Positions 1-64,000 of a stretch of 64,000 nucleotides of DNA are shown piece by piece. A model generated the notes under the pieces. The model did no database searches, was not told the origin of the DNA, and saw nothing but the letters and a program-made list of their open reading frames with translations. A program made the position numbers and the translations under genes. Every line of letters starts with the position of its first letter. Position 1 is the first letter of the stretch. The DNA comes from Firmicutes bacterium HGW-Firmicutes-9 (lineage in GTDB: Bacteria > Bacillota > Clostridia > Christensenellales > CAG-138), in NCBI GenBank assembly GCA_002841395.1, contig PGZM01000006.1, positions 1 through 64,000 on the forward strand, given 5' to 3'.

Positions 1-691
<691 letters not shown>

Positions 692-699
692 TCAAGTTC

Positions 700-728
700 A
701 TCATAGCCCCGCGAGCCGCCAAAGTCAA
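700..728 (-). promoter_or_regulatory. gdhA promoter
   Basis: Read on the minus strand, TTGACT and TATGAT are separated by exactly 17 bp, with the predicted start about 50 bp before the gdhA ATG. Two 10-bp inverted arms flank the promoter (TATTTGATAT at 665-674 and ATATCAAATA at 745-754). They could be a pair of regulator sites, but no factor is identified. Confidence 0.7.
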
Positions 729-808
729 CGCATCCGCGTGCAATATATCAAATAATTTTCGCTTGCCTCTCATTTTTTGAGTGCGCATACATTTTTTATT
801 TTTTCATG

Positions 809-838
809 CAAAAAAAGCACGCTTTTTCGCGTGCTTAT
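809..838 (-). terminator. Rho-independent terminator of the XRE repeat gene
   Basis: On the minus strand AAGCACGC pairs with GCGTGCTT across a six-base loop and is followed by a run of T. It lies about 35 bp after the stop codon at 871. Confidence 0.8.
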
Positions 839-870
839 TGATTCTGTTTGCTACGTTGTAACAACGTGCT

Positions 871-1935
871 TTACAGGAATTTTGAGATCTTCGTCAGGCT
901 CGCGGTGTCGTTTCGCTTGAGTGCGTCTTCCACCAGCGCGCGCAATCCTTTTTCGGACAAAAATGGAAACAGGCCGGAAACATCGTTCAACTTTTGCCCC
1001 TGTCGCAGCGCTGTGGCTACGATTTTATCGAGCGCTTCCTCCTCCAGAAACGGCGCGATAGCAGCCACCTGTGCGATGCTGCCCCCGCCCTCTACGCAGG
1101 CATTGGCAATCTTCCCAAGATCGTCCTCGTCGAGAAACGGCGCAATCGCGGCCAGTTCGCCGAGCGTGCCGCCGCGCTGAATCGTCTCCTTCGCGATCCT
1201 GCCCAAGTCATCCTCATCCAGGAACGGTGCGATCGCTGCAAGTTCACCCAGTGTGCCGCCCTTCTGCACGACGGAGAAAGCGATCTTGCCCATAGCATCC
1301 TCATCTAAAAACGGTGCAATCGCTGCGAGTTCACCAAGCGTGCCGCCGTTTTCAACCGCTGCGGTTGCGAGCTTGCCCAGCGTCTCCTCGCTGACAAACG
1401 GCGCAAGCGCGGCTAGCTTATTCAGCCCGACCGTCGGTGCAAGGCGGGTTGCCAGTTCGTCCAGATAGTCTTCATCGAGAAACGGTGCAATCGAGACGAG
1501 ACTCTCCAGATTGATCCTGTCCTGATCCTTCTGCTGCGCGGCATCTTCCCCGGCTTCCGGCGCGCTATGTTGCTCTTTCTCTTCCTCAATCGCCTTGACG
1601 ATGCGCGTTACCTGCTTGGGTTTTAAAAACGGCGCGGCTTCCCCCGCCTCGGACAGCGTGATGCGCTCGTTTTTCACAAATGTCTCTTCGCTGCCGTCGA
1701 TCACGCTGCGAATGAGATCGCCGCCGCGTCCGCCGCCCAGCAGCTCGTCTACGCTCACACCGAGCGCCTGTGCCAGCTCCGGCAGCTTGCCGATATCCGG
1801 CATGGAAGCGCCGCGCTCCCAGTTGCTGACCGCTTGGAAGCTCACGCCCATGACGTCCGCCAGCGCGGGCTGCGTCATATCCTTTTCTTTTCTCAGGCGC
1901 GAAATTCGCCGCCCGATCTCTACCGCGTCAAACAT
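871..1935 (-). CDS. XRE-family regulator with a 29-residue repeat array
   Basis: This is a 354-residue protein. Residues 5-66 form a Cro/C1-type helix-turn-helix (TQPALADVMGVSFQAVSNWE is the recognition segment). After a linker of about 80 residues, the rest is a repeat array of the pattern L-x-x-L-A-A-I-A-P-F-L-D/E-E-D-x-L-G-K-I-A. The P-F core sits at residues 102, 151, 179, 208, 237, 266, 295 and 324, so the period is 29 residues (28 once). Such units are expected to stack as helical hairpins, giving a solenoid that could bind a partner or set DNA-site spacing. A good Shine-Dalgarno (TAAGGAGAAATTATT) fixes the start at 1935. The gene is alone, with its own terminator. Ligand and targets are unknown. 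Confidence 0.85.
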   Translation of the reverse strand: MFDAVEIGRRISRLRKEKDMTQPALADVMGVSFQAVSNWERGASMPDIGKLPELAQALGVSVDELLGGGRGGDLIRSVIDGSEETFVKNERITLSEAGEAAPFLKPKQVTRIVKAIEEEKEQHSAPEAGEDAAQQKDQDRINLESLVSIAPFLDEDYLDELATRLAPTVGLNKLAALAPFVSEETLGKLATAAVENGGTLGELAAIAPFLDEDAMGKIAFSVVQKGGTLGELAAIAPFLDEDDLGRIAKETIQRGGTLGELAAIAPFLDEDDLGKIANACVEGGGSIAQVAAIAPFLEEEALDKIVATALRQGQKLNDVSGLFPFLSEKGLRALVEDALKRNDTASLTKISKFL

Positions 1936-2017
1936 AATAATTTCTCCTTATCCTAGCAATGTCGCAGAATACAAATCCGGATGGCTTTTGTCTCTGTCAG
2001 TTTCTTTGGTTCTTGTG

Positions 2018-2164
2018 TCAGATCCGCGGCACCTGCATCGCAATGCTCAGCCAATGCACATCCCTTTTTTGCGCCTCGCGTTCCGCGATCATTTGCCGAT
2101 ATGCACGCTCCGCCTGTTCCGGCGTACGCTTCTTAATGATGGTTCGCTTGATAATATCTCGCAT
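2018..2164 (-). CDS. Possible small basic protein, 48 residues
   Basis: A short frame starts at ATG 2164 after a Shine-Dalgarno-like AAAGGCGGTGG six to seven bases upstream. The peptide begins MRDIIKRTIIKKRTPEQ and is highly charged with a predicted helix in the middle (EQAERAYRQMIAEREAQKRD). It lies between the phosphohexomutase and the XRE regulator, on the same strand as both. A longer reading from 2230 has no better start signal. No family is recognised. It could be a genuine small gene or chance, and the main support is the ribosome-binding site. Confidence 0.35.
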   Translation of the reverse strand: MRDIIKRTIIKKRTPEQAERAYRQMIAEREAQKRDVHWLSIAMQVPRI

Positions 2165-2299
2165 GTGTTGCCACCGCCTTTCGTTTGCTGCACCATCAGC
2201 ATACAAAAACACGGCATACGACACCAGCAAGCAGTGCTTGAGTTGGGTTTTTTCGGAAACTCAAGCGAGGGTTGAGAAGCAAAAAGACCGTATCTTAGC

Positions 2300-2328
2300 G
2301 AAAAACAGCGGCTAGTGTGCCGCTGTCG
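2300..2328 (-). terminator. Terminator after the phosphohexomutase gene
   Basis: On the minus strand ACAGCGGC and GCCGCTGT form an 8-bp stem around a six-base loop, followed by TTTT. It lies just past the stop at 2344. Confidence 0.75.
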
Positions 2329-2343
2329 TTCCATTTCATATCC

Positions 2344-4074
2344 TTACCCCAAGTACCCCTTCAACAGCCCGTCCACATCCTGCATGAGCGCGGAGAGCGT
2401 TTCGGTGAGTTGTTCCTTTGTCTTGGCGCGCGCGCCGATATAGAGCTTCAGCTTTGGTTCGGTACCGCTTGGGCGGATGACGATCCAGCTTTCGTCGGCG
2501 AGCAGCCAGCGCAGCGTATCCGACTTCGGCAGCGCCATCTCGCAAACTGTTCCGTCAGAACGCTCACACCTGCGGGCAATATAGTCCTCCGCGATGACGA
2601 CTTTCGTGCGAGCAAATGTTTTCGGCGGTGTGGCGCGGAGCTTTGCCATCGCACCCGCGATCTTCTCCATGCCTTCTTTTCCTTCCAGCGTGTAACTCTT
2701 GACGCTCTCGCTGTAGAAGCCGTAGGTCGCGTAGATCTCGTCCAGCGCGTCGGAGAGGGTCATGCCGCGCTCGGCATAGCTGATGCACGCTTCCGCCGCA
2801 AGCATCGCGGAAGAGACCGCATCCTTATCGCGCGCAAGCCCGCCCGCGAGAAAACCGAAGCTCTCCTCAAAGCCAAATAGGAACGTCTTCTCTCCGCTGG
2901 TTTGATACTCGTCCACCTTCTCACCGATGAAGCGGAAGCCCGTCATCACGTTTTCAAGTGAGACGCCGTATGCCGCGCAGATCGCGTCCGCGAGGCGCGT
3001 GGAGACGATGCTCTTGATGACCACGCCATTATCGGGCAGGCGCTTCTGCCGGCTCATCGAGGATAGGATGTGCTCGAGCAAAATGCAACCAATCTGGTTG
3101 CCCGTCAGCGTCACCCATTCGTCCGACTTGGTCTTGACCGCGACACCGAGGCGATCCGCATCCGGATCAGTCGCGAGGCAAACGCGCGCGCCTTTCTCCT
3201 CCGCAAGCGCGATGGCGAGACGGAATGCGTTCGGGTCCTCCGGGTTTGGCGCGGTGACGGTTGGGAAGTGTCCGTCCGGCACGGACTGCTCCGGCACGGA
3301 AATCACATTCGTCAACCCAACGCGCGTGAGCAGCTCTTTTACCGGAACCGCGCCGGCACCGTGCAACGGCGTGTAGACGATCGGAAGATCGCCACCTTTG
3401 CGGCGCACGAGATCGGGATCCAGCAGAAGCTGTTCGGTTGCGGCATAGTAAGCTTCGTCTTCTTCTTTGCCGACCAGCGTGATCATGCCGGATGCAACCG
3501 CCGCGTTATAGTCCGCAACGCTGGGCGAGAACATCGGCACGCGCTGAATCTCGTCGAAGATGGCGCTAGCCTGCTCGGGCGCGGCCTGTCCGCCGTATGC
3601 CCAATAGACCTTATAGCCGTTATATTTGCTTGGATTATGCGATGCGGTAATCACCACGCCCGCCATGCAGCCAAGGTGCTGCACCGCAAACGAAAGCTGC
3701 GGCACGGAACGGAGCGAGGAGAACAAATACGTCTTGATACCGTTTGCCGCGAGAACACAGGCGGTCTCTTTGGCAAATTCCGGCGAGAAGAGGCGGGAAT
3801 CGTAGGCGATACAGACGCCGCGCTCTTTTGCGCCTTTGCAGGAGAGAAGAACGTTACTCAGCCCCTGCGTAGCTCTGCGCACGACGTAGACGTTCATGCG
3901 GTTGGTGCCCGCGCCGAGGATGCCCCTTAGTCCCGCGGTGCCAAACTCCAGCTCGCGGTAAAAGCGCTCTTCGATTTCCGGCGCGTCGGCAGAGATTGCG
4001 CGCAGCTCCGCGCGCGTGGTTTCGTCCAGCGTCGGCTCGTTCAGCCAGGATTCATATATGGTTCGCGTATCCAT
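2344..4074 (-). CDS. Phosphoglucomutase/phosphomannomutase (alpha-D-phosphohexomutase)
   Basis: The 576-residue cytosolic enzyme moves phosphate between C1 and C6 of glucose or mannose phosphates through a phosphoserine, feeding glycogen, cell-wall and surface sugar synthesis. All four family landmarks are visible: TASHNPSKYNG with the phosphoserine Ser145, the metal loop DPDADR (303-308), the sugar-specificity GFEESFGF (near 400), and the phosphate-binding RPSGTEPKLKLY (near 534). Length and the N-terminal YESWLNE resemble the PgcA type of Bacillota. The start follows AAAGGAACGATTGA. The next gene upstream is a hydrolase on the same strand, 52 bp away. Substrate preference cannot be read from sequence. 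Confidence 0.93.
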   Translation of the reverse strand: MDTRTIYESWLNEPTLDETTRAELRAISADAPEIEERFYRELEFGTAGLRGILGAGTNRMNVYVVRRATQGLSNVLLSCKGAKERGVCIAYDSRLFSPEFAKETACVLAANGIKTYLFSSLRSVPQLSFAVQHLGCMAGVVITASHNPSKYNGYKVYWAYGGQAAPEQASAIFDEIQRVPMFSPSVADYNAAVASGMITLVGKEEDEAYYAATEQLLLDPDLVRRKGGDLPIVYTPLHGAGAVPVKELLTRVGLTNVISVPEQSVPDGHFPTVTAPNPEDPNAFRLAIALAEEKGARVCLATDPDADRLGVAVKTKSDEWVTLTGNQIGCILLEHILSSMSRQKRLPDNGVVIKSIVSTRLADAICAAYGVSLENVMTGFRFIGEKVDEYQTSGEKTFLFGFEESFGFLAGGLARDKDAVSSAMLAAEACISYAERGMTLSDALDEIYATYGFYSESVKSYTLEGKEGMEKIAGAMAKLRATPPKTFARTKVVIAEDYIARRCERSDGTVCEMALPKSDTLRWLLADESWIVIRPSGTEPKLKLYIGARAKTKEQLTETLSALMQDVDGLLKGYLG

Positions 4075-4126
4075 TCAATCGTTCCTTTCGCGTTATGGTT
4101 CTATCCAATTGATTCAACAATACAGA

Positions 4127-5014
4127 TTATTGTTTCAGAGAGGCGAGAAATGCCTCGACCGCCACCCAATATTCCTCGTGTCCTCTTGCGCTGTCATACA
4201 GCGCGGAGGAGCCGTGCCGTCCGCTGGCTTCCGGCAGGAAGAAGACGCAGCCGTCAGACGTGATCGAATCCGCAATCCCACGCCAGGCTTTTCCCTCCGA
4301 TTTTGCAGACGTGATGAACACGGGCTGTGTGATGTTCGCGGCGTAGTCCGCAACCATCTTGCCATTCAGCTTGAAGTATTCGCCCGGCGAGAAGGAAAGC
4401 ACGGCGGAGATTTCGTCTGGATGCTCGGAGGCGAGGATCAGCACGAGCGAAGAGGAATAGGAGCTGCCCCAGACGATGAGCTGATCCGGCGCATAGGTGG
4501 AGACGATATAAGAGAGCGCCGCTTCCAGATCGGGGTATGCATCGGTATAGCCCGTCGGCAGCTTTGCATCCTTCGCCAGCTGGTTCGTCTCGTTCTTGAC
4601 GCCGTTGGCCGCTCTGCCGGAGCGCTGATCCACCGCGAGGCAGTTATAGCCAAGCGCGTTGAGCTTCGGCGCGATATCCACATATTCCCCGCGGCTGTAG
4701 TCCGCCTGATGGAAGAGGATGATAAAGGGCTTACTTGCGTCTCCCGTCCAATACAGATCAGCGGTGACCGTCAGATTATCCGTCGTGGGGAACGTCACTG
4801 TGCTGATTGTTTGCCCGGTCGGCAGTGACGGTTTTTCCGGTGCCAGCGTAGTCGTCGGTTCCATGGTAATCTCCTCCTGCGTGATCGCTTCGGTTTGCAC
4901 GGTGTCTTTCGCCGGCTCCGTAGTCCTTTGCATCGGAACCAGCAGCGCAACGACGAGAATCGCGCTAAAAAGCAACAGCCCGCCAATGAGCAGCAAGATC
5001 GTTTTGAGGTTCAT
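4127..5014 (-). CDS. Membrane-anchored alpha/beta hydrolase
   Basis: This 295-residue protein has an N-terminal membrane anchor (residues 5-27), a Thr/Glu-rich linker (30-70), then an alpha/beta-hydrolase domain facing outside the cell. The nucleophile elbow is GSSYSS with Ser185, the oxyanion segment is FHQAD (101-105), and the likely catalytic His267 is in SGRHGSS. The fold resembles dienelactone-hydrolase or acyl-peptidase relatives, so an ester or peptide substrate is possible but unproven. The start is supported by AAAGGAGCGCACATAA. It may be co-transcribed with the downstream phosphohexomutase gene (52-bp gap). Confidence 0.8.
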   Translation of the reverse strand: MNLKTILLLIGGLLLFSAILVVALLVPMQRTTEPAKDTVQTEAITQEEITMEPTTTLAPEKPSLPTGQTISTVTFPTTDNLTVTADLYWTGDASKPFIILFHQADYSRGEYVDIAPKLNALGYNCLAVDQRSGRAANGVKNETNQLAKDAKLPTGYTDAYPDLEAALSYIVSTYAPDQLIVWGSSYSSSLVLILASEHPDEISAVLSFSPGEYFKLNGKMVADYAANITQPVFITSAKSEGKAWRGIADSITSDGCVFFLPEASGRHGSSALYDSARGHEEYWVAVEAFLASLKQ

Positions 5015-5145
5015 TTATGTGCGCTCCTTTGATAAACAATAAAGAAACGAGTTTGAGTCGATTCCACCTTGATTTTGAACCGCTGCAGAACGCATCCCGC
5101 AAGAATTGTTCAAAATCCCTTCATCTGATTATACCCGTCGCCGTG

Positions 5146-5174
5146 TTGCATGGCAAGGCGGGCTGTGCTATCAT
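5146..5174 (+). promoter_or_regulatory. Promoter giving a leaderless transcript
   Basis: TTGCAT (5146-5151) and TATCAT (5169-5174) are exactly 17 bp apart, with a TG one base before the -10 (extended -10). The expected start of transcription is at or within a base or two of the ATG at 5181, so the mRNA should have almost no 5' leader. Confidence 0.7.
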
Positions 5175-5180
5175 ACCCCT

Positions 5181-6794
5181 ATGGAAAGGCGCCTGCAAAC
5201 CAAGAAGCGCTATCACTCCGCCAGCTATCTCAACAGCGGGGCGGTTTTTTACGGTACGCTTTTATTCGCGGTTTCGCGCCTGTTTGCACTGTTTCAACTG
5301 TTTTCCGATGCCGCCACGCGCAAACGGCTCGATCAGGCGCCGCCGGAGAACTTTACGTTTCTAGGCATACTTTGGCTCTTGATCGTTATCAGCATCATCG
5401 GCCTTGCGTTCTATCTTCAGGTGCAAAGCAGGCAGAAGCGGCTCCGCATGAAGCAGGGCAACTATTTTCTGCTGCTCAACACGCTGATTGCTCTCTGGGG
5501 CATCATCAGCGCGATCAGCTATCTGGTCGAGATGATCATTTTCTTTGAGTTTGTGTATCTGCTCGATTTCCTGACGCTCATTGGCGCGCTGGTCATCCCA
5601 AGCGTGCTGTATCAGTTGGCCGATCGCAATCAGGACATCCCGCAGGACAATCTGCTCTTTTTTACCTCCATTGGTGCAACCGTGCTCTCCTCTCTCGCGG
5701 CGTTGATCGTGGCGCTCGTGCTGCGCAAAAGCTATACCGCGTTTCAGCTGTTGCGCGAACTCATGTTCCGCGCGGGTATCATCCTGTTCGGCGTCGCGGG
5801 GCTCTTAAAAGCCATCCGCCTTCGTGCCGAGCTGCCGGAGCTGGTCGCGTCCATGCCGAAACGCGAGCCGAAAGCAGTCGCAGAAACGCCGTTCAACCCC
5901 ATGCAGGCGTTTGCGCAGACCTTTGCGCCGAAAGCCGCACCGAAGACCGCATCGAAAACCAAAGTCGATGCCAAAGGACGCATCCGCTGCCCCGACTGCG
6001 GAAAGAAACTGCCGCAGGACACGCGTATCTGCCCGCGCTGCGGTTACGATATTGAAACGCCGGACCTGTTTGACGACGATGAGTTTGACGATGTAGACGA
6101 CCTCGCGCTGATAACGGAGCCGGAGCTTGCCGTTGAGGATGTTCCCGTTGCGCCGGAAGTAGATGCGCTGGAGGAAGAGGCGACCATCGCTCCCGTAAAA
6201 CTCGAGTTGCCGAAAGAGATCTGTCCGCGCTGCAAGAAGAAGAAACCGCCGTTTTTGAGCACCTGCCCGCACTGCGGATATTATCCGGGCGATCCGCTTG
6301 AGCTCGCCGAGATCGAAGCGGAGCGAAAGAAGCTTCTGGACGAATCGAACGTCGCGGAAGCGCAAGCCTCCTTTATGCCGCCGGAGCCCAAGCAGGACCC
6401 GAAGTGCGAAAAGTGCGGCAAGAAAATCCCCGGCGGACTTTCCACCTGTCCCTACTGCGGTTATCATCCGGACGATGATCGCCTGCCGAAAGAGCCCCCC
6501 AAACCCGCGGTAGAAAAGCTGTTTGAAGACGTGGAAGACCCAGATACAATCTTCTGCCCGCGCTGCGACAACGAGGTGCTAGACGGAACAGAGGTTTGCC
6601 CGCACTGCGGTTATCCATTTGTAGCATCCCGCAGGACGGGACGCATCGTGAAACCCACCGTCCGCCTCGCGCGCGTACCTGACCCCAAGCGGCTCACGGA
6701 GAAGAACTCCATCGAGTGCCCCGAGTGCGGCAGGCGGTATTCTGCGGCAAGAGACCGTTGCCCCTATTGCGGATATGGTCTGTATGACGATTAG
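5181..6794 (+). CDS. Polytopic membrane protein with five zinc ribbons
   Basis: The 537-residue protein has five or six N-terminal membrane segments (residues about 15-210) and then a long cytoplasmic tail with five CxxC...CxxC zinc ribbons starting near residues 270, 348, 409, 459 and 513. Examples are CPDCGKKLPQDTRICPRCG and CPECGRRYSAARDRCPYCG. Acidic linkers separate the ribbons. A TTG 25 codons earlier is in frame but lies upstream of the predicted transcription start, so ATG 5181 is preferred, although it has no Shine-Dalgarno. It is one of few plus-strand genes left of dnaA. Zinc-ribbon tails often mediate protein or nucleic-acid contacts. No specific function is recognised. Confidence 0.8.
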   Translation: MERRLQTKKRYHSASYLNSGAVFYGTLLFAVSRLFALFQLFSDAATRKRLDQAPPENFTFLGILWLLIVISIIGLAFYLQVQSRQKRLRMKQGNYFLLLNTLIALWGIISAISYLVEMIIFFEFVYLLDFLTLIGALVIPSVLYQLADRNQDIPQDNLLFFTSIGATVLSSLAALIVALVLRKSYTAFQLLRELMFRAGIILFGVAGLLKAIRLRAELPELVASMPKREPKAVAETPFNPMQAFAQTFAPKAAPKTASKTKVDAKGRIRCPDCGKKLPQDTRICPRCGYDIETPDLFDDDEFDDVDDLALITEPELAVEDVPVAPEVDALEEEATIAPVKLELPKEICPRCKKKKPPFLSTCPHCGYYPGDPLELAEIEAERKKLLDESNVAEAQASFMPPEPKQDPKCEKCGKKIPGGLSTCPYCGYHPDDDRLPKEPPKPAVEKLFEDVEDPDTIFCPRCDNEVLDGTEVCPHCGYPFVASRRTGRIVKPTVRLARVPDPKRLTEKNSIECPECGRRYSAARDRCPYCGYGLYDD

Positions 6795-6813
6795 AGAATC
6801 ACATAGCACAAAC

Positions 6814-6844
6814 AAAAAACGCTCATCTTTCGATGAGCGTTTTT
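6814..6844. terminator. Bidirectional terminator
   Basis: ACGCTCATC and GATGAGCGT form a 9-bp stem with a TTTC loop, flanked by A-tract and T-tract. It serves the convergent zinc-ribbon gene (+) and the phosphoesterase gene (-). Confidence 0.85.
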
Positions 6845-6846
6845 AT

Positions 6847-7533
6847 TTACCCGTAAATCAGTTTTGGCGCGAAGTCCAGCTTGTCCGCCGCAACACAGTG
6901 GTATACAACCCCGTTTCGCTCGCCTTCGAATGCATAGCGGTGCGCGTCTCCGTGCAGATGTCCATAGATCGCAATCTGTACGCCGGCGGCTTCCAGCCGC
7001 TCGGTGAACCCGCTGTCTTTATCCTTGTCCGCAAACGGCGGAAAATGCAGCATCGCGATCTTGGTTTCCACCTGCGGCAGAGAGTTGAGCGAGAGCGTCA
7101 GCCGGTCGAGCTCGCGCAGATAGATCTTCTGATCATCCGCATCAAAGTTGTTGCTGCCCGGGCAGAGCCAGCCGCGCGTGCCGCAGATGCCGACGCCGTC
7201 TTCCACGATGGAGTCGTTCTGAATCGCGCACATACCCGCGGGTAACCGTGAGCGCACCCTACCGATGGCGCTCCACCAATAGTCGTGATTGCCCTTGAGC
7301 AGGATTTTCTTGCCCGGCAAGTTGCCGATAAACGAAAGATCGGGCAACGCTGCGTCTAGCTGCATTGCCCAACTGATATCGCCGGGAATCAGCACGAGAT
7401 CGTCCGCCTGCACGCGCTCACGCCAGTTCCGCTCTAATTTTTCCGCATGGTCGCGCCAGGCTTCGCCAAACACATCCATGGGTTTTTCCGAGGTAAGCGA
7501 GAGATGCAAGTCCGCAATGGCGTATATCTGCAT
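6847..7533 (-). CDS. Calcineurin-like metallophosphoesterase
   Basis: This 228-residue protein carries the full dinuclear metal site of the calcineurin-like family: ADLH (Asp8, His10), GDISWAM (Asp52), KGNHDYWW (Asn82, His83), LHFPP, and the C-terminal GHLHGDAH. Family members hydrolyse phosphomonoesters or diesters. The short form, with the GDISWAM and GNHDYWW signatures, is common in Clostridia and its substrate is not known. There is no signal peptide, so it should be cytosolic. The gene follows the small zinc-finger gene on the same strand (44 bp apart) and may share its promoter. Confidence 0.85.
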   Translation of the reverse strand: MQIYAIADLHLSLTSEKPMDVFGEAWRDHAEKLERNWRERVQADDLVLIPGDISWAMQLDAALPDLSFIGNLPGKKILLKGNHDYWWSAIGRVRSRLPAGMCAIQNDSIVEDGVGICGTRGWLCPGSNNFDADDQKIYLRELDRLTLSLNSLPQVETKIAMLHFPPFADKDKDSGFTERLEAAGVQIAIYGHLHGDAHRYAFEGERNGVVYHCVAADKLDFAPKLIYG

Positions 7534-7577
7534 CCAACCGCTCCTCTCTGTCTGCGCGCTGCCGCGCCTAAATTGAA

Positions 7578-7901
7578 TTACTCCTCGTCGTCGTCGAGAT
7601 CCTCGTCGTCTTCCAGAAGTTCTTCGTCGTCAAACTCTTCATCCGTCGGTACGGCGGAGGCATTCTCCAGCTCGACCTGACGCTTCTTTTCTTTGAGGCA
7701 GGCGAGGCAAAGCTCACCGCCGCGCACCACGGGCAATTCGCCGCATTCGGAGCAAAGGATGACTTCGTCGTCCTCAACTTCTTCTGCTGCACGCCGTATA
7801 TGCGCCTGCGCACGCTTCATTTCGCGCTTGCAAACCTCGCAAAAATCTTCGCCGTCGCGAATGTAGTTCAACTCACACTTCGGGCACTTATGCAATGCCA
7901 T
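7578..7901 (-). CDS. Small double zinc-knuckle protein with acidic tail
   Basis: This protein has 107 residues. Four CxxC pairs (residues 6-9, 21-24, 50-53, 65-68) are arranged as two zinc-binding units of the CPKC...CEVC and CSEC...CLAC kind. They are followed by a strongly acidic C-terminal 25 residues. The start MALHKCPKC at 7901 is preferred over an in-frame start at 7928 because the zinc site begins at once, but its Shine-Dalgarno is weak. It has a strong promoter and a palindrome over the transcription start, so it is probably regulated. No family name is recognised. A role as an adaptor or nucleic-acid binder is a guess. Confidence 0.7.
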   Translation of the reverse strand: MALHKCPKCELNYIRDGEDFCEVCKREMKRAQAHIRRAAEEVEDDEVILCSECGELPVVRGGELCLACLKEKKRQVELENASAVPTDEEFDDEELLEDDEDLDDDEE

Positions 7902-7924
7902 AGCTCTTAGCCCTGCCTTTGATT

Positions 7925-7971
7925 CCAAACGTTACGTTTGGTATTATGCTAAAGTTTTATATGCATGTCAA
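7925..7971 (-). promoter_or_regulatory. Promoter with overlapping palindrome
   Basis: On the minus strand TTGACA (7966-7971) and CATAAT (7943-7948) are 17 bp apart. The inverted repeat CCAAACG-TTA-CGTTTGG at 7925-7941 begins immediately after the -10 and covers the expected +1. This is the classic position for a repressor operator. Confidence 0.7.
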
Positions 7972-7990
7972 GAAAAAGTTGATAATCAGT

Positions 7991-8017
7991 AAAATCGCCC
8001 AAATTGTGGGCGATTTT
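7991..8017. terminator. Terminator after engB
   Basis: AAAATCGCCCA pairs with TGGGCGATTTT around a five-base loop, 28 bp past the engB stop. Both strands have T at the end of the stem. Confidence 0.7.
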
Positions 8018-8044
8018 TGGTGCGTTTTTTGCGATTTTTCGCTG

Positions 8045-8737
8045 TTATTCGTCCGTCTCGTCGTTCTCCTGCGCTTCCGCCTCGGCAAACGCCAGCTCAG
8101 CCGATGCAAAGAGCAATTCCTGCTCCGCTGCGCGCTGCGCTTGACCTTCTGCGTCCGCAAAAATCTGGCCGATGCGCTCGATCAGCGCGTCTTTGCCGAT
8201 CTTCTCTTCCGCAGAAAACGGAATCGCAAACGCGGGCGCGCCAAGCAGCTTTGCCGCCTTGTTCGCGGCGACGACGCGCTGAGATTTGCCGATCTTGTCC
8301 GCCTTGGTCGCGACGATCGTGAACGGCACGCCTGCGTGCAGCGTCCAGCGGAACATCTCGCGATCCTCCGGCGAGGGCTCGTGGCGGATATCCACAAGCA
8401 GCAGCAGGTGTTTGGGTCTGCCGCTGCTCATATAGCTTCCGATGAGATTGCCCCACTCGGTCTGCTCATCCTTACTGCGCTTGGCAAAACCGTAGCCCGG
8501 CAGGTCGACAAGGTAAAACGCGTTGTTCAACAGAAAATAGTTGACCAGCCGCGTCTTGCCCGGTGTCTGCGAGGTCTTGGCGAGTTTGCCGTTGTTCGTC
8601 AGGCAGTTGATGAGACTGCTTTTACCGACGTTGCTGCGCCCGACGACCGCGATTTCGCACGCAAGCGGGGCAGGGTATGTTTGTCCCTGCCCGACGCTTG
8701 TGACGAATTTTGCCTGATTAATGGCGAACTGTTTCAT
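8045..8737 (-). CDS. engB: Ribosome-biogenesis GTPase EngB/YsxC
   Basis: The 230-residue GTPase of the TRAFAC/Era-like class acts in late assembly of the large ribosomal subunit. Visible motifs are the P-loop GRSNVGKSSLIN (near residues 33-44), the switch region QTPGKTRLVNYF, G3 DLPGYGFAKR and G4 ATKADKIGKS. The C-terminal 35 residues are an acidic Ala/Glu-rich extension that the short family members lack. The start codon lies inside the end of lon (20-bp overlap), a lon-engB arrangement well known in Bacillota, so translation is probably coupled. Identity is close to certain. Confidence 0.95.
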   Translation of the reverse strand: MKQFAINQAKFVTSVGQGQTYPAPLACEIAVVGRSNVGKSSLINCLTNNGKLAKTSQTPGKTRLVNYFLLNNAFYLVDLPGYGFAKRSKDEQTEWGNLIGSYMSSGRPKHLLLLVDIRHEPSPEDREMFRWTLHAGVPFTIVATKADKIGKSQRVVAANKAAKLLGAPAFAIPFSAEEKIGKDALIERIGQIFADAEGQAQRAAEQELLFASAELAFAEAEAQENDETDE

Positions 8738-11093
8738 GTGTCATGTCCAATCCCGGCAGGTTCAGCCGGGGTTCTTTTCCGTGCGGGTGCATGGTGAGCG
8801 CAACGTGCAGCACGTCGTCCACCGTCTCTGCGAACTCGATCTTCAGCGCATTTTTGATATCCGCCGGCACGTCGTAGAGATTCTCGCGGTTTGCCTTGGG
8901 CAATACCACCTGCACAATGCCTGCGCGCACAGCGGCAAGCAGCTTCTCGCGCAGGCCGCCAATCGGCAGCACGCGACCGCGCAGGGTGACTTCGCCCGTC
9001 ATGGCCACCGTACTCTTAACCGGAATTCCGGTCAGCGCGGAGACCAGCGCCGTCGCCATCGCGACACCTGCGGAGGGTCCGTCCTTGGGGACAGCGCCTT
9101 CCGGCACGTGGATGTGGACATCCAGCGTTTCGAGGAAGGCGGGATCGATGCCAAAGCGCGCGGTGTTCGCGCGGACATAGGTCATCGCGGCCTTTGCGGA
9201 CTCCTGCATCACATCGCCAAGTTGTCCGGTGAGCTGCAGTACGCCCTTGCCGGGCACAGCCGCACTCTCAACCTCCAGCGTTTCGCCGCCGACGCTCGTC
9301 CAAGCAAGGCCCGTGACCACGCCGACCGTATCGGGACGCAGTGGCTCGCTCTTTTTGAACTTTTGCGGTCCGAGCCATTCGGTGATGCGCGCTTCTGTGA
9401 GCGTGATACGCGATTTACCTTCGGCGAGGTCGCAGGCCGCCTTGCGGCAGATCGCTGCGATCACGCGTTCGAGTTCGCGCACGCCCGCCTCGCGGGTGTA
9501 ACCGCCGATGAGGATGCCAAGCGCTGCGTCGGAAATCCGCAGGTTTGTCTTTTTCAGCCCGTGTTTTTCCATCTGCTTGGGCAGTAGGTGGCAGCGGGCG
9601 ATTTCGACCTTTTCGTCGAAGAGATAACTCGGCACTTCGATGATCTCCATACGATCGAGCAGCGGGCGCGGAATCGTGCTCGCGTCGTTCGCGGTCGTGA
9701 TCATCATAGCCCTGCTGAGGTCATACGGCAGCTCGAGGAAGTGATCCGCAAACGCGAAGTTCTGCGCCCCGTCGAGCACCTCCAGCATCGCGCTGGAAGG
9801 ATCTCCCCGCATGTCCTTACCGAGTTTGTCGATTTCGTCAAACAGCAGCACGGGGTTGATCGAGCCGGACTTGCGCATGGCTTCGATCACGCGGCCCGGC
9901 TGCGCGCCGATATAGGTGCGACGGTGTCCGCGAATCTCCGCTTCGTCATGCACGCCGCCGAGGCTCATGCGGACGAAGTTGCGTCCCATCGCCTCCGCGA
10001 TGCCGCGCACAATAGACGTTTTGCCGACGCCCGGAGGGCCCACGAGGCAGAGAATCTGTCCCTGGGGATTATTCGTCAGCCGCTGTACGGCGAGGGTTTC
10101 GATGATGCGGGTCTTGACCTTTTCCATGCCGAAGTGGTCGCGGTCGAGAATCGTCCTTGCGTGTGCAAGGTCGAGGTTATCCACCGTTTCCTCCGACCAG
10201 GGGAGATCGAGAATCAGTTCGATATACGCCTGCGCCATGGGCGCTTCGTGCGAGCCGCCGGGCAGCGAGGCAAAACGGTCAAGCTGTTTGTTGAGCGCCT
10301 TGCGCACTTCCGGCGGGAGATTTTTCTTCTCCGCGCGTTCGCGATAGCCATCCAGCGCGTCGTCCTCGTCTTCGCCAAGCTCTTCCTGAACGGCCTTGAG
10401 CTGCTCGCGCAGCACAAACTCTTTCTGGTTGCGCTCGACGGCGGCTTTGATCTTGCCCGCGATGCGACGATCGACCTGCATGACCATCAGTTCGTTTTCG
10501 ATGATGCCCAGGAGGGCTGCCGCACGGGAGATCAGATCGGTCTGCTCGATGATCTTCTGTTTGTCTTCGAGCTTGCTGACCACGTGCTGCGCAATCGCGT
10601 CCGTGAGTTCCGAAAGCGTCGGCAGTGCAAGCACCGCGTCCTTTTGATCCTGCGTGAGTCTGTCGCGCTGACTCGCGTGGTCGTTGAAGCCTTCGCTCAG
10701 CCTGCGGCGGAGCGCTTCTGCGGTGAATTCATCCGGCTCGACATCCGAAATCACCTCAACCTGCGCGGTGTAATGCGGGTTTTCGCTGATGATGCCGGCG
10801 ATTTTCGCGCGCGCAACACCGGTTACCAACAGGTGAACCGTATCGTTCTGGATGCGGAACACCTGCCGGATGCGGCAGATGGTACCGACGGAGAAGAGAT
10901 CCTCCGGCGCTACGTCGACGACTTTTGCGTTTTTCTGCGAAACAAAGAAGGCATAGCCCTCTTCCGAAAGCGCCGACTCCATGGCGGAGAGGGTCTTCTT
11001 TCGTCCAATATCGCAATGCATTACTTCGTTTGGCAACACCGCAATACCGCGAAGCGGGATCACGGGAAGCGTTACGATTCCATGCAGTTCCAT
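8718..11093 (-). CDS. lon: ATP-dependent protease Lon (LonA)
   Basis: The 791-residue cytosolic AAA+ protease degrades damaged and regulatory proteins. It has the N-terminal LON domain (VTLPVIPLRGIAVLPNEV at its start), a coiled-coil region, the AAA+ module with Walker A GPPGVGKTS, and the C-terminal Ser-Lys protease domain with the catalytic serine in PKDGPSAG. The start at 11093 is set by GGAGGTGACAAC. An in-frame start 26 codons earlier has no such signal. The gene is first in a lon-engB operon. A sigma-A promoter lies at 11227-11255 and a CIRCE-like element further upstream, which hints at heat-shock control. Confidence 0.96.
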   Translation of the reverse strand: MELHGIVTLPVIPLRGIAVLPNEVMHCDIGRKKTLSAMESALSEEGYAFFVSQKNAKVVDVAPEDLFSVGTICRIRQVFRIQNDTVHLLVTGVARAKIAGIISENPHYTAQVEVISDVEPDEFTAEALRRRLSEGFNDHASQRDRLTQDQKDAVLALPTLSELTDAIAQHVVSKLEDKQKIIEQTDLISRAAALLGIIENELMVMQVDRRIAGKIKAAVERNQKEFVLREQLKAVQEELGEDEDDALDGYRERAEKKNLPPEVRKALNKQLDRFASLPGGSHEAPMAQAYIELILDLPWSEETVDNLDLAHARTILDRDHFGMEKVKTRIIETLAVQRLTNNPQGQILCLVGPPGVGKTSIVRGIAEAMGRNFVRMSLGGVHDEAEIRGHRRTYIGAQPGRVIEAMRKSGSINPVLLFDEIDKLGKDMRGDPSSAMLEVLDGAQNFAFADHFLELPYDLSRAMMITTANDASTIPRPLLDRMEIIEVPSYLFDEKVEIARCHLLPKQMEKHGLKKTNLRISDAALGILIGGYTREAGVRELERVIAAICRKAACDLAEGKSRITLTEARITEWLGPQKFKKSEPLRPDTVGVVTGLAWTSVGGETLEVESAAVPGKGVLQLTGQLGDVMQESAKAAMTYVRANTARFGIDPAFLETLDVHIHVPEGAVPKDGPSAGVAMATALVSALTGIPVKSTVAMTGEVTLRGRVLPIGGLREKLLAAVRAGIVQVVLPKANRENLYDVPADIKNALKIEFAETVDDVLHVALTMHPHGKEPRLNLPGLDMTHETVRH

Positions 11094-11226
11094 GTTGTCA
11101 CCTCCATTGGGGCCTTGTGTTCCATTCCCCTTGACTGTCCTTGTGTTCCTATGCGTTGTTCTCAAAAACACGGTTGAAAATTGCCAATTATATTAGAAAT
11201 TGTCCATGTTCTTGTATCGTAGTATC

Positions 11227-11255
11227 AGTATAGCGGGAAGCGTAATCCAATGCAA
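11227..11255 (-). promoter_or_regulatory. lon promoter P1
   Basis: On the minus strand TTGCAT (11250-11255) and TATACT (11227-11232) are 17 bp apart. The predicted start is about 125 bp before the lon ATG. A weaker candidate P2 upstream has TTCACA (11296-11301) and TACAAT (11272-11277), 18 bp apart. Confidence 0.7.
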
Positions 11256-11304
11256 ACGAGCAACGGGTAATATTGTAACCTTAGAACCACAACACTGTGA
11301 ACTT

Positions 11305-11331
11305 TTAGCATCAAACGCACGAGAGTGCTAA
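11305..11331 (-). promoter_or_regulatory. CIRCE-like HrcA operator upstream of lon
   Basis: On the minus strand the left arm TTAGCACTC matches CIRCE 9/9, the spacer is 9 bp, and the right arm TGATGCTAA matches 6/9. CIRCE is the binding site of the heat-shock repressor HrcA. It ends 3 bp from the -35 of candidate promoter P2. Confidence 0.55.
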
Positions 11332-11411
11332 CAACGTCTATTTTACCCGATGCTTCCAACGATTTCTACGTTCTATCTACTGTTTTTCGCGTCAAATATC
11401 CAATTTTTTTG

Positions 11412-11448
11412 GAAACAAAACGACGGCTCGCTTGTTTGCGAACCGCCG
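11412..11448 (-). terminator. Terminator at the end of the rubrerythrin transcript
   Basis: On the minus strand an 11-bp stem with two G-U pairs (CGGCGGTTCGC and GCGAGCCGTCG, loop AAACAA) is followed by TTTTGTTT. It lies about 140 bp after the rbr stop, leaving a long 3' untranslated region. Confidence 0.65.
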
Positions 11449-11525
11449 CTTCGTATCAATCAGCAAATGGGCTTTCTTCTTGCGCGCTTTGTTGCCAAAG
11501 CGGACGCAATCATCTAGCCTGCTCT

Positions 11526-11569
11526 ATTGACCGCGCGGATGTTACCCGTTGTACGCCCGCATGGTCAAT
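11526..11569 (-). ncRNA. Structured 3' region after rubrerythrin (candidate RNA element)
   Basis: ATTGACC and GGTCAAT form a perfect 7-bp outer stem, with an inner GCGG/CCGC stem and an 18-base loop. A second small hairpin (CTTTG-GCAA-CAAAG) lies further towards the terminator at 11412-11448. There is no T-run after it, so it is not itself a terminator. It could stabilise the rbr mRNA or be a separate small RNA. Confidence 0.35.
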
Positions 11570-11585
11570 CCTGTTGAAGAGCTAA

Positions 11586-12125
11586 TTAATAATTGACCTT
11601 GCGAACCTCAAAGTACGCTTTTGCATGGCCGCAGACCGGGCAAACTTCCGGCGCCTTGAGTCCCTCATAGAGGTGACCGCAAACGCGGCACTGCCAGACG
11701 ACCTTTTCGTCCTTTTCAAAGACTTTGCTGTCCTTGAGGTTTGCGGCGAGCTTGTTGTAACGCTCCTCGTGGCTCTTCTCGATGTCGGCAACGGCCGCGA
11801 ACTGATACGCGAGCTTGTCGAAGCCTTCGGCTTTCGCGGTTTCGGCGAAGCCTTTGTACATCTCGGTCCACTCATAGTGTTCGCCTTCGGCAGCCATCTT
11901 CAGCGCTTCGTCTAGGCTCGGCACCGCGCCGCCATGCAGCGCCTTGAACCAAAGCTTTGCGTGCTCTTTCTCGTTGTCCGCCGTCTCGGCGAAAATTGCA
12001 GAAATCTGCTCAAATCCCGCTTTTTTCGCGGCAGAAGAGAAGTAGGTATACTTGTTTCTGGCCATCGATTCGCCTGCAAACGCCGTTTCCAAGTTCTTTT
12101 CCGTCTTGCTTCCTTTGAGATCCAT
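11586..12125 (-). CDS. rbr: Rubrerythrin
   Basis: This 179-residue cytosolic peroxidase of anaerobes reduces hydrogen peroxide using rubredoxin or an NADH-linked donor. The N-terminal four-helix diiron domain shows the E-x-n-E-x-x-H pattern ([11 protein letters not shown] near residue 17, [13 protein letters not shown] near 46, and the second half near 98-135). The C-terminal rubredoxin-like FeS4 domain has CRVCGH and CPVCGH. The start follows TAGGAGGGTATTTCG. The gene sits next to a PerR/Fur-like regulator, and the two share an ATAGT-ACTAT inverted repeat in their upstream regions, which suggests peroxide control. Confidence 0.96.
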
Positions 12126-12139
12126 CGAAATACCCTCCT

Positions 12140-12151
12140 ATAGTTTACTAT
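12140..12151 (-). promoter_or_regulatory. Candidate PerR-type operator before rbr
   Basis: ATAGT-TT-ACTAT is an inverted repeat lying just before the rbr Shine-Dalgarno. The upstream region of the adjacent Fur-family gene carries ATAGT-A-ACTAT at 12747-12757. The shared arms suggest one regulator. Confidence 0.45.
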
Positions 12152-12234
12152 TCTGTAACCATCAGGCTTTACCCCGTATTTGAAACCCAAGCAAAAGTAT
12201 TGGCAGGAAATGCCACTGCGTCAGATACTCCCGC

Positions 12235-12627
12235 TCAACCCGCCTGCTCCGCGCACGCGCGGCAGTCCTTGCAGACGCCGCGGAGAACCACGTCGTAGGT
12301 GCGCAGTTCATAGCCGGTCTCGCTCTCAATCGCATGTTCAAACGACTCAAACGAGGGCAGGTGCACATCCGAAACCGCGCCGCACTCGTCGCAGACGATG
12401 TGGGAATGTGATTCCTTCGTCTTGTCGAAGCGGCAGCTGCCGTCCGCCAGCGGAATCTTCTTCAGCCGTCCCGCGTCCGCAAGCTGGTTGAGGTTGCGAT
12501 AGACGGTTCCGAGACTCAAGCGCGGCATTTCCACCTTGAGCTGTTCGTAGACCATGTTGGCGGTCGGGTGATCGCATCGTTCCGACACGGCGCGGAAAAT
12601 TCGTTCGCGCTGGTGTGAATACCGCAT
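12235..12627 (-). CDS. Fur-family regulator, probably PerR
   Basis: Ferric-uptake-regulator family proteins bind DNA as metal-loaded dimers. The winged helix is at the N-terminus (LSLGTVYRNLNQLADAGRLKK), followed by the metal and dimerisation region HSHIVCDECGAVSDVH and the structural zinc site CKDCRAC. Three in-frame ATGs exist. 12627 is chosen because AGAGGA lies 9 bp upstream (130 residues), while 12648 has no ribosome-binding site. Being next to rubrerythrin and sharing an operator-like repeat favours PerR over Fur or Zur. The exact sensor cannot be told from these residues alone. Confidence 0.85.
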   Translation of the reverse strand: MRYSHQRERIFRAVSERCDHPTANMVYEQLKVEMPRLSLGTVYRNLNQLADAGRLKKIPLADGSCRFDKTKESHSHIVCDECGAVSDVHLPSFESFEHAIESETGYELRTYDVVLRGVCKDCRACAEQAG

Positions 12628-12746
12628 GGTTTTCATTCCTCTCGTCATGAAACTTTGACTCGATTAACTCTTTCAGAGATCACGGCAGGAGCTTTCCTAC
12701 TCAATTGAAATTACCATGCGATCGAAACAACATTCCGAATTCCTAC

Positions 12747-12797
12747 ATAGTAACTATTACTGTTATTTATTCTAACGCAGCCTGGTTGTCTCGTCAA
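12747..12797 (-). promoter_or_regulatory. Promoter and operator of the Fur-family gene
   Basis: On the minus strand TTGACG (12792-12797) and TAGAAT (12769-12774) are 17 bp apart. The palindrome AGTAA-CTA-TTACT (12749-12761) covers the predicted +1 to +13, a position expected for autoregulation. Confidence 0.65.
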
Positions 12798-12853
12798 GTG
12801 GTTGCAGAAAAATACAGTCTTTTTATAGAAGGTTTTCTTAAAAGTCTCTATTT

Positions 12854-13435
12854 TCAGGCGTTTTTCTCGTTCGGAAGAATCTTCGGCTTGACGAGATCCC
12901 GTTCAAACAGCTTCGCCACCCGCTTATACAGCAGGAACGTAAGAATCGAGTTCGCGACAGTCTTGATGATATTGAACAAACTTATTAGCGGTAATGCAGC
13001 AACAACAGCATCTTTCGGATATCCGTAGAAGTTTACTGTGAAGATCAAGTTCATTGGAATCATCATGAGTGTTTGGAGTATGGAACCGAGCGCCAATCCA
13101 AACAAAATGGCAGTACGTGACTTGTTGTGTTGATAGATCAACCCTGCTGCCAACACAAAAGAGCCCGTAGCAAAAAAGTGCATTACTGCTCCTACCCATT
13201 GGCCTTCAGGGGAAACCAATATCCACTGCAGAACGCTGACCACAGCCGTTAATCCTAACCCCCACCACGGGCCATAGAGGAAGGTTCCAATCAGGATCGG
13301 CACATCTGCCATGTCATAAAGCAAGAAGTTTAAACTTGGAATTATCGGAAAATGGATTAAGTAGACAAGGATGATGGAGAGCGCGGTCAACATACCGAGC
13401 TTCACCATGCGGTCGATGTAGGTTCTCTGTTTCAT
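12854..13435 (-). CDS. ribU: Riboflavin ECF transporter S component RibU
   Basis: This 193-residue membrane protein binds riboflavin in energy-coupling-factor transporters. Six membrane segments are predicted. The Lx(3)PxxPFL-like start (ALSIILVYLIHFPIIPSLNFL) and DMADVPILIGTFLYGPWWGL are typical of RibU. The start at 13435 follows GGGAGGAAAACAAC. A longer frame to 13516 would begin inside the riboswitch terminator and is rejected. The FMN riboswitch upstream makes the assignment strong. ECF module genes are not in the window. Confidence 0.93.
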   Translation of the reverse strand: MKQRTYIDRMVKLGMLTALSIILVYLIHFPIIPSLNFLLYDMADVPILIGTFLYGPWWGLGLTAVVSVLQWILVSPEGQWVGAVMHFFATGSFVLAAGLIYQHNKSRTAILFGLALGSILQTLMMIPMNLIFTVNFYGYPKDAVVAALPLISLFNIIKTVANSILTFLLYKRVAKLFERDLVKPKILPNEKNA

Positions 13436-13494
13436 GTTGTTTTCCTCCCGTTTGTTTGCGATGCAGTTGATTGGTTTCGCGGGGAGGTTTTCGT

Positions 13495-13528
13495 GAGAAA
13501 AAACCCCGTGAATCAACGCACGGGGTTT
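13495..13528 (-). terminator. Riboswitch-controlled terminator
   Basis: On the minus strand AAACCCCGTG and CACGGGGTTT pair around an eight-base loop and are followed by TTTTC. It lies between the FMN aptamer and ribU, so FMN binding should stop transcription here. Confidence 0.85.
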
Positions 13529-13552
13529 TACAAAGCCAAATCACGTTCGGCA

Positions 13553-13712
13553 TTTGCTTCTTCCATCCGGACTCAAAACGAACAACGTTCGTCAAATTAC
13601 CGTCGGCAACGGATTCGAACCGTTTCAACCGCTGTTCTGCGGCTCGCGGGCTTGTCGGCAAATGGCTGCCGCTTCACCGCCGGTGGGGAATTGCACCCCG
13701 CCCCGAAGCTGA
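13553..13712 (-). promoter_or_regulatory. FMN riboswitch (RFN element)
   Basis: On the minus strand all conserved RFN blocks are present in order: GGGGCGGGGTGCAATTCCCC, ACCGGCGGTGAAG, AGCCCGCGAGC, GCCGACGGTAA and AGTCCGGATGGAAGAAG. P1 is closed by GCTTC with GAAGC. It controls the following ribU gene through the terminator at 13495-13528. Confidence 0.95.
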
Positions 13713-13754
13713 GATTTTCAATTGTCATCGTCGGTGTTTCACCGATTTGTGCAC

Positions 13755-13783
13755 ATAGTAACACGAGTTTTTTCGTTTTGCAA
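13755..13783 (-). promoter_or_regulatory. Promoter of the riboswitch-ribU transcript
   Basis: On the minus strand TTGCAA (13778-13783) and TACTAT (13755-13760) are 17 bp apart, about 40 bp before the aptamer. A small hairpin CGGTG-AAA-CACCG follows the predicted start. Confidence 0.65.
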
Positions 13784-13832
13784 GCAAAAAGCGTGATTTT
13801 CACACATTGTTTGATTTGCGGTAGTACGATTT

Positions 13833-16800
13833 CTACCCGACGCGAACCGTCGCTCTGTGGCTCAGGAGCACGACAAACAGATCTTTTACGCGCTGACCCG
13901 TGAGCGATTCCAACGCGAGGGCATAGAGCCGCAGCTGCTCCGCGTGCTTTTGCGCCGCTTGCTCCGCCGGCTCGTTCGGGCGGACGCGGTCGGTCTTGTA
14001 GTCCACAATGACCCACTCGCCATCCTCGAGGAAGCATGCGTCCAGCACGCCCTGCAACAGCACCGTCTCCTCCGCGGCGATGCCGTAGAGAAGCTGTGCT
14101 TCCATCGGGTAGGAAAACGGAAGTTCCCGCTCCAGGCGCGCGGCGCGCTGCATCCGCGCAAAGAGTGTATCCTGCGTAAACCACACGATGGCGTTTGCGT
14201 CCGCAACCTCCGCCTGTTCCGTTGTGATTCTGCCGCGTTCGGTGAGCGCGCGCAGATAGTCGTTTGCGGCGGATTCGTCGAGCACAGCATCCAACGGCAA
14301 AAACTGCATCGCCGCGTGCGTCGCGGTTCCGGCAAAAACCGCGCTGTTCTCCGCGCCGAGAAACGCGGGTTTCGCGAAAACCGGCATTGCGTCCTCGCCT
14401 TTGACGATGCGGCTGACCGCTGCTTTCGCGCGAATCTGCGCCGCTTCCGCGTGGGCATACGTCCAGTCGAGCCGCGCTTCGATCGCTTCCAGTACCTCCG
14501 GATCAAACGGCGGAAGCTCCTGTGTCGCTCTCGCGATGGTGCCACCGAGGAAACCTTCGCGTTCGTGAATCGCGATCTGCATCTGCCTGCGGCTTCCCAT
14601 CATCAGCCACTTGACGGGGCTGGAACAGCGAATCGCCTGCCATGCGGTCGGCACACGCGGGGAAGAGGCGAGCTTTTCTTCCGGTTTGTTGAGGCACGCG
14701 GTGAGGATCAATTTTCTGCGCGCGCGCGTCATGGCGACATATAGCACGCGCATCTCCTCCGCGAGCTGCTCCCGCTTGACCCGCTGCGCAAGTGTCACCC
14801 GCGCAAGCGTGTCGCGCTTGACGCGTTGCGTGCCGTCGCGGTCGATAAACCGGAGCGCCATGCCGTGCTTTGCGTGCAGCTGCAGGCTGTTGTTGACGTC
14901 CTGACGGTTGAACTGCTTGCCCATGCCCGCGACGAACACCACGGGAAACTCTAGACCCTTGGATTTGTGGATTGTGAGGATGCGCACCACGTCCGCGGTA
15001 ACGGTCTGCGCGGCGCCCACGCTCGCGTTGTCCTCCGCCAGCGCAAGATGCCGCAAGAAATTCCAAACCCCGCGCGAACCCGCGGCCTCAAACGCGTGCG
15101 CCTTGTCCAGCAGCGCGTTGAGGTTCGCCTGCCGCTGCGCGCCGCTGACGCCCGCACCCATCTCCTCATAAAACCCGGTTTCGTCGAGGAGTTTGCCGAT
15201 GAGTTCCTCCACCGTGACCAACCTACTCTCCGCGCGATAGGCATCGAGCTTTTCTAAAAATGACTTTGCGCGTTGACCCAGTATCGTATCTGTTTCGGCG
15301 AAGGCAAAGAACGCTTCGTAAAATGCTCCGCCCGGGTGCGCGGTTCGCATTTGTGCAAGCTCTTCATGCGAAAAGCCGCCGATGCTGGAGAGTAGTACCG
15401 ACAACAGCGGCACATCCTGTCTGCGGTTGTCGATCACCGAAAGGAGGTTTCGGAAAATTTGCACCTCAACCGCGTCGAAATATCCGCCGCTGGATTGCGC
15501 ATAGGCGGGCACACCGCTGCTTGCCAGCGTCTGGGACACCATCTGCGCCTCGGTTCCTGCGCGAAGGAGCACCGCAAAGTCGCCGTAACGATAGTTTCGC
15601 GTTTCGCCCATCTTTGCGTCGATATAGTTTTCGTTTTGAATGATCTCATGAATGCGCTTCGCGATCAACCGCGCTTCGACTTCCAGATCCGCCGCTTCCT
15701 CCAGCGCGTCGTCGCCATCCTCGCTTTCGGCGCGCTCCTTGCGGATCAGGTGCAGTTCCGCGCTGCCTTCGGGTTGATTCGCGCCGCAGACCAGCCGCGC
15801 GCGTTCGTCATAGTCGATGTCGCCTGCGCGTTCGCTCATCACGGACTCGAACACTTCGTTGACGGCGGCAAGCACCGCTTCCGATGAGCGGAAGTTATTC
15901 GCAAGGTCGATTCTTGTACCGTCAGTGCCGGAGAAGCGTGCGAGTTTTTCTAAGAAGAGTCCCGGCTCGGCTTGACGGAAGCGATAGATCGACTGCTTGA
16001 CGTCGCCGACGAAAAAGAGGTTGTCTCCACGCGTGATGTGCGAAAGAATCGCCTCCTGCACGCGGTTGCTGTCCTGATATTCGTCTACGGCGATCCACTG
16101 AAACTTCTCGCGGTATTCCCTCGCGATCTCGTCCTTCGACAGCGCAAGTAATGCAAAATGCTCCAGATCGTCGTAGTCGACGAGGTTTTTGTTTCGCTTG
16201 GCTTCGGCATAGGCAAGCTCAAACCGCAGCGTGAGCGCGCAGAGCGCGCGCACCACCGCGCCGGAACGGCGCAGGGCGTTGAGCTCGTCCGTTTCCGCGC
16301 GCACAAAGCGCTTTTTTTGCTCCTTGATGAGGTCCTTGCCCATGTCCCGCGCGGCCTTTGCGCCGGCTTTGTCCTCCTCCGCGACGGCGCGCGGAAAGAC
16401 GAGCCTGCCGTATTCCATGGCGTCGAGCGCGTCGCGGTATTGGCTGTAATTTTTGCAGAGTAGCATCGCGCGGTAGCGCGAAAGCTCGTCGTCCAATACG
16501 GAGATGGCGTTGGCGCAGTCGGGGGAGAGCAAGTCCCGCTCGCGCACGATGGTCTCGAGCGCCATCGACAACTCATCCTTGCAGAACGCGACCGCGTCAG
16601 AAAGAATCCGCTGGAGCGCGGCTTCGTCCTCGTATCGTGCAGCGGATTCCCGCAGCCAGGTTTCCGGTTCCGGCTGCGCGCGAGTAAAGCGATAGGCGGT
16701 CTGGATTGCGTCCCAAGCGGCCTGTTCGCTGCCGAACGCCGCCAGCAGCGCGGTGTAGTCCGCGTCGTTTTCGGCGGCTAGTTGGGACAAGAGATCGTCC

Positions 16801-17213
16801 CGCACGGTTTCGATTAGGGCTGCGCTTTCCATCTCGTCCGCAGTCTTCGCGCGCGCAGGCAAGCCCACCGCGTGATAATGCCGCCGTAGCACGCGGGAGC
16901 AGAACGCGTGAATCGTTGAAATAAACGCGCTGTCAACATTCCGCGCCTGACGGCGCAGGTGGCGCATCTCCTCAAGATTGTCCGCGCTGTCCGCTAGCTC
17001 GTTGAGGCGGCTTGCGATACGGCTCTTCATCTCGGCGGCGGCGGCCTTGGTAAACGTCATTACCAGAAGGCTTTCGACGGGTGCGCCCGCGCGGATGCGC
17101 GAGACGATCCTCTCCGTGAGCACCGCGGTTTTGCCCGCGCCTGCCGCAGCGGAGACGATTAGGTTTCCCTCGCTCTTAATCGCGAGCAGCTGATCAGTTG
17201 TCCATCGCGTCAT
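13833..17213 (-). CDS. addA: ATP-dependent helicase/nuclease AddA
   Basis: AddA (1126 residues) is the UvrD-like helicase and nuclease subunit of AddAB, which processes double-strand breaks for RecA loading in Bacillota. Visible features are the Q motif and Walker A (TRWTTDQLLAIKSEGNLIVS, then AAAGAGKT), motif Ia VMTFTKAAAAEM, motif II VDEYQDSN, motif III FFVGDVKQSIYRFRQA, motif V ILTIHKSKGLEFPVVF, motif VI YVAMTRARRKL, and a C-terminal nuclease segment ending IVDYKTDRV. ATG 17213 follows GGAGGTGACGCAG. A GTG three codons earlier lies inside this site. It overlaps the end of addB by 20 bp, so translation is likely coupled. Confidence 0.95.
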   Translation of the reverse strand: MTRWTTDQLLAIKSEGNLIVSAAAGAGKTAVLTERIVSRIRAGAPVESLLVMTFTKAAAAEMKSRIASRLNELADSADNLEEMRHLRRQARNVDSAFISTIHAFCSRVLRRHYHAVGLPARAKTADEMESAALIETVRDDLLSQLAAENDADYTALLAAFGSEQAAWDAIQTAYRFTRAQPEPETWLRESAARYEDEAALQRILSDAVAFCKDELSMALETIVRERDLLSPDCANAISVLDDELSRYRAMLLCKNYSQYRDALDAMEYGRLVFPRAVAEEDKAGAKAARDMGKDLIKEQKKRFVRAETDELNALRRSGAVVRALCALTLRFELAYAEAKRNKNLVDYDDLEHFALLALSKDEIAREYREKFQWIAVDEYQDSNRVQEAILSHITRGDNLFFVGDVKQSIYRFRQAEPGLFLEKLARFSGTDGTRIDLANNFRSSEAVLAAVNEVFESVMSERAGDIDYDERARLVCGANQPEGSAELHLIRKERAESEDGDDALEEAADLEVEARLIAKRIHEIIQNENYIDAKMGETRNYRYGDFAVLLRAGTEAQMVSQTLASSGVPAYAQSSGGYFDAVEVQIFRNLLSVIDNRRQDVPLLSVLLSSIGGFSHEELAQMRTAHPGGAFYEAFFAFAETDTILGQRAKSFLEKLDAYRAESRLVTVEELIGKLLDETGFYEEMGAGVSGAQRQANLNALLDKAHAFEAAGSRGVWNFLRHLALAEDNASVGAAQTVTADVVRILTIHKSKGLEFPVVFVAGMGKQFNRQDVNNSLQLHAKHGMALRFIDRDGTQRVKRDTLARVTLAQRVKREQLAEEMRVLYVAMTRARRKLILTACLNKPEEKLASSPRVPTAWQAIRCSSPVKWLMMGSRRQMQIAIHEREGFLGGTIARATQELPPFDPEVLEAIEARLDWTYAHAEAAQIRAKAAVSRIVKGEDAMPVFAKPAFLGAENSAVFAGTATHAAMQFLPLDAVLDESAANDYLRALTERGRITTEQAEVADANAIVWFTQDTLFARMQRAARLERELPFSYPMEAQLLYGIAAEETVLLQGVLDACFLEDGEWVIVDYKTDRVRPNEPAEQAAQKHAEQLRLYALALESLTGQRVKDLFVVLLSHRATVRVG

Positions 17214-20200
17214 CTGCGTCACCTCCGATCAGCTCGAAAAACTCGTCCTGCTTGATAGTTTTGAGCATGCGCACGCGGCAGCCCGGTCGTTTCGGATCAA
17301 AGCGGCAGACGCTCTTGTAGTCGCAATAGATGCATGCCTCCTGCCGTTTTTTTCGCGCGGCGGGGGAGGCAGCAAGCTCACCCTTGAGCATGCGATCAAG
17401 TGTCTGTTCGGATTTTTTCTTCGCGAGCGCGAGCAGAGACTCCATCTGATCTTTCGAGCAGACGCTGCCCGAAAACTCTTCTTCTCCTGTTTGCTCCACC
17501 TTATAGAGCACGGCGGATTTGCCGCCGGAGAGCGCGTTGTCACTCGCGCGAATGACGGCGGCATCCGAAAGCGTCAATCCCTTCAAGCGGAACGCTTCGG
17601 CGACCGCGCCTTCGATATCTTCCTCCGCGTCGGATACCACCGGCTGCGAGATCGGCATATAGTACAGTCCCGCGCGGGTCTCGGTGCGTTCCGCAGCCGC
17701 GAGTAAGTAGAGCGGCAGCTGAAGTGTCAAGCCTTGCAGCACGCCTGCAAAGTCAAAGTCCCGCCCGCCGGTCTTGTAGTCCACGATGCGCAGGATCTCC
17801 CGCCCGCCGACAGTCGCTTTGTCCACGCGGTCGATCACGCCGCCGACCAAGGCTTCGCTTCCGTCCGGCAAAGAGAGGCGAATCGGCGGAAACGGCGCGC
17901 CGTGGCCAAAGCGCACCTCGGTCAGCGCGGGTGTAAAGCTCCCCGCGCGAATCTGGCCCGTAATCGCGAGTACGCTCTGCCGCAACGTTTCGACCAGCAG
18001 GAACAGCGTCGCGCGCATCCGCTCGTTTTCCAGCAGGATGCCGTCGTGATGGTTTGCGATCACGTCCGGCAACGCTTCATCCAGAATTTTTAAGGCGTCT
18101 TCATCCGAAAGCAGCTTCCAAACGATCTTTTTCTCGTTGACCGCGCGGACAAACGCCTCCAGCGCGGCGTGGTAAAACTCACCCAAGTCCGCCGCGCGCT
18201 CGGTGAACTCCCGCGTTTCCGCGGCGCGAAGGCCATAGCGCACGAAGTGCTGAAACGGGCAGTTGTTGAAGCTCTCGAGCCGGCTTGCGCTCATGGGTAC
18301 GCTTTTTCCGTAAAGCTCGCTTGCCGTTTCGCGCGGAATGGTCAGCGGCAGGAAATTCGCCGCGCTTTCCTCGATCATTCGCTGCGTCAGCGCGCGGGTG
18401 CTGTCCCGGCGGGTCAGCCACTCGATCAAAGCCGGCAACCGCTCTGTTGCCTTTCCTTCGTCACGGAATTTTCGCAAGTCCGCTGCCGTCATAGTCAGCG
18501 CTTCCGCCGCGCAGTCCGGCAAAAGATCGCTTGATTCGATATCGCTTGCCTCGGTGCAGTCGGGGCAGAGGGTTCTCAGTCGATCCACCAACGGGCTCGG
18601 CGCGAGCTCGCCGCCGCCATCGCCATAGGCGTAGCTGACGTAAAGATACTCGTCCGTCTTACTTAGTGCAGTGTAGAGATCGAGCCTGTCCGCGGCGGTG
18701 AGTTCGGCGGAAGTTTTCCGCACGGGGGCACCCTGATTTTGCAGCTCTTTGATCTCTAGATCGTCCAGCAGTCCGTCGTTTTGCTGCGGGCGGGGCAGAA
18801 GACCATCGTTCGCGCCGACGACAAATAGTGCGCGCACCCGACGCGAGCGTGTGCGCACCACATCGCCCACCACACCCTGATCGGCTGTGCCCGGCACGAC
18901 GCCGATGCTGGCGCCCGCCATGCCTTCCTCGAGCAGGCGGGAAAACCCGGCTCTGCCGATCTTCAGCTCGCCTAATATCTCACTAAGCTGATCGAGGAGC
19001 GCGACGAGTAAATTCCAAACCTGCGCGTGCTCCTGCATATCGGCGAGGCGTTCTTCTTTTTGCAGCTCTTCCGCTCTACTTTCGAGCTGTTTTTGTAGTT
19101 CGATCTGGAGTAAAAACTGATACAGCGCGCGTACCTGCTCCTGCACGCTCGCGCGGGCAAGTCCTTTTTGCAGCGGCTCCAGCACGGCGGCGGCGCAGAC
19201 CCGCGCACGCTCCGCGCCCTCGCTGGGGTTTGCGCGGGAAAGGGGTTTGTTTAGTATGCTGCCGCGTAAGCCAGTGCGTCTAAAATACAGGTCGAGCTCT
19301 TCCGCATCCGCCTCTTCGCAGTTTGCGTAGCCGCTTTTGAGATAACGCAGCAGATCATCCGCGTGAAAACCGTTTGAAACATAGCTCACCGCGCAAAGCA
19401 CGGCGTCTGCCGCGGCGTGTCCGGACAACGGTCGCTTGCGGTCGAGAAATATCGGGATACCCCGCCGCGCGCAGGAGCGGCGGATCAGTCCCGCGTATGC
19501 GTCAAGATCGGAGACGACCACCGCCATCTCGCGATAGCGAACGCCACGATCCCGCGCAAACGATAAAATCGCCTCGGCGAGAGATTCCGCCTCAGCTCTG
19601 CGATCGCTCGCGCCAAACAGCGTGAGTTTCTCCGCGTTGCCGTGGTAGACCTCGGCAGGGTAGGAGAACAGATTCCGCTCAATGTGCCGCATCAGCGGAT
19701 CGGCGCGGTTGGTCTGCTCGCACATGCGTTCTTCTGTCACGATCGAACCCGCGCGCTCCGCGACGTCCCGCAATTGTATGAGTACTTCGCGCTCCGGCTC
19801 AAACACCTCTTCGTCGGCGTGCTGGACGCAGTCGATGCGCAGCGTGATGGTCACGTTGGGACAGACCTGCAAAAGTTCGCCTATCAACGTGAGCACCTGC
19901 CGGTTCGGGCGATCGAGTCCGTCGACATAGACCGGCTGCCCCGCGGCGAACGACTCCGGCAATAGGCGCGCGGCCTCCGTCGCCGCATCGTCGAGACTAA
20001 GATAACGCGACTGGAGATAATCCTCCGTTTCGCGATAGAGAATCGAAATGTCAGATAGCTTTTCTGTCAGCGGAAGCTCTTCCGGCAGGCGGACGATCAG
20101 CGCGTCCAGCGCGTCCGGCGTCAGCCCCGCGCGCTTGATGTCCTGGAATATCGTCTGCAGCTCCTCGGCAAAGCCCGCGCCTTCGGCCGCGCGGGAAAAG

Positions 20201-20514
20201 AGCCGGAGCTGATCTTTTTTTACGTCGATGGCTCGGCGGATCACCATGCGGTGACCTTCCGCGGATAAAAAAGGGCGCGTCTTTCCCGAAAGGGAGAGCA
20301 CGCGCTCGGTGAGTCGGTTAAAGCTGAACACCTGCACGCCCATGAGGCCGCCGAGCGCTTCTGCAAGCAGCCGCTCTGCTTCATAGGTGTACTGTTCCGG
20401 CACGATCAGCATCGCGCGCTCGCCGGAAGCTTGATGCGCGCGCAGGGCGGAAACCACGCGTGCGGTCTTGCCCGTGTCCGCGCGGCCTAAAATCAAATGG
20501 AGTTTGCCGCTCAT
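17194..20514 (-). CDS. addB: ATP-dependent nuclease subunit AddB
   Basis: AddB (1106 residues) partners AddA. It has an inactive helicase-like domain beginning with Walker A-like GRADTGKTARV. The C-terminal nuclease carries VDYKTGGRDFDF and the iron-sulfur cluster cysteines: one in the middle (SFNNCPFQHFVRYG) and the terminal CIYCDYKSVCRFD. These match the Firmicutes AddB pattern of a 4Fe-4S staple around the nuclease. The start ATG overlaps the stop of thpR by four bases (ATGA), and the end overlaps addA, giving a tight thpR-addB-addA operon. Confidence 0.95.
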   Translation of the reverse strand: MSGKLHLILGRADTGKTARVVSALRAHQASGERAMLIVPEQYTYEAERLLAEALGGLMGVQVFSFNRLTERVLSLSGKTRPFLSAEGHRMVIRRAIDVKKDQLRLFSRAAEGAGFAEELQTIFQDIKRAGLTPDALDALIVRLPEELPLTEKLSDISILYRETEDYLQSRYLSLDDAATEAARLLPESFAAGQPVYVDGLDRPNRQVLTLIGELLQVCPNVTITLRIDCVQHADEEVFEPEREVLIQLRDVAERAGSIVTEERMCEQTNRADPLMRHIERNLFSYPAEVYHGNAEKLTLFGASDRRAEAESLAEAILSFARDRGVRYREMAVVVSDLDAYAGLIRRSCARRGIPIFLDRKRPLSGHAAADAVLCAVSYVSNGFHADDLLRYLKSGYANCEEADAEELDLYFRRTGLRGSILNKPLSRANPSEGAERARVCAAAVLEPLQKGLARASVQEQVRALYQFLLQIELQKQLESRAEELQKEERLADMQEHAQVWNLLVALLDQLSEILGELKIGRAGFSRLLEEGMAGASIGVVPGTADQGVVGDVVRTRSRRVRALFVVGANDGLLPRPQQNDGLLDDLEIKELQNQGAPVRKTSAELTAADRLDLYTALSKTDEYLYVSYAYGDGGGELAPSPLVDRLRTLCPDCTEASDIESSDLLPDCAAEALTMTAADLRKFRDEGKATERLPALIEWLTRRDSTRALTQRMIEESAANFLPLTIPRETASELYGKSVPMSASRLESFNNCPFQHFVRYGLRAAETREFTERAADLGEFYHAALEAFVRAVNEKKIVWKLLSDEDALKILDEALPDVIANHHDGILLENERMRATLFLLVETLRQSVLAITGQIRAGSFTPALTEVRFGHGAPFPPIRLSLPDGSEALVGGVIDRVDKATVGGREILRIVDYKTGGRDFDFAGVLQGLTLQLPLYLLAAAERTETRAGLYYMPISQPVVSDAEEDIEGAVAEAFRLKGLTLSDAAVIRASDNALSGGKSAVLYKVEQTGEEEFSGSVCSKDQMESLLALAKKKSEQTLDRMLKGELAASPAARKKRQEACIYCDYKSVCRFDPKRPGCRVRMLKTIKQDEFFELIGGDADDAMDN

Positions 20515-21035
20515 ATGAGCATCTCCCGGTGCAACACGTTATATTGCATTTGTCCGCGCACGCTGCTGCTTTCGTAGAGCACGACCATATTGGCGGTGAA
20601 GGCCGCCTTTTGCGGAGGAAGCACGAAATCCTCGTCTCCCTCAATTTTTCGTCCGAGGGTGACATGCGGCGTGAGTTTGCCGCGGTTTTTGGTAAAGCCG
20701 CGTTCCCAGAGCGCGGATTCGAGCGATTCATAGAGGCGATCCAACTCGTCGCTGTCGCACGTGATGTTGACAAAGCCCGTGTGAGAACCATCGGTTTTGA
20801 AGGAGCCGTACTCGCGCAGACGCAGCACGAAGGGTTTGATGTCCCGCACCGCTTGGCGCATCGCGCTGGTGATGTCGTGCAGTTCGTCCGTATCGCCCAA
20901 GAAGTGCAGCGTGATGTGATAATTTTCGCGCGGCACAAAGCGGCCGGTGGCTCCGTGCGCTTCCAGCGCGACGCGGGCTGCGGACAGCGCGCGCGTGATA
21001 TCCGGCGGCAGGGGAATGGCGATAAACAGGCGCAT
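20511..21035 (-). CDS. thpR: RNA 2',3'-cyclic phosphodiesterase (2H family)
   Basis: The 174-residue 2H phosphoesterase opens 2',3'-cyclic phosphates on RNA ends in vitro. Both HxT catalytic motifs are visible: HITLHFLGDT (near residue 40) and HVTLGRK (near 126), spaced as in the LigT/ThpR family. The opening MRLFIAIPLPPDI is also typical. The start follows AAAGGAAACGTCCAA. It is first in an operon with addB and addA, linking an RNA-end enzyme to break repair by position only. Confidence 0.92.
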   Translation of the reverse strand: MRLFIAIPLPPDITRALSAARVALEAHGATGRFVPRENYHITLHFLGDTDELHDITSAMRQAVRDIKPFVLRLREYGSFKTDGSHTGFVNITCDSDELDRLYESLESALWERGFTKNRGKLTPHVTLGRKIEGDEDFVLPPQKAAFTANMVVLYESSSVRGQMQYNVLHREMLI

Positions 21036-21319
21036 TTGGACGTTTCCTTTCTTGTCGGCGAAGGATTATCATTGAAATCCTATCAGTTGTAGTATAGACA
21101 ATTTTGATCGGTTTTGCCAGAGTAAGCGCGGGAAATCCGGTATATACGTTTCTTGAATACAAAATTTTCGGATACTGCGGCAATACAATCTCGTCGATCG
21201 AAACGGTTTGAATATTCTAACAATTGCGGGTCTGATTTTCCGGCAATTGAAGCCCATCCTGCAAAAAAACGATCAAAATATCATGTTTACCATGTGTGAA
21301 AGCTGTTCATGCAGTCCCG

Positions 21320-21519
21320 TTATTCACAAAAACTGTATGAGTTATCCACAGAGGGTTATCCACACTGTCCACTGCGTTATCCACAGAATTGGAGTTTTGG
21401 GCGTTTTGGTATGTGTATAAGTCAAATTCCTGTGTGGAATGTAATGAATATACACGTTTAACATGCGTTTTGTAAAAAATTATATACAATTATCAGTACC
21501 CTACAGGGTGATATCCACA
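21320..21519. promoter_or_regulatory. DnaA-box cluster in the thpR/murA gap
   Basis: Five perfect TTATNCACA boxes lie within 101 bp: 21320-21328, 21342-21350, 21356-21364, 21377-21385 (all +) and 21412-21420 (-). Near-matches are at 21431-21439 and 21511-21519. An AT-rich stretch follows (21440-21500). The gap 21036-21678 holds no gene. The cluster is denser than the one beside dnaA. Confidence 0.75.
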
Positions 21520-21557
21520 TGATCGATTCTTGCAAATCAGCCCTTGCCCGACTGCAA

Positions 21558-21583
21558 TAAAAAAAGCTTCTTCACGAAGCCTT
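21558..21583 (-). terminator. Terminator after murA
   Basis: On the minus strand GCTTC-GTGAA-GAAGC is followed by seven T. It lies about 95 bp past the murA stop. Confidence 0.65.
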
Positions 21584-21621
21584 CTCTTTTTCGCATCTCA
21601 AACTTATTCCTGAAAAAATCC

Positions 21622-21670
21622 TACTTAAAAAGTGAAAGTTCTTTTGCTTCTTTTCTTTCAAGAAAAGAAG
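21622..21670 (-). repeat. 3'-end hairpin repeat, copy 1 (after murA)
   Basis: On the minus strand a perfect 11-bp stem, CTTCTTTTCTT-GA-AAGAAAAGAAG, is followed by CAAAAGAACTTTCACTTTTT. It begins 9 bp past the murA stop. Copies 2 (24449-24498, after aspS) and 3 (24372-24405, after arcC) share the pattern hairpin-GAAGCAAAAARGARC. Confidence 0.6.
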
Positions 21671-21678
21671 GTCTCTCC

Positions 21679-22962
21679 CTACTTCTCTTTTCTCGTGATC
21701 TCCGCGCCAAGCGCCTTGAGTTTCTTATCAAGATACTCATAGCCACGGTCGATGAACTGAATGTTGTGTACGTTGGTTGTTCCAGTTGCGGCGAGGCCCG
21801 CAACGATCAGCGACGCACCGGCGCGCAGGTCGGTTGCGTAGATATCCGCGCCGCGCAGGGAGGGGATACCCTTCACCTTTGCGGTGTTGTTGTCCTTGAT
21901 GCTGATGGAAGCGCCCATGCGGCGAAGCTCGCGCACATGGTTAAAGCGATTCTCGAAGATGGTCTCGTTGATGGTCGAGACGCCGCCGGACGAGCAGAGG
22001 TATGCCATCATGGGCTGCTGCAGGTCGGTCGGGAAGCCGGGATACGGCAGGGTTTTGACGTTGATGGCGCGGGGACGCTCGTTCATGATGACGCGGATGA
22101 AGAAGTCCCGTCCGTCGTCGCCGCCGATGACGCGCGCGCCGCTCTCCATGAGTTTTGCACAAACCGCTTCCATATGCGTCGGGATGATGTTTTTGATGAT
22201 CACGTCACCCATGGTGGCGGCGGCGGCGATCATAAACGTTCCCGTTTCGATTTGATCCGGAATGATGGCATAGCCGCATCCATGCAGCTTGGGCCGGCCG
22301 CTGATGCGAATCACATCGGTACCGGCGCCCTTGACGGAAGCGCCCATCATGTTCAGGAAGTTTGCGACGTCGACCACATGCGGCTCTTTTGCGACGTTGC
22401 TTAGAATCGTGTTGCCTTCCGCCATGCAGGCTGCGAGCATCACGTTGATGGTGGCGCCTACGCTGACCACGTCAAAATAAATCTCCGCGCCGATGAGGCG
22501 ATCCGCCTTGGCGCGAACGATGTTGCGATCACAATCCAGCTCGACTTCCGCACCAAGCGCGCGCATGCCTTTGATGTGCTGGTCGATGGGACGCGCGCCG
22601 ATCACGCAGCCGCCGGGAAGCGCAAGCTCCACCTCGTGGAAACGCCCGAGCAGCGCGCCAAGGAGATAATAGGAAGCGCGCATGCTGCTGACGGCCTCGC
22701 TGAGCGCTTTGGTATTGGTCAACGTGCGCGAGTCGATGCGCATGCAATCGCCTGCGGTATAATCGACGGTAACGCCCAGCTCCTCTAAGATTTCCTTGAG
22801 GCTCTGGACGTCCTGAATATGCGGCAGATTCTCCAGCACACAGGTTTCTGCGGCGAGAACTGCGGCAGGTATGATGGCGACCGCGGCGTTTTTTGCGCCG
22901 CTGATGGTCACGGTTCCTTCGAGCCGTTGACCGCCTTTGATCTCGTACCATTCCTTTTGCAT
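21679..22962 (-). CDS. murA: UDP-N-acetylglucosamine 1-carboxyvinyltransferase
   Basis: MurA (427 residues) catalyses the first committed step of peptidoglycan synthesis, adding enolpyruvate from PEP to UDP-GlcNAc in the cytosol. Lys24-Asn25 in SGAKNAAV, the active-site loop LPGGCVIGARPID with Cys119 (the fosfomycin target), and the C-terminal IQFIDRGYEYLDKKLKALGA are all visible. Cys at this position predicts fosfomycin sensitivity of the enzyme. Length is normal. The gene appears monocistronic, followed by a 3' hairpin repeat and a terminator. Confidence 0.97.
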   Translation of the reverse strand: MQKEWYEIKGGQRLEGTVTISGAKNAAVAIIPAAVLAAETCVLENLPHIQDVQSLKEILEELGVTVDYTAGDCMRIDSRTLTNTKALSEAVSSMRASYYLLGALLGRFHEVELALPGGCVIGARPIDQHIKGMRALGAEVELDCDRNIVRAKADRLIGAEIYFDVVSVGATINVMLAACMAEGNTILSNVAKEPHVVDVANFLNMMGASVKGAGTDVIRISGRPKLHGCGYAIIPDQIETGTFMIAAAATMGDVIIKNIIPTHMEAVCAKLMESGARVIGGDDGRDFFIRVIMNERPRAINVKTLPYPGFPTDLQQPMMAYLCSSGGVSTINETIFENRFNHVRELRRMGASISIKDNNTAKVKGIPSLRGADIYATDLRAGASLIVAGLAATGTTNVHNIQFIDRGYEYLDKKLKALGAEITRKEK

Positions 22963-23345
22963 ACGATGATAAGTCTATCGGAAGAACAAAAATAAGTCAA
23001 GCAGATCAACCGACTCGTGCTTGCGGAATGTAAACCACGAAAAAATGCGCAAATATACGAGTTGGTATTTTTTATTCAAGAGTCTTTTTTCACTGGAGAG
23101 TGGATTTTCTTCTTCTCTGTCGCACATTAATGCAGTCGTGTTGTTCTATTATTGCAAATCAAGACTACTATTTTGGAGTTTTTTACCAAAACACCTGTTG
23201 AGCATTCGTGAAAAACATACAAAAAACAGCCGGTTTTCTTAATTTTCACGTTTCTACTCTGGTTCTGCCGTTTTGCATCACAATATCCTGCAACTTTCAT
23301 TTCAAATATATTTTTTAGAAACCCGCGATTATTATAAGGAATGAA
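22963..23345. other. AT-rich intergenic region between murA and arcC
   Basis: A divergent gap of about 380 bp before the arcC promoter is clearly AT-richer than the flanking genes. Short open frames in it have no ribosome-binding site and low-complexity content. I see no RNA gene or repeat, and it presumably holds the murA promoter. Confidence 0.5.
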
Positions 23346-23384
23346 TTGACAAGCGCATAACCGCATGCTAAAGTAATTTTAGCG
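23346..23384 (+). promoter_or_regulatory. arcC promoter with overlapping inverted repeat
   Basis: TTGACA (23346-23351) and TAAAGT (23369-23374) are 17 bp apart. The inverted repeat GCTAAA-GTAAT-TTTAGC (23368-23384) overlaps the -10 and the start site, so a repressor may act here. Confidence 0.65.
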
Positions 23385-23418
23385 TTTCTCTATTTTTTTG
23401 AGACTTTGGAGGAATTCC

Positions 23419-24360
23419 ATGGAAAAGTTGGTCATCGCCCTGGGCGGTAACGCGCTGCAGGAAGGCAACGGCCCGGCAACCGCCGAAGCGCAGCTGGAAG
23501 TCGTAGAAAAGACGTCCGCATACATCGCGGACATCATCGAAAAAGGATATCATGTCATCCTCGCGCACGGCAACGGTCCGCAGGTCGGCCGCATCGTGCT
23601 GCAAAACGAGAACTCTGTGAATGTCACCCCCGCCATGCCGTTTGACGTGTGCGGCGCGATGAGCCAGGGTATGATCGGCTATCACATGCAGCAGGGTTTG
23701 ACGAAAGCCCTCCGCGCACGCGGCAACCACACGGGCGCTGCCACCGTGGTCACGCAAGTCGTGGTCGACAAGAACGACAAAGCGTTCCTTGCACCGTCGA
23801 AGCCCATCGGTCCTTTCTATAGTGAGGAAGAGGCCAAAAAGCTCCAGGCGGAGAAGGGCTATTCCGTAAAGGAAGACGCCGGACGCGGTTGGCGCAGAGT
23901 CGTGGCTTCTCCCATTCCTGTTGAAATCGTCGAGCTGCCGGAAGTCAAGTGCCTCATCGAAGGCGGATTTGTTGTCATCACCGTCGGCGGCGGCGGAATC
24001 CCCGTCGTCCGTGAAGAGAACGGCGATCTCGTCGGCACTGCGGCTGTCATCGACAAAGACCTCGCCAGCGAAAAGCTCGCGGAGGATCTCAACGCGGACG
24101 CACTGCTGATTCTTACCGCTGTTGAGCAGGTTTGCCTCAACTACGGCAAGCCGGACGAAAAGCGTCTTTCGACCATCACGGTCGCAGAAGCGGAGCAATA
24201 CATTGCCGAGAAGCATTTTGCACCCGGTTCGATGCTGCCGAAGATTCAGGCCGCGGTCAAGTTCGCAAACAGCAAAGCTGGACGCAGAGCCATCATCACC
24301 TCGCTGGACAAAGCGGTCGACGCCCTCACCGGAGCCGCGGGAACCGTCATCGTCAAATAA
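23419..24360 (+). CDS. arcC: Carbamate kinase
   Basis: The 313-residue enzyme makes ATP from carbamoyl phosphate and ADP, the last step of arginine, citrulline, agmatine or ureido-compound fermentation. The amino-acid-kinase fold is evident from LVIALGGNALQ at the start, LAHGNGPQVG (near residue 48), VTVGGGGIPVV (near 190) and DKDLASEKLAEDLNAD. ATG 23419 follows GGAGGAATTCC. It stands alone on the plus strand in a minus-strand region, with its own promoter and terminator. In E. coli a carbamate kinase (YqeA) belongs to the ygeW-ygeX-ygeY group. A ygeW-ygeY pair is 22 kb away here, so the two may serve one pathway. Confidence 0.95.
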   Translation: MEKLVIALGGNALQEGNGPATAEAQLEVVEKTSAYIADIIEKGYHVILAHGNGPQVGRIVLQNENSVNVTPAMPFDVCGAMSQGMIGYHMQQGLTKALRARGNHTGAATVVTQVVVDKNDKAFLAPSKPIGPFYSEEEAKKLQAEKGYSVKEDAGRGWRRVVASPIPVEIVELPEVKCLIEGGFVVITVGGGGIPVVREENGDLVGTAAVIDKDLASEKLAEDLNADALLILTAVEQVCLNYGKPDEKRLSTITVAEAEQYIAEKHFAPGSMLPKIQAAVKFANSKAGRRAIITSLDKAVDALTGAAGTVIVK

Positions 24361-24371
24361 CCATCTTCCTT

Positions 24372-24405
24372 CTTTCTCTTTCGGGAGAGCGAAGCAAAAA
24401 AGAAC
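24372..24405 (+). repeat. 3'-end hairpin repeat, copy 3 (after arcC)
   Basis: An imperfect hairpin with the ends CTTTCTCT and AGAGCGAAG is followed by CAAAAAAGAAC, the same tail seen after murA and aspS but on the plus strand, in the orientation of arcC. Confidence 0.5.
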
Positions 24406-24437
24406 CTGTTGTGAGTGCAGGTTCTTTTTTATTTTTC
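24401..24437 (+). terminator. arcC terminator
   Basis: AGAACCTG and CAGGTTCT form an 8-bp stem with a nine-base loop, followed by TTTTTATTTTTC. Confidence 0.85.
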
Positions 24438-24448
24438 TTTCGCAACTA

Positions 24449-24498
24449 TTATAAAAGTGTTAGCTCTTTTTGCTTCTTTTTCTCACGAGAAAAAGAAG
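24449..24498 (-). repeat. 3'-end hairpin repeat, copy 2 (after aspS)
   Basis: On the minus strand CTTCTTTTTCTC-GT-GAGAAAAAGAAG is followed by CAAAAAGAGCTAACACTTTT. It directly abuts the aspS stop codon. Confidence 0.6.
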
Positions 24499-25785
24499 TT
24501 ACGGCGTCAATCGATTCGGGCTGCGGAAGAGGAACATCGCCTCCTTGATGCCAACACCCAGCAGCAGCATGGTCAGCCGGTCGACGCCAATGCCGAAGCC
24601 GCCGTGCGGTGGGCAGCCGTAGCGGAAGAACTCCGTATAGAACTTCACGTCCTCGCCCAGGCCCCGTTCCTCCGCCTGACAGCAGAGCACGTCGTAGCGA
24701 TGCTCCCGTTGCGCGCCGGTGGTGATCTCCACGCCGCGCCAGACGAGATCGTATCCCTGCGGCACGCCCTCCTTGCACATGTGGTAGAACGCGCGCTTAT
24801 CGGCTGCAAAGTCGGTGATCAACAGAAACTCGTGCCCGAACTCTTCCATCGAGAAACGGTAGCTCAGCTGCTCGGCTTCGGTGGTCGTGTCCCCGCGCTC
24901 GCTTTCGGGCAGATGGTAGCCGTAGCGGCGTTCCAGCTCACGGTAGAGCTCCGGCAGGGCGATGACGGGGAAGGGCAACTTCGGCACGACTACTTTGACG
25001 CCATAGTGGCGCAGAATTGCCTCGCCATACATTTCCTCTACACGCTCCAGCGCGTAGGTGAGCAGTTCCGCCTCCAGCTGCATCACGTCTTGGAACGACT
25101 CGATATAGGAGAACTCAAGGTCAAATCCCGTGAATTCTGTCGTGTGGCGGTTGGTATAGGATTTCTCCGCGCGGAACACGGGTCCTGTTTCGAAGATTCG
25201 CTCAAAGCCAGCCGCCATCGCCATCTGTTTGTAAAACTGCGGGCTCTGCGCGAGATATGCTTTCTTGTCAAAGTAGCCAACCTCGAATACATCGGCGCCG
25301 CTCTCACTCGCAGCGGCGATCAGCTTCGGCGTATGAATCTCTAGAAAATTACGTTGTAACAAAAACTCTCGCATGGCGGCGACAAGGCACGTTTGCACCT
25401 GAAATAGCAGCCGCTCCTTCTCTCCGCGGAGGTCAATCCAGCGATAGTCCAGCCGCGTATCGATGTTTGCCTCCTTCGTCAGCGGCAAGGGTGCGGCCAG
25501 CGAGAGCACTTCCAACTTTGTCGGAATCAACTCTCGTCCACGCAACTTTACCTGCGGGTTCTCGGTGATGATACCCTCCAGCGACACTACGGACTCCACT
25601 GTCAGCGATTCTAATAGCTCCGTCCATTCGGGATGCAGTTGCTTTTCGATGGTCGCCTGCAGGCGTCCGCTGCTGTCGCGCACGACGAGAAACGCCATAT
25701 ACCGCGTATTGCGGACGTGTTCGAGGAACCCTTCTATTTTGACCGGCTCGTTGAATGGAGCCTGTTGCATCAGTATTCGTTTCAT
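24499..25785 (-). CDS. aspS: Aspartyl-tRNA synthetase, archaeal/eukaryal-type (short form)
   Basis: This class II synthetase has 428 residues. The bacterial AspRS is about 590 residues with an inserted GAD domain that is absent here. The N-terminal OB fold carries KIEGFLEHVRNTRYMAFLVV, motif 2 is the FETGPVFRAEKSYTNRH stretch, and motif 3 is GGFGIGVDRLTMLLLG. Archaeal-type AspRS is often non-discriminating, charging tRNA-Asn with Asp for later amidation, but specificity cannot be decided here. ATG 25785 follows AAAGGAGAAGAAAG, and its first bases overlap the stop of a 26-codon upstream ORF (ATGA). A long leader with its own promoter, leader peptide and terminator precedes it. Confidence 0.93.
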   Translation of the reverse strand: MKRILMQQAPFNEPVKIEGFLEHVRNTRYMAFLVVRDSSGRLQATIEKQLHPEWTELLESLTVESVVSLEGIITENPQVKLRGRELIPTKLEVLSLAAPLPLTKEANIDTRLDYRWIDLRGEKERLLFQVQTCLVAAMREFLLQRNFLEIHTPKLIAAASESGADVFEVGYFDKKAYLAQSPQFYKQMAMAAGFERIFETGPVFRAEKSYTNRHTTEFTGFDLEFSYIESFQDVMQLEAELLTYALERVEEMYGEAILRHYGVKVVVPKLPFPVIALPELYRELERRYGYHLPESERGDTTTEAEQLSYRFSMEEFGHEFLLITDFAADKRAFYHMCKEGVPQGYDLVWRGVEITTGAQREHRYDVLCCQAEERGLGEDVKFYTEFFRYGCPPHGGFGIGVDRLTMLLLGVGIKEAMFLFRSPNRLTP

Positions 25786-25862
25786 CTTTCTTCTCCTTTT
25801 ATTTTTATTTGGCATGGACGATCGTTTCCCGCGTCCATTCCGGCATCATCCAACTGCCGCAT
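25782..25862 (-). CDS. Asp-rich upstream ORF (26 codons) overlapping aspS
   Basis: The ORF opens at ATG 25862 behind AAGGAGGTGATCC, a 13-nt perfect complement to the 3' end of 16S rRNA. The peptide begins MRQLDDAGMDAGND, so four of its first fourteen codons encode Asp. Its stop overlaps the aspS start as ATGA, and the aspS Shine-Dalgarno lies inside its last codons. It sits downstream of the leader terminator, so it is translated only on read-through transcripts. Translational coupling with aspS is expected. No homology is claimed. Confidence 0.6.
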   Translation of the reverse strand: MRQLDDAGMDAGNDRPCQIKIKGEER

Positions 25863-25883
25863 GGGATCACCTCCTTAAGTATA

Positions 25884-25917
25884 AAATAAAAAACCGCCCG
25901 ACATTCCTGCCGGGAGG
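25884..25917 (-). terminator. Attenuator terminator in the aspS leader
   Basis: On the minus strand CCTCCCGGCA and TGTCGGGCGG form a stem around GGAA, with one G-U pair and one mismatch, followed by TTTTTTATTTT. It precedes the second upstream ORF and aspS. Confidence 0.75.
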
Positions 25918-25987
25918 TTGTTCTTTCTATTGCGCTTCTCCATAGAGAAACGCCTATGATGAGCGAACCGGCCGGCGCAGAAAAGCT

Positions 25988-26028
25988 GCACTCGAGCCGG
26001 ACGCGGTTTGCGCTAACGGCTCAAGTGC
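25988..26028 (-). promoter_or_regulatory. aspS leader hairpin, candidate antiterminator control
   Basis: On the minus strand GCACTTGAGCCG (26028-26017) pairs over 12 bp with CGGCTCGAGTGC (25999-25988). The 5' arm contains the last codons of the leader peptide. The 3' arm could instead pair with GCCGG further on, which in turn could pair with CCGGC in the terminator. The arrangement allows mutually exclusive folds. Confidence 0.5.
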
Positions 26029-26066
26029 GGTCGGTCGCTATCAAGCTTGACGACGATCATGCGCAC
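26013..26066 (-). CDS. aspS leader peptide, 17 codons
   Basis: A GTG-initiated frame starts at 26066, eight bases after AAAGGAG. The product is MRMIVVKLDSDRPHLSR. Asp codons GAT (26042-26040) and GAC (26036-26034) come just before the 12-bp hairpin that includes its final codons. It begins about 20 nt after the predicted transcription start. This is the layout of a ribosome-mediated attenuator. It is inferred from position and codon content only. Confidence 0.5.
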   Translation of the reverse strand: MRMIVVKLDSDRPHLSR

Positions 26067-26094
26067 GGCGGTCTCTCCTTTTTGAGTTGAACCT

Positions 26095-26123
26095 ATTCTA
26101 TTGCGAACAGGTCTTGTTGTCAA
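26095..26123 (-). promoter_or_regulatory. aspS leader promoter
   Basis: On the minus strand TTGACA (26118-26123) and TAGAAT (26095-26100) are exactly 17 bp apart. This is one of the best promoter matches in the window and drives the leader-aspS transcript. Confidence 0.8.
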
Positions 26124-26145
26124 TCATGATTATTCGAGTCTCTTA

Positions 26146-27351
26146 CTATGTTTTCTGCTGTATCGCAGGCAGCATGTTTTCCCGATTGATTCGTTTGATG
26201 ATCATCACCATCTCCACGATGAGCACGATCGGGCAAAGCTGAATTTTCGTGAACAGCACCACAGGAGAGTTGATCAGCGGCATCAACCACAATAGCGCCG
26301 CCATCACGCCCTCCAACTTGGTATAACCGTTCACGCTGAAATCGTAAATCAACAGAACAAGCGCAAGCCCAAGTATCACCAGATCGTATTGCATGAAATA
26401 CGGAATGATCAGCGGCATGCCCAACACGAGCATAATTCCTTTCAGCGTCAAGCGCTTGCTGCGCAAAAACGCCCAACTGACAACAGCAACAGCGCAAAGC
26501 GCAACGATCATCTGTACAGCGAGGCTGATTCGGGAATCAATGCCAAGATCAATTAAGGTCGTAAGCAGCGTTGGCTGAATGGAGGAGGTCACTTCTTTGC
26601 TTGTTTCCATCAAGTAGGAAGACGTATGGAACAGCGATTGAAAGAATCCGATCCAAACTTCTTTTCCAAAGATCAGTAAACTCAATATTGAAGCCGAGAT
26701 CACTGTACTGAAGGCGGAAAGTATCGCTTTCCAGTTCTTTTTGATGAGCAAAACAAAGAATGGAAGAATCGCCAACTGCGGTTTATAAGCAAGGAGACCT
26801 ACCATTACGCCGGATAGAACCGGACTTGTTTCCATAAATGCGATGGAGAGACCAAGCAGCGCCGTGCTGAGAAATCCGTTCTGACCCCAGCGCAGGTTGA
26901 GGAACACGCCCGGAAAACCCACCAGTAGAAAAGCCAGTTTCTTATGACTCGGCAGCATACGCCTTGCCGCGACAATCATGAATTCAAGCGTAAGCGCTAG
27001 CCACACGATTAAAGCCACATCAAACGGCAACATGGTGAGCGGAACGATCACGAACAAAAAGAACGGCGGATAGAGCCAGGGCAAAAAGTAGGGGAGCGTT
27101 AGATTCAATACAAGCTCTGTCATCGCATGATGCGCCTGTACATCAAAGATCTGCGCTACATTTCCTGCAAGCGTCATTTTGCCAGCCGCATAGAAAAGCC
27201 CGAAATCCACGCAAAACGGGGAAAACAGATTTCTCAGTTCCCCGCGCCAGAAATAAACAAAGAAGACAAATATTGCCAGATAGACAGAAAACATAAGAAA
27301 AGAATAGGCGATGATTCTATTTTCGAGTCGGCTCCACTTGTCTTTCAGCAT
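26146..27351 (-). CDS. GT87-type polyprenol-phosphate glycosyltransferase (membrane)
   Basis: This 401-residue protein has about ten membrane segments. The first loop has the conserved acidic site CVDFGLFYAAG. WLYPPFFLF follows, then a GQNGFLSTALL segment, all typical of GT87 (DUF2029) enzymes such as mycobacterial mannosyltransferases that use a polyprenyl-phosphate sugar donor outside the membrane. The product glycan is unknown. No other glycan genes are adjacent. The gene lies between the aspS promoter and the parB terminator and is probably monocistronic. Confidence 0.8.
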   Translation of the reverse strand: MLKDKWSRLENRIIAYSFLMFSVYLAIFVFFVYFWRGELRNLFSPFCVDFGLFYAAGKMTLAGNVAQIFDVQAHHAMTELVLNLTLPYFLPWLYPPFFLFVIVPLTMLPFDVALIVWLALTLEFMIVAARRMLPSHKKLAFLLVGFPGVFLNLRWGQNGFLSTALLGLSIAFMETSPVLSGVMVGLLAYKPQLAILPFFVLLIKKNWKAILSAFSTVISASILSLLIFGKEVWIGFFQSLFHTSSYLMETSKEVTSSIQPTLLTTLIDLGIDSRISLAVQMIVALCAVAVVSWAFLRSKRLTLKGIMLVLGMPLIIPYFMQYDLVILGLALVLLIYDFSVNGYTKLEGVMAALLWLMPLINSPVVLFTKIQLCPIVLIVEMVMIIKRINRENMLPAIQQKT

Positions 27352-27401
27352 GATTTCTCTGTGTTACCCTTCTGCGTAATCTACAAATGAACAGTAGTTC
27401 T

Positions 27402-27430
27402 CAAAAAAGAGCTTCTACGAAGAAGCCCTT
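27402..27430 (-). terminator. parB terminator
   Basis: On the minus strand GGGCTTC-TTCGTA-GAAGCTC is followed by six T, about 20 bp after the parB stop. Confidence 0.8.
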
Positions 27431-27447
27431 TCTATTCGCTTTATTCT

Positions 27448-28329
27448 TTACTCTTTTCCAGAGATTTTCTCAAACACCCGCTCAAGGTCCTCACGGGAGA
27501 AGTATTCGATCGTAATCTTGCCGCGCGTGTTGCTGCCGGCGAGGGAGACCTTGGTGCCCAGCGATTCACGGAAGGATTCTTCTAGTGAAGCGAGTTCCGC
27601 GGGCAAGCGCGGTTTTTCTTTTTTCGCGGGAAGAGTGGCTTTCTTTTTCTCGGAAAGCGCTTTGATCCGCTCTTCCAGCGTACGGACAGAATATTCCCGC
27701 TCAACGCATTCTTTCGCGAGCTGCTCGATTTGCACGTTGTCGGTCAGTCCCGCGAGGGTTCTGCCGTGGCCCGCGGAGAGCACGCCGCTCTTGAGCAGGT
27801 CGATGACGCTTTCCGGCAGCTGCAAGAGCCGCAGCGCATTGGCAATCGCGGGACGGCTCTTGCCGAGACGGCCGGAGACTTCCTCCTGCGTCATATCGTG
27901 CTGTTTCATCAAAAAGCGGATGGCTGCCGCTTCTTCAATCGGATTCAGATCTTCGCGCTGGATGTTTTCAATCAGCGAGACTTCGTGAATCTGCGCCTCA
28001 TCATAATCCGCAACCAACACCGGCACTTCGGAAAGTCCCGCAAGGCGCGCCGCACGGAATCTGCGTTCTCCCGCGATGATCATATAGCGGCTGCCTTTTT
28101 TCTTGACGATCAGCGGCTGCACGATGCCATGCACACGGATGGACTCCGCGAGTTCGTTGAGCGAAGTTTCTTCAAACTGCTTGCGCGGTTGGAGTGCGTT
28201 GGTGTCGATGTCGCGGACACTGATGGTCAGAATGCCCGCGCCGGATTTCTCCTGCTCCTCGACAGAGGCGGAGTAGGGATCCAGCAGCGCGTCCAATCCG
28301 CGACCGAGTCCCGTTTTTTGCGCGGCCAT
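27448..28329 (-). CDS. parB: Chromosome-partitioning protein ParB (Spo0J)
   Basis: This 293-residue CTP-dependent DNA clamp loads at parS sites and helps recruit SMC. It has the N-terminal ParB/sulfiredoxin domain with IAGERRFRAARLAG (the CTP-binding region), the ENIQREDLNPIEEA motif, then the helix-turn-helix with SGRLGKSRPAIANALRLLQLP, and a C-terminal dimerisation region. It overlaps the parA stop (TAATG). Three parS sites lie upstream of parA, next to the operon promoter, so ParB may repress its own synthesis. Confidence 0.96.
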   Translation of the reverse strand: MAAQKTGLGRGLDALLDPYSASVEEQEKSGAGILTISVRDIDTNALQPRKQFEETSLNELAESIRVHGIVQPLIVKKKGSRYMIIAGERRFRAARLAGLSEVPVLVADYDEAQIHEVSLIENIQREDLNPIEEAAAIRFLMKQHDMTQEEVSGRLGKSRPAIANALRLLQLPESVIDLLKSGVLSAGHGRTLAGLTDNVQIEQLAKECVEREYSVRTLEERIKALSEKKKATLPAKKEKPRLPAELASLEESFRESLGTKVSLAGSNTRGKITIEYFSREDLERVFEKISGKE

Positions 28330-29093
28330 TATTTGTCCTCCTTGGCGATCATCTCGCTGGCGAGGGAGGTATACGCGGTGGAACCCGCGCTGTTGGGCGC
28401 GTAGCGCGTGATCGGAAGACCGAATGACGGCGCTTCGCCGAGGCGGACGCTGCGCGGAATGATCGTATCATAAACCTTGTTCTTGAAGAATTTTTTGACT
28501 TCCTCGACCACCTGCATGGAAAGATTCGTGCGGGAGTCGAACATTGTCAGTACAACACCTTCGACGTCCAGGTCGGGATTGAGGCTCTTTCGCACGAGTT
28601 TGACCGTGTTCATCAAAAGGCTCAGACCCTCCAACGCGTAGAATTCACACTGGATCGGAACCAGCAGTGTGTTCGCCGCGGTCAGCGCGTTGAGTGTCAA
28701 AAGACCAAGAGACGGGGGACAGTCAATAAAAACATAGTCATAGCCGCCCTTTGTAGCATTCAAGGCGCGCTTGAGCACCTGTTCACGCGCGAGCATGTTG
28801 ACCAGCTCGACTTCTGCGCCGGCGAGGGAGATGTGCGCGGGGAGAAGCTTCAAGGTATCGATCATGGTGTCTTTGGTCGCTTCATCGACGGAAACGTCGT
28901 TGATCAATACATCATAGATGGATTTCCCGTCGCCTTCTTTTTTTACGCCGAGACCGCTGGTGCTGTTGCCCTGCGGGTCTGCGTCTACAAGAAGAACGCG
29001 CTTACCCTGCTCCGCAAGGCACGCGCTAAGGTTCACAGCGGTGGTCGTTTTGCCGACGCCGCCCTTTTGATTCGCTATCGCAACGATTTTCAT
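28329..29093 (-). CDS. parA: Chromosome-partitioning ATPase ParA (Soj)
   Basis: The 254-residue ATPase has the deviant Walker A KGGVGKTTTAVNL (residues 10-22), Walker A' VDADPQGNSTSGLG and Walker B FIDCPPSLGLLT. In Bacillota Soj also acts on DnaA to control initiation, which fits its position near dnaA. The start follows GGAGGAACATTCTCTGTT (spacing somewhat long). It is co-transcribed with parB from the promoter at 29176-29204. Confidence 0.97.
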   Translation of the reverse strand: MKIVAIANQKGGVGKTTTAVNLSACLAEQGKRVLLVDADPQGNSTSGLGVKKEGDGKSIYDVLINDVSVDEATKDTMIDTLKLLPAHISLAGAEVELVNMLAREQVLKRALNATKGGYDYVFIDCPPSLGLLTLNALTAANTLLVPIQCEFYALEGLSLLMNTVKLVRKSLNPDLDVEGVVLTMFDSRTNLSMQVVEEVKKFFKNKVYDTIIPRSVRLGEAPSFGLPITRYAPNSAGSTAYTSLASEMIAKEDK

Positions 29094-29175
29094 AACAGAG
29101 AATGTTCCTCCGATATTCTTGTCCTCTCGGTTGAGAGTCGTTTAATTGATTGGGTAAATTTAAACCGCTACCGCC

Positions 29176-29204
29176 ATTCTAGCAGAAATAGGGGGGTGAT
29201 TCAA
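29176..29204 (-). promoter_or_regulatory. parAB promoter
   Basis: On the minus strand TTGAAT (29199-29204) and TAGAAT (29176-29181) are 17 bp apart. The -35 directly abuts the first parS site (29205-29220). Confidence 0.7.
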
Positions 29205-29220
29205 TGTTTCACGTGAAACA
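29205..29220. promoter_or_regulatory. parS site 1
   Basis: TGTTTCACGTGAAACA is a perfect match to the consensus TGTTNCACGTGNAACA bound by ParB. It touches the parAB -35 element. Confidence 0.95.
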
Positions 29221-29305
29221 AATAGGGTATAAGAGCTTTGGTGCTGTTTTAAATAAACTTCTAACAAATCAAATTTATCTCTGTTTCACGCGATCAATCT
29301 TAAAA

Positions 29306-29321
29306 TGTTTCACGTGAAACA
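29306..29321. promoter_or_regulatory. parS site 2
   Basis: A perfect TGTTTCACGTGAAACA, 101 bp from site 1. A decayed half-like copy (TGTTTCACGCG) lies at 29282. The gap 29094-29549 holds no gene. Confidence 0.95.
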
Positions 29322-29401
29322 ATGGGTTGTGATACAGAAATGCTTCAACTACTATAGATAGAATTCTGAAGAAGAATAATTACTACACGATTGATGAGAA
29401 A

Positions 29402-29417
29402 TGTTTCACGTGAAACT
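29402..29417. promoter_or_regulatory. parS site 3
   Basis: TGTTTCACGTGAAACT differs from the consensus only in the last base. It is 96 bp from site 2. Confidence 0.9.
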
Positions 29418-29549
29418 TTCACTTCTTCTTGTTTTTAAAAGATTAATATTAAAAAAGATGTTTTCTATCTATAATTATGAGTTTTCAAAATAGCATGATA
29501 GATAGAAATTTTCTCTCTTCTTAAACGTATATGCAGATTGTAAAAAATA

Positions 29550-29918
29550 CTACTTTTCTATAATCTCCACAATAACGACTTCATTGCCATCCGGATCCTT
29601 CACTCTCAATTCATATGTACCCCATTCAAACCTGACAGGCGGTTCAAAAGAAAGTCCTTTCGTCTTCAACTCATCGCAGGTATTGTCTAAATCATCACAA
29701 ACAAAAACAAAAGACATTGTTCCGCTGACAGGCGTATTCCATTTACTCGCATCCCACAGACATATCGTTGGAGCATTTTCAAGAAAACCCAGATTCACTC
29801 CATCAAATTCGTCTACAATCGTGTTTAATATGGGAACTCCTAATTTCTCATGGTAAAACGCTTTGAGCAACTTCACATTCTTTGAAAAAACATTTGTACA
29901 AGAAAAACTTTGAATCAT
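29550..29918 (-). CDS. VOC-superfamily (glyoxalase-like) protein
   Basis: This is a 122-residue protein with one vicinal-oxygen-chelate domain. It opens with SCTNVFSKNVKLLKAFYHEKLG and closes with the metal-binding FEWGTYELRVKDPDGNEVVIVE, the usual beta-alpha-beta-beta-beta halves. Members include glyoxalase I, bleomycin and fosfomycin resistance proteins and dioxygenases. There is no resistance context, so no activity is assigned. It lies between the parS region and dnaN. Confidence 0.8.
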   Translation of the reverse strand: MIQSFSCTNVFSKNVKLLKAFYHEKLGVPILNTIVDEFDGVNLGFLENAPTICLWDASKWNTPVSGTMSFVFVCDDLDNTCDELKTKGLSFEPPVRFEWGTYELRVKDPDGNEVVIVEIIEK

Positions 29919-30023
29919 TTTAGTTTTTTCCTTCTCTTAGCCTAGAAATTTGTGAAAACTCGATTTAAACTATCTCTCGCAAAAAAGCTGTCCTTTCAGA
30001 CAGCTTCTTTTCATTCAAACTTG

Positions 30024-31127
30024 TTAGAAGTTGGAATAGATTCTGACAGGCACGATCAGAAAATAATATCCCTCTGTCTTTGCTGGGCGAATCACGCAAG
30101 GGCTGATGCTGGTCGTGAAATCCATATAGATTTTATCGTCCGGCACATTCTTTAGTACGTTGATGCAAAAACGCGGGTTGAACGCGATATCGATATCCTC
30201 GCCGTTGATCTGAACATCCATCTCTTCGTTGATCTTTCCGGCGAAGCTATTGGCGGTGATCGTCAGCTTATTGTTATGAAACTTCATGACGATGTTGTTG
30301 TTGCCTTCTCGTGCCATCAGCTGCGCACGATCGATGCTCTCCATGAGTTCGCATTTATCGATCATGACGCGCGTGGTGTGATCCTTCGGCAGAATATTCT
30401 TATACTTGATATAGTCTCCATCAAGCAATCTAGCAACCAAACGGGAATGTCTGATGTTTACGCAGACATGCGTTTTGGTGAATGTGAGTTCGACTTCCGC
30501 CTCCGTCTCGTCCATCATGCGGGAAATCTCCATCATGGATTTTCCGGGAATGACGACATTGCGTTCCGGTACCGGATTCTTCAACGGCATGGAACGCTTG
30601 GCAAATTGAAACGCATCGGTTGCAACAATCGTAATCTCCTCACCGAGCTCCATTAGTACGCCGGTTAAAATCGGCTTGCTGTCGTCCTGTGCTGTGGCAA
30701 ACACGGTTGTATTGATCATATCCTTGCAATCGGAATGATCCATTTTAACTGTGAATGTTTCTCCCGTGAAGCGCATCTCGGGAAACTCTTCTGTTGCTTC
30801 CACGCACTGCAGGCTGCTCTTTGCTCTGCCGCAGGATATATCCAGCGACTTTCCGGAGAGCGTCACTTCTGCGATAGATTCCGGCAGCTTACGAACAATT
30901 TCGGAAAACAACTTTCCGGGTACGATGGCAAAACCCTCTTCCTCTATGGTCGCGGGTAAAAGGCATTCTTTTTGGAGCATCAGATCCGAACACTTGAGTT
31001 TGACACCTTCGGCTGTTGCCTCCACATAGATGCCTTCCAAAATAGGCATCGTGGTTCTTACGGGAAGCGCTTTGATGACAGAGAGAACGCCTTCTGTCAA
31101 TTCTTTCGAGTCAATGTAAAAATGCAT
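30024..31127 (-). CDS. dnaN: DNA polymerase III beta subunit (sliding clamp)
   Basis: The 367-residue clamp dimer tethers polymerase to DNA. It opens MHFYIDSKELTEGVLSVIKA, shows the three-domain pattern (for example LPVRTTMPILEGIYVEA, then IPGKSMMEISRMMDE), and ends FLIVPVRIYSNF, close to the usual LxPVR terminal segment. It is downstream of dnaA on the same strand, but with about 490 bp of origin-like sequence between them. The usual next genes (recF, gyrB, gyrA) are missing. Confidence 0.96.
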   Translation of the reverse strand: MHFYIDSKELTEGVLSVIKALPVRTTMPILEGIYVEATAEGVKLKCSDLMLQKECLLPATIEEEGFAIVPGKLFSEIVRKLPESIAEVTLSGKSLDISCGRAKSSLQCVEATEEFPEMRFTGETFTVKMDHSDCKDMINTTVFATAQDDSKPILTGVLMELGEEITIVATDAFQFAKRSMPLKNPVPERNVVIPGKSMMEISRMMDETEAEVELTFTKTHVCVNIRHSRLVARLLDGDYIKYKNILPKDHTTRVMIDKCELMESIDRAQLMAREGNNNIVMKFHNNKLTITANSFAGKINEEMDVQINGEDIDIAFNPRFCINVLKNVPDDKIYMDFTTSISPCVIRPAKTEGYYFLIVPVRIYSNF

Positions 31128-31616
31128 GGTTCAACTTCCTTTCTCAGCGCTTGTATAATCTTCTTTATTTCAGATAGATAGATTTTACACAATTTATTAT
31201 CTCTGGTTGTAATTTTAGAACCAGCGGTATTTTGGGTAAGATTCAAGAAAACAGTATTCGAGAAAACGGCACGTTCAAAATCGCATTTTCGTTTCGGTTA
31301 TCCACACCTAACCGCGTGAAAGTGTGTTTATGATAACTAGTAATACAGAAGCAGTAGAAGTAGTATAGTGTGGGTAGTGTGTAGAACGGTGTTTTACCGC
31401 GTAAGAACGCGGTTTTGGCTGTGGAGTGGTTCGTGGAAAACCGGCTCGGGTTATCCGACCTTATACACACACTCCATACGCTCCACACACTACACATTGC
31501 ATCCACAATCGATGTCCACAAAATGTGGATAACGTGTGGATCGAATTTCTCCCGGGTAAAATGATAGAAATTTCTTTATTTGGAAACAGAAAAACGTGAT
31601 TTCGAAAAAGAATGGC
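31128..31616. promoter_or_regulatory. Candidate oriC: dnaA-dnaN intergenic region with DnaA boxes
   Basis: Perfect DnaA boxes are at 31298-31306 (+), 31461-31469 (TTATACACA, +) and 31524-31532 (-). Near-matches lie at 31451 and 31511-31540. An AT-rich stretch at 31145-31220 could unwind. A run of xAG triplets (CAG TAG AAG TAG at 31352-31363) resembles DnaA-trios. Coding strands are minus to the left and mostly plus to the right of dnaA, as expected near an origin. Confidence 0.65.
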
Positions 31617-32927
31617 TTACACCATTCTCTTTTTCACATCCTCAATCACCGAGGCAAAGGAGCTGTCCGAATCGATCATTTCTTCCACGCGCTTGCAGGC
31701 GTTGATGGCGGTGGTGTGATCGTTCTTGTCAAACAGCGTGCTGATGCGCTTGTAGGGAATGCTCAACATATCGTGGCAGAGATACATCGCAACCTGACGC
31801 GGCAGAACAATCTCGCGATCGCGCCGCTCAGAAAGCAGGCTTTCGACCGGGATCGAGTAGTATTCCGCAACGGTGCTTTTGATGATCTGCGGGGTGACTT
31901 CTTTTTTCTTCACGTCCGGCAGCAGATCGCGCAGCGCTTCGATGGTTAGTTCCAGTGTGAGCGGACGGCGGCGTAGCTGAGAATAGGCCACCACGCGCGT
32001 TAAGGAGCCCTCCAGCTCACGAATGTTGCTCACCACGTGCTCCGCGATGAACTGTATGATCTCGTCGTCTACGTCGAGGTTATCGAGCCTGGCGCGATTT
32101 CTGAGAATAGCGATTCGCGTCTCCACATCCGGCGGTTGAATATCCGCAATCAGACCCCATTCGAAACGGGAACGCAAGCGCTCCTCAAGACTGCTGATTT
32201 CCTTCGGTGGACGATCGGAACTGATGATGATCTGCTTATTGGCGTTATGGAGCGTGTTGAAGGTGTTGAAAAACTCCTCCTGCACGGACTGTTTCTTGGC
32301 GATGAACTGCACGTCGTCGATGAGCAGCACGTCGACATTGCGATAGCGCTTGCGAAACTCGAGACGCTTGTCCAGCTGGATCGCGGTGATGAGCTCGTTG
32401 GTGAAGGTTTCGCTGGTGACGTACATGACCCGCGCGGAAGGGTCATTTCCCTTGACCGAGTGGCCGATGGCATGCATCAGGTGCGTTTTGCCCAGACCTA
32501 CGCCGCCATACAGGAACAGCGGGTTATACGCTGCAGCCGGATTTTGCGCAACAGCAAGTGCTGCCGCGTGCGCAAAATGATTGGACCCGCCGACCACGAA
32601 TGTTTCAAACGTATATTTCGGGTTTAATGCAAATACATTGATGGGTTCCGAGCTGATGGGATTGATATAGATGTCGCGATCTTCCGGCAGGATGATGCGA
32701 ATGTCCGAGACGGTTTCGTTTGCCGCCTTGACCGCGTCACGCAAATTATCAAAATAGAAGTCTTCCAGTGTTTTTTGGATATCCGGCGTTGGGACTTCGA
32801 GGATTAAAACATCCTTCGATAGCGTCAGGGGTACTATCACGTCGATCCAGGCGTGAAACGACAGCCCCGTCATTTGAGGACGGATATTCTCCCGCGCGGC
32901 CGCCCAAATCGATTGCAGTTGGTCCAT
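31617..32927 (-). CDS. dnaA: Chromosomal replication initiator DnaA
   Basis: DnaA (436 residues) binds TTATNCACA boxes and opens the origin. Domain I (1-80) is followed by an unusually short linker, so the AAA+ domain starts near residue 100. Walker A is GGVGLGKTH (141-149) and Walker B is VLLIDDVQFIAKK. Domain IV has the box-reading helix-turn-helix with the DHTTAINACKRVE signature near the C-terminus. The start follows AGGGGGTATATCACT. Its promoter is at 32955-32983. Confidence 0.98.
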   Translation of the reverse strand: MDQLQSIWAAARENIRPQMTGLSFHAWIDVIVPLTLSKDVLILEVPTPDIQKTLEDFYFDNLRDAVKAANETVSDIRIILPEDRDIYINPISSEPINVFALNPKYTFETFVVGGSNHFAHAAALAVAQNPAAAYNPLFLYGGVGLGKTHLMHAIGHSVKGNDPSARVMYVTSETFTNELITAIQLDKRLEFRKRYRNVDVLLIDDVQFIAKKQSVQEEFFNTFNTLHNANKQIIISSDRPPKEISSLEERLRSRFEWGLIADIQPPDVETRIAILRNRARLDNLDVDDEIIQFIAEHVVSNIRELEGSLTRVVAYSQLRRRPLTLELTIEALRDLLPDVKKKEVTPQIIKSTVAEYYSIPVESLLSERRDREIVLPRQVAMYLCHDMLSIPYKRISTLFDKNDHTTAINACKRVEEMIDSDSSFASVIEDVKKRMV

Positions 32928-33384
32928 AGTGATATACCCCCTATATTAAACATCATCATAGCAAAAATCGAACCGTTTATCAAGCCGCCCGTATGTCGCG
33001 TGAGCGGGAATCAAACGGCGTTCACTACGCGTAGGCGAGATGGAAAAACGGTGTCCGAGGCAGCAAAAAAAGCATACTTCCGCGCGATATGCAGGCAGTA
33101 AAGCGAGTAAAAAAAGGGAGACGAACCACTGTTACGGCACAACAAATGAACACGCGTATGTGTGGTAAAACAGGTAAAAAGAGCCCTATTCTCGAAAAAA
33201 CAAAATAAAACAATGCTCAAAAACGCATCGAAAGCGTAAAAGTACACGTTTTGCCCCACTTTTTGGCAAAAATGCCATATTTCATGTGGTAAGGGGTTAA
33301 CAATCTGTGACAAACCGCCCGTTTGATTGCATTGCCACTTTTGAGGGTTTACAATAATACCAGAATATAGTAATCGGGGGAATT
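32928..33384. other. Divergent intergenic region upstream of dnaA
   Basis: About 460 bp without a gene at the coding-strand switch. On the minus strand the dnaA promoter TTGATA-17-TATGAT lies at 32955-32983. On the plus strand TTGCAT-17-TACAAT at 33327-33355 serves the hydrolase operon. No perfect DnaA box is present; only weak TTACCACA-like words occur near 33160 and 33285. Confidence 0.7.
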
Positions 33385-34326
33385 ATGCCCGTGGGAGAAT
33401 CGCTGCGCAGTCAGTTATTCATTAACTCCGAAAAGGTGGGCGACTTCGTCGAAATCACCCTACCCGTCACCGGGGAGGATGAGGAAGGCGAAATTGCGCG
33501 CATCCACTATTTGGAAGCAGGCGTCGGCGAGCCGCTACTACTGATTCATTCGCTCGGCCAGTCGCTCTACACCTGGCGGAATGTCTTTGCGGAGCTCTCG
33601 GACAACTACCGTGTGATCGCAATCGATCTACCGGGACATGGATACTCGTCCCGACCGGACACCATCGAGTATACGGCGGACGATTTTGCATACGTACTGA
33701 ACGGATTTTTAGACGCTCTGAACATCAAAAGCGCGCATATGGTCGGCTTCTCTGTTGGCGCCATGTATATGATGCGATTTTTGTCACTCTATCCAAAGCG
33801 CGTTGCCAACTGTGTCGCCATCTCGCCCGGCGGCATTACCGAGCACATGCCAAAGCTCATCCACAATATGCAAAAGCCGCTGATTGCGACCTTTGCGCGA
33901 AACCTGTTTACCGCGAGCGATGTGCGAAAGATGCTGTTGGAGTGCGTGACCGATCCTGCGCTGATCGACGATTATGTGGTCAAGCAGTATTACGAGCCGG
34001 TTTCGGATGGACTAAGCCGCGAGGCGCTGATGTATGCGCTGCGCAACTATGATCAGGAAGCTATCGCAGAAGGACTTCTGCCCGTTGAACACGAAGTACT
34101 CGTACTCTGGGGCAAAAACGACCGCTGGCACCCGCCCGCGGGTAGCGTTTATTTCCAGAGCGTACTGCGCGCAGGCAGATACTATCTCGTGCGCAACGCA
34201 GGGCATCTTCTTCAGGAAGAAGCGCCGATGAAGCTGTTGGAGATCATCTATAGCTACATTCCGCCGGCTGTGCCGAGCTATGACGTATATCGTTACACAC
34301 AGAATCTCGTGGACGACCAGGAATGA
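33385..34326 (+). CDS. Alpha/beta hydrolase
   Basis: This 313-residue cytosolic hydrolase has the oxyanion region LLLIHSLGQSLYTW, DLPGHGYSSRP, the nucleophile elbow GFSVGA (serine near 132), the acid in VLWGKNDRW and the histidine in NAGHLLQEEAP. The cap region is moderate in size. Substrate is unknown. It is the first gene of a tight operon: its stop overlaps the DUF951 start (ATGA), followed by two overlapping signal peptidase genes. The start follows a GGGGGAATT site. Confidence 0.88.
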   Translation: MPVGESLRSQLFINSEKVGDFVEITLPVTGEDEEGEIARIHYLEAGVGEPLLLIHSLGQSLYTWRNVFAELSDNYRVIAIDLPGHGYSSRPDTIEYTADDFAYVLNGFLDALNIKSAHMVGFSVGAMYMMRFLSLYPKRVANCVAISPGGITEHMPKLIHNMQKPLIATFARNLFTASDVRKMLLECVTDPALIDDYVVKQYYEPVSDGLSREALMYALRNYDQEAIAEGLLPVEHEVLVLWGKNDRWHPPAGSVYFQSVLRAGRYYLVRNAGHLLQEEAPMKLLEIIYSYIPPAVPSYDVYRYTQNLVDDQE

Positions 34327-34529
34327 TTGCGGAATTTGACCTGGGCGACGTGGTGCTCATGAAAAAGCCGCATGCCTGCGGGGAAAACGAGTGGACGATC
34401 ATCCGCGTTGGCGCGGACGTCAAGATCAAATGCAACCATTGCGGGCGCATCGTTATGCTCGATCGTGCGGACTTCGTGCGAATGGGCAAGAAAATACTGG
34501 TGAAAAAGGAACAACCGAGTGAAGCGTAA
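34323..34529 (+). CDS. DUF951 family protein (YyzM-like)
   Basis: The 68-residue protein matches the conserved DUF951 pattern: FDLGDVVLMKKPHACG at the start, then VKIKCNHCGRIVMLDRADF, with three cysteines or histidines that could bind zinc. Members are commonly encoded close to the origin in Bacillota (B. subtilis yyzM). Function is unknown. It overlaps both neighbours, by 4 bp upstream and 11 bp downstream. Confidence 0.85.
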   Translation: MIAEFDLGDVVLMKKPHACGENEWTIIRVGADVKIKCNHCGRIVMLDRADFVRMGKKILVKKEQPSEA

Positions 34530-35130
34530 AGAATTTACGCAGAGCCAGATTCGATATCTGCGCGACCGCGCCGAAGAACAATATGAAAACATGCGGGGTT
34601 CACGTTCATTCCGGAACGTGTCCTTTTTGCTGTATATTGCGCTGGTCGTTCTGGTTGCGCTCAGCATTCGTTCGTTCATCGCCGAACCCATCCGCGTCGA
34701 CGGGGATTCGATGATTCCGACGCTGGTGCACAACGAAGATATGCTCGTCGAGAAGATGAGCTACTGGTTTGAAGAGCCGCAGCGCGGAGACATCGCGATT
34801 GTATTCTATCCCGGTTATACCGAAAGCTGCGTCAAGCGCGTGATCGGCCTGCCCGGCGAAACCGTCGAGGTTAAGGACGGCAAGATCTATATCAATGGCG
34901 CGGCGCTGGACGAGAGCGCCTATTGGAACGGCGAGATCATCGGGTCGATGGATGCAGTCACCGTCGGTGCGCGCGAGATCTTCGTCGTTGGAGACAATCG
35001 AAACGGCAGCAAGGACAGCAGAAACCCCTCCGTGGGCTGCATTCCCTATGCTAAGATCGTCGGCCGCGTGGTCGCCGTCGTCTATCCGTTTAACGAGTTT
35101 GAAACCTTCTCGCGGGTGAGCTACCAGTGA
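34519..35130 (+). CDS. lepB: Signal peptidase I (first copy)
   Basis: This 203-residue membrane protease cleaves signal peptides from exported proteins. One membrane anchor spans residues 36-54. The catalytic Ser64 is in GDSMIPTL, the general-base Lys106 in CVKRVIGLPGE, and the C-terminal box is VVGDNRNGSKDSR. It starts with GTG, overlapping DUF951. The next gene is a second signal peptidase overlapping by 4 bp, so two related enzymes are made together. Confidence 0.93.
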   Translation: MKRKEFTQSQIRYLRDRAEEQYENMRGSRSFRNVSFLLYIALVVLVALSIRSFIAEPIRVDGDSMIPTLVHNEDMLVEKMSYWFEEPQRGDIAIVFYPGYTESCVKRVIGLPGETVEVKDGKIYINGAALDESAYWNGEIIGSMDAVTVGAREIFVVGDNRNGSKDSRNPSVGCIPYAKIVGRVVAVVYPFNEFETFSRVSYQ

Positions 35131-35681
35131 GTGAGACGCGCAGGCGCCGCCGCAGCGAAGGGCGCGCGCGAACCTATCGAAATGCAAGACGCCTCGGATG
35201 GCTGTTTTCCGTGCTGGTCACGGTTGCCGTCCTGTGCCTTGTGTTTTTTATTTGGCTTTATCCGCTCAAGATTGTAGACGAGAGCATGGCGCCAGCACTC
35301 AGCAGCGGCGAAGTGGTGCTCTGTGACCGGATCGGCAAGTTTATCCGCATGCCGGAGCGCGGGGATATCGTGCTGTTCTCCACCAAGGACGGGCTGTTCA
35401 TCAAGCGTATCGTCGGCATGCCCGGCGAGACCGTGGAACTTGTGGAAGGGCACGTTTTCATCAACAGCATTCCGCTCGACGAGAGCAGCTATGCCGTCAA
35501 CTATGTTGGGGACATGCCGCCTGTCGAAGTACCCGCGGGCAGCGTATTCGTGCTCGGCGATAATCGGGACGAGATGTACGACAGCCGGCTCGAGACCGTC
35601 GGCAGCATTCCCTTCGACAAAATTCAGGCTGTCCTTCGCCTGCGGGTTTCGCCGTTCAGCCGGATCACTTACTTTTCTTGA
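35127..35681 (+). CDS. Signal peptidase I (second copy)
   Basis: The protein has 184 residues, with an arginine-rich N-terminus, one membrane anchor (25-46), the catalytic Ser53 in DESMAPALSSGE, Lys93 in FIKRIVGMPGE and VLGDNRDEMYDSR. The serine box differs from the first copy (ESMAPAL against GDSMIPTL), which may give a different preference. It starts with GTG overlapping the previous stop (GTGA) and is the last gene of the operon. The nearby array of secreted proteins would need such enzymes, though lipoproteins use LspA instead. Confidence 0.88.
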   Translation: MSETRRRRRSEGRARTYRNARRLGWLFSVLVTVAVLCLVFFIWLYPLKIVDESMAPALSSGEVVLCDRIGKFIRMPERGDIVLFSTKDGLFIKRIVGMPGETVELVEGHVFINSIPLDESSYAVNYVGDMPPVEVPAGSVFVLGDNRDEMYDSRLETVGSIPFDKIQAVLRLRVSPFSRITYFS

Positions 35682-35702
35682 AACATTCTCTTATTTTATT
35701 AA

Positions 35703-35720
35703 TAATCAATATATTGATTA
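35703..35720. promoter_or_regulatory. 18-bp perfect palindrome before the AT-rich lipoprotein gene
   Basis: TAATCAATATATTGATTA reads the same on both strands. It lies 100 bp upstream of the lipoprotein start and 22 bp after the lepB stop. It may be an operator or mark a junction of acquired DNA. Confidence 0.45.
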
Positions 35721-35820
35721 ATGCTGCAATATTCTTAATCCTGTTATAGAATCAAAACGAACTGAATATTTTAGTTGAAGCAATCTCCTGATAAAACAGA
35801 CGTTTGTGAGGTGTTTTATT

Positions 35821-36786
35821 ATGAAAAATAAACTTCTTATGAAATTGATATTGGGGCTTGCTATAGTTTCATGTTCTCTGTTGATTGGATGTCAATGTAA
35901 ACATGAAACAACATCGAAAGCAACCTGTACTGATCCTTCAGTATGCCTGTCGTGTGGAGCAATATTAGGAGAGCCACTAGGGCATAGTTATAGCAGGGAG
36001 ATCACAGCCTTTGCTTCTTGTAATCAAGAGGGGGAAGTTACTTACACTTGTGAAAGATGCGGGGATTCGTATACAGCAAAGGTACCAAAACTGCCGCATT
36101 CCGGAAATGAAAAGATAACTCTTGAAGCCGCGCTTACTCAAATGGGAGAAAAGCAAATATCATGCAATCTTTGCGGGAAAATTATTACAGAATCGATTCC
36201 ATATGCAGGGAGTTCCGTAGACAATCCGTATATAATTAAATCTTCTACTTTATACAAAGATGTAACTAAGGGAGAAGGGGAACAATATCAAGGGAAATAC
36301 CTTAGAGTTGCAGGTAAAGTCACATATATTTCTGATTACGGTGATCTAAAAGGGTACTATTTATATGGAGAAATGGGAGAAGGTGTTGTTTGCTGGGTAA
36401 ATGGGAGTGAATTAGTTGCTAATACAGATTCAAATGTTGAATTTATCGGGTTTGTGCAGTCACTTGGCATTAATCAAATTGAGTTAACAGAATGTAAGCT
36501 TGTTAGTGATGTTTCAGTCTCCGTAGAGCCGGGCCTTTCAAAAGAAACTGCCATCGAACTTAAAATTGCAAATATTTCTTCTAAACATATAAACAGATGG
36601 GTTTCATTTTCAGGAGAGATTGAGGCAGTTGTACCATATGGAAGCTATACGTGGTACTATTTAAAAGGCGATGCGGCATGTCTTTCCGAAGAAACACATG
36701 AAATAGGTGAAACAGTTAACTTCATTGGAGAAGTAGTGTCAGTTGGAGAATTATGGGTATCAATTATTGACTGCCAATCTCGTTAA
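35821..36786 (+). CDS. AT-rich lipoprotein with Cys pairs and repeated OB-like domains
   Basis: This 321-residue protein has a signal peptide ending in the lipobox LLIGC (Cys24). A segment of paired cysteines follows (CTDPSVCLSCGAI, CERCGDSY, CNLCGKI), similar to short zinc-ribbon-like repeats in surface proteins of Clostridia. Two related beta-rich domains come next (about 120-215 and 230-320), with KYLRVAGKVTYIS and RWVSFSGEIEAVV resembling OB-type stress proteins. Codon use is far more AT-rich than neighbours, suggesting transfer. ATG 35821 follows GAGGTG. The function is not known. Confidence 0.75.
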   Translation: MKNKLLMKLILGLAIVSCSLLIGCQCKHETTSKATCTDPSVCLSCGAILGEPLGHSYSREITAFASCNQEGEVTYTCERCGDSYTAKVPKLPHSGNEKITLEAALTQMGEKQISCNLCGKIITESIPYAGSSVDNPYIIKSSTLYKDVTKGEGEQYQGKYLRVAGKVTYISDYGDLKGYYLYGEMGEGVVCWVNGSELVANTDSNVEFIGFVQSLGINQIELTECKLVSDVSVSVEPGLSKETAIELKIANISSKHINRWVSFSGEIEAVVPYGSYTWYYLKGDAACLSEETHEIGETVNFIGEVVSVGELWVSIIDCQSR

Positions 36787-36836
36787 TCTTTGTAAGGATG
36801 AAAATCCAACAATAAAAACTTGAAGCAAATTAAAAG

Positions 36837-36861
36837 ACTTCTCGATCAGAGAAGTTTTTTT
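36837..36861 (+). terminator. Terminator after the AT-rich lipoprotein gene
   Basis: ACTTCTC-GATCA-GAGAAGT is followed by seven T. Confidence 0.85.
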
Positions 36862-36920
36862 CTTGCATTTTTGATCGTTTTCAATATAATAGAGCAAACC
36901 AAAGAAAGAAGATTTGACAC

Positions 36921-37412
36921 ATGTTGATTCGGAAAGCGGAACAGAAAGACCTGCAGGAACTGCTGGATATCTATAATTACGAGGTGGTCAACGGGGTCTC
37001 TACGCTGGACCTCAATCCCCGCACGCTTGCCGACTGGCAGCTTTGGCTCGACCGGCACAATGTGGAGAACCACCCGCTCTACGTTGCGGAGATCGACGGA
37101 CGCGTTGCGGGTTACAGCAGCCTCTCTTCCTATCGCGAGAAGGAAGCGTATAAGTCCACTGTCGAACTTTCGATCTATATCTCGCCCGACTACCGCAAGC
37201 GCGGCATTGCCACCGAACTCATGGCGTACATCCTCGAACTCGCGAAAGCCGACCCGCGCACGCACACCGTCGTTTCGGTCATCACCGCCGGAAACGAGGC
37301 CAGCTGTAAGCTGCACGAGAAGTTCGGGTTCGATTTTTGTGGTACTGTGCCGGAGGTCGGCATGAAGTTCGGGAAGTATCAGGATATTGTGACGTATAGT
37401 TTGTTTGTTTGA
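36921..37412 (+). CDS. GNAT acetyltransferase, phosphinothricin-acetyltransferase-like
   Basis: This 163-residue N-acetyltransferase is of the PAT/Bar subfamily. It opens MLIRKAEQKDLQELLDIYNYEV, carries the acetyl-CoA loop SPDYRKRGIATELM (near 92-105), and ends with GFDFCGTVPEVGMKFGKY, as in phosphinothricin or methionine-sulfone acetyltransferases. Such enzymes acetylate amino-acid analogues. The native substrate is uncertain. It is monocistronic, with a shared bidirectional terminator after it. Confidence 0.88.
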   Translation: MLIRKAEQKDLQELLDIYNYEVVNGVSTLDLNPRTLADWQLWLDRHNVENHPLYVAEIDGRVAGYSSLSSYREKEAYKSTVELSIYISPDYRKRGIATELMAYILELAKADPRTHTVVSVITAGNEASCKLHEKFGFDFCGTVPEVGMKFGKYQDIVTYSLFV

Positions 37413-37427
37413 GACGATAGAATAATA

Positions 37428-37462
37428 AAAGAGCCGTTTCGCGTTGTGCGATGCGGCTCTTT
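37428..37462. terminator. Bidirectional terminator
   Basis: AAAGAGCCG and CGGCTCTTT pair around a 17-base region. It lies between the convergent acetyltransferase (+) and membrane protein (-) genes. Confidence 0.75.
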
Positions 37463-37466
37463 GTTT

Positions 37467-37952
37467 TTATGCTTCTGTTTGCTTGACTGCCTTGCCTGGT
37501 TGGAGAGAAAGAATCAATAGAACGATACACACCGGCACCATCACCCAGCTGCCGACGCTACCGGGCGCGATACCTGTGGTGACGATCGGCTTCATCTGCC
37601 CGATGACGATGCGCATGGCATATTCGATGATCAACAGCACATACATCACCGGAATCAGCGACTTATATTTGACGTAGACGCCGATGTACACAAGGCCCAT
37701 CAGCAGCTGCGAAAGACCCCAGAAGGAGAAGATCAGAATCACCGTCGCCGCGGCCTCCGTGGAGTAGGCGTCCAGCGGAATGGTCGCGATGCTCTGCGCG
37801 CCGCCATCGGGCGCAAACACGTGGATCAGACTGCGAATGATCGTCACAACCGTGATGATCAAAAACGCGTATTGCGAAATCTTCTTGCCACGGAAGCTGT
37901 TGTCGATCTGATCCGGTAACAGCTTGATTCTTTTGATTTGGTGTTTCTCCAT
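37467..37952 (-). CDS. Four-helix membrane protein of unknown function
   Basis: The protein has 161 residues with four predicted membrane segments (about 30-50, 70-95, 98-118, 130-152) and a basic N-terminus. ATG 37952 follows AGAAGGAAGAAATGTG. An ATG seven codons earlier lacks a site. The order of short loops resembles small integral proteins widespread in Clostridia, but I recognise no named family. It lies between a cobalamin adenosyltransferase gene upstream and the convergent acetyltransferase. Confidence 0.65.
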   Translation of the reverse strand: MEKHQIKRIKLLPDQIDNSFRGKKISQYAFLIITVVTIIRSLIHVFAPDGGAQSIATIPLDAYSTEAAATVILIFSFWGLSQLLMGLVYIGVYVKYKSLIPVMYVLLIIEYAMRIVIGQMKPIVTTGIAPGSVGSWVMVPVCIVLLILSLQPGKAVKQTEA

Positions 37953-38044
37953 CACATTTCTTCCTTCTGTCATAGATTACGTAATAGATTTTACCGTAAA
38001 AAGATGAACCGAGCAGAAAGAATGCACCGATGAGCGGTGCATTT

Positions 38045-38060
38045 TGTTTCCCGTGAAACA
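38045..38060. promoter_or_regulatory. Variant parS site
   Basis: TGTTTCCCGTGAAACA matches parS except for one base in the centre. It lies between the cobalamin adenosyltransferase and the membrane protein genes, about 8.6 kb from the parS cluster on the other side of dnaA. Confidence 0.6.
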
Positions 38061-38061
38061 A

Positions 38062-38571
38062 TCAAAATTCGATTCCCTTTCTCGCTTGTACACCCTTTTC
38101 ATACGGATGCCGGACGAGCTTCATCTCGGTGATGTAATCCGCCCGATCAAGCAGCGCTTTTTCGGGATCGCGTCCCGTGATGACCAGCTCGGCGTTGCCG
38201 TGGTCGTCCAGCAGTGATAGCACCGCATCCCGGTCGATCAATCCCAGCGACAGCGCGGCGCAGAGCTCATCCAACACGAGAAGCGAACACATGTTTGCTC
38301 GTGCAAGCTGCGTCACTTCCGCGAGAGTTTTGTCGTGCATCTCGCGTACTGTTTTCTTGATCTCGTCGCTCATATTGGGGAAGAACCCGTGCGGCAGTTC
38401 GTTGCGATAGATCGGCACGCCAAGGGTTTTTAAGCTCGCGAGCTCGCCGGTTGGCAGGCTCTTGAGAAACTGCGCGAGCACCGCCTTGCCGTTCGTGCCC
38501 ACGTGGCGGCAGATCAGCCCGATTGCCGCGGTGGTTTTTCCTTTTCCGTCTCCGCAATAGATGTGTATCAT
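38062..38571 (-). CDS. cobO: Corrinoid adenosyltransferase, CobA/CobO type
   Basis: The 169-residue enzyme transfers the adenosyl group of ATP to cob(I)alamin or related corrinoids. The P-loop GDGKGKTTAAIG (residues 7-18) and LVLDELCAALSLGLI, ELVITGRDPEKALLDRADYITEM are hallmarks of the CobA/BtuR family. ATG 38571 follows GGAGGAATCCAT. It stands outside any cobalamin gene cluster in this window. A single DnaA box (38599-38607) lies just upstream of its start. Confidence 0.92.
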   Translation of the reverse strand: MIHIYCGDGKGKTTAAIGLICRHVGTNGKAVLAQFLKSLPTGELASLKTLGVPIYRNELPHGFFPNMSDEIKKTVREMHDKTLAEVTQLARANMCSLLVLDELCAALSLGLIDRDAVLSLLDDHGNAELVITGRDPEKALLDRADYITEMKLVRHPYEKGVQARKGIEF

Positions 38572-38598
38572 ATGGATTCCTCCGAACAACTCGCAATG

Positions 38599-38607
38599 TT
38601 ATCCACA
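38599..38607 (+). promoter_or_regulatory. Single DnaA box upstream of cobO
   Basis: TTATCCACA is a perfect box. It lies 28 bp upstream of the cobO start codon, with TTGTGGAA following at 38621. It could be chance, though boxes are unusually common in this window. Confidence 0.4.
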
Positions 38608-38747
38608 TTTTACGCCAAAATTGTGGAAAAAGATACTCGCGCTCGCGCAACATACGAAAAACGCCTCTACTCATCAAAGAGAGAGAAGCGTTTGAGTCGA
38701 GACTTTTTATTTATGGCAAAAAGTTAGATGCGTTGTTTGATTTGCAT

Positions 38748-39356
38748 TTACAAATGCGATTTCTTTTGATATCGGCGTATCGTCGGCTCTGTGCCTTCGC
38801 GGACGCGGCGATAGTTCTCCGAATGCTTCAGAATCAGGCAAAGGCAGGGAACCAGCAGAATCGAACAATTCAGGCTGCTTTGCGTTGTTAACCCGTACGT
38901 AAAGGGGAATATGGCTGCGGCGGAAACGGGCAAAGCCCAATGATAGTTCACCAGAAACGCAATCGCAAATCCAATCAACAGCAGGACGAGAAAAAGCTGG
39001 TAGTCCAGCGCAATGACAACGCCGGCGAGGCACGCAGAACCCTTTCCGCCCTTGAAGCCCAGGTTAAACGGGAACATATGCCCCAGCATGACCGTGCTTC
39101 CGGCGAGTATGCCCGCAAGCGCAAATTGAGGAAACAGCGCCTTTGAAAGAATGACGGCGATATATGCCTTGCTGATATCCAAGAACAGAACCAGCACGCC
39201 GATGGCTTTCCCGAGCGTTAGAAACGCATTGGTTGCGCCGAGATTTTTCGTGCCTTCCCGTCGCAACTCAATTTTCTTGTATCTGGAAATGATCCACGCG
39301 GGATTGATACACCCAATCAAATATCCAAGCAGCAAAGAAAGAGGAATATCATACAT
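38748..39356 (-). CDS. plsY: Glycerol-3-phosphate acyltransferase PlsY
   Basis: The 202-residue membrane enzyme acylates glycerol-3-phosphate from acyl-phosphate, the first step of phospholipid synthesis. Conserved blocks are GCINPAWIISRYKK, REGTKNLGATNAF, GHMFPFNLGFKGGKGSA and the C-terminal HSENYRRVREGTEP. About five membrane segments are predicted. ATG 39356 follows GAAGGGAGT. The open frame extends further upstream but has no initiation signal. The first block has GCINPAW where GSIPFGY is usual, so a paralogue with altered activity is possible. Confidence 0.88.
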   Translation of the reverse strand: MYDIPLSLLLGYLIGCINPAWIISRYKKIELRREGTKNLGATNAFLTLGKAIGVLVLFLDISKAYIAVILSKALFPQFALAGILAGSTVMLGHMFPFNLGFKGGKGSACLAGVVIALDYQLFLVLLLIGFAIAFLVNYHWALPVSAAAIFPFTYGLTTQSSLNCSILLVPCLCLILKHSENYRRVREGTEPTIRRYQKKSHL

Positions 39357-39738
39357 ATAGGAGCAGACTCCCTTCTCGGCAAATCGCTGCCGAATGCTGA
39401 CCAGACGATGTGAAGCGATCGAATTCTTCTGATGAACAATACTATTTCTCAACATTTTACGATACTTCTGTGGAAAAAAGCAAATGCGGCTAAAACTATC
39501 GTCTTCAACGCGCAGCAGAATCAAACAAAACCGCCAATTTGCTGATTCTCAACAAAGGAAAATCTTCTGTTGCATTGTGACGGTAACGCACGATATTTCG
39601 CAGATTTCTTAACCCGCCGTTCGCGGGAGATTCACAGCCGGTTCACAACCAAATCGTGTGAAATATGCTAGTATGTGTGAAAGGTCCCATCTTTTATCAT
39701 ATAGGCGTTGTTATTTTTGGTTGAAAGGATGGACCGTC
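39357..39738. other. Divergent intergenic region between plsY and the lipoprotein array
   Basis: About 380 bp without a convincing gene. On the plus strand a candidate promoter TTCACA (39642-39647) with TATGCT (39664-39669), 16 bp apart, precedes the array. A GC hairpin CCCGC-CGTTC-GCGGG lies at 39613-39627, and TTCACA occurs twice 11 bp apart (39631, 39642). Confidence 0.5.
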
Positions 39739-40398
39739 ATGACGAAAAAATCCTTGCGAGCGGCGGCGCTGCTGCTCTGCGTGCTCACGCTCTCGATGGC
39801 CTGTGCCTGCGGCACCAAATTTGTCGGCGAGGAGCAGGCCAAGAAGTCCGGGCTCGCGCTGCTGCGGCAGGCGTTCGGCGTCACGGCGAAAGACGCGCAT
39901 GTCGAATATTTCGAACGCGCGGGTACCAGCGTCGTGGATAACACCGAAATGAAGCCCGGGGAGAACGCGCAGATCTATATTGTAACGATATCCGATCAAA
40001 GCATCGGCGCGGATCTCTATTATGCGGAGGTGGACGCCGTCACGGGCGTTGCCTATTACGCGACGAAAAACGAATTTTTACTTGCTCCCGTCTCATCGCA
40101 AGCCGTATCCAATTCAGAATCGAATCTTACAGACGAACAAGAGAATCCATCACTGCAAAACGATTGCGCGAAAGACGCCGCGTGCGACTTTGTCATGCGC
40201 CGGTTTCAGAAGGAAGTCGCGCTGATCTCGCCGCAGGGCTGTTGCCGATGGAACGGGGGACACGCTTCACAGGCGTCGATCGGCTATTTTGTGACGTTTG
40301 CGGACGGCTCGCTCTATCGGGTCGGCTTCTCTTGGCCCGAGATGGATCTCAACAAAATTCAGGTGCTTGGCGCCGAACCCAAAGGAGAAAGACCGTGA
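39739..40398 (+). CDS. Array lipoprotein 1 of 6
   Basis: This 219-residue protein has a signal peptide and lipobox (LSMAC). The mature part has two halves shared by all six array members. The N-terminal half carries E-x-x-A-K-x-x-G-L-A-x-L-x-x-A-F, then a strand pair ending YYAEVDAVTGVAYYA. The C-terminal half carries ACDFVMRRF and FADGSLYRVGFSWPEMDLNKIQV. The first half resembles PepSY-like modules by eye only. ATG 39739 follows GAAAGGATGGACCGTC. Its stop overlaps the next start (GTGA). It has an extra Ser/Asn-rich linker and two additional cysteines (QGCCRW). Function is unknown. Confidence 0.8.
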   Translation: MTKKSLRAAALLLCVLTLSMACACGTKFVGEEQAKKSGLALLRQAFGVTAKDAHVEYFERAGTSVVDNTEMKPGENAQIYIVTISDQSIGADLYYAEVDAVTGVAYYATKNEFLLAPVSSQAVSNSESNLTDEQENPSLQNDCAKDAACDFVMRRFQKEVALISPQGCCRWNGGHASQASIGYFVTFADGSLYRVGFSWPEMDLNKIQVLGAEPKGERP

Positions 40399-41063
40399 AA
40401 CGAAAGATTGTCATTCTGGCTGTGTTCATCCTCTGCGTATCGCTGTTCCTCACGGGAGGCAAACCGAAGCTGATCAGCGAAGACGAGGCGAAAGTAGCGG
40501 GACTTGCGTTCATCAACCACGTGTTTGATGTGAATCTCACCGAAGCGACAGTCGAATATGGAACTCACGCTGCTGCGTCCTATGTCGACGGAGAGTATTT
40601 GGAAACAGGTGAAGAACAACCCGTATATTTCTATGTGGTGAAATTGGTAGAAGACGAATACGCAGCTCCACTTTATCTTGCGCTGGTAAACGCGGAAACG
40701 GGTGTCGTTTACTATGCTGAGCAAAGCTACTCTCACGTGCCGAAAATGAATATAGCACAACTCGAAATATGGACTAAAGCTTACGGAAAAGGCGAAGTCG
40801 GTGCCTTCGATTACTTAAGAGTGGATATTGACTGTAAGGATTTTGCGCGCGAATGGATACCACAAAAATTCGATTTGAAAGCGCAAATTCTCGGCATGAT
40901 TGACAGTGGTATGATGGCGGACACTGATGGCGCACATAATTGTTTCTTCGTAGTTATTCGCGATGGCACGATCTACTATGTGGATATGGCATGGCCGCAA
41001 ATGACGATTTTGAGTGTGGGGATTTTAAACGAAACGCGACCGTATATGGGTGTTTTGCTATGA
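40395..41063 (+). CDS. Array protein 2 of 6, lipobox cysteine missing
   Basis: This 222-residue paralogue starts with GTG behind AAAGGAGAAAGACC. The signal peptide MKRKIVILAVFILCVSLFLT is followed by GGKPKLISEDEAK, where other members have C. It should therefore be secreted or remain membrane-anchored rather than lipidated. The mature part keeps EDEAKVAGLAFINHVFDVN, the LALVNAETGVVYYAEQ turn and RDGTIYYVDMAWPQMTILSV. It overlaps array protein 1 by four bases and array protein 3 by four bases. Confidence 0.8.
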   Translation: MKRKIVILAVFILCVSLFLTGGKPKLISEDEAKVAGLAFINHVFDVNLTEATVEYGTHAAASYVDGEYLETGEEQPVYFYVVKLVEDEYAAPLYLALVNAETGVVYYAEQSYSHVPKMNIAQLEIWTKAYGKGEVGAFDYLRVDIDCKDFAREWIPQKFDLKAQILGMIDSGMMADTDGAHNCFFVVIRDGTIYYVDMAWPQMTILSVGILNETRPYMGVLL

Positions 41064-41713
41064 GAAAGCGACTTCTTGTAATCATTATCTGCATTACTCT
41101 TTTGCTCTCCGCCTGCTCTCCACGTCTTATCGGCGAAGCGAAGGCAAAAGAAGCGGGGCTTGCGATGATTCAGCAAGCGTATGAGGTCGATCTGTCTGAC
41201 GCTGTAGTGACGGTTGAGTATCGAGAAATAGAAGGTGTGACATTCGAATATGGACAAACAATACGTTATGGTACGGAGGAACCTCTACGGTTTTATAACA
41301 TCCGTGTAAATCCAGATGATGAAAACGAAAATGCAGACTATTTTGCCACGGTGAATGCATTAACGGGTGTTGCCTACCGTGCGGATAAAAGCAGCTCACT
41401 CATTCCACGCACAGAGCAACAGCAGGCGCAAGCCGCTGCGGTTGGACAGGGGGACGATTTACCTGTCGAAGACTTTGAAGTCGACGACGCTGGCGCGATA
41501 AAGCTTGGAGAAGAGTGGGTGCGCGAACGGTTTGAGCCGAATACTCCCATTTTATGCACTATAGCAAACAGCACGATGACGAACAATGTTGATTTTCCTC
41601 TCTTCTTTGTTGACTTCTCTGTGGTCTTTATTAATGGAGCGATCTATGACATAGAAGTCTGTTGGCCAGCAATGGAAGTGATCGGCGTGTATTTGCGCAA
41701 TCAAGAATACTAA
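41060..41713 (+). CDS. Array lipoprotein 3 of 6
   Basis: The 217-residue paralogue has a clean lipobox LLLSAC, then EAKAKEAGLAMIQQAYEVD, DYFATVNALTGVAYRAD and NGAIYDIEVCWPAMEVIGVYL. The ATG overlaps the previous stop (ATGA) and has no clear Shine-Dalgarno, so it is probably translated by coupling. A Gln/Ala-rich linker (EQQQAQAAAVGQGDD) separates the halves. Confidence 0.8.
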   Translation: MRKRLLVIIICITLLLSACSPRLIGEAKAKEAGLAMIQQAYEVDLSDAVVTVEYREIEGVTFEYGQTIRYGTEEPLRFYNIRVNPDDENENADYFATVNALTGVAYRADKSSSLIPRTEQQQAQAAAVGQGDDLPVEDFEVDDAGAIKLGEEWVRERFEPNTPILCTIANSTMTNNVDFPLFFVDFSVVFINGAIYDIEVCWPAMEVIGVYLRNQEY

Positions 41714-41726
41714 CCCGGAGGTCACC

Positions 41727-42377
41727 ATGAAACGAAAACTATTCCTTCTCACCGCAATCATTCTCACTCTTTCCTTTTTCCTTACTGCATGTGGACAAGG
41801 CAGCGTCATTGAAGATACAGCGAAAGAAAACGCAATCAACGCGCTCAACAAAGCATTTGACGCATCGATAACAGACGCGAATCTCATACTGATGCAGCAT
41901 GAAGAGATCTATTTTGAGAATGATCAAATTAAACAAAATGATCCTGAAACCTGGGTTGAATATTACCGTGTTTCCGTAGATGACGAACAAGGAGGCTCTC
42001 TATTCTATTCTGAGGTAGATGCAAGAACGAGTGCTGTAACCTATGTGTATCAGAATGCGGACAAGATAGAACTGACGGCAGAACAGGAAAAGCAAGCGAA
42101 AGCGATCGGCACTTTTGCAGAGTATTCCGCTAATCGTTTCCAACAGGAGCAAAAGGACGCTGCGTCTGTTGCCGTAAGGTGGGTACAGGATAAGATGGAA
42201 CCTGAAGGCGATGTCGATCACGCTGTGACGAAAGATATTTACACCGATCAGGAGATGTTTCCAACATTGGTGTTCGAAAGCATTGTTGTGATGAAAAGCG
42301 GGACCGCTTATGACGTAAATGTAGTTTGGCCTGCGATGCAAGTCTGTCAGGCGCGGATTTTCCAACCAGTATCATAA
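41727..42377 (+). CDS. Array lipoprotein 4 of 6
   Basis: The 216-residue paralogue has lipobox FFLTAC and follows a CCGGAGGTCACC ribosome site, nearly the same as for copy 5. The signal peptide is almost identical to copy 5 (MKRKLFLLTAIILTLS against MKRKLFLLTAIILSLS), showing recent duplication or conversion of the 5' end. The mature part is more diverged (ENAINALNKAFDASITDANL, FYSEVDARTSAVTYVY, SGTAYDVNVVWPAMQVCQARI). Confidence 0.8.
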   Translation: MKRKLFLLTAIILTLSFFLTACGQGSVIEDTAKENAINALNKAFDASITDANLILMQHEEIYFENDQIKQNDPETWVEYYRVSVDDEQGGSLFYSEVDARTSAVTYVYQNADKIELTAEQEKQAKAIGTFAEYSANRFQQEQKDAASVAVRWVQDKMEPEGDVDHAVTKDIYTDQEMFPTLVFESIVVMKSGTAYDVNVVWPAMQVCQARIFQPVS

Positions 42378-42389
42378 CCGGAGGTCACC

Positions 42390-43046
42390 ATGAAACGAAA
42401 ACTTTTCTTACTCACCGCAATCATCCTCTCTCTTTCTCTATTTCTCATTGCCTGCGGGGAAAAGGACATCGGCGAAGCGAAGGCGAAAGAGATTGGGCTA
42501 AAGTATATCAACCAATATTTCAACGCGAACGAAACAGAAGCGAAAGTGTATCGTGAGCTTTGGGAATGCTACCCTGAAGATACCGCGGCATTTTCGACCA
42601 ACGGCGATACGGAGTTCTCCTATCGTTGGGTTTATCGTGTGTATGTTCCGCTTGCAGCTTCACTCATCAAGTATGAGGTTTATTTGCTAGGCAACACAGG
42701 GGATTTGATGTATGCAAATCAACACCAAATGAACATCATTCTTACGGATGAGCAAAAGGAGAAAGCGAACAATCTCTACGCCGAAGGAGCGAATTGGGGA
42801 GAGCTGCATCAACAAGCTTCAGAGGAACTGTACCAGGCCTGCTTCGATTGGTCGGTCGCAAACCTCGATGAAACGCGTCCGATCCTGCTCGATTCAAACG
42901 TGGGGAAAGAAGCGAGAGGTGCTCTTTTGAGAACGACCGGCGCGACATACTATGTCGTAACGAAGGATGGACGCGTCTATTCGTTGAGCATGGAATGGCC
43001 GTCCTTGCAGGTGGTGTCTATTTCGGTGATCAACGATCCGAACTAA
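42390..43046 (+). CDS. Array lipoprotein 5 of 6
   Basis: The 218-residue paralogue has lipobox LFLIAC, then EAKAKEIGLKYINQYFNANE, YEVYLLGNTGDLMYANQHQM, NIILTDEQKEKANNLY and DGRVYSLSMEWPSLQVVSISV. It is closest to copy 6 in the mature region. It is 12 bp from copy 4, with the ribosome site CCGGAGGTCACC. Confidence 0.8.
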   Translation: MKRKLFLLTAIILSLSLFLIACGEKDIGEAKAKEIGLKYINQYFNANETEAKVYRELWECYPEDTAAFSTNGDTEFSYRWVYRVYVPLAASLIKYEVYLLGNTGDLMYANQHQMNIILTDEQKEKANNLYAEGANWGELHQQASEELYQACFDWSVANLDETRPILLDSNVGKEARGALLRTTGATYYVVTKDGRVYSLSMEWPSLQVVSISVINDPN

Positions 43047-43118
43047 TTCGCATGTTCCAAACCCCGTTGAAAGTAACGACCGATATCCTTTCCGAAGGAA
43101 ACGAGCAAAGGAGGCAAC

Positions 43119-43769
43119 ATGAAACGAAAGATAGTTTTACTCACCACAATCATACTAACGTTATCTCTGGCTATGACTGCTTGCACACAGGGGAGTGTCA
43201 GCGAAGCGAAGGCGAAGGAACTTGCGCTGGACAACATCAATAAGGTGTTTCAGACAAACCAGACCGAAGCCACTGTCACACGGGAGCAGATGGGATGCCT
43301 GCCGGATCAGGTGGGAGCTATGGCAACCACGGGCAACGCAGAGGACACCTCCCGCTGGCTCTATATCGTGGATGTGCCGTCACGCGATGTCCCGAACTAT
43401 CAGGCATATGTCGTTGAAAGCACGGGCGAGGTGATCTTCCTCTCGCAAAATGAAAACAATATCAAGCTGACGGACGAGCAGCAGAAGCAGGCGGAGACAC
43501 TGCTTGCGTCGGAGCCGAGTTTTGGCAGAGAACACGAGAAAGAGGTTGCGAAGCTGAAGGAAGCATGCAAAGAGTGGGCGATTGCGAACCTGAACGATTC
43601 GCACCCGATTTTGCTGAATGCGCTGCGCGGTAGAATGCCGGATCAAGCTGTAAGAGAGTCCTTTTCTGTTGATTTTTACGTTGTCACCAACGATGCGCGG
43701 GTCTATTGTGTCACGATGTATTGGCCCTCCATGCAGGTGCTGAACATCGACGTGGAGAATGCGAAATAG
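43119..43769 (+). CDS. Array lipoprotein 6 of 6
   Basis: The 216-residue paralogue has lipobox LAMTAC, then EAKAKELALDNINKVFQTNQ, YQAYVVESTGEVIFLSQNEN, NIKLTDEQQKQAETLLA and DARVYCVTMYWPSMQVLNIDV. It follows AAAGGAGGCAAC. It is richer in GC than copies 3-5. The array ends here at a hairpin terminator. Confidence 0.8.
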   Translation: MKRKIVLLTTIILTLSLAMTACTQGSVSEAKAKELALDNINKVFQTNQTEATVTREQMGCLPDQVGAMATTGNAEDTSRWLYIVDVPSRDVPNYQAYVVESTGEVIFLSQNENNIKLTDEQQKQAETLLASEPSFGREHEKEVAKLKEACKEWAIANLNDSHPILLNALRGRMPDQAVRESFSVDFYVVTNDARVYCVTMYWPSMQVLNIDVENAK

Positions 43770-43810
43770 AGTTTTAAAGAGATATATCGCTAGAATCACA
43801 GAAAAACTAA

Positions 43811-43842
43811 GGCGCGCCGTTTCCGGCGCGCCTGTTTGTTAT
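43811..43842. terminator. Terminator of the lipoprotein array
   Basis: GGCGCGCCG-TTTC-CGGCGCGCC is followed by TGTTTGTT on the plus strand. The minus-strand side has TTAGTTTTTC, so it may act both ways. Confidence 0.75.
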
Positions 43843-43858
43843 ATTTCTTGGTTGTAGA

Positions 43859-43888
43859 TTAGTCTTCCAGACCCGTCTGGCGTTCCAC
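43859..43888 (-). pseudogene. Remnant of the ygeW 3' end
   Basis: Minus-strand codons read V-E-R-Q-T-G-L-E-D-stop. The intact ygeW ends V-E-R-Q-A-G-L-E-D-stop at 45530. Upstream of these ten codons the similarity stops, so only the tail and terminator were duplicated or retained. Confidence 0.7.
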
Positions 43889-43969
43889 AATTAAATGATT
43901 GTATCGCTATATCGTGATTGAACGACACTATTCACAGAGAAAAACAGGGGGGCACTTCTCTGACGAAAT

Positions 43970-44659
43970 CTACCAGATGAATGGAATTAGGCGATGTTGA
44001 ATCTGCTGGGCATATGCCTGATATCCATCCAAATCACGCTGAAGCGCATCGTCTTCAAGTTTTGTGCGAATAATAATCGCCAGGATGGTGATCGCTGCGG
44101 GGATGAACGCCCAAACTGAGCTCAGAACCAACGGTGTCGCAAGATCAATGATGATGGCGCCAAGATATGCCGGATGCCGCACCAGCCGGTAGGCACCATC
44201 GACGCAGACGGAATGGCCTTCGTTCTTGGCAATCCGCAGAAAACCGTAGAAAAACTTATTGGAAGCCACTGCCCATGCGGCGAGCATGCAGCCCAGAATA
44301 ACTAAAACGACACCGATCATTTGACCTATGAAAGGAATCTGCGGCGGCCATTGGAAACGGAAGTTGAAGCCGGAGACTATACAAATGCTGATCGGACCCA
44401 CAAAGGACATAATCCCGGCGAGGATTCTATCCAAATCCCTTTTTCCCTTTCGATTCGCCCGTTCTTGAAACAAGCCAGGATTTCTGAGTAGAAGGATCAG
44501 TGAATTCGCAATCATGCTGAGCGCGTTGATTGCCAAGTAAAGCCAACCCATTTTCCAAGCGAGCTGCCCTGCCGGGACAAACAGGCAGACGGCAAAGAAG
44601 GCTAAGTAGATGCAAATCTGTACATGATATCGGATGATTGCTCGGACTAATGGCTTCAT
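43970..44659 (-). CDS. Isoprenylcysteine-carboxyl-methyltransferase-like membrane protein
   Basis: This 229-residue protein has about five or six membrane segments. It carries the ICMT/PEMT C-terminal pattern GAYRLVRHPAYLGAI and RTKLEDDALQRDLDGYQAYAQQ, which binds S-adenosylmethionine in this family. Bacterial members are thought to methylate lipids, isoprenoid-linked or small molecules, and the substrate here is unknown. It lies 30 bp after a TetR-type gene on the same strand, so it is probably its regulated target. Confidence 0.85.
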   Translation of the reverse strand: MKPLVRAIIRYHVQICIYLAFFAVCLFVPAGQLAWKMGWLYLAINALSMIANSLILLLRNPGLFQERANRKGKRDLDRILAGIMSFVGPISICIVSGFNFRFQWPPQIPFIGQMIGVVLVILGCMLAAWAVASNKFFYGFLRIAKNEGHSVCVDGAYRLVRHPAYLGAIIIDLATPLVLSSVWAFIPAAITILAIIIRTKLEDDALQRDLDGYQAYAQQIQHRLIPFIW

Positions 44660-44690
44660 CGCATTTTCTCCTTATTGTTTGTCCAGTTGA

Positions 44691-45329
44691 TTAAGGCAGC
44701 CAACCTCTTCTGACAATATCCAGCAGCTGTTCGGCGTCCTGCTTGAGTAGCTCAATGCCCACCGAATAGAGAGGAGACGAAGTAGCGATTTTGTATTTAA
44801 TACAAATGTACTCTGAAAGGGTAAAATTGAAAGAGGTCATCATCAGGGAGAAGAAATCCAGGTCAATATCCTTTCGGATCAGGTTGTTCTCCTGATACTT
44901 CTGGAGCACATCTCTCATGAACTTCATGCGTTGCAGGGGTTTCTCCATATTTTGCTGCGCGGAAACCTCACTGCTCTGCTCAAGAGCTGCTTTAAATCGG
45001 AAACGGATGGCCAGCGGATAGTCATTCTCAATCTCGCTCAACGATAAAAAGAAACTAATCCAATCTTGAAAGAAATCTTTGCCGGATCCATCTAGATAAT
45101 GAACGAAATTGGCTGCTACAAGGCTGTTGGCAAACTGGCAGAGAAAATGATACAGATCCAGTTTATTCTCAAAATATCGATAGAAACTGCCCTTTGCCAG
45201 ACTAAGGTTTGAAATGATGCGTGAAAGTGACGCGCTTTCGTAATCATTCTGGGCAAATTCTTCAAAGCATGCGTTTAAAATCTCTTTTTTTCTATTTTCC
45301 GGAAGATTCAAAAACGTTTTCAGCGGCAT
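44691..45329 (-). CDS. TetR-family transcriptional regulator
   Basis: The 212-residue protein has an N-terminal TetR helix-turn-helix (SLSRIISNLSLAKGSFYRYF, residues about 30-50) and a variable C-terminal ligand domain. ATG 45329 follows AAAGGAATGATTATC. The longer frame begins upstream of the promoter. Two palindromes cover its transcription start, consistent with autorepression together with the downstream methyltransferase gene. The inducer is unknown. Confidence 0.9.
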   Translation of the reverse strand: MPLKTFLNLPENRKKEILNACFEEFAQNDYESASLSRIISNLSLAKGSFYRYFENKLDLYHFLCQFANSLVAANFVHYLDGSGKDFFQDWISFFLSLSEIENDYPLAIRFRFKAALEQSSEVSAQQNMEKPLQRMKFMRDVLQKYQENNLIRKDIDLDFFSLMMTSFNFTLSEYICIKYKIATSSPLYSVGIELLKQDAEQLLDIVRRGWLP

Positions 45330-45349
45330 GATAATCATTCCTTTACAAG

Positions 45350-45413
45350 CGACTAGTCGTACGCGACCGTGCGGTCGCATAACTAATATACACAACAGAC
45401 AGACAGATGTCAA
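45350..45413 (-). promoter_or_regulatory. Promoter and double operator of the TetR/ICMT operon
   Basis: On the minus strand TTGACA (45408-45413) and TATATT (45385-45390) are 17 bp apart. The inverted repeat GCGACCG-TG-CGGTCGC (45363-45378) covers the expected +1, and a second palindrome CGACTAGTCG (45350-45359) follows it. TetR dimers typically bind such sites. Confidence 0.7.
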
Positions 45414-45480
45414 GATCGAGTCAGATAGATCGGAGAACCACGAGACGCATTACTGCTCTGTTCGCATTGAAGGGAAACAA

Positions 45481-45559
45481 AGGCGCACCGTTTCCGGTGC
45501 GCCTTGTTGTTATGTTTCTTGGTTGTGGATTAGTCTTCCAGACCCGCCTGGCGTTCCAC
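45481..45559. repeat. 79-bp direct repeat, right copy (ygeW 3' end and terminator)
   Basis: The intact copy covers the last codons of ygeW and its terminator GGCGCACCG-TTTC-CGGTGCGCC. The left copy is at 43810-43888. The two enclose the TetR/ICMT operon. Confidence 0.85.
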
Positions 45560-46741
45560 GGCGGCTTTTTCCAGCTTCTTGAGCATGGCGGCGGGGTCTT
45601 TGACCTTCGCGAGGAAGATCATGGCCGCGATGATGTACGGCTTGAAGGAAGCCTGCTTGTAGAGCGGATCGCGGTAGCGGTCAAAGACCGTCGCGGCGAC
45701 TTCGCCCGCTTCGCAGCTCACGCCGGTGATGTCGGCGGGCAGGCAGTGCAGATAGAGCGCCTTGCCGTCCTTGGTCTTGGCCATGAGCTCTTCGGTGCAT
45801 TCCCAATCCTTGTGCTCGGCGTTCTGCTTGAGCAGCTTCTTCTCGAGGGCCTTGATGCCGTCGGAATCGCCGTTGCCGTACAGCTCCGTGCGCTCTTCCA
45901 TCGCCTTAAACGGCGCCCAGCTCTTCGGGTACACGATGTCCGCGCCTTCGAACGCTTCCGCCATGTTGTTGGTGACGGTGAATTTGCCACCGCTCTCCGC
46001 GGACTGGCGCTTGGCGACTTCGATGACGTCGTCCATGACTTCGTATCCTTCCGGATGGGCCAGAACGACTTCCATGCCAAAGCGGGTGAACAGGCCGATG
46101 ACGCCCTGCGGGACGGACAGCGGCTTGCCGTAGCTGGGGCTGTATGCCCAGGTCATGGCGATCTTCTTGCCCTTGAGGTTTTCCACACCGCCGAACTCGC
46201 GGATGCAATGCGCCATATCGGCCATGCACTGCGTCGGGTGGTCGATGTCGCACTGGAGGTTGACAAGCGTCGGCTTCTGCTCGAGCACGCCGTCGATGTT
46301 GCCCTGCTTGACAGAGTCGACAACCTCGTGCATGTAGGCGTTGCCTTTGCCGATGTACATGTCGTCACGGATACCGATGACGTCCGCCATGAAGCTGATC
46401 ATGTTTGCGGTTTCGCGGACGGTTTCGCCGTGCGCAATTTGGCTCTTGCCTTCGTCGAGATCCTGCACTTCAAGACCCAGCAGGTTGCAGGCGGACGCGA
46501 ACGAGAAACGCGTGCGGGTGCTGTTGTCTCTAAAGAGGGAGACGCCGAGGCCGGAGTCGAAGATCTTCGTGGAGATGTTGCGCTCGCGCAGGTTGCGCAG
46601 CGCGTTGGCGACGGTGAACACCGCGTCCAGCTCGTCACGGGACTTTTCCCACGTCAGGAAAAAGTCGTCTTCGTACATGCCGTCAAACTTCAGGTTTTCC
46701 AGTTCCTTCGTGAACTGCTTGATGTCTTCCTTTTTACCCAT
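45530..46741 (-). CDS. ygeW: YgeW-family knotted carbamoyltransferase
   Basis: The protein has 403 residues. The carbamoyl-phosphate site is DNSTRTRFSFASACNLLGL (STRTR), with HPTQCMADM and HCLPAD as in aspartate/ornithine transcarbamoylases. The extended N-terminus (FTKELENLKFDGMYEDDFFL) and the length are those of YgeW, a transcarbamoylase whose true amino acceptor is unsettled. ATG follows AGGAGTGAGTTT. It lies after ygeY with a strong hairpin between. In enteric bacteria these genes belong to a purine/ureide and diaminopropionate-linked cluster. Carbamoyl phosphate made here in reverse could feed the carbamate kinase at 23.4 kb. Confidence 0.92.
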   Translation of the reverse strand: MGKKEDIKQFTKELENLKFDGMYEDDFFLTWEKSRDELDAVFTVANALRNLRERNISTKIFDSGLGVSLFRDNSTRTRFSFASACNLLGLEVQDLDEGKSQIAHGETVRETANMISFMADVIGIRDDMYIGKGNAYMHEVVDSVKQGNIDGVLEQKPTLVNLQCDIDHPTQCMADMAHCIREFGGVENLKGKKIAMTWAYSPSYGKPLSVPQGVIGLFTRFGMEVVLAHPEGYEVMDDVIEVAKRQSAESGGKFTVTNNMAEAFEGADIVYPKSWAPFKAMEERTELYGNGDSDGIKALEKKLLKQNAEHKDWECTEELMAKTKDGKALYLHCLPADITGVSCEAGEVAATVFDRYRDPLYKQASFKPYIIAAMIFLAKVKDPAAMLKKLEKAAVERQAGLED

Positions 46742-46809
46742 AAACTCACTCCTAAATTTTCTTGTTGGTTTTATTGAAACTTACAATAGGTCGGAAAGAG
46801 AAAACAAGT

Positions 46810-46834
46810 GCAGGGCGGGCAAAGCCCGCTCTGC
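46810..46834 (-). promoter_or_regulatory. Intercistronic hairpin between ygeY and ygeW
   Basis: GCAGAGCGGGC-TTT-GCCCGCCCTGC forms an 11-bp stem with one mismatch, followed on the minus strand by ACTTGTTTTCTC. It may reduce read-through or protect RNA ends, setting different levels of the two enzymes. Confidence 0.6.
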
Positions 46835-46847
46835 ACGATGCTTGCGT

Positions 46848-48221
46848 TTAGCAGGCAGATTTGTCAGAGGTGGTGTCCGTGCCGCCCGCGCGGAACTGGC
46901 AGACATCCTCGCTACCCTGGCCTTTATACATGGAGGGAATCAGCGCGTAAACAGCCGCGCAGGTCACGAGGTCCTGTTTCCAGGTGATCTCGTTCGGCGC
47001 GTGCGCCTGGCTCTCCGCACCGGGGCCGAAGCCGACGCAGGGGATGCCGTAGCGGCCCTGGATAGCGACGCCGTTGGTGGAGAACGTCCATTTGTCGATC
47101 AGCGGACGATTACGAAGGTGCATGGAACCCGCGGGTCCAATGCGCTTTTCGCCGTAGAGCGCCTTGTGCGCGTCGGCAACTGCCTGCACGTGGCCGGCGG
47201 TTTCCTTGTTGATCCATGTCGGGAAATAGCACTCGGTTTCATACACGAGACCGGTCCATGCGGGACGATCGTACATGTACATGCTCACCACTGCGCCGTG
47301 CTTTTTGCACGCGGGCAGGTTTTCGATTTCTTTCAGGCAGCTTTCCCAGGTTTCACCGGCGGTCATGCGGCGGTCGATCGAGATCGAGCAGCTGTCCGCA
47401 ACGGCGCAGCGGGAGGGGCTGGTGAAGAAAATCTGCGAAGTGGTGCAGGTGCCTCGTCCGAGGAAGCGCGCGTCTTCGTAGTGGTTGGGGTTAAACTTGG
47501 GATCAAGCATCTTGACGAGACCCTTGATTTCGTCTTTGTCTTCGCAGCCATTGGCGTTGAGGGCTTCGACGTCCTTGAGGATATCCGCCATCTTGTAGAT
47601 CGCATTGTCGCCGCGCTCGGGGGCGCTGCCGTGGCAGGAGATGCCCTTGACGTCGACGCGGATTTCCATACGACCGCGGTGTCCGCGATAGATGCCGCCG
47701 TCGGTCGGCTCGGTGGAGACGACGAATTCCGGCTTGATCTTGTCTTCGTTGTGGATGTACTGCCAGCAGAGACCGTCACAGTCTTCTTCCTGCACGGTTG
47801 CCGTCACGAGGATTTTGTAGCCTTCGGGAATCAGGCCGAGGTCTTTCATGATCTTCGCGCCGTAGACAGCGGAAACCACGCCGCCTTCCTGATCGGAACC
47901 GCCGCGCCCATAGATCACTTCGTCGGTTTCATAGCCTTCGTAGGGGTCTTTTTCCCAGTTGTTGATGTTGCCGATGCCGACGGTGTCGATGTGGCCGTCG
48001 AAGGCGATGATCTTATCTCCGGTACCCATCCAACCGAGGGCGTTTCCTTCGGGATCGATTTCGGCCTTGTCAAAGCCGAGCGCTTCCATTTCCTGAATGG
48101 TGCGCTTGACGACGCCTTCCTCTTCGCAGCTTTCGCTGGGAATCGCGATCAGATCGCGGAGGAATTTGGTCATCTGCTTTTCATAAGCCTGCGCCGCTTG
48201 TTTGACCTTGCTGGTATCCAT
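46848..48221 (-). CDS. ygeY: YgeY-family M20 metallohydrolase
   Basis: This 457-residue M20 peptidase-like enzyme is of the YgeY type, often linked to selenium-dependent purine or ureide catabolism in comparative genomics. Metal ligands are in [10 protein letters not shown] (His), [10 protein letters not shown] (Asp) and [11 protein letters not shown] (Glu-Glu), and the late His lies in the [14 protein letters not shown] segment. The dimerisation domain has [27 protein letters not shown] overall. ATG 48221 is preferred; an earlier start lacks support. It lies between a regulator gene and ygeW. The substrate is not established, and no ygeX, hyuA or ssnA is in the window. Confidence 0.92.
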
Positions 48222-48275
48222 GGTGCGTGAACTTCCTTTCTTCTGCTGTGGCCGCAGCCGCAGCATGCGGCCGGG

Positions 48276-48905
48276 TCAGTCCTTTTTTGCGTCGATATAC
48301 GAGTAAAGAGTATATTTGCTGATGCCGAAATATTTCGACACCTTGTCGCCGCTCTTGGTCACAAGGAATGCGCCCGCCTGATAGAGGAACTGGATGGCCG
48401 CGATCTTGTCTTCCTTGGTCATCATCGCGACGGGTTTGCCGACGATGGCGACGCTCTGCTCGATCAGGTCGTCCAACAGGTCGTTGACGTTTTGCGGGAT
48501 GCGCTCCGGCATCGCGGGCTCGCTGTTGTGGCGAAGGACGGAAGAAATCGCGCGTTCCGCCATCAGAAGCTCGGTGATGTCGTAGTTGATCGAAAGCACG
48601 GCCTCGATCACGTTCTCGCTGTTGCGCAGGTAGACGGTGCTGGACTTGAGCACCCTGCCGTCGCGCGTCTTGGTGAGGTAGCCTAGCTCATCCACCAGAG
48701 TCGGGTCGTTCTTGCGTTGAATCGCCTCGAGTACCACGCGGGAGGCGCCGCCGCCAGCCTGGCGGTGCGAAACGTGCCCGTTTTCGATCGCTACGATCGT
48801 GTGCTCGGTGTCGTCGCCGGAGATGTCGTGCACGACGACTTCGCTGCTCTCACCAAATTGCGCCGTAATGGCCTTGGCGAGCCGCTGCAAAAATTCCAAA
48901 TCCAT
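48276..48905 (-). CDS. YheO/DauR-like PAS and helix-turn-helix regulator
   Basis: The 209-residue protein has an N-terminal YheO-type PAS domain (LQRLAKAITAQFGESSEVVV to the ITELLMAERAISSVL linker) and a C-terminal helix-turn-helix (VSKYFGISKYTLYSYIDAKK). DauR, a member of this family, controls D-arginine catabolism, so a small amine or ureide ligand is plausible. ATG 48905 follows GGAAGAGGG. It heads an operon with ygeY and ygeW and is therefore the likely pathway regulator. The probable promoter has TTGTAT and TATTAT 17 bp apart, just upstream. Confidence 0.85.
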   Translation of the reverse strand: MDLEFLQRLAKAITAQFGESSEVVVHDISGDDTEHTIVAIENGHVSHRQAGGGASRVVLEAIQRKNDPTLVDELGYLTKTRDGRVLKSSTVYLRNSENVIEAVLSINYDITELLMAERAISSVLRHNSEPAMPERIPQNVNDLLDDLIEQSVAIVGKPVAMMTKEDKIAAIQFLYQAGAFLVTKSGDKVSKYFGISKYTLYSYIDAKKD

Positions 48906-49262
48906 GTCGCGAACCCTCTTCCTTATAAATAATATACAGAACAAAAAGAAAATACAAGCAGAAAAACAAATATATTTTATTGAACCTTAAATATTTTTTG
49001 TTCTCCTGCTCTAAATATTAATTTTATTGTAGCATAAATCAAAAGCTGATGCCAAAAATTTTTGAGGAACGCCGCATAAACGCGGCATTTTCAACAACTG
49101 ATCGCGCTCCGGTTGATATCGGAAAGAAAAAGTGGCAAAGTATCAAGCGTTTGTCACGATTTATGCGTAACAAACTCACGTTTCCTTTCTTGTGCTTGAC
49201 GGGGAAATACGGTAAAATAAGTTGACCTGAATACAGGCAGAAACGTAAAGGTGGTGAACCGC
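48906..49262. other. Divergent intergenic region between the ygeY regulator and DUF1292
   Basis: It is AT-rich near 48930-49030, with an imperfect inverted repeat (AACAAATATATTT and AAATATTTTTTGTT) before the regulator promoter. A GCCGC-ATAAAC-GCGGC hairpin followed by ATTTTC lies at 49071-49091. The DUF1292 promoter is TTGTGC (49190-49195) and TAAAAT (49213-49218), 17 bp apart. No gene is seen. Confidence 0.55.
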
Positions 49263-49613
49263 ATGGAAGAACAGCGCGATTTGGTGGTTTTTTCCGATGA
49301 CGAGGGCAATGAGTTTGAACTTGAGATCGTAGACTATTTTGATTATGAAGGTCAGGAGTACGCGGTACTCATCGATCCCGAAAGCGGTTGCGGCTGTGGC
49401 TGCGGCTGTGAGTGTGACGATGACGAGTGCGGAGACGAGCATGAGCACGGCTCCGAAGTCTACATCATGAAAATCGTCGTCAACGGCGAATATGAGGAGT
49501 TTCTCCCCGCGGACGAGGACAAGATGGAAGCTCTGTCCAAGATCGTAGAAGAACGCTTCGAAGCCATGGAAGACGAAGAAGACGAAGAAGACGAAGAGAA
49601 AGAAAAAGAATAA
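49263..49613 (+). CDS. DUF1292 protein with cysteine-rich insert
   Basis: This 116-residue acidic protein begins EEQRDLVVFSDDEGNEFELE and continues LVVF/VDYFDYEGQEYAVLID, the DUF1292 core widespread in Bacillota. Inserted near residues 40-60 is an alternating GCGCGCGCEC run, then DDDECGDEHEHG, which could bind metal. The C-terminus is a long Glu/Asp tail. ATG follows AAAGGTGGTGAACCGC. DUF1292 genes often neighbour alaS-ruvX operons, but not here. The function is unknown. Confidence 0.85.
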   Translation: MEEQRDLVVFSDDEGNEFELEIVDYFDYEGQEYAVLIDPESGCGCGCGCECDDDECGDEHEHGSEVYIMKIVVNGEYEEFLPADEDKMEALSKIVEERFEAMEDEEDEEDEEKEKE

Positions 49614-49640
49614 CCCTCCGTCTACGGAATCAAAACCCAT

Positions 49641-49677
49641 AAACCCGCGGCAGAATATGCCTGCGGGTTTTCTTTTT
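49641..49677 (+). terminator. Terminator after DUF1292
   Basis: AAACCCGC and GCGGGTTT enclose a smaller GGCA/TGCC hairpin and are followed by TTCTTTTTC. Confidence 0.85.
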
Positions 49678-49816
49678 CTATAAGAGATTAGAGCGATAAC
49701 AATTACTACTTATTGTGTGCTGAAACATCAAAAACCGGTCTCAACCACAGGATGTTGGGGTTGAAATTTGCCCTGACACAAGGGAAAATGCGCTTTCCAC
49801 AACCCTTCCACAATAG

Positions 49817-49848
49817 TTATCCACAATGGTGGATAAAGGTGTGGATAA
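49817..49848. promoter_or_regulatory. DnaA-box cluster upstream of uvrA
   Basis: TTATCCACA (49817-49825, +) and TGTGGATAA (49840-49848, -) are perfect boxes. GGTGGATAA between them (49828-49836) is one base off. The cluster ends about 70 bp before the first LexA box. Confidence 0.7.
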
Positions 49849-49919
49849 CGTGATTTTTCCGAAAATTTCGTTTGTAAGAATGATCTAGCAGATTGGTTCA
49901 AACAATATTGGGATTTTAA

Positions 49920-49983
49920 CGAACAAGTGTTTGCGATTTCGCATGCTTCGGTGTATACTGTGATCGTTGCGAACGAGTGTTTG
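49920..49983 (+). promoter_or_regulatory. uvrA SOS promoter with two LexA boxes
   Basis: LexA/DinR-type boxes CGAACAAGTGTTTG (49920-49933) and CGAACGAGTGTTTG (49970-49983) are exactly 50 bp apart. Between them are TTGCGA (49931-49936) and TATACT (49954-49959), spaced 17 bp. Box 1 overlaps the -35, and box 2 lies just after the start site. A second TATACT with an extended -10 at 50034-50041 may be another promoter. Confidence 0.85.
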
Positions 49984-50131
49984 AAACGGTGCAAATTAGG
50001 CAATTCCTGACAAGCAGGGGTTGACAAATTGTGATATACTAGAACATCGGACATTTTCGAAATCCACGACCGATGGCGGTCAGATTCAGCCATTCGGATC
50101 ATCGCCGGACGGCAACACGAAAGGACTCCTC

Positions 50132-52948
50132 ATGAAGGACATCATCATCAAAGGCGCGCGGGAGCACAACCTCAAAAACATCGATCTCGTGATTCCGCGC
50201 GACAAACTTGTCGTGCTCACCGGACTTTCCGGCAGCGGTAAGTCTAGCCTCGCGTTTGACACGATCTACGCCGAAGGCCAGCGCAGGTATGTTGAAAGCC
50301 TCTCTTCCTATGCGCGCCAGTTCCTGGGGCAGATGGAGAAACCCGACATCGACAGCATTGACGGGCTTTCTCCCGCGATTTCCATCGACCAGAAAAGCAC
50401 GAGCCACAACCCGCGCAGTACTGTCGGTACGGTCACGGAGATACACGACTATCTGCGTCTGCTTTACGCGCGCTGCGGCATTCCGCACTGCCCGGATTGC
50501 GGAAAGGTCATCGAAAAGCAGACCATCGATCAGGTGGTCGACCAGGTGCTCGCCCTGCCGGAGGACACCAAGGCGCAGATTATCGCACCCTGCGTCCGCG
50601 GAAGAAAAGGCGAACATCAGAAGTTGTTTGACGAGCTCAAGCGCGAAGGCTATGTGCGCGTGCGCGTGGACGGCACGATCTACGACATTGCGGACGTGCC
50701 CGCGCTGGATAAAAAGTTCAAGCACTCCATCGAAGCGGTTATCGACCGCATCGTGATCAAGCCCGGCATCGAAGGGAGACTTACGGACTCGCTGGAGACC
50801 GCGTTCCGCCTCGGCAACGGTCTCGCTATCGTCGCGATTGTCGACGGCGAAGAGATCCTCTTTTCGCAGAACTATGCCTGCCCGGATGACGGCACGATCA
50901 TAGAGGAACTCACGCCGCGCATGTTCTCGTTCAACAATCCGTTCGGCGCGTGTCCGACGTGTTCGGGTCTCGGCACGCTGCTCAAGATCGATCCCGATCT
51001 CGTGATTCCGGATCAGAAGCTCTCGCTCGCGCAGGGTTGCGTGAACGTCATGGGTTGGAACAGCGGCAGCAAAGGCACCATCGCCGCGATGTATTTCGAT
51101 GCGCTGACCAAGCACTACGGCGTCTCGATGAAAACGCCGTATGAGGAGCTTCCGATAGAAGTGCAGAACGCGATTCTTTACGGCACGGGCAAAGAGAAGC
51201 TGCACATCGCCTATAAAAAGGAATTCGGAAGCGGCAGCTTTGACGCTCCGTTTGAAGGCATCGCCGTCAATATGGAGCGACGCTACCGCGAGAGCACATC
51301 GGACTACAGCAAGCAGGACATCGAGCGCTTCATGACGCAGACGCCCTGCCCGGACTGCAAAGGCAAGCGCCTCAAGCGCGAAAGCCTCGCGGTCACGGTC
51401 GGCGACATCAATATCGCGGATCTGTCGGATATGCCGGTGCGCGTCGCGCGGGACTTCCTGCGCGATCTCAAGCTCGGCAAGACACAGACTATGATCGCCG
51501 AACAGATTTTGAAAGAGATCGACGCGCGGCTGGGATTCCTCGTTAACGTTGGCCTTGATTATCTGACGCTGTCGCGCTCTGCCGTGTCGCTTTCCGGCGG
51601 CGAAGCACAGCGCATCCGTCTCGCAACCCAGATCGGCAGCGGACTCATGGGAGTGCTGTATATCCTCGACGAGCCGAGCATTGGCCTGCATCAGCGCGAT
51701 AACGCGCGGCTTCTCAAAACCCTACAGCGCATGCGCGATCTCGGAAACACCCTGATTGTGGTGGAACACGACGAGGAAACAATTCGAACCGCGGATTATG
51801 TGGTGGATATCGGGCCGGGAGCAGGCGAACACGGCGGCGAAGTGGTTGCCGTCGGTACGCCGGAGGAGATCGCGGCAAACGAGAAATCGATCACCGGCGA
51901 CTATCTCAGCGGCAGAAAACGCATCGACGTTCCTGCCGTGCGCAGACCCGGCAACGGCAAATCGCTGGTGATTCGCGGCGCGCGTGCGCACAACCTGAAA
52001 AATATCGACGTGGAGATTCCGCTGGGCAAGTTCGTCTGCGTGACGGGCGTTTCCGGCAGCGGCAAATCGAGCCTCGTCAACGAGATCATCAAAAAGACGC
52101 TCCTGCGCGATCTCAACCGCGCGCATACCCGTCCCGGCGATCATGACCGCATCGAGGGCATCGACACGCTGGATAAGGTGATCGACATTGACCAGAGCCC
52201 CATCGGCCGTACGCCGAGGAGCAATCCCGCGACATACTGCGGACTGTTCGACCTGATCCGTGCGGTGTTTGCCAACACGCCGGACTCCCGCATGCGCGGC
52301 TACAACAACGGTCGCTTCAGCTTCAACGTCAAAGGCGGACGGTGCGAGGCCTGCAACGGCGACGGCATCATCAAGATCGAGATGCACTTCTTGCCGGACA
52401 TCTATGTGCCCTGTGAAGTCTGCGGCGGCAAGCGATATAATCGCGAAACGCTGGAAGTGCATTACAAGGGCAAGAACATCTACGACGTGCTGAACATGAC
52501 GGTGGAAGAAGCGCTCCGCTTCTTCAAAGCGCTGCCGAAGATCGCGCGCAAGCTGCAAACCCTCTACGACGTGGGTTTGGGCTATGTGAAGATCGGTCAG
52601 CCGAGCACGCAGCTCAGTGGCGGCGAAGCGCAGCGCGTCAAGCTCGCGACCGAGTTAAGCCGCAGGGATACGGGCCGCACGCTCTATATCCTGGACGAGC
52701 CGACGACCGGTTTGCATGTGGACGACGTAAAACGCTTGCTGGAAATCCTCCAGCGGCTCTGCGAAACGGGAAGCAGCGTACTCGTCATCGAGCACAACCT
52801 CGATGTGATCAAGTGCGCGGACCATGTGATCGACCTTGGTCCCGAAGGCGGCAACGCGGGCGGCAATATCGTCGCAGTTGGCACGCCGGAGGAAGTGGCA
52901 AAGGTCGAGGGCAGCTATACGGGACAGTTCCTGAAGGACGTGCTGTAG
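50132..52948 (+). CDS. uvrA: Excinuclease ABC subunit A
   Basis: UvrA (938 residues) recognises DNA lesions for nucleotide-excision repair. It has two ABC modules: Walker [10 protein letters not shown] (near residue 31) and GVSGSGKSS (near 640). The two signature motifs are [20 protein letters not shown] and [19 protein letters not shown]. The zinc modules are [13 protein letters not shown] (interrupted in this form), [12 protein letters not shown] and [16 protein letters not shown] 50132 follows AAAGGACTCCTC; the open frame upstream is non-coding. It is controlled by a two-box LexA promoter. uvrB and uvrC are not in the window. Confidence 0.97.
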
Positions 52949-53003
52949 TGCCCAGGATATATAAAGCCGGACACAATACAATTTTGTAACAAAGCTGTGA
53001 CGA

Positions 53004-53032
53004 AACGGGGATGCGTGTTTGCGCGTCCCCGT
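53004..53032 (+). terminator. Terminator after uvrA
   Basis: ACGGGGA-TGCG-TGTT-TGCG-CG-TCCCCGT forms a strong hairpin. It overlaps the -35 region of the next promoter, so the T-run is short. Confidence 0.55.
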
Positions 53033-53065
53033 TCGTATTATATAATGCAGTTGCCAAATATTTGG
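53018..53065 (+). promoter_or_regulatory. YdcF-gene promoter with palindrome at +1
   Basis: TTTGCG (53018-53023) and TATAAT (53041-53046) are 17 bp apart. The perfect 12-bp palindrome CCAAATATTTGG (53054-53065), within GCCAAA-N7-TTTGGC, starts at about +1. Confidence 0.6.
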
Positions 53066-53127
53066 TTTGGCAGAAGAACCGAATCCACCCGCTGATGAAC
53101 CGCATCGGCTTTTGAAAGGAAGAATTC

Positions 53128-53976
53128 ATGTATACCAGATGGAGACTCTATATCTTAGCCGTATTTCTCGTCGTGATCGGCGTGCTGCTGGTCGGCTGCC
53201 ATATCTGGCGGAAGCGCGGACATCAGTTCAGCGCATTACGCGAGGTGTTTCTCATCCTGGGCGTGGTGCTGATCGTCGAGACGCTGATCGTCTCCACGCT
53301 CTCCAACTATAACCTTGGTGTGATCCTGCCCGCGTTCTTCGGCGTACCGCTCGTGTTTCTCGCGCTGGTGCTGCCGCACATGGACAAAGGCTTTCTGCTG
53401 TTTCTCAAGTGGCTGATCGCTGCGTGCTACGCCGTCGCCATCGGTATCTTCCTCGTGTGCGGATTTTTGATGATCCGCGCGAGCAGTCAGGGTGAGAAGG
53501 TGGAGGCGGATGCGGTGATCGTGCTCGGCGCCGCGGTGCACGGGGACAAGGTCACGTGGGTGCTCGAAAACCGGCTCAACACCGCGATGGAATATCTAGA
53601 GGCGCACCCGAACGCCATCTGCGTGGTTTCCGGCGGACAGGGCGCGGGCGAATCCGTCACCGAAGGCTCGGCGATGAAGAAGTATATGGTCGACCGCGGG
53701 ATGGATGCCGACCGCATCTATACCGAGGAGAAGGCTAAGAACACCATGGAAAACTTTGAGTATTCCAAGGTGATCATCGACGAAGTCGTCGGCAACGACG
53801 CGCGCATCGTGTTTGTGACCACAAACTTCCATGTCTACCGCGCGGGTCAGGTAGCGCGCGAACAGGGCGTCAACGCCGTCGGCATTCCGGCGGAGGACGT
53901 CTGGTATCTGCGGCTCAACAACTTCCTGCGGGAATGCGTCGGCATCTGCGTCTACGCGCTCCGCGGTGATATCTGA
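53128..53976 (+). CDS. YdcF-family membrane protein (DUF218)
   Basis: The 282-residue protein has four or five N-terminal membrane segments (residues 5-120). The DUF218 domain carries DAVIVLGAAVHGDKVTWVL, CVVSGGQGAGE, the SEG-like VTEGSAMKKYMVDRG, and then FVTTNFHVYRAGQVAREQG. SanA/ElyC/YdcF relatives act at the envelope, some in carrier-lipid or barrier functions. The start follows GAAAGGAAGAATTC. It is followed by an exported hydrolase gene 27 bp away and then uppP, a lipid-carrier enzyme, giving an envelope theme. Confidence 0.88.
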   Translation: MYTRWRLYILAVFLVVIGVLLVGCHIWRKRGHQFSALREVFLILGVVLIVETLIVSTLSNYNLGVILPAFFGVPLVFLALVLPHMDKGFLLFLKWLIAACYAVAIGIFLVCGFLMIRASSQGEKVEADAVIVLGAAVHGDKVTWVLENRLNTAMEYLEAHPNAICVVSGGQGAGESVTEGSAMKKYMVDRGMDADRIYTEEKAKNTMENFEYSKVIIDEVVGNDARIVFVTTNFHVYRAGQVAREQGVNAVGIPAEDVWYLRLNNFLRECVGICVYALRGDI

Positions 53977-54003
53977 TCGATTTTTTACGCAGGGGGGATA
54001 TGC

Positions 54004-54915
54004 GTGAAACAGGATCAAACATTAAATGACAATAAGAAAACGAGTAAAGCCGCGCGCATGCTCCGCACGCTGGGGATCATCCTGCTGTGCCTTGTGCTTG
54101 CGCTCTATGTGCTCTTTCCCGTGACGATGGGCGCGATTGCCTCCTTGCGCAGCACGCAGAAAGCCGAGCTGCCACCGGATGGGTTTGAGGCGGTTACGCT
54201 CACGGCGGAAGACGGCACAGTGCTTGCCTGCTGGTATGCGTCGGGTGAAAACGGCGCGGCGATCATCCTTGTCCACGGAGCAAAGAGCAACCTTGCCTCA
54301 CTGACGCAGCACGCGATGTTTTTACGCGAAGCGGGCTATGGTGTTCTCGCGCTGACGTTGCGCGGGCATGGCGGCAGCGGCGGGCGCGGCAACGCGTTCG
54401 GCTGGCAATGCGGACAGGATGTCGCGGCAGCGGTGGACTTCCTTCAGTTGCAGGGCGTCGAGCGCAGCGGCGCACTCGGGCTATCGATGGGTTCGGAAGT
54501 GCTGCTCGGAAGCGCGGCGGACGAGCCTGCGATTGCCGCAATCGTTGCGGACGGCGCGAGCCAGCGTTCACTTGCCGACTATCTGGTGCCGGAGAGCAAC
54601 CGCTCACTCTGGCACAGCTGGACGACGCGGCTGATGTACGCCTCCGTGCGCCTCTTTACCGGGCAGACGCCGCCAGAGCGGACGCTGCTTTTGTCGATTA
54701 CCGATGCAAAGGACACGCGTTTTCTCCTTATCGCGGCGGAAACCGTGGAAAAAGAGCCGCTGTTTGGCGGACTGTATCACGATGCCGTACCGGAGCGTTC
54801 CGCGCTTTGGGTCGTTCCGAACACGGGACATACGCAGGGGCTGACGACCGCGCGGGAGGAATATGTATCGCGCGTTATCGCGTTTTTCAACGACACACTG
54901 CTCATAAAAGAATAA
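54004..54915 (+). CDS. Membrane-anchored alpha/beta hydrolase (second type)
   Basis: This 303-residue protein has one N-terminal membrane anchor (about 19-42). The hydrolase fold shows ILVHGAKSNLASLTQHAMFL, LTLRGHGGSGGR, the nucleophile elbow GLSMGSEVLLG (serine near 161) and the histidine in NTGHTQGL. It starts with GTG after GGGGGGATATGC. The expected active site is extracytoplasmic. It is close behind the YdcF gene and probably co-transcribed. The substrate is unknown. Confidence 0.82.
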   Translation: MKQDQTLNDNKKTSKAARMLRTLGIILLCLVLALYVLFPVTMGAIASLRSTQKAELPPDGFEAVTLTAEDGTVLACWYASGENGAAIILVHGAKSNLASLTQHAMFLREAGYGVLALTLRGHGGSGGRGNAFGWQCGQDVAAAVDFLQLQGVERSGALGLSMGSEVLLGSAADEPAIAAIVADGASQRSLADYLVPESNRSLWHSWTTRLMYASVRLFTGQTPPERTLLLSITDAKDTRFLLIAAETVEKEPLFGGLYHDAVPERSALWVVPNTGHTQGLTTAREEYVSRVIAFFNDTLLIKE

Positions 54916-54949
54916 CGAAACCAACGATATATACGCGCGGCTTGCGCGC

Positions 54950-54978
54950 TTGCGATTTGCACGCTCCGCGTGTATGAT
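54950..54978 (+). promoter_or_regulatory. uppP promoter
   Basis: TTGCGA (54950-54955) and TATGAT (54973-54978) are 17 bp apart, about 40 bp before the uppP ATG. Confidence 0.6.
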
Positions 54979-55018
54979 GTACGGGAATATTTAAGAATAC
55001 TGGGTAGATGAGGTTGTT

Positions 55019-55855
55019 ATGACGATTTGGATTGCGATGCTGCTGGGATTTGTACAGGGGGTTGCCGAGTTTCTGCCGATCAGCAGCAGCGGGCACCTGC
55101 TCCTGATCCAGAAGATGTTTGGCATTTCGGAAGGCGCGATGTTTTTCACCGTGATGCTGCATCTTGCGACGCTTGTCGCGGTATTCATCGTCTATTGGCC
55201 GACGCTGATCGAGCTGATCAAAAAGCCGTTTCAAAAGACGGTCGGGCTGTTGATCATCGCCACGGTTCCCGCCGTTCTAATCGCGGTGCTTTCCAAGATG
55301 ATCGCGCCCGTCGAAGCGTTCTTTGACGCGGCGGATGCGGGACAGTATCTCGGCTTCGGGTTTCTGCTCACATCGCTTCTGCTGTTCATCAGCGACAATG
55401 TTCGCCACACGAGAGTGAATGAAGACGGCGAGAAGGTGGAGATCAAGGGCAAGAAGATGAAGAGCATGCGGGTAACCGATGCGCTCGTCATCGGCTGCAT
55501 GCAGGGCGTCGGCGTATTACCCGGCGTTTCCCGCTCGGGCAGCACGATCTCCGGCGCGCTCTTTTCGGGGCTGAGCCGCAAGACCGCTGCGGACTTCTCG
55601 TTTTTGATGTCGATTCCCGCGATCATCGGCGGCGCGATTTTCGAAGTGCCGGAAGCGATCAAAACGGGTCTTGGGGATATGCACTGGACGACGCTGGTCG
55701 CGGGCATGCTGGTCGCGGGTATCACGGGATATTTCGCGATCAAGATCATGATCAACGCGATCAAGAAGAAAAAGCTGCTAGGGTTTGTGATCTACACCGC
55801 CGTGCTTGGCGCGCTGGTGTTGGTCGATCAGTTTGTAACGCACTTTTTTCTTTAA
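55019..55855 (+). CDS. uppP: Undecaprenyl-diphosphatase UppP (BacA type)
   Basis: The 278-residue membrane enzyme recycles undecaprenyl pyrophosphate to the monophosphate carrier used for peptidoglycan. Both catalytic regions are present: QGVAEFLPISSSGHL (residues 15-29) and LPGVSRSGSTISGAL (near 165-180), with about eight membrane segments. Extra copies confer bacitracin tolerance in many bacteria. It has its own promoter and a strong terminator. An acidic and lysine-rich cytoplasmic loop near 140-155 is typical of Gram-positive forms. Confidence 0.96.
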   Translation: MTIWIAMLLGFVQGVAEFLPISSSGHLLLIQKMFGISEGAMFFTVMLHLATLVAVFIVYWPTLIELIKKPFQKTVGLLIIATVPAVLIAVLSKMIAPVEAFFDAADAGQYLGFGFLLTSLLLFISDNVRHTRVNEDGEKVEIKGKKMKSMRVTDALVIGCMQGVGVLPGVSRSGSTISGALFSGLSRKTAADFSFLMSIPAIIGGAIFEVPEAIKTGLGDMHWTTLVAGMLVAGITGYFAIKIMINAIKKKKLLGFVIYTAVLGALVLVDQFVTHFFL

Positions 55856-55869
55856 ACAGTTTGTGATAA

Positions 55870-55898
55870 AAACCGGCGGGGAGTTCCCCGCCGGTTTT
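55870..55898. terminator. Bidirectional terminator
   Basis: AAACCGGCGGGGA-GT-TCCCCGCCGGTTT is a perfect 13-bp hairpin with T at both ends. It sits between convergent uppP and the acetyltransferase gene. Confidence 0.9.
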
Positions 55899-55914
55899 GT
55901 GTTACTTGCGTTTG

Positions 55915-56460
55915 TTATTCTTTTCTTGGCTCTGGTTCCTTCAGCAAAAATCCTACACATCGTACTTCTTCCAACGGGATCTCGATTGTCTCCGTCTGCC
56001 GCTTGCCGTCGCGCAGAAGTCCCTGCGATTCGTAAAACGAGATTGCGCGGAGATTCTCCTCCAATACCCAGCAGCAGATGCGCAGAAACCCCGCATTTGC
56101 GGAGGTACGCTTGAGAAAATCGAGCAACATGCTGCCGTAGCCTTTGCGCCAAACCGAAGGCAAAAAATAGAAGAAACTGAACTCGGCTGCGTCCGGCATG
56201 TCGTCGTTTCGCGCGCGGTGCAAGCTCGCGGCACCCACAGGAACGCCGTCTTCGCAGAGCACGAAATAGCGCATGTGCGAAACGCGTGCCAGACCTTCGC
56301 GCAATCGCATTTCTTTTTTTTCGACCTGCATTCGATCCAGATAACTTTGCGGAATGATGCCGGCATACGCCGCCTTCCACGCTTCGTTGATAATGTTTGC
56401 GATGGCGGGGATATCCGCGTCTGTCGCCTGCCGGATCTCGATGGTCGGCTGTTGCGGCAT
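55915..56460 (-). CDS. GNAT-family N-acetyltransferase
   Basis: This 181-residue protein begins IEIRQATDADIPAIANIINEAWKAAYAGIIP, the usual GNAT opening with the AYxGIIP segment. The acetyl-CoA loop is LPSVWRKGYGSMLLD (near 110-124), followed by CCWVLEENLRAISFYESQG. The acceptor is unknown. The gene lies 41 bp after the first of two duplicated small membrane proteins and is likely in the same transcript. Confidence 0.85.
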   Translation of the reverse strand: MPQQPTIEIRQATDADIPAIANIINEAWKAAYAGIIPQSYLDRMQVEKKEMRLREGLARVSHMRYFVLCEDGVPVGAASLHRARNDDMPDAAEFSFFYFLPSVWRKGYGSMLLDFLKRTSANAGFLRICCWVLEENLRAISFYESQGLLRDGKRQTETIEIPLEEVRCVGFLLKEPEPRKE

Positions 56461-56501
56461 TATTCCCGCCTCCTTTCACAGACAACGTGCCGGAAAGCAC
56501 A

Positions 56502-57008
56502 TTACCGTTTCTTCTGAATCACTTCCAGATTTTCGATCTCCAGATCGGTATACTTCGCGATCAACTCCGGCAGTCCTTTGCGGTATTGCAGACCGAAGGC
56601 ACGGGAATTGAAGCCAGAGCGTGCGACAATGGTTTTCGGCTCCTCGTCTGCAAAGAAGCAAAGATACTCACCGGTTGAAAGCTGACCAGGCGCATCAGGA
56701 TTGATTGAAATGCGTTTCACTTCGTTCCATGATAAGTGATAATCTACTTGTCGCGACTTGTAGGTAAGGCCGGACGCATCCATGTGGAGACGCAGACTGC
56801 CGAAATTATAGAATTCAAAGTAGAGAGGAATCACAATCGCAACACAAAGCAGGGTCAGTTGAATTAGGCGAACACCGGGCATAGAGTCATACATTTGATA
56901 TGGGCCGATATCAAATAGCAGCAAAAGAAAAAAAGGAATTGCAAGCAACTCAATGCCAAGATAAATGAACCATGTTACTCGGGGAGAGACCACACGAAAA
57001 TTCATACC
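56502..57008 (-). CDS. Small membrane protein with PH-like domain, paralogue A
   Basis: The 168-residue protein begins MNFRVVSPRVTWFIYLGIEL and has two N-terminal membrane segments (about 10-35 and 45-68). A beta-rich domain with YHLSWNEVKRISINPDAPG then resembles YcxB/PH-type modules by eye. It ends with a segment, GLQYRKGLPELIAKYTDLEI and beyond, that is identical to paralogue B over about 28 residues. ATG 57008 follows GGAG; three codons earlier is an alternative. Function unknown. Confidence 0.7.
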   Translation of the reverse strand, partial: GMNFRVVSPRVTWFIYLGIELLAIPFFLLLLFDIGPYQMYDSMPGVRLIQLTLLCVAIVIPLYFEFYNFGSLRLHMDASGLTYKSRQVDYHLSWNEVKRISINPDAPGQLSTGEYLCFFADEEPKTIVARSGFNSRAFGLQYRKGLPELIAKYTDLEIENLEVIQKKR

Positions 57009-57041
57009 GTTCTCCATCCAATAAATGCTTCGATAGAAAGT

Positions 57042-57548
57042 TCAACGATGTTTCTTCTGAATCACTTCCAGATTTTCGATCTCCAGATCGGTATACTTCG
57101 CGATCAACTCCGGCAATCCTTTGCGGTATTGCAGGCCGAAGGCGCGTTCGTAAAACTCGGTTTTGCCGGTTACCTGCCGCGGCTCTTCATCCGCATAAAA
57201 CACCACATAGCTCCGCTTGGAGATCCGCCCGTACAGATCGGGCGAGAGTACGACGCGCTGCACTTCATCCCATGATAGGCGATAGCGAATTCTGCGGTTC
57301 TGGTAGCCTATGCCGCGTTTGCTAAACAGAAACCGCAGTGAACCGAATCCAAACAGCTCCACGCCCACGGGCAGCAGGATAAACAGCGCAACCACGCCGA
57401 GCAGTGAGTACTGCAAAAGCTGCATCACGGAAAAATAGCGGTATGGCGTGAGGTTACGCCATACCAGCAGAAAAAACAGGATCGCGAATACTTCGACCAT
57501 CGCATACTTCACGATGGTTTCGCGCGGAGAAACAACGCGGAGTTTCAT
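57042..57548 (-). CDS. Small membrane protein with PH-like domain, paralogue B
   Basis: The 168-residue paralogue of the next gene has the same plan: MKLRVVSPRETIVKYAMVEV, two membrane segments, then RYRLSWDEVQRVVLSPDLYG, then the shared C-terminus. The last roughly 87 bp of the two genes differ at only three positions, while the rest has drifted widely. This indicates gene conversion or strong local constraint at the end. The genes are 33 bp apart on one strand. Confidence 0.7.
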   Translation of the reverse strand: MKLRVVSPRETIVKYAMVEVFAILFFLLVWRNLTPYRYFSVMQLLQYSLLGVVALFILLPVGVELFGFGSLRFLFSKRGIGYQNRRIRYRLSWDEVQRVVLSPDLYGRISKRSYVVFYADEEPRQVTGKTEFYERAFGLQYRKGLPELIAKYTDLEIENLEVIQKKHR

Positions 57549-57588
57549 GAAAGACAAGCCTTTCTGACGAATATGGAAACCTTGCGCT

Positions 57589-58794
57589 TTATGCCGCGGA
57601 AGGCGGAATCGCCTTTGCTTTCTTGGGTTCGACTTCGATCTCTCCAGCCTTGATCAGAGAATACTTTGTGATGATGGGGCCAACGAGTTCGTAGATCAGC
57701 GTCGCGCAGAGGATAACCGCCTGAATGGAAGCGCCATATTCCGGAAGCTCCTTCACGACCAGCTGCGCAATACCGATTGCGACGCCGGCCTGCGGAATCA
57801 GCGACAAACCCAAATACTTTCGTATCTTATGCGATGTTTTCGAAATCGTACAGCCGATATAAGCGCCGCTGTATTTTCCGATGACGCGCGCAAGAATATA
57901 AACCACGCCGATCAATCCCAAAGAAGGCAGAACGGCCAGATTCAACTCCGCGCCGGAGAGCACAAAAAACAGCATGAACAGCGGCGGTGTCCAGGAATCC
58001 GCCTGTTCCAACGTCTGAACTGCGTCGTCACGCAGGTTCACATAGGTGGCTCCGATTGCCATGCAAAGAAGAAGATGCGAAAGCTCAAACTGCTGCGCAA
58101 TTCCGACGCCCAGTAGAACGGCCGCGATGCTGATGATCAGGCGGTTGCTCCGGCTGAGGAAAAAGCGGTTGGAGATGGCCACGACAACGCCGATGACCGC
58201 GCCGACGCCGAGAGAGAGCAGGATCTCCAGCAACGGGCTGACGACGGTCGCCATGAAGTTGAACGCTTCGCCGTTTTGAATCATCTTCGCGACAGAGACC
58301 GACAGCGCATATGCCATTAAGCCGATGGCATCATCCATTGCAACGACGGGAAGCAGGGTGCTGGTCAGCTCGCCCTTTGCGCGATACTGACGCACCACGA
58401 GCAGGGTGGCAGCCGGCGCGGTAGCCGCGGCAATTGCGCCGAAGCAAAGCGCCATCGGAACCGGAAATCCGAGCGCAATCAACACGACGTCGACCACGAT
58501 GACGGCGCCGAGCGCTTCGCATGCGGTGATGACGAGAATCTTGCTGCCGATGGCTTTCAGGTGCGCGAGCTTAAACTCGCTGCCGATGGAAAACGCGATA
58601 AAACCGAGCGCTGCGACGGTGATGACATCCAGCGCCGCAAGCGAATTTTCCGAAATGAGCTTAAAACAATAGGGTCCGATTAAAAGACCGGCGATCAGAT
58701 ACCCGGTAACATTGGGCATCTTCACCAGTTTGACGACACGCGTAAGCAGAAGGCCCGCTATCATAGCGAGCGCAATGGATAATAGCGTATGCAT
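57589..58794 (-). CDS. Cation:proton antiporter, CPA2 (KefB/NapA-like)
   Basis: The 401-residue transporter has about twelve membrane segments. It opens MHTLLSIALAMIAGLLLTRV with LVKMPNVTGYLIAGLLIGPY, typical of monovalent cation:proton antiporters-2. The ion-site region is FGAIAAATAPAATLLVV, followed by VAMDDAIGLMAYAL, which holds the adjacent acidic residues. There is no C-terminal TrkA-N domain, so regulation may come from the PII-like protein encoded just upstream, whose stop overlaps this start (TAATG). Confidence 0.88.
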   Translation of the reverse strand: MHTLLSIALAMIAGLLLTRVVKLVKMPNVTGYLIAGLLIGPYCFKLISENSLAALDVITVAALGFIAFSIGSEFKLAHLKAIGSKILVITACEALGAVIVVDVVLIALGFPVPMALCFGAIAAATAPAATLLVVRQYRAKGELTSTLLPVVAMDDAIGLMAYALSVSVAKMIQNGEAFNFMATVVSPLLEILLSLGVGAVIGVVVAISNRFFLSRSNRLIISIAAVLLGVGIAQQFELSHLLLCMAIGATYVNLRDDAVQTLEQADSWTPPLFMLFFVLSGAELNLAVLPSLGLIGVVYILARVIGKYSGAYIGCTISKTSHKIRKYLGLSLIPQAGVAIGIAQLVVKELPEYGASIQAVILCATLIYELVGPIITKYSLIKAGEIEVEPKKAKAIPPSAA

Positions 58795-59138
58795 TATTTG
58801 TGTGAAACTCCTTCCCAATTCATGACAGGAACGGTAAAGAAGATTCCGGTATTGGGATTGTGCAGATCTCCCGCCACTGTGTGGATGATCTCTTTTACTT
58901 TCGGGACGTCCTCGTCCTTGAGTACGATCATGATCATCTTATTGGTCTGGCGGCAGGGATTGATGAACTGGCGAAGCGAGCCGAAGATCGGTGCGTCGTC
59001 TGCGTTGCAGGCGCTCAGTGTGGTGAGCATGCCCTGGCAATCGACAACGGAAGCGCCCTGAAACCCGGCTTCCAGCATTTTGGTGAAGATCGGGGTTACA
59101 CTTTCTTCCTGTGGCGTAATGTGAACGAATAACTGCAT
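58794..59138 (-). CDS. PII-like signalling protein
   Basis: This 114-residue protein has the ferredoxin-like PII fold in outline: MQLFVHITPQEESVTPIFTK, VLKDEDVPKVKEIIHTVAGD and the terminal NTGIFFTVPVMNWEGV, similar to the GxGKIFV strand of PII trimers. The T-loop region (ACNADDAPIFGSLRQF) lacks the uridylylated tyrosine pattern of GlnB. PII-like proteins encoded with transporters usually gate them in response to nucleotides. The overlap with the antiporter gene supports that pairing. The ligand is unknown. Confidence 0.8.
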   Translation of the reverse strand: MQLFVHITPQEESVTPIFTKMLEAGFQGASVVDCQGMLTTLSACNADDAPIFGSLRQFINPCRQTNKMIMIVLKDEDVPKVKEIIHTVAGDLHNPNTGIFFTVPVMNWEGVSHK

Positions 59139-59248
59139 AACATAGTCTCCTTACTTTAGGTTTCGGAGCGGTCAAGAAAGGCAGGCAGAAGTTCTGTTTG
59201 CCAAAGCATTTCGCCGGGAAACCAGATGTGCGAATCTGAAACATAGTG

Positions 59249-59277
59249 AAGTTACGCCTATTTATGCAGAATGTCAA
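59249..59277 (-). promoter_or_regulatory. Promoter of the PII-like/antiporter operon
   Basis: On the minus strand TTGACA (59272-59277) and TAACTT (59249-59254) are 17 bp apart. A hairpin GCGCACGT-AGATTAT-ACGTGCGT just upstream (59280-59304) follows yhaM and may end its transcript. Confidence 0.6.
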
Positions 59278-59339
59278 GGACGCACGTATAATCTACGTGC
59301 GCCCACAGCTTATTAACGTATTCGTAACAAGTTTTTGTG

Positions 59340-60317
59340 TTATTTGCTTTCGCCCTTTTTCAGGTGTCCGTGACCATGGCAGAAGATCTGGCGGTTGTCC
59401 AGCGCCCACTGCCGTTCGGAAAACGCGCCGACGGAAACGCCGGAGAGCGCGTCGAACATCTCATACATCTTGCTGTCGAGAAGGTCGATCTCCGCGAGGA
59501 CTTCCGCCTCCGGGAACATCGGCAGTTTCGGGCTGCCGAATTCCGCCTGCCCGTGGTGCGCAAGCAGCATGTGTTCCACCAGCATTGCGGTGTCTTCAGG
59601 AATGCCCAACAGCTCGCAGGTTGCGGAAACTTCCGAGATGCCGATGGAGATGTGACCCACTAGCATGCCGCGCGCGGTATAGCCGCTCGCGATGCCGAGC
59701 TCGCCCGTCTCCAGCTCCTTGAGTTTGCCGATGTCGTGGAGAATCGCGCCGGTGTAGATCAGGTCGCCGTCCAGCGCGGGGTAGATGTCGATGATGGCTT
59801 TGGCGAGCTTGGTTAGTGTCCATGTGTGGTGCAGCCAGCCGCCGCGCGTCGCGTGGTGCAGCTTTACCGCAGCGGGGTAGAACAGGAGCCGCTCCTTGTT
59901 TTCGCGCATGATATATTGCACAAGGCGCTTCAGGTCAACATCCGCGAAGCTCTCCGCGAGAGAATACAGCTCGTCATAGAGCCACTCCGGATCAAACGGC
60001 GCACAAGGGAGCAGCTTTGCCATATCCACGTCGTCCTCCGGCGTGGTGTGGCGGATGCGGTCGATCTTGAGCTGCTCGGTGTCTTTCCAGATGTTGATGG
60101 AGCCGCGCACCTTGACCACGTCGTTCGCGTCGTAGACGCCATGCAGTTCCTTATTATAATCCCATAGCTTCGCGGCGCAGTCGCCTTCGCTGTCCGCGAG
60201 GATGAGATCGAGATATTCCGTGCCCTTGATGTTGGTCTTCACGCTCGCGCTTTTGACGAGAGAGAACCCCTCAAACGACTGACCGTTGCTTTCATTCAAT
60301 AACCGCATGCGGCTCAT
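59340..60317 (-). CDS. yhaM: 3'-5' exoribonuclease YhaM
   Basis: The 325-residue protein combines an N-terminal OB-fold (KGTEYLDLILADSEGDCAAK and VVKVRGSINIWKDTEQLKI) with an HD phosphohydrolase domain. The HD motifs are HHATRGGWLHHTWTLTKLA and ILHDIGKLKELETG, with later HMLLAHHGQAEFGSP. This is the YhaM architecture of Bacillota RNA turnover. ATG 60317 follows GGGGGACACGTCT. A longer frame exists but has no initiation site. Confidence 0.93.
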   Translation of the reverse strand: MSRMRLLNESNGQSFEGFSLVKSASVKTNIKGTEYLDLILADSEGDCAAKLWDYNKELHGVYDANDVVKVRGSINIWKDTEQLKIDRIRHTTPEDDVDMAKLLPCAPFDPEWLYDELYSLAESFADVDLKRLVQYIMRENKERLLFYPAAVKLHHATRGGWLHHTWTLTKLAKAIIDIYPALDGDLIYTGAILHDIGKLKELETGELGIASGYTARGMLVGHISIGISEVSATCELLGIPEDTAMLVEHMLLAHHGQAEFGSPKLPMFPEAEVLAEIDLLDSKMYEMFDALSGVSVGAFSERQWALDNRQIFCHGHGHLKKGESK

Positions 60318-60450
60318 AGACGTGTCCCCCTTGCTCGGTGTCCCGTATAAACATACTTTGTAACAGTATAACATACTTGCATGCGGTTCTGGCAACCAGC
60401 ATGCCAAAGAGGCATATGAGAGAGGTTTCTCTTGTTAACCTCGCGGCGCG

Positions 60451-60479
60451 TTGCCGGATTGCCGCGCATATGGTAAAAT
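60451..60479 (+). promoter_or_regulatory. mnmG promoter
   Basis: TTGCCG (60451-60456) and TAAAAT (60474-60479) are 17 bp apart. The expected start is near 60486, leaving a leader of about 20 nt before the GTG/ATG region. Confidence 0.65.
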
Positions 60480-60507
60480 GCGCGTGTGTATCGCGCGGGG
60501 AGACAGT

Positions 60508-62448
60508 ATGCGCGCGTCTGCACGGAATGGAACGAATGAACCGACTATGGAAATACACAACTCAAACAATTACGATATCGTCGTCATCGGCGCGGGACAT
60601 GCGGGCGTGGAAGCCGCGCTTTCCTGCGCGCGAATGGGGCAAAAGACGCTCCTTTTGACGTTAAATCTGGACTCGGTGGGGCTGATGCCCTGCAATCCCG
60701 CCATCGGCGGCACAGGTAAGGGTCACCTTGTGCGCGAAATCGACGCACTCGGCGGCGAGATGGGCCTTGCCGCGGACGACACGCTGATTCAGATGCGGAT
60801 GCTCAACACGGGCAAAGGCCCCGCGGTGCACTCCCTGCGCGCGCAAATGGACAAGCGCCGTTATCACGAGCGCGTCAAGCGCGCGGTGGAGGAGCAGGAC
60901 AGTCTCACCCTTGCGCAGGGCGAAGCGAGCCGCTTTTTAACCGAAGGCGGGCGCATCTCCGGCGTGGAGACGGCGGAAGGATTTACCTATGCCTGCCGAG
61001 CGGCGGTGGTCTGCGCGGGCGTCTACATGAAGAGCCGGATTCTCATCGGCGATTTTGCGCGCGAGAGCGGCCCCGCGGGACTGCTCCGATCGGAAACGTT
61101 GTCCGACGCGCTCCGTGAGCTCGGCGTGCCATTGCAGCGGTTCAAGACGGGAACCCCCGCGCGCGTCAACGGTCGCACGCTCGATTATAACGAAATGGAG
61201 CGACAGGACGGCGATGTGCCGACGCCCGCGTTCTCGTTTCTCAACGGAAGGCTTACGCGTGAGCAAACGCCGTGCTATCTAACGTACACCAACGACGACA
61301 CGCATCGCGTGATTCTCGAAAACATTCAACGTTCCGCTATGTACAGCGGAAAGATCAACGCAACCGGCACGCGCTATTGCCCCAGCATCGAGGACAAGCT
61401 CGTGCGCTTTGCGGACAAGGATCGGCACCAGATTTTCATCGAGCCGGAAGGGCTGACCACGCATGAAATGTATGTGCAGGGCATGAGCACGAGCCTGCCC
61501 GGCGATGTGCAGATTGCGATGCTGCGCACGATGTCCGGCCTGCACCGCTGCGAGGTGATGCGCCTTGGTTACGCGATCGAGTACGACTGCATCGATCCCA
61601 CCGCGCTGGATCGCACGCTCGGCGTGCGCGACGTGCCCGGCCTCTACTTGGCGGGGCAGGTCAACGGCACGAGCGGATATGAAGAAGCGGCGGCACAGGG
61701 CTTATTGGCGGGTATCAATGCCGCGCTGTACTTAAAAGGCGACGAGCCATTGACGCTGGGACGCGATGAAGCGTATCTCGGCGTGCTGGTGGACGATCTT
61801 TCGGTGAAGGGCACGCCCGAACCGTATCGCATGATGACATCCCGCTGCGAATACCGTCTGCTCCTGCGGCAGGACAACGCCGACGAGCGGCTGACGCACA
61901 AGGCACTGCGCACAGGGCTGATCACAGGCGAACGTTATGAGCGTTTGATGCAGAAACGCGAGCGGATCGAGACCGCGATGGCAACGCTCGACAAGACCGT
62001 GCCGCCGGGCGAGGCGCTGCGCCAGTTGATGACGGATCGCGGCGAGAGCGTGCCCGTTTCGGGCGTGAAACTTTTTGACCTGTTGAAGCGCACCAACATC
62101 CGCTATACGGATTTGCTTTCGGTCTTCACCTCGCTTTCTCCACTCGATTGGGAGACAGAGGAGCGCGTAGAAACCCTTGCGCGGTACGACGGCTATATTC
62201 AAAAGCAGCGCGAGCAGGTTGAGCGAAATCGCGCGCTGGAGAACACCGAATTGCCCGCGGATATCGATTATCTGTCGCTGGACGGACTGCGCCTCGAAGC
62301 GCGGCAAAAGCTCAACAAGCACAAGCCTGCCAGCATCGGCATGGCAGGGCGCATCTCGGGTGTCACACCTGCGGATGTCAACGTGCTGCTCATCTATTGC
62401 AAGCGCGGTTTTCATACCGCCAAGCAGGAACCGGAGGAACGCGCATGA
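60508..62448 (+). CDS. mnmG: tRNA uridine-5-carboxymethylaminomethyl modification enzyme MnmG (GidA)
   Basis: MnmG (646 residues) is an FAD protein that with MnmE modifies the wobble uridine of several tRNAs. The FAD-binding start is DIVVIGAGHAGVEAALSCARMG, followed by NPAIGGTGKGHLVREIDALGG. The catalytic region has RYCPSIEDKLVRF, and the C-terminus has ASIGMAGRISGVTPADVNVLL. ATG 60508 has GGGGAGACAGT before it. ATG 60547 would give the more usual N-terminus but has a weaker site. The stop overlaps rsmG (ATGA). mnmE is not adjacent, unlike in many Bacillota. Confidence 0.96.
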   Translation: MRASARNGTNEPTMEIHNSNNYDIVVIGAGHAGVEAALSCARMGQKTLLLTLNLDSVGLMPCNPAIGGTGKGHLVREIDALGGEMGLAADDTLIQMRMLNTGKGPAVHSLRAQMDKRRYHERVKRAVEEQDSLTLAQGEASRFLTEGGRISGVETAEGFTYACRAAVVCAGVYMKSRILIGDFARESGPAGLLRSETLSDALRELGVPLQRFKTGTPARVNGRTLDYNEMERQDGDVPTPAFSFLNGRLTREQTPCYLTYTNDDTHRVILENIQRSAMYSGKINATGTRYCPSIEDKLVRFADKDRHQIFIEPEGLTTHEMYVQGMSTSLPGDVQIAMLRTMSGLHRCEVMRLGYAIEYDCIDPTALDRTLGVRDVPGLYLAGQVNGTSGYEEAAAQGLLAGINAALYLKGDEPLTLGRDEAYLGVLVDDLSVKGTPEPYRMMTSRCEYRLLLRQDNADERLTHKALRTGLITGERYERLMQKRERIETAMATLDKTVPPGEALRQLMTDRGESVPVSGVKLFDLLKRTNIRYTDLLSVFTSLSPLDWETEERVETLARYDGYIQKQREQVERNRALENTELPADIDYLSLDGLRLEARQKLNKHKPASIGMAGRISGVTPADVNVLLIYCKRGFHTAKQEPEERA

Positions 62449-63125
62449 TCACAGAGATACTTTCTCCTTTGCGGCCGGATCTATCGGCGGCGCAGCTTGC
62501 GCAGTTTGAAACCTACTACGCCATGCTCGCGGACTGGAACACGCGCGTGAACCTCACCGCGATTACGGAGCCGGAGGACGTCGCAAAAAAACATTTTCTC
62601 GATTCTCTCGCGGCTGCACCGTATCTCAAGCAGGGCGCATCCATTGCGGACGTCGGCACTGGCGCGGGCTTTCCCGGCGTGCCGCTGCTGATCCTCCGAC
62701 CGGATCTGAACGTCACATTGATCGACAGCCTGCAAAAGCGGCTGGTGTTTCTGGAAGCGGTGCTCAAGGAGCTGAAGCTCAACGCAGAGCTGGTTCATGC
62801 GCGCGCCGAGGATGCGGGGCAGAATCCGAAGTATCGGGAGATGTTCGATGTTGCGCTGACCCGCGCGGTCTCCGCGCTGCCGGTACTCTGCGAGCTCACG
62901 CTGCCGCTGGTCAAAGTCGGCGGAAAGAGCATCGCGTACAAGGGCGAGTCCGCGGAAGAGCTCGCCGCGAGTGCGAACGCGCTTGCGGTGCTGCATGCAA
63001 CGGCGGAGCGGGTGAGCATTCCCTCGGACTACGGCGCGCGGGAACTGGTGATCGTGACGAAAAGCGAAGCCACACCGAAGCAGTATCCGCGCAAAGCGGG
63101 AACACCGGCGAAAAAGCCTTTATAA
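62445..63125 (+). CDS. rsmG: 16S rRNA (guanine-N7)-methyltransferase RsmG
   Basis: The 226-residue methyltransferase acts on 16S rRNA near position 527, and its loss can give low-level streptomycin resistance in other bacteria. The opening TEILSPLRPDLSAAQLAQFE, NLTAITEPEDVAKKHFLDSL, the S-adenosylmethionine motif DVGTGAGFPGVPLLILRPDL and DVALTRAVSALPVLCELTLP are all clear. It overlaps the mnmG stop by four bases, the usual gidA-gidB pairing. Confidence 0.96.
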   Translation: MITEILSPLRPDLSAAQLAQFETYYAMLADWNTRVNLTAITEPEDVAKKHFLDSLAAAPYLKQGASIADVGTGAGFPGVPLLILRPDLNVTLIDSLQKRLVFLEAVLKELKLNAELVHARAEDAGQNPKYREMFDVALTRAVSALPVLCELTLPLVKVGGKSIAYKGESAEELAASANALAVLHATAERVSIPSDYGARELVIVTKSEATPKQYPRKAGTPAKKPL

Positions 63126-63158
63126 GAGTAAACAAACAAGCAGACTATAGGAGCGCAA

Positions 63159-64000
63159 TTGGAAAAGAGATCCGCAAACAGAAAAACACCCTCCCGCAGC
63201 GCGGCAAAGGCACACGCCGCGTCGCTTGCCGCGGGCAGCGCGGGGATGCTGATCGCCGTCTGGCTCATCTACGGCACGGTGACGATCGATCCCTTCCGCT
63301 GGGGACTGTTTGTGGAGGAGTTGATTATCGCAATTTGCGCGTTATTGGCGCTCCGGTTTCTATGCGTTCTGAACCTGCCGAAGTGGGTTTCGCTTGTCTG
63401 TATCATCGGCGTGCCTGCGGCAATCGTCTTGATCGGCTCGCTGTCGCTGCCGGAAGCACCCGCGGTGTTTGAGCGCGCATTGTGCCTTGCCGCAGCCGCC
63501 GCATTTGCGCTGTTGACGGCGCAACAGATGGACAACAAACCCGACGGCGTACTGCTCGCGGCGCTCATGATCTGCGTGTGTCTGCCGATTCTGTTCGCCG
63601 CCAACACGCGCTTGATCGACGAACTCAATCGCGCGCTTGTCATGGCGGGCGTGTTCATGACGGTGCTTGCAGTGCGGCAAAAGACGGTGTCGTTTGCCTA
63701 TCTTGCGTCTGTTGCGTTCGCGGTTGCCGGAGCTGCCGGATTGTATGCCGCGTTTGCGGGCGCGGGCGCGGGAATCGGCGCGCTGGTGCTTTCCCCGAAG
63801 CGAAAGCGCGGCGGCTGGACACTCGCCGCCGTGTTGATGGCGGCGCTGCCGGTTGCGGTCTGGTTCATTGCAAAGCTGCTGCTGCCGCAGAGCGGCGAAA
63901 TCTTCGCCTGGAACACGGCAATCGCGGGCGAGTTTTCGCAGATCATCCGTGTGCACCTGTTGCGCGCGCTGGCGGTGGGGCTTCTGCTGCTTGCGTTCCG
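63159..64000 (+). CDS. Polytopic membrane protein, 5' part only
   Basis: A frame opens at TTG 63159 after TAGGAGCGCAA and stays open to the window end (280 codons). The N-terminus is basic (EKRSANRKTPSRSAAKAHAA), then about eight hydrophobic segments follow, for example SAGMLIAVWLIYGTVTI, FAVAGAAGLYAAFAGAGAGI and VHLLRALAVGLLLLAF. It is 33 bp after rsmG, probably in the same operon. The pattern of many short segments resembles membrane proteins of DUF type or O-antigen-polymerase-like families, but no family is assigned. Confidence 0.65.
   Translation, partial: MEKRSANRKTPSRSAAKAHAASLAAGSAGMLIAVWLIYGTVTIDPFRWGLFVEELIIAICALLALRFLCVLNLPKWVSLVCIIGVPAAIVLIGSLSLPEAPAVFERALCLAAAAAFALLTAQQMDNKPDGVLLAALMICVCLPILFAANTRLIDELNRALVMAGVFMTVLAVRQKTVSFAYLASVAFAVAGAAGLYAAFAGAGAGIGALVLSPKRKRGGWTLAAVLMAALPVAVWFIAKLLLPQSGEIFAWNTAIAGEFSQIIRVHLLRALAVGLLLLAF

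Follow-up and report, generated by a model that had tools for sequence, protein, structure and literature searches.

In Bacillota, the control of aminoacyl-tRNA synthetase genes is usually credited to T-boxes. A ribosome-mediated attenuator of a tryptophanyl-tRNA synthetase gene was reportedly found in Streptomyces by Vecchione and Sello in 2010, and we know of no second ORF with cognate codons between the terminator and the gene in that system. Such transcriptional attenuation of an auxiliary tryptophanyl-tRNA synthetase gene is cited in PMC4787780; candidate his attenuators exist in Bacillota (PMC9413887), and a T-box precedes one of the aspS copies in C. acetobutylicum (PMC2494555). As the original prediction for the present locus had supposed, no aspartate attenuator or similar arrangement at aspS was found described in the open-licence literature. 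Here we propose, with a probability of roughly 0.8, that the leader of an archaeal-type aspartyl-tRNA synthetase (AspRS) gene, aspS2, is a ribosome-mediated transcription attenuator which senses the charging of tRNA-Asp and controls this accessory enzyme, a second leader ORF (ORF2) probably being another Asp-sensitive step.

The window, a stretch of 64,000 nucleotides from Firmicutes bacterium HGW-Firmicutes-9, contains this leader on the minus strand, between a promoter and the start of aspS2 (Table 1); the start was set at 25785 as the likely one, against an in-frame ATG upstream at 25815. All of the elements named in the original prediction (promoter, ORF1, 12-bp hairpin, terminator, ORF2 and the ATGA overlap of ORF2 with aspS) were present on that strand, and an additional third hairpin, P2, was found between segment 3 and the terminator. 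The last codons of ORF1 sit within the 5' arm of P1, and ORF2 opens with MRQLDDAGMDAGND, with four Asp in 14 codons. The leader folds far better than shuffled sequences (z -4.7), and four terminator-like sites were seen against 0.7 expected (700 bases scanned, both strands). The Shine-Dalgarno sequence AAGGAGGTGATCC occurs once in the genome, at the ribosome site of ORF2. The 13-nt 16S 3'-end sequence GGATCACCTCCTT was found only at that site in assembly G000, which thus seems to be without a complete 16S gene.

Table 1. Features of the aspS2 leader in the window
Feature	Position	Strand	Basis or remark
Sigma-70-type promoter, TTGACA-17-TAGAAT	26095..26123	-	Consensus scan, 11/12 consensus matches
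ORF1 leader peptide, GTG start, 17 codons, VRMIVVKLDSDRPHLSR	26013..26066	-	Asp codons 9 and 11
ORF1 Asp codons	26042-26040 and 26036-26034	-	D-x-D in 12/12 related leaders
Hairpin P1 (segments 1:2), 12 bp	25988..26028	-	5' arm 26028-26017, 3' arm 25999-25988
Competing hairpin 2:3, CCGGCTCGAGTGCAG with CTGCGCCGGCCGG	25968..26000	-	Constrained folding; predicted with ribosome over segment 1
Antiterminator 3:4, GCCGGCCGGTT (25976-25966) with AACCTCCCGGC (25919-25909), enclosing P2	25909..25976	-	Predicted folds
Hairpin P2, 9 bp	25932..25953	-	Same place, different sequence in relatives
Intrinsic terminator, stem and T-run	25888..25919	-	Terminator scan
Shine-Dalgarno AAGGAGGTGATCC of ORF2	25864..25876	-	13 nt complementary to 16S rRNA 3' end
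Small hairpin over ORF2 codons 2-8, 7-nt loop with Asp codon 5	25841..25859	-	Folding
ORF2, 26 codons, MRQLDDAGMDAGNDRPCQIKIKGEER	25782..25862	-	Asp conserved at codons 5 and 10 in all relatives
aspS2, archaeal-type aspartate--tRNA ligase, 428 aa	24499..25785	-	NCBIfam PRK05159 above cut-off

The absence of a T-box sequence, noted in the original prediction, was confirmed, as RF00230 had no match in the window leader at the gathering score or at E 5, and no other credible Rfam match was found there. Furthermore, the leaders of the distant carriers gave no T-box match at the gathering score. A known RNA (T-box or other) was rejected as the identity of the leader. A repeated element was also rejected on account of the single copy per genome, and a search for plasmid and phage relatives of the leader gave no match. 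Elsewhere in the window, we observed an FMN riboswitch (13551-13714, minus strand) above the gathering score, carbamoyltransferase-like and peptidase-like genes that appear YgeW/YgeY-like by eye (45530-48266), and, near aspS2, an origin-like region (27448-32927) with parB/parA-like (27448-29093), dnaN-like (30024-31127) and dnaA-like (31617-32927) genes. The carbamate kinase gene arcC (23398-24360) adjoins aspS2, and no link of this or other neighbour genes to the leader was seen.

The leader design is present in at least twelve genomes of Clostridia; five belong to one genus, and the remaining seven come from different genera, families and orders. Four relatives in the genus of the window, whose aspS genes are 84-86% identical, share the layout of a 17-codon ORF1 with Asp 9 and 11, stem, terminator and ORF2; L003 is a fifth relative of the genus, in which the end of the contig cuts the leader inside ORF2. 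Hexamers like those of the window promoter occur at the same place in L032, L034 and L035. The stem is built from CACTTGA/TCGAGTG in some of the relatives in the genus and from CACGCAA/TTGCGTG in others. These leaders also have the segment GCGCCGGCCGG, either as such or as a variant, a hairpin that differs in sequence but not in place, and an ORF2 of the pattern M-R-x-x-D-D-A-G-x-D. A covariance model (R2) was built from the 47-nt block at the start of ORF2; in 396 genomes of the order it matched four times, each time directly upstream of archaeal-type aspS, and two of these matches were in other families. With a refined model (R3), which was searched in the family and the class, all of the matches of at least 31 bits were directly upstream of archaeal-type aspS; together with L016, found through a protein match and thus independently of the ORF2-block model, this brought the total to twelve leaders. 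R3 matches of 27-30 bits (L134-L136 and L154-L158) were discarded, as none of them lies near aspS.

In 398 genomes sampled from the phylum no further true match turned up, and none of 84 other archaeal-type aspS loci had the ORF2 block at a credible score; most proteins of these 84 loci are closer to the window aspS2 than the proteins of the distant carriers are. A model of P1 and segment 3 (R1) found leaders of the same genus only. In the protein tree, a long branch with full support divides the carriers into two groups, one with the genus of the window and L133, the other with L016, L130, L126, L127, L152 and L153; the PRK05159 type occurs in both. Two histories would explain this: an old leader that was often lost, or its transfer between aspS lineages. 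At L014 (1083-1358), a T-box (RF00230, E 2.8e-14, below the gathering score) lies before the archaeal-type aspS2 of G058, a genome of the same family as that of L127. A 6S RNA gene was also observed upstream of the related aspS at L015, on the opposite strand (1181-1366, minus strand).

In all of the twelve leaders, ORF1 carries D-x-D or DDD, with both GAT and GAC in use; thus, a short ORF that carries codons for the amino acid of the regulated synthetase, a defining part of an attenuator, stands before aspS in each case. Within the genus the motifs are DSD, DID, DID, DCD and DID. Beyond it, the peptide ends with DDDR (L126 and L152), DIDP (L127), DTDL (L016), DTD (L130), DDDP (L133) and DDDKRRLRL (L153), directly followed by the stop codon. 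Besides Asp, no residue of ORF1 is conserved throughout the twelve. The first base of the first Asp codon precedes the stem by 14 nt in each of the twelve leaders, although in L153, where the stem can be extended by two weak pairs, this spacing depends on where the stem is drawn to begin. The distance from the start codon to the stem varies from 38 to 50 nt, and the stop codon lies anywhere between 5 nt upstream and 13 nt downstream of the first base of the stem. The Asp codons are wholly upstream of segment 1 in every leader, the second codon of D-x-D ending 5 nt before it. The footprint of a ribosome reaches about 15 nt from the P site, and judged by this spacing a ribosome with the first Asp codon in its A site would end about at the stem. 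The fixed 14-nt distance is a natural ruler for the position of the ribosome.

The outer seven pairs of P1 are 100% paired across the leaders, and four of them covary with a score that was reached by none of 500 shuffles; the alignment leans to the structure, since it was cut by hand around the stem. An intrinsic terminator, with stem energies of about -13 to -21 kcal/mol, lies between the leader ORF and the gene in all twelve, and a competing hairpin on the 3' arm of P1 is predicted in nearly all. For the computed switch, only the RNA downstream of the ribosome was left free and the chain was ended before the 3' arm of the terminator; the score was the probability that the terminator 5' arm is paired upstream, with a stall at the first Asp codon against a ribosome at the stop. 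The score drops from stall to stop by 0.34 on average, compared with 0.014 +/- 0.052 when the sequence between stop and terminator was shuffled (none of 100 as large); the window itself goes from 0.75 with the ribosome stalled to 0.02 with the ribosome at the stop. Hairpins that exclude each other depending on the position of the ribosome, another property of attenuators, are thus predicted over the leader set, but L033 and L127 individually show no computed switch.

The first tier of the original prediction, in which a stall at Asp codons forms 1:2 and frees GCCGG to block the terminator, is well supported by the twelve leaders, the exact spacing, the covariation and the computed switch. The prediction had also suggested a comparison of leaders in related Clostridia, which gave Asp codons in all twelve and covariation in P1, and folding with and without the 5' arm covered. 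The latter gave a switch when the downstream RNA alone was free, but none in the expected direction in the window when the RNA upstream of the ribosome was left free, and thus the switch result depends on the former treatment. Ribosome masks with a free 5' end gave a weaker, mixed picture compared with downstream-only folding. For most leaders, folding the full length at equilibrium leaves the terminator favoured even when the ribosome is stalled; the switch is therefore assumed to be kinetic (co-transcriptional).

We propose that, when Asp-tRNA is scarce, the ribosome on ORF1 would stall with an Asp codon of D-x-D in its A site. Its downstream edge would lie just before the stem, so that P1 (1:2) could form and leave segment 3 free to pair with the terminator 5' arm (3:4, around P2), and RNA polymerase would read through into aspS2. 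With plentiful Asp-tRNA, the ribosome would reach the stop codon and cover segment 1, segment 2 would pair with segment 3, and the terminator would form. Such a leader is like the trp and his attenuators in controlling transcription, through an intrinsic terminator and hairpins that exclude each other, and in having a leader ORF that contains regulatory codons. However, termination accompanies the hairpin 1:2 in trp and his leaders, whose regulatory codons lie within segment 1 or overlap it, whereas in the aspS2 leader the codons precede segment 1 entirely and 1:2 goes with the antiterminator and read-through. Because of this opposite parity, an untranslated leader is off in trp and his, and mostly predicted to be on in the aspS2 leaders. 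T-box leaders likewise sense uncharged tRNA and regulate genes of this kind; however, there the RNA reads the charging, whereas here the ribosome would read it. Ribosome-mediated attenuation is a known kind of control, and it is the aspartate signal, the reversed parity compared with trp and his, and the conserved second Asp ORF that set the aspS2 leader apart.

One possible objection is that the leader attenuates in response to a general slow-down of translation or a ribosome-targeting drug, as in the erm leaders, since a ribosome held anywhere upstream of the stem would suffice. In folds with no ribosome, the antiterminator is indeed favoured in most leaders, although not in the window, and it follows that not reaching the stop would often switch the gene on. 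However, the Asp codons are the sole conserved codons of ORF1, at a fixed distance to the stem in all twelve, and the controlled gene is an Asp-tRNA ligase in every case, which makes a general signal improbable. It is slightly less probable still that the leader is a ligand- or protein-binding RNA (bound, for example, by AspRS2 at the hairpin of the ORF2 start) and that the Asp codons are by-products of a conserved RNA. Although conservation in the leader is highest in the ORF2 start block, which contains a hairpin of 6 bp and a 7-nt loop, covariation in this hairpin is weak (120 of 500 shuffles were as good), and GAT and GAC interchange in ORF1 and at codons 5 and 10 of ORF2, where the neighbouring codons are free to vary.

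As for ORF2, every one of the twelve leaders has Asp at codons 5 and 10, and Asp 6 is replaced by Tyr or His in three. The conservation is in part selected for, since the search that yielded most of the distant leaders used a model of this block. The GGNGGTG core of its Shine-Dalgarno sequence is kept in most relatives. In the ten leaders where the distance was measured, ORF2 starts 76-88 nt upstream of aspS. Its frame relative to aspS varies, its stop ranges from about 30 nt upstream to 140 nt downstream of the aspS start, and the ATGA overlap was observed in no leader other than those of the window, L033 and L003 (the last partly sequenced). Since the overlap is rare and the frame and stop vary, coupling to aspS is not the conserved function of ORF2, and this role was rejected; from the second tier of the original prediction, the ORF and its two Asp codons stand, but the coupling does not. 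Opening or closing of the aspS ribosome site by stalling in ORF2 was also rejected, as local folding gave no consistent effect.

With its strong Shine-Dalgarno sequence and its Asp codons 5 and 10, ORF2 is probably a second, post-terminator Asp-dependent step, which might act through ribosome traffic over the aspS start or through protection of the mRNA by a stalled ribosome. More tentatively, one mRNA may read the charging of Asp-tRNA at ORF1 by attenuation and again at Asp 5 and 10 of ORF2, gating the translation of aspS2 or the life of the mRNA by a mechanism not yet described, before two deeply diverged lineages of archaeal-type AspRS. It seems rather unlikely that ORF2 is not a sensor, its near-perfect Shine-Dalgarno sequence being an mRNA stabiliser (STAB-SD type) or a ribosome loading site and its peptide incidental. 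Strong Shine-Dalgarno sequences and stalled leader ribosomes do stabilise mRNAs of Bacillota (PMC3997798), and the variable stop and frame of ORF2 would fit; however, the conserved Asp 5 and 10 are encoded by both GAT and GAC, and the Shine-Dalgarno sequence is weaker in L133 and L152. The erm-type leader ORFs and strong-SD stabilisers (PMC3997798) are a possible parallel for ORF2, although signal and target differ.

The aspS2 protein scores slightly below the cut-off of TIGR00458. Because its genome also encodes a complete bacterial AspRS, together with an AsnRS-sized homologue, aspS2 is regarded as a spare copy. A bacterial AspRS was above the cut-off in 12 of 13 genomes checked, the exception being the 73%-complete G001; it is in pieces in G002 and incomplete in G463. 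G007, of the same genus and 93% complete, is without the spare aspS gene. In addition to its leader-controlled archaeal-type gene, the carrier G424 has two bacterial-type AspRS genes, at L146 and L151 (C14 and C21 of G424), with open frames of 602 and 714 aa, and the aspS of G123 (L127, 283-1506, minus strand) is seemingly frame-shifted near its 3' end, by sequencing error or decay. Presumably, aspS2 is induced when Asp-tRNA runs low. The Streptomyces Trp system is similar in that an accessory, non-housekeeping synthetase is under a leader-peptide attenuator with cognate codons; it concerns Trp in Actinobacteria, whereas the aspS2 leader concerns Asp in Bacillota.

Several lineages have a predicted peptide attenuator before archaeal-type aspS, and one relative has a T-box there; the two solutions are therefore directly comparable. 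Furthermore, the payload of microcin C is an AspRS inhibitor (PMC9239234), and an inducible spare AspRS of the archaeal type suggests a back-up against such inhibitors, this payload being one example. If that is the case, the leader would be a ready reporter for inhibitors of AspRS.
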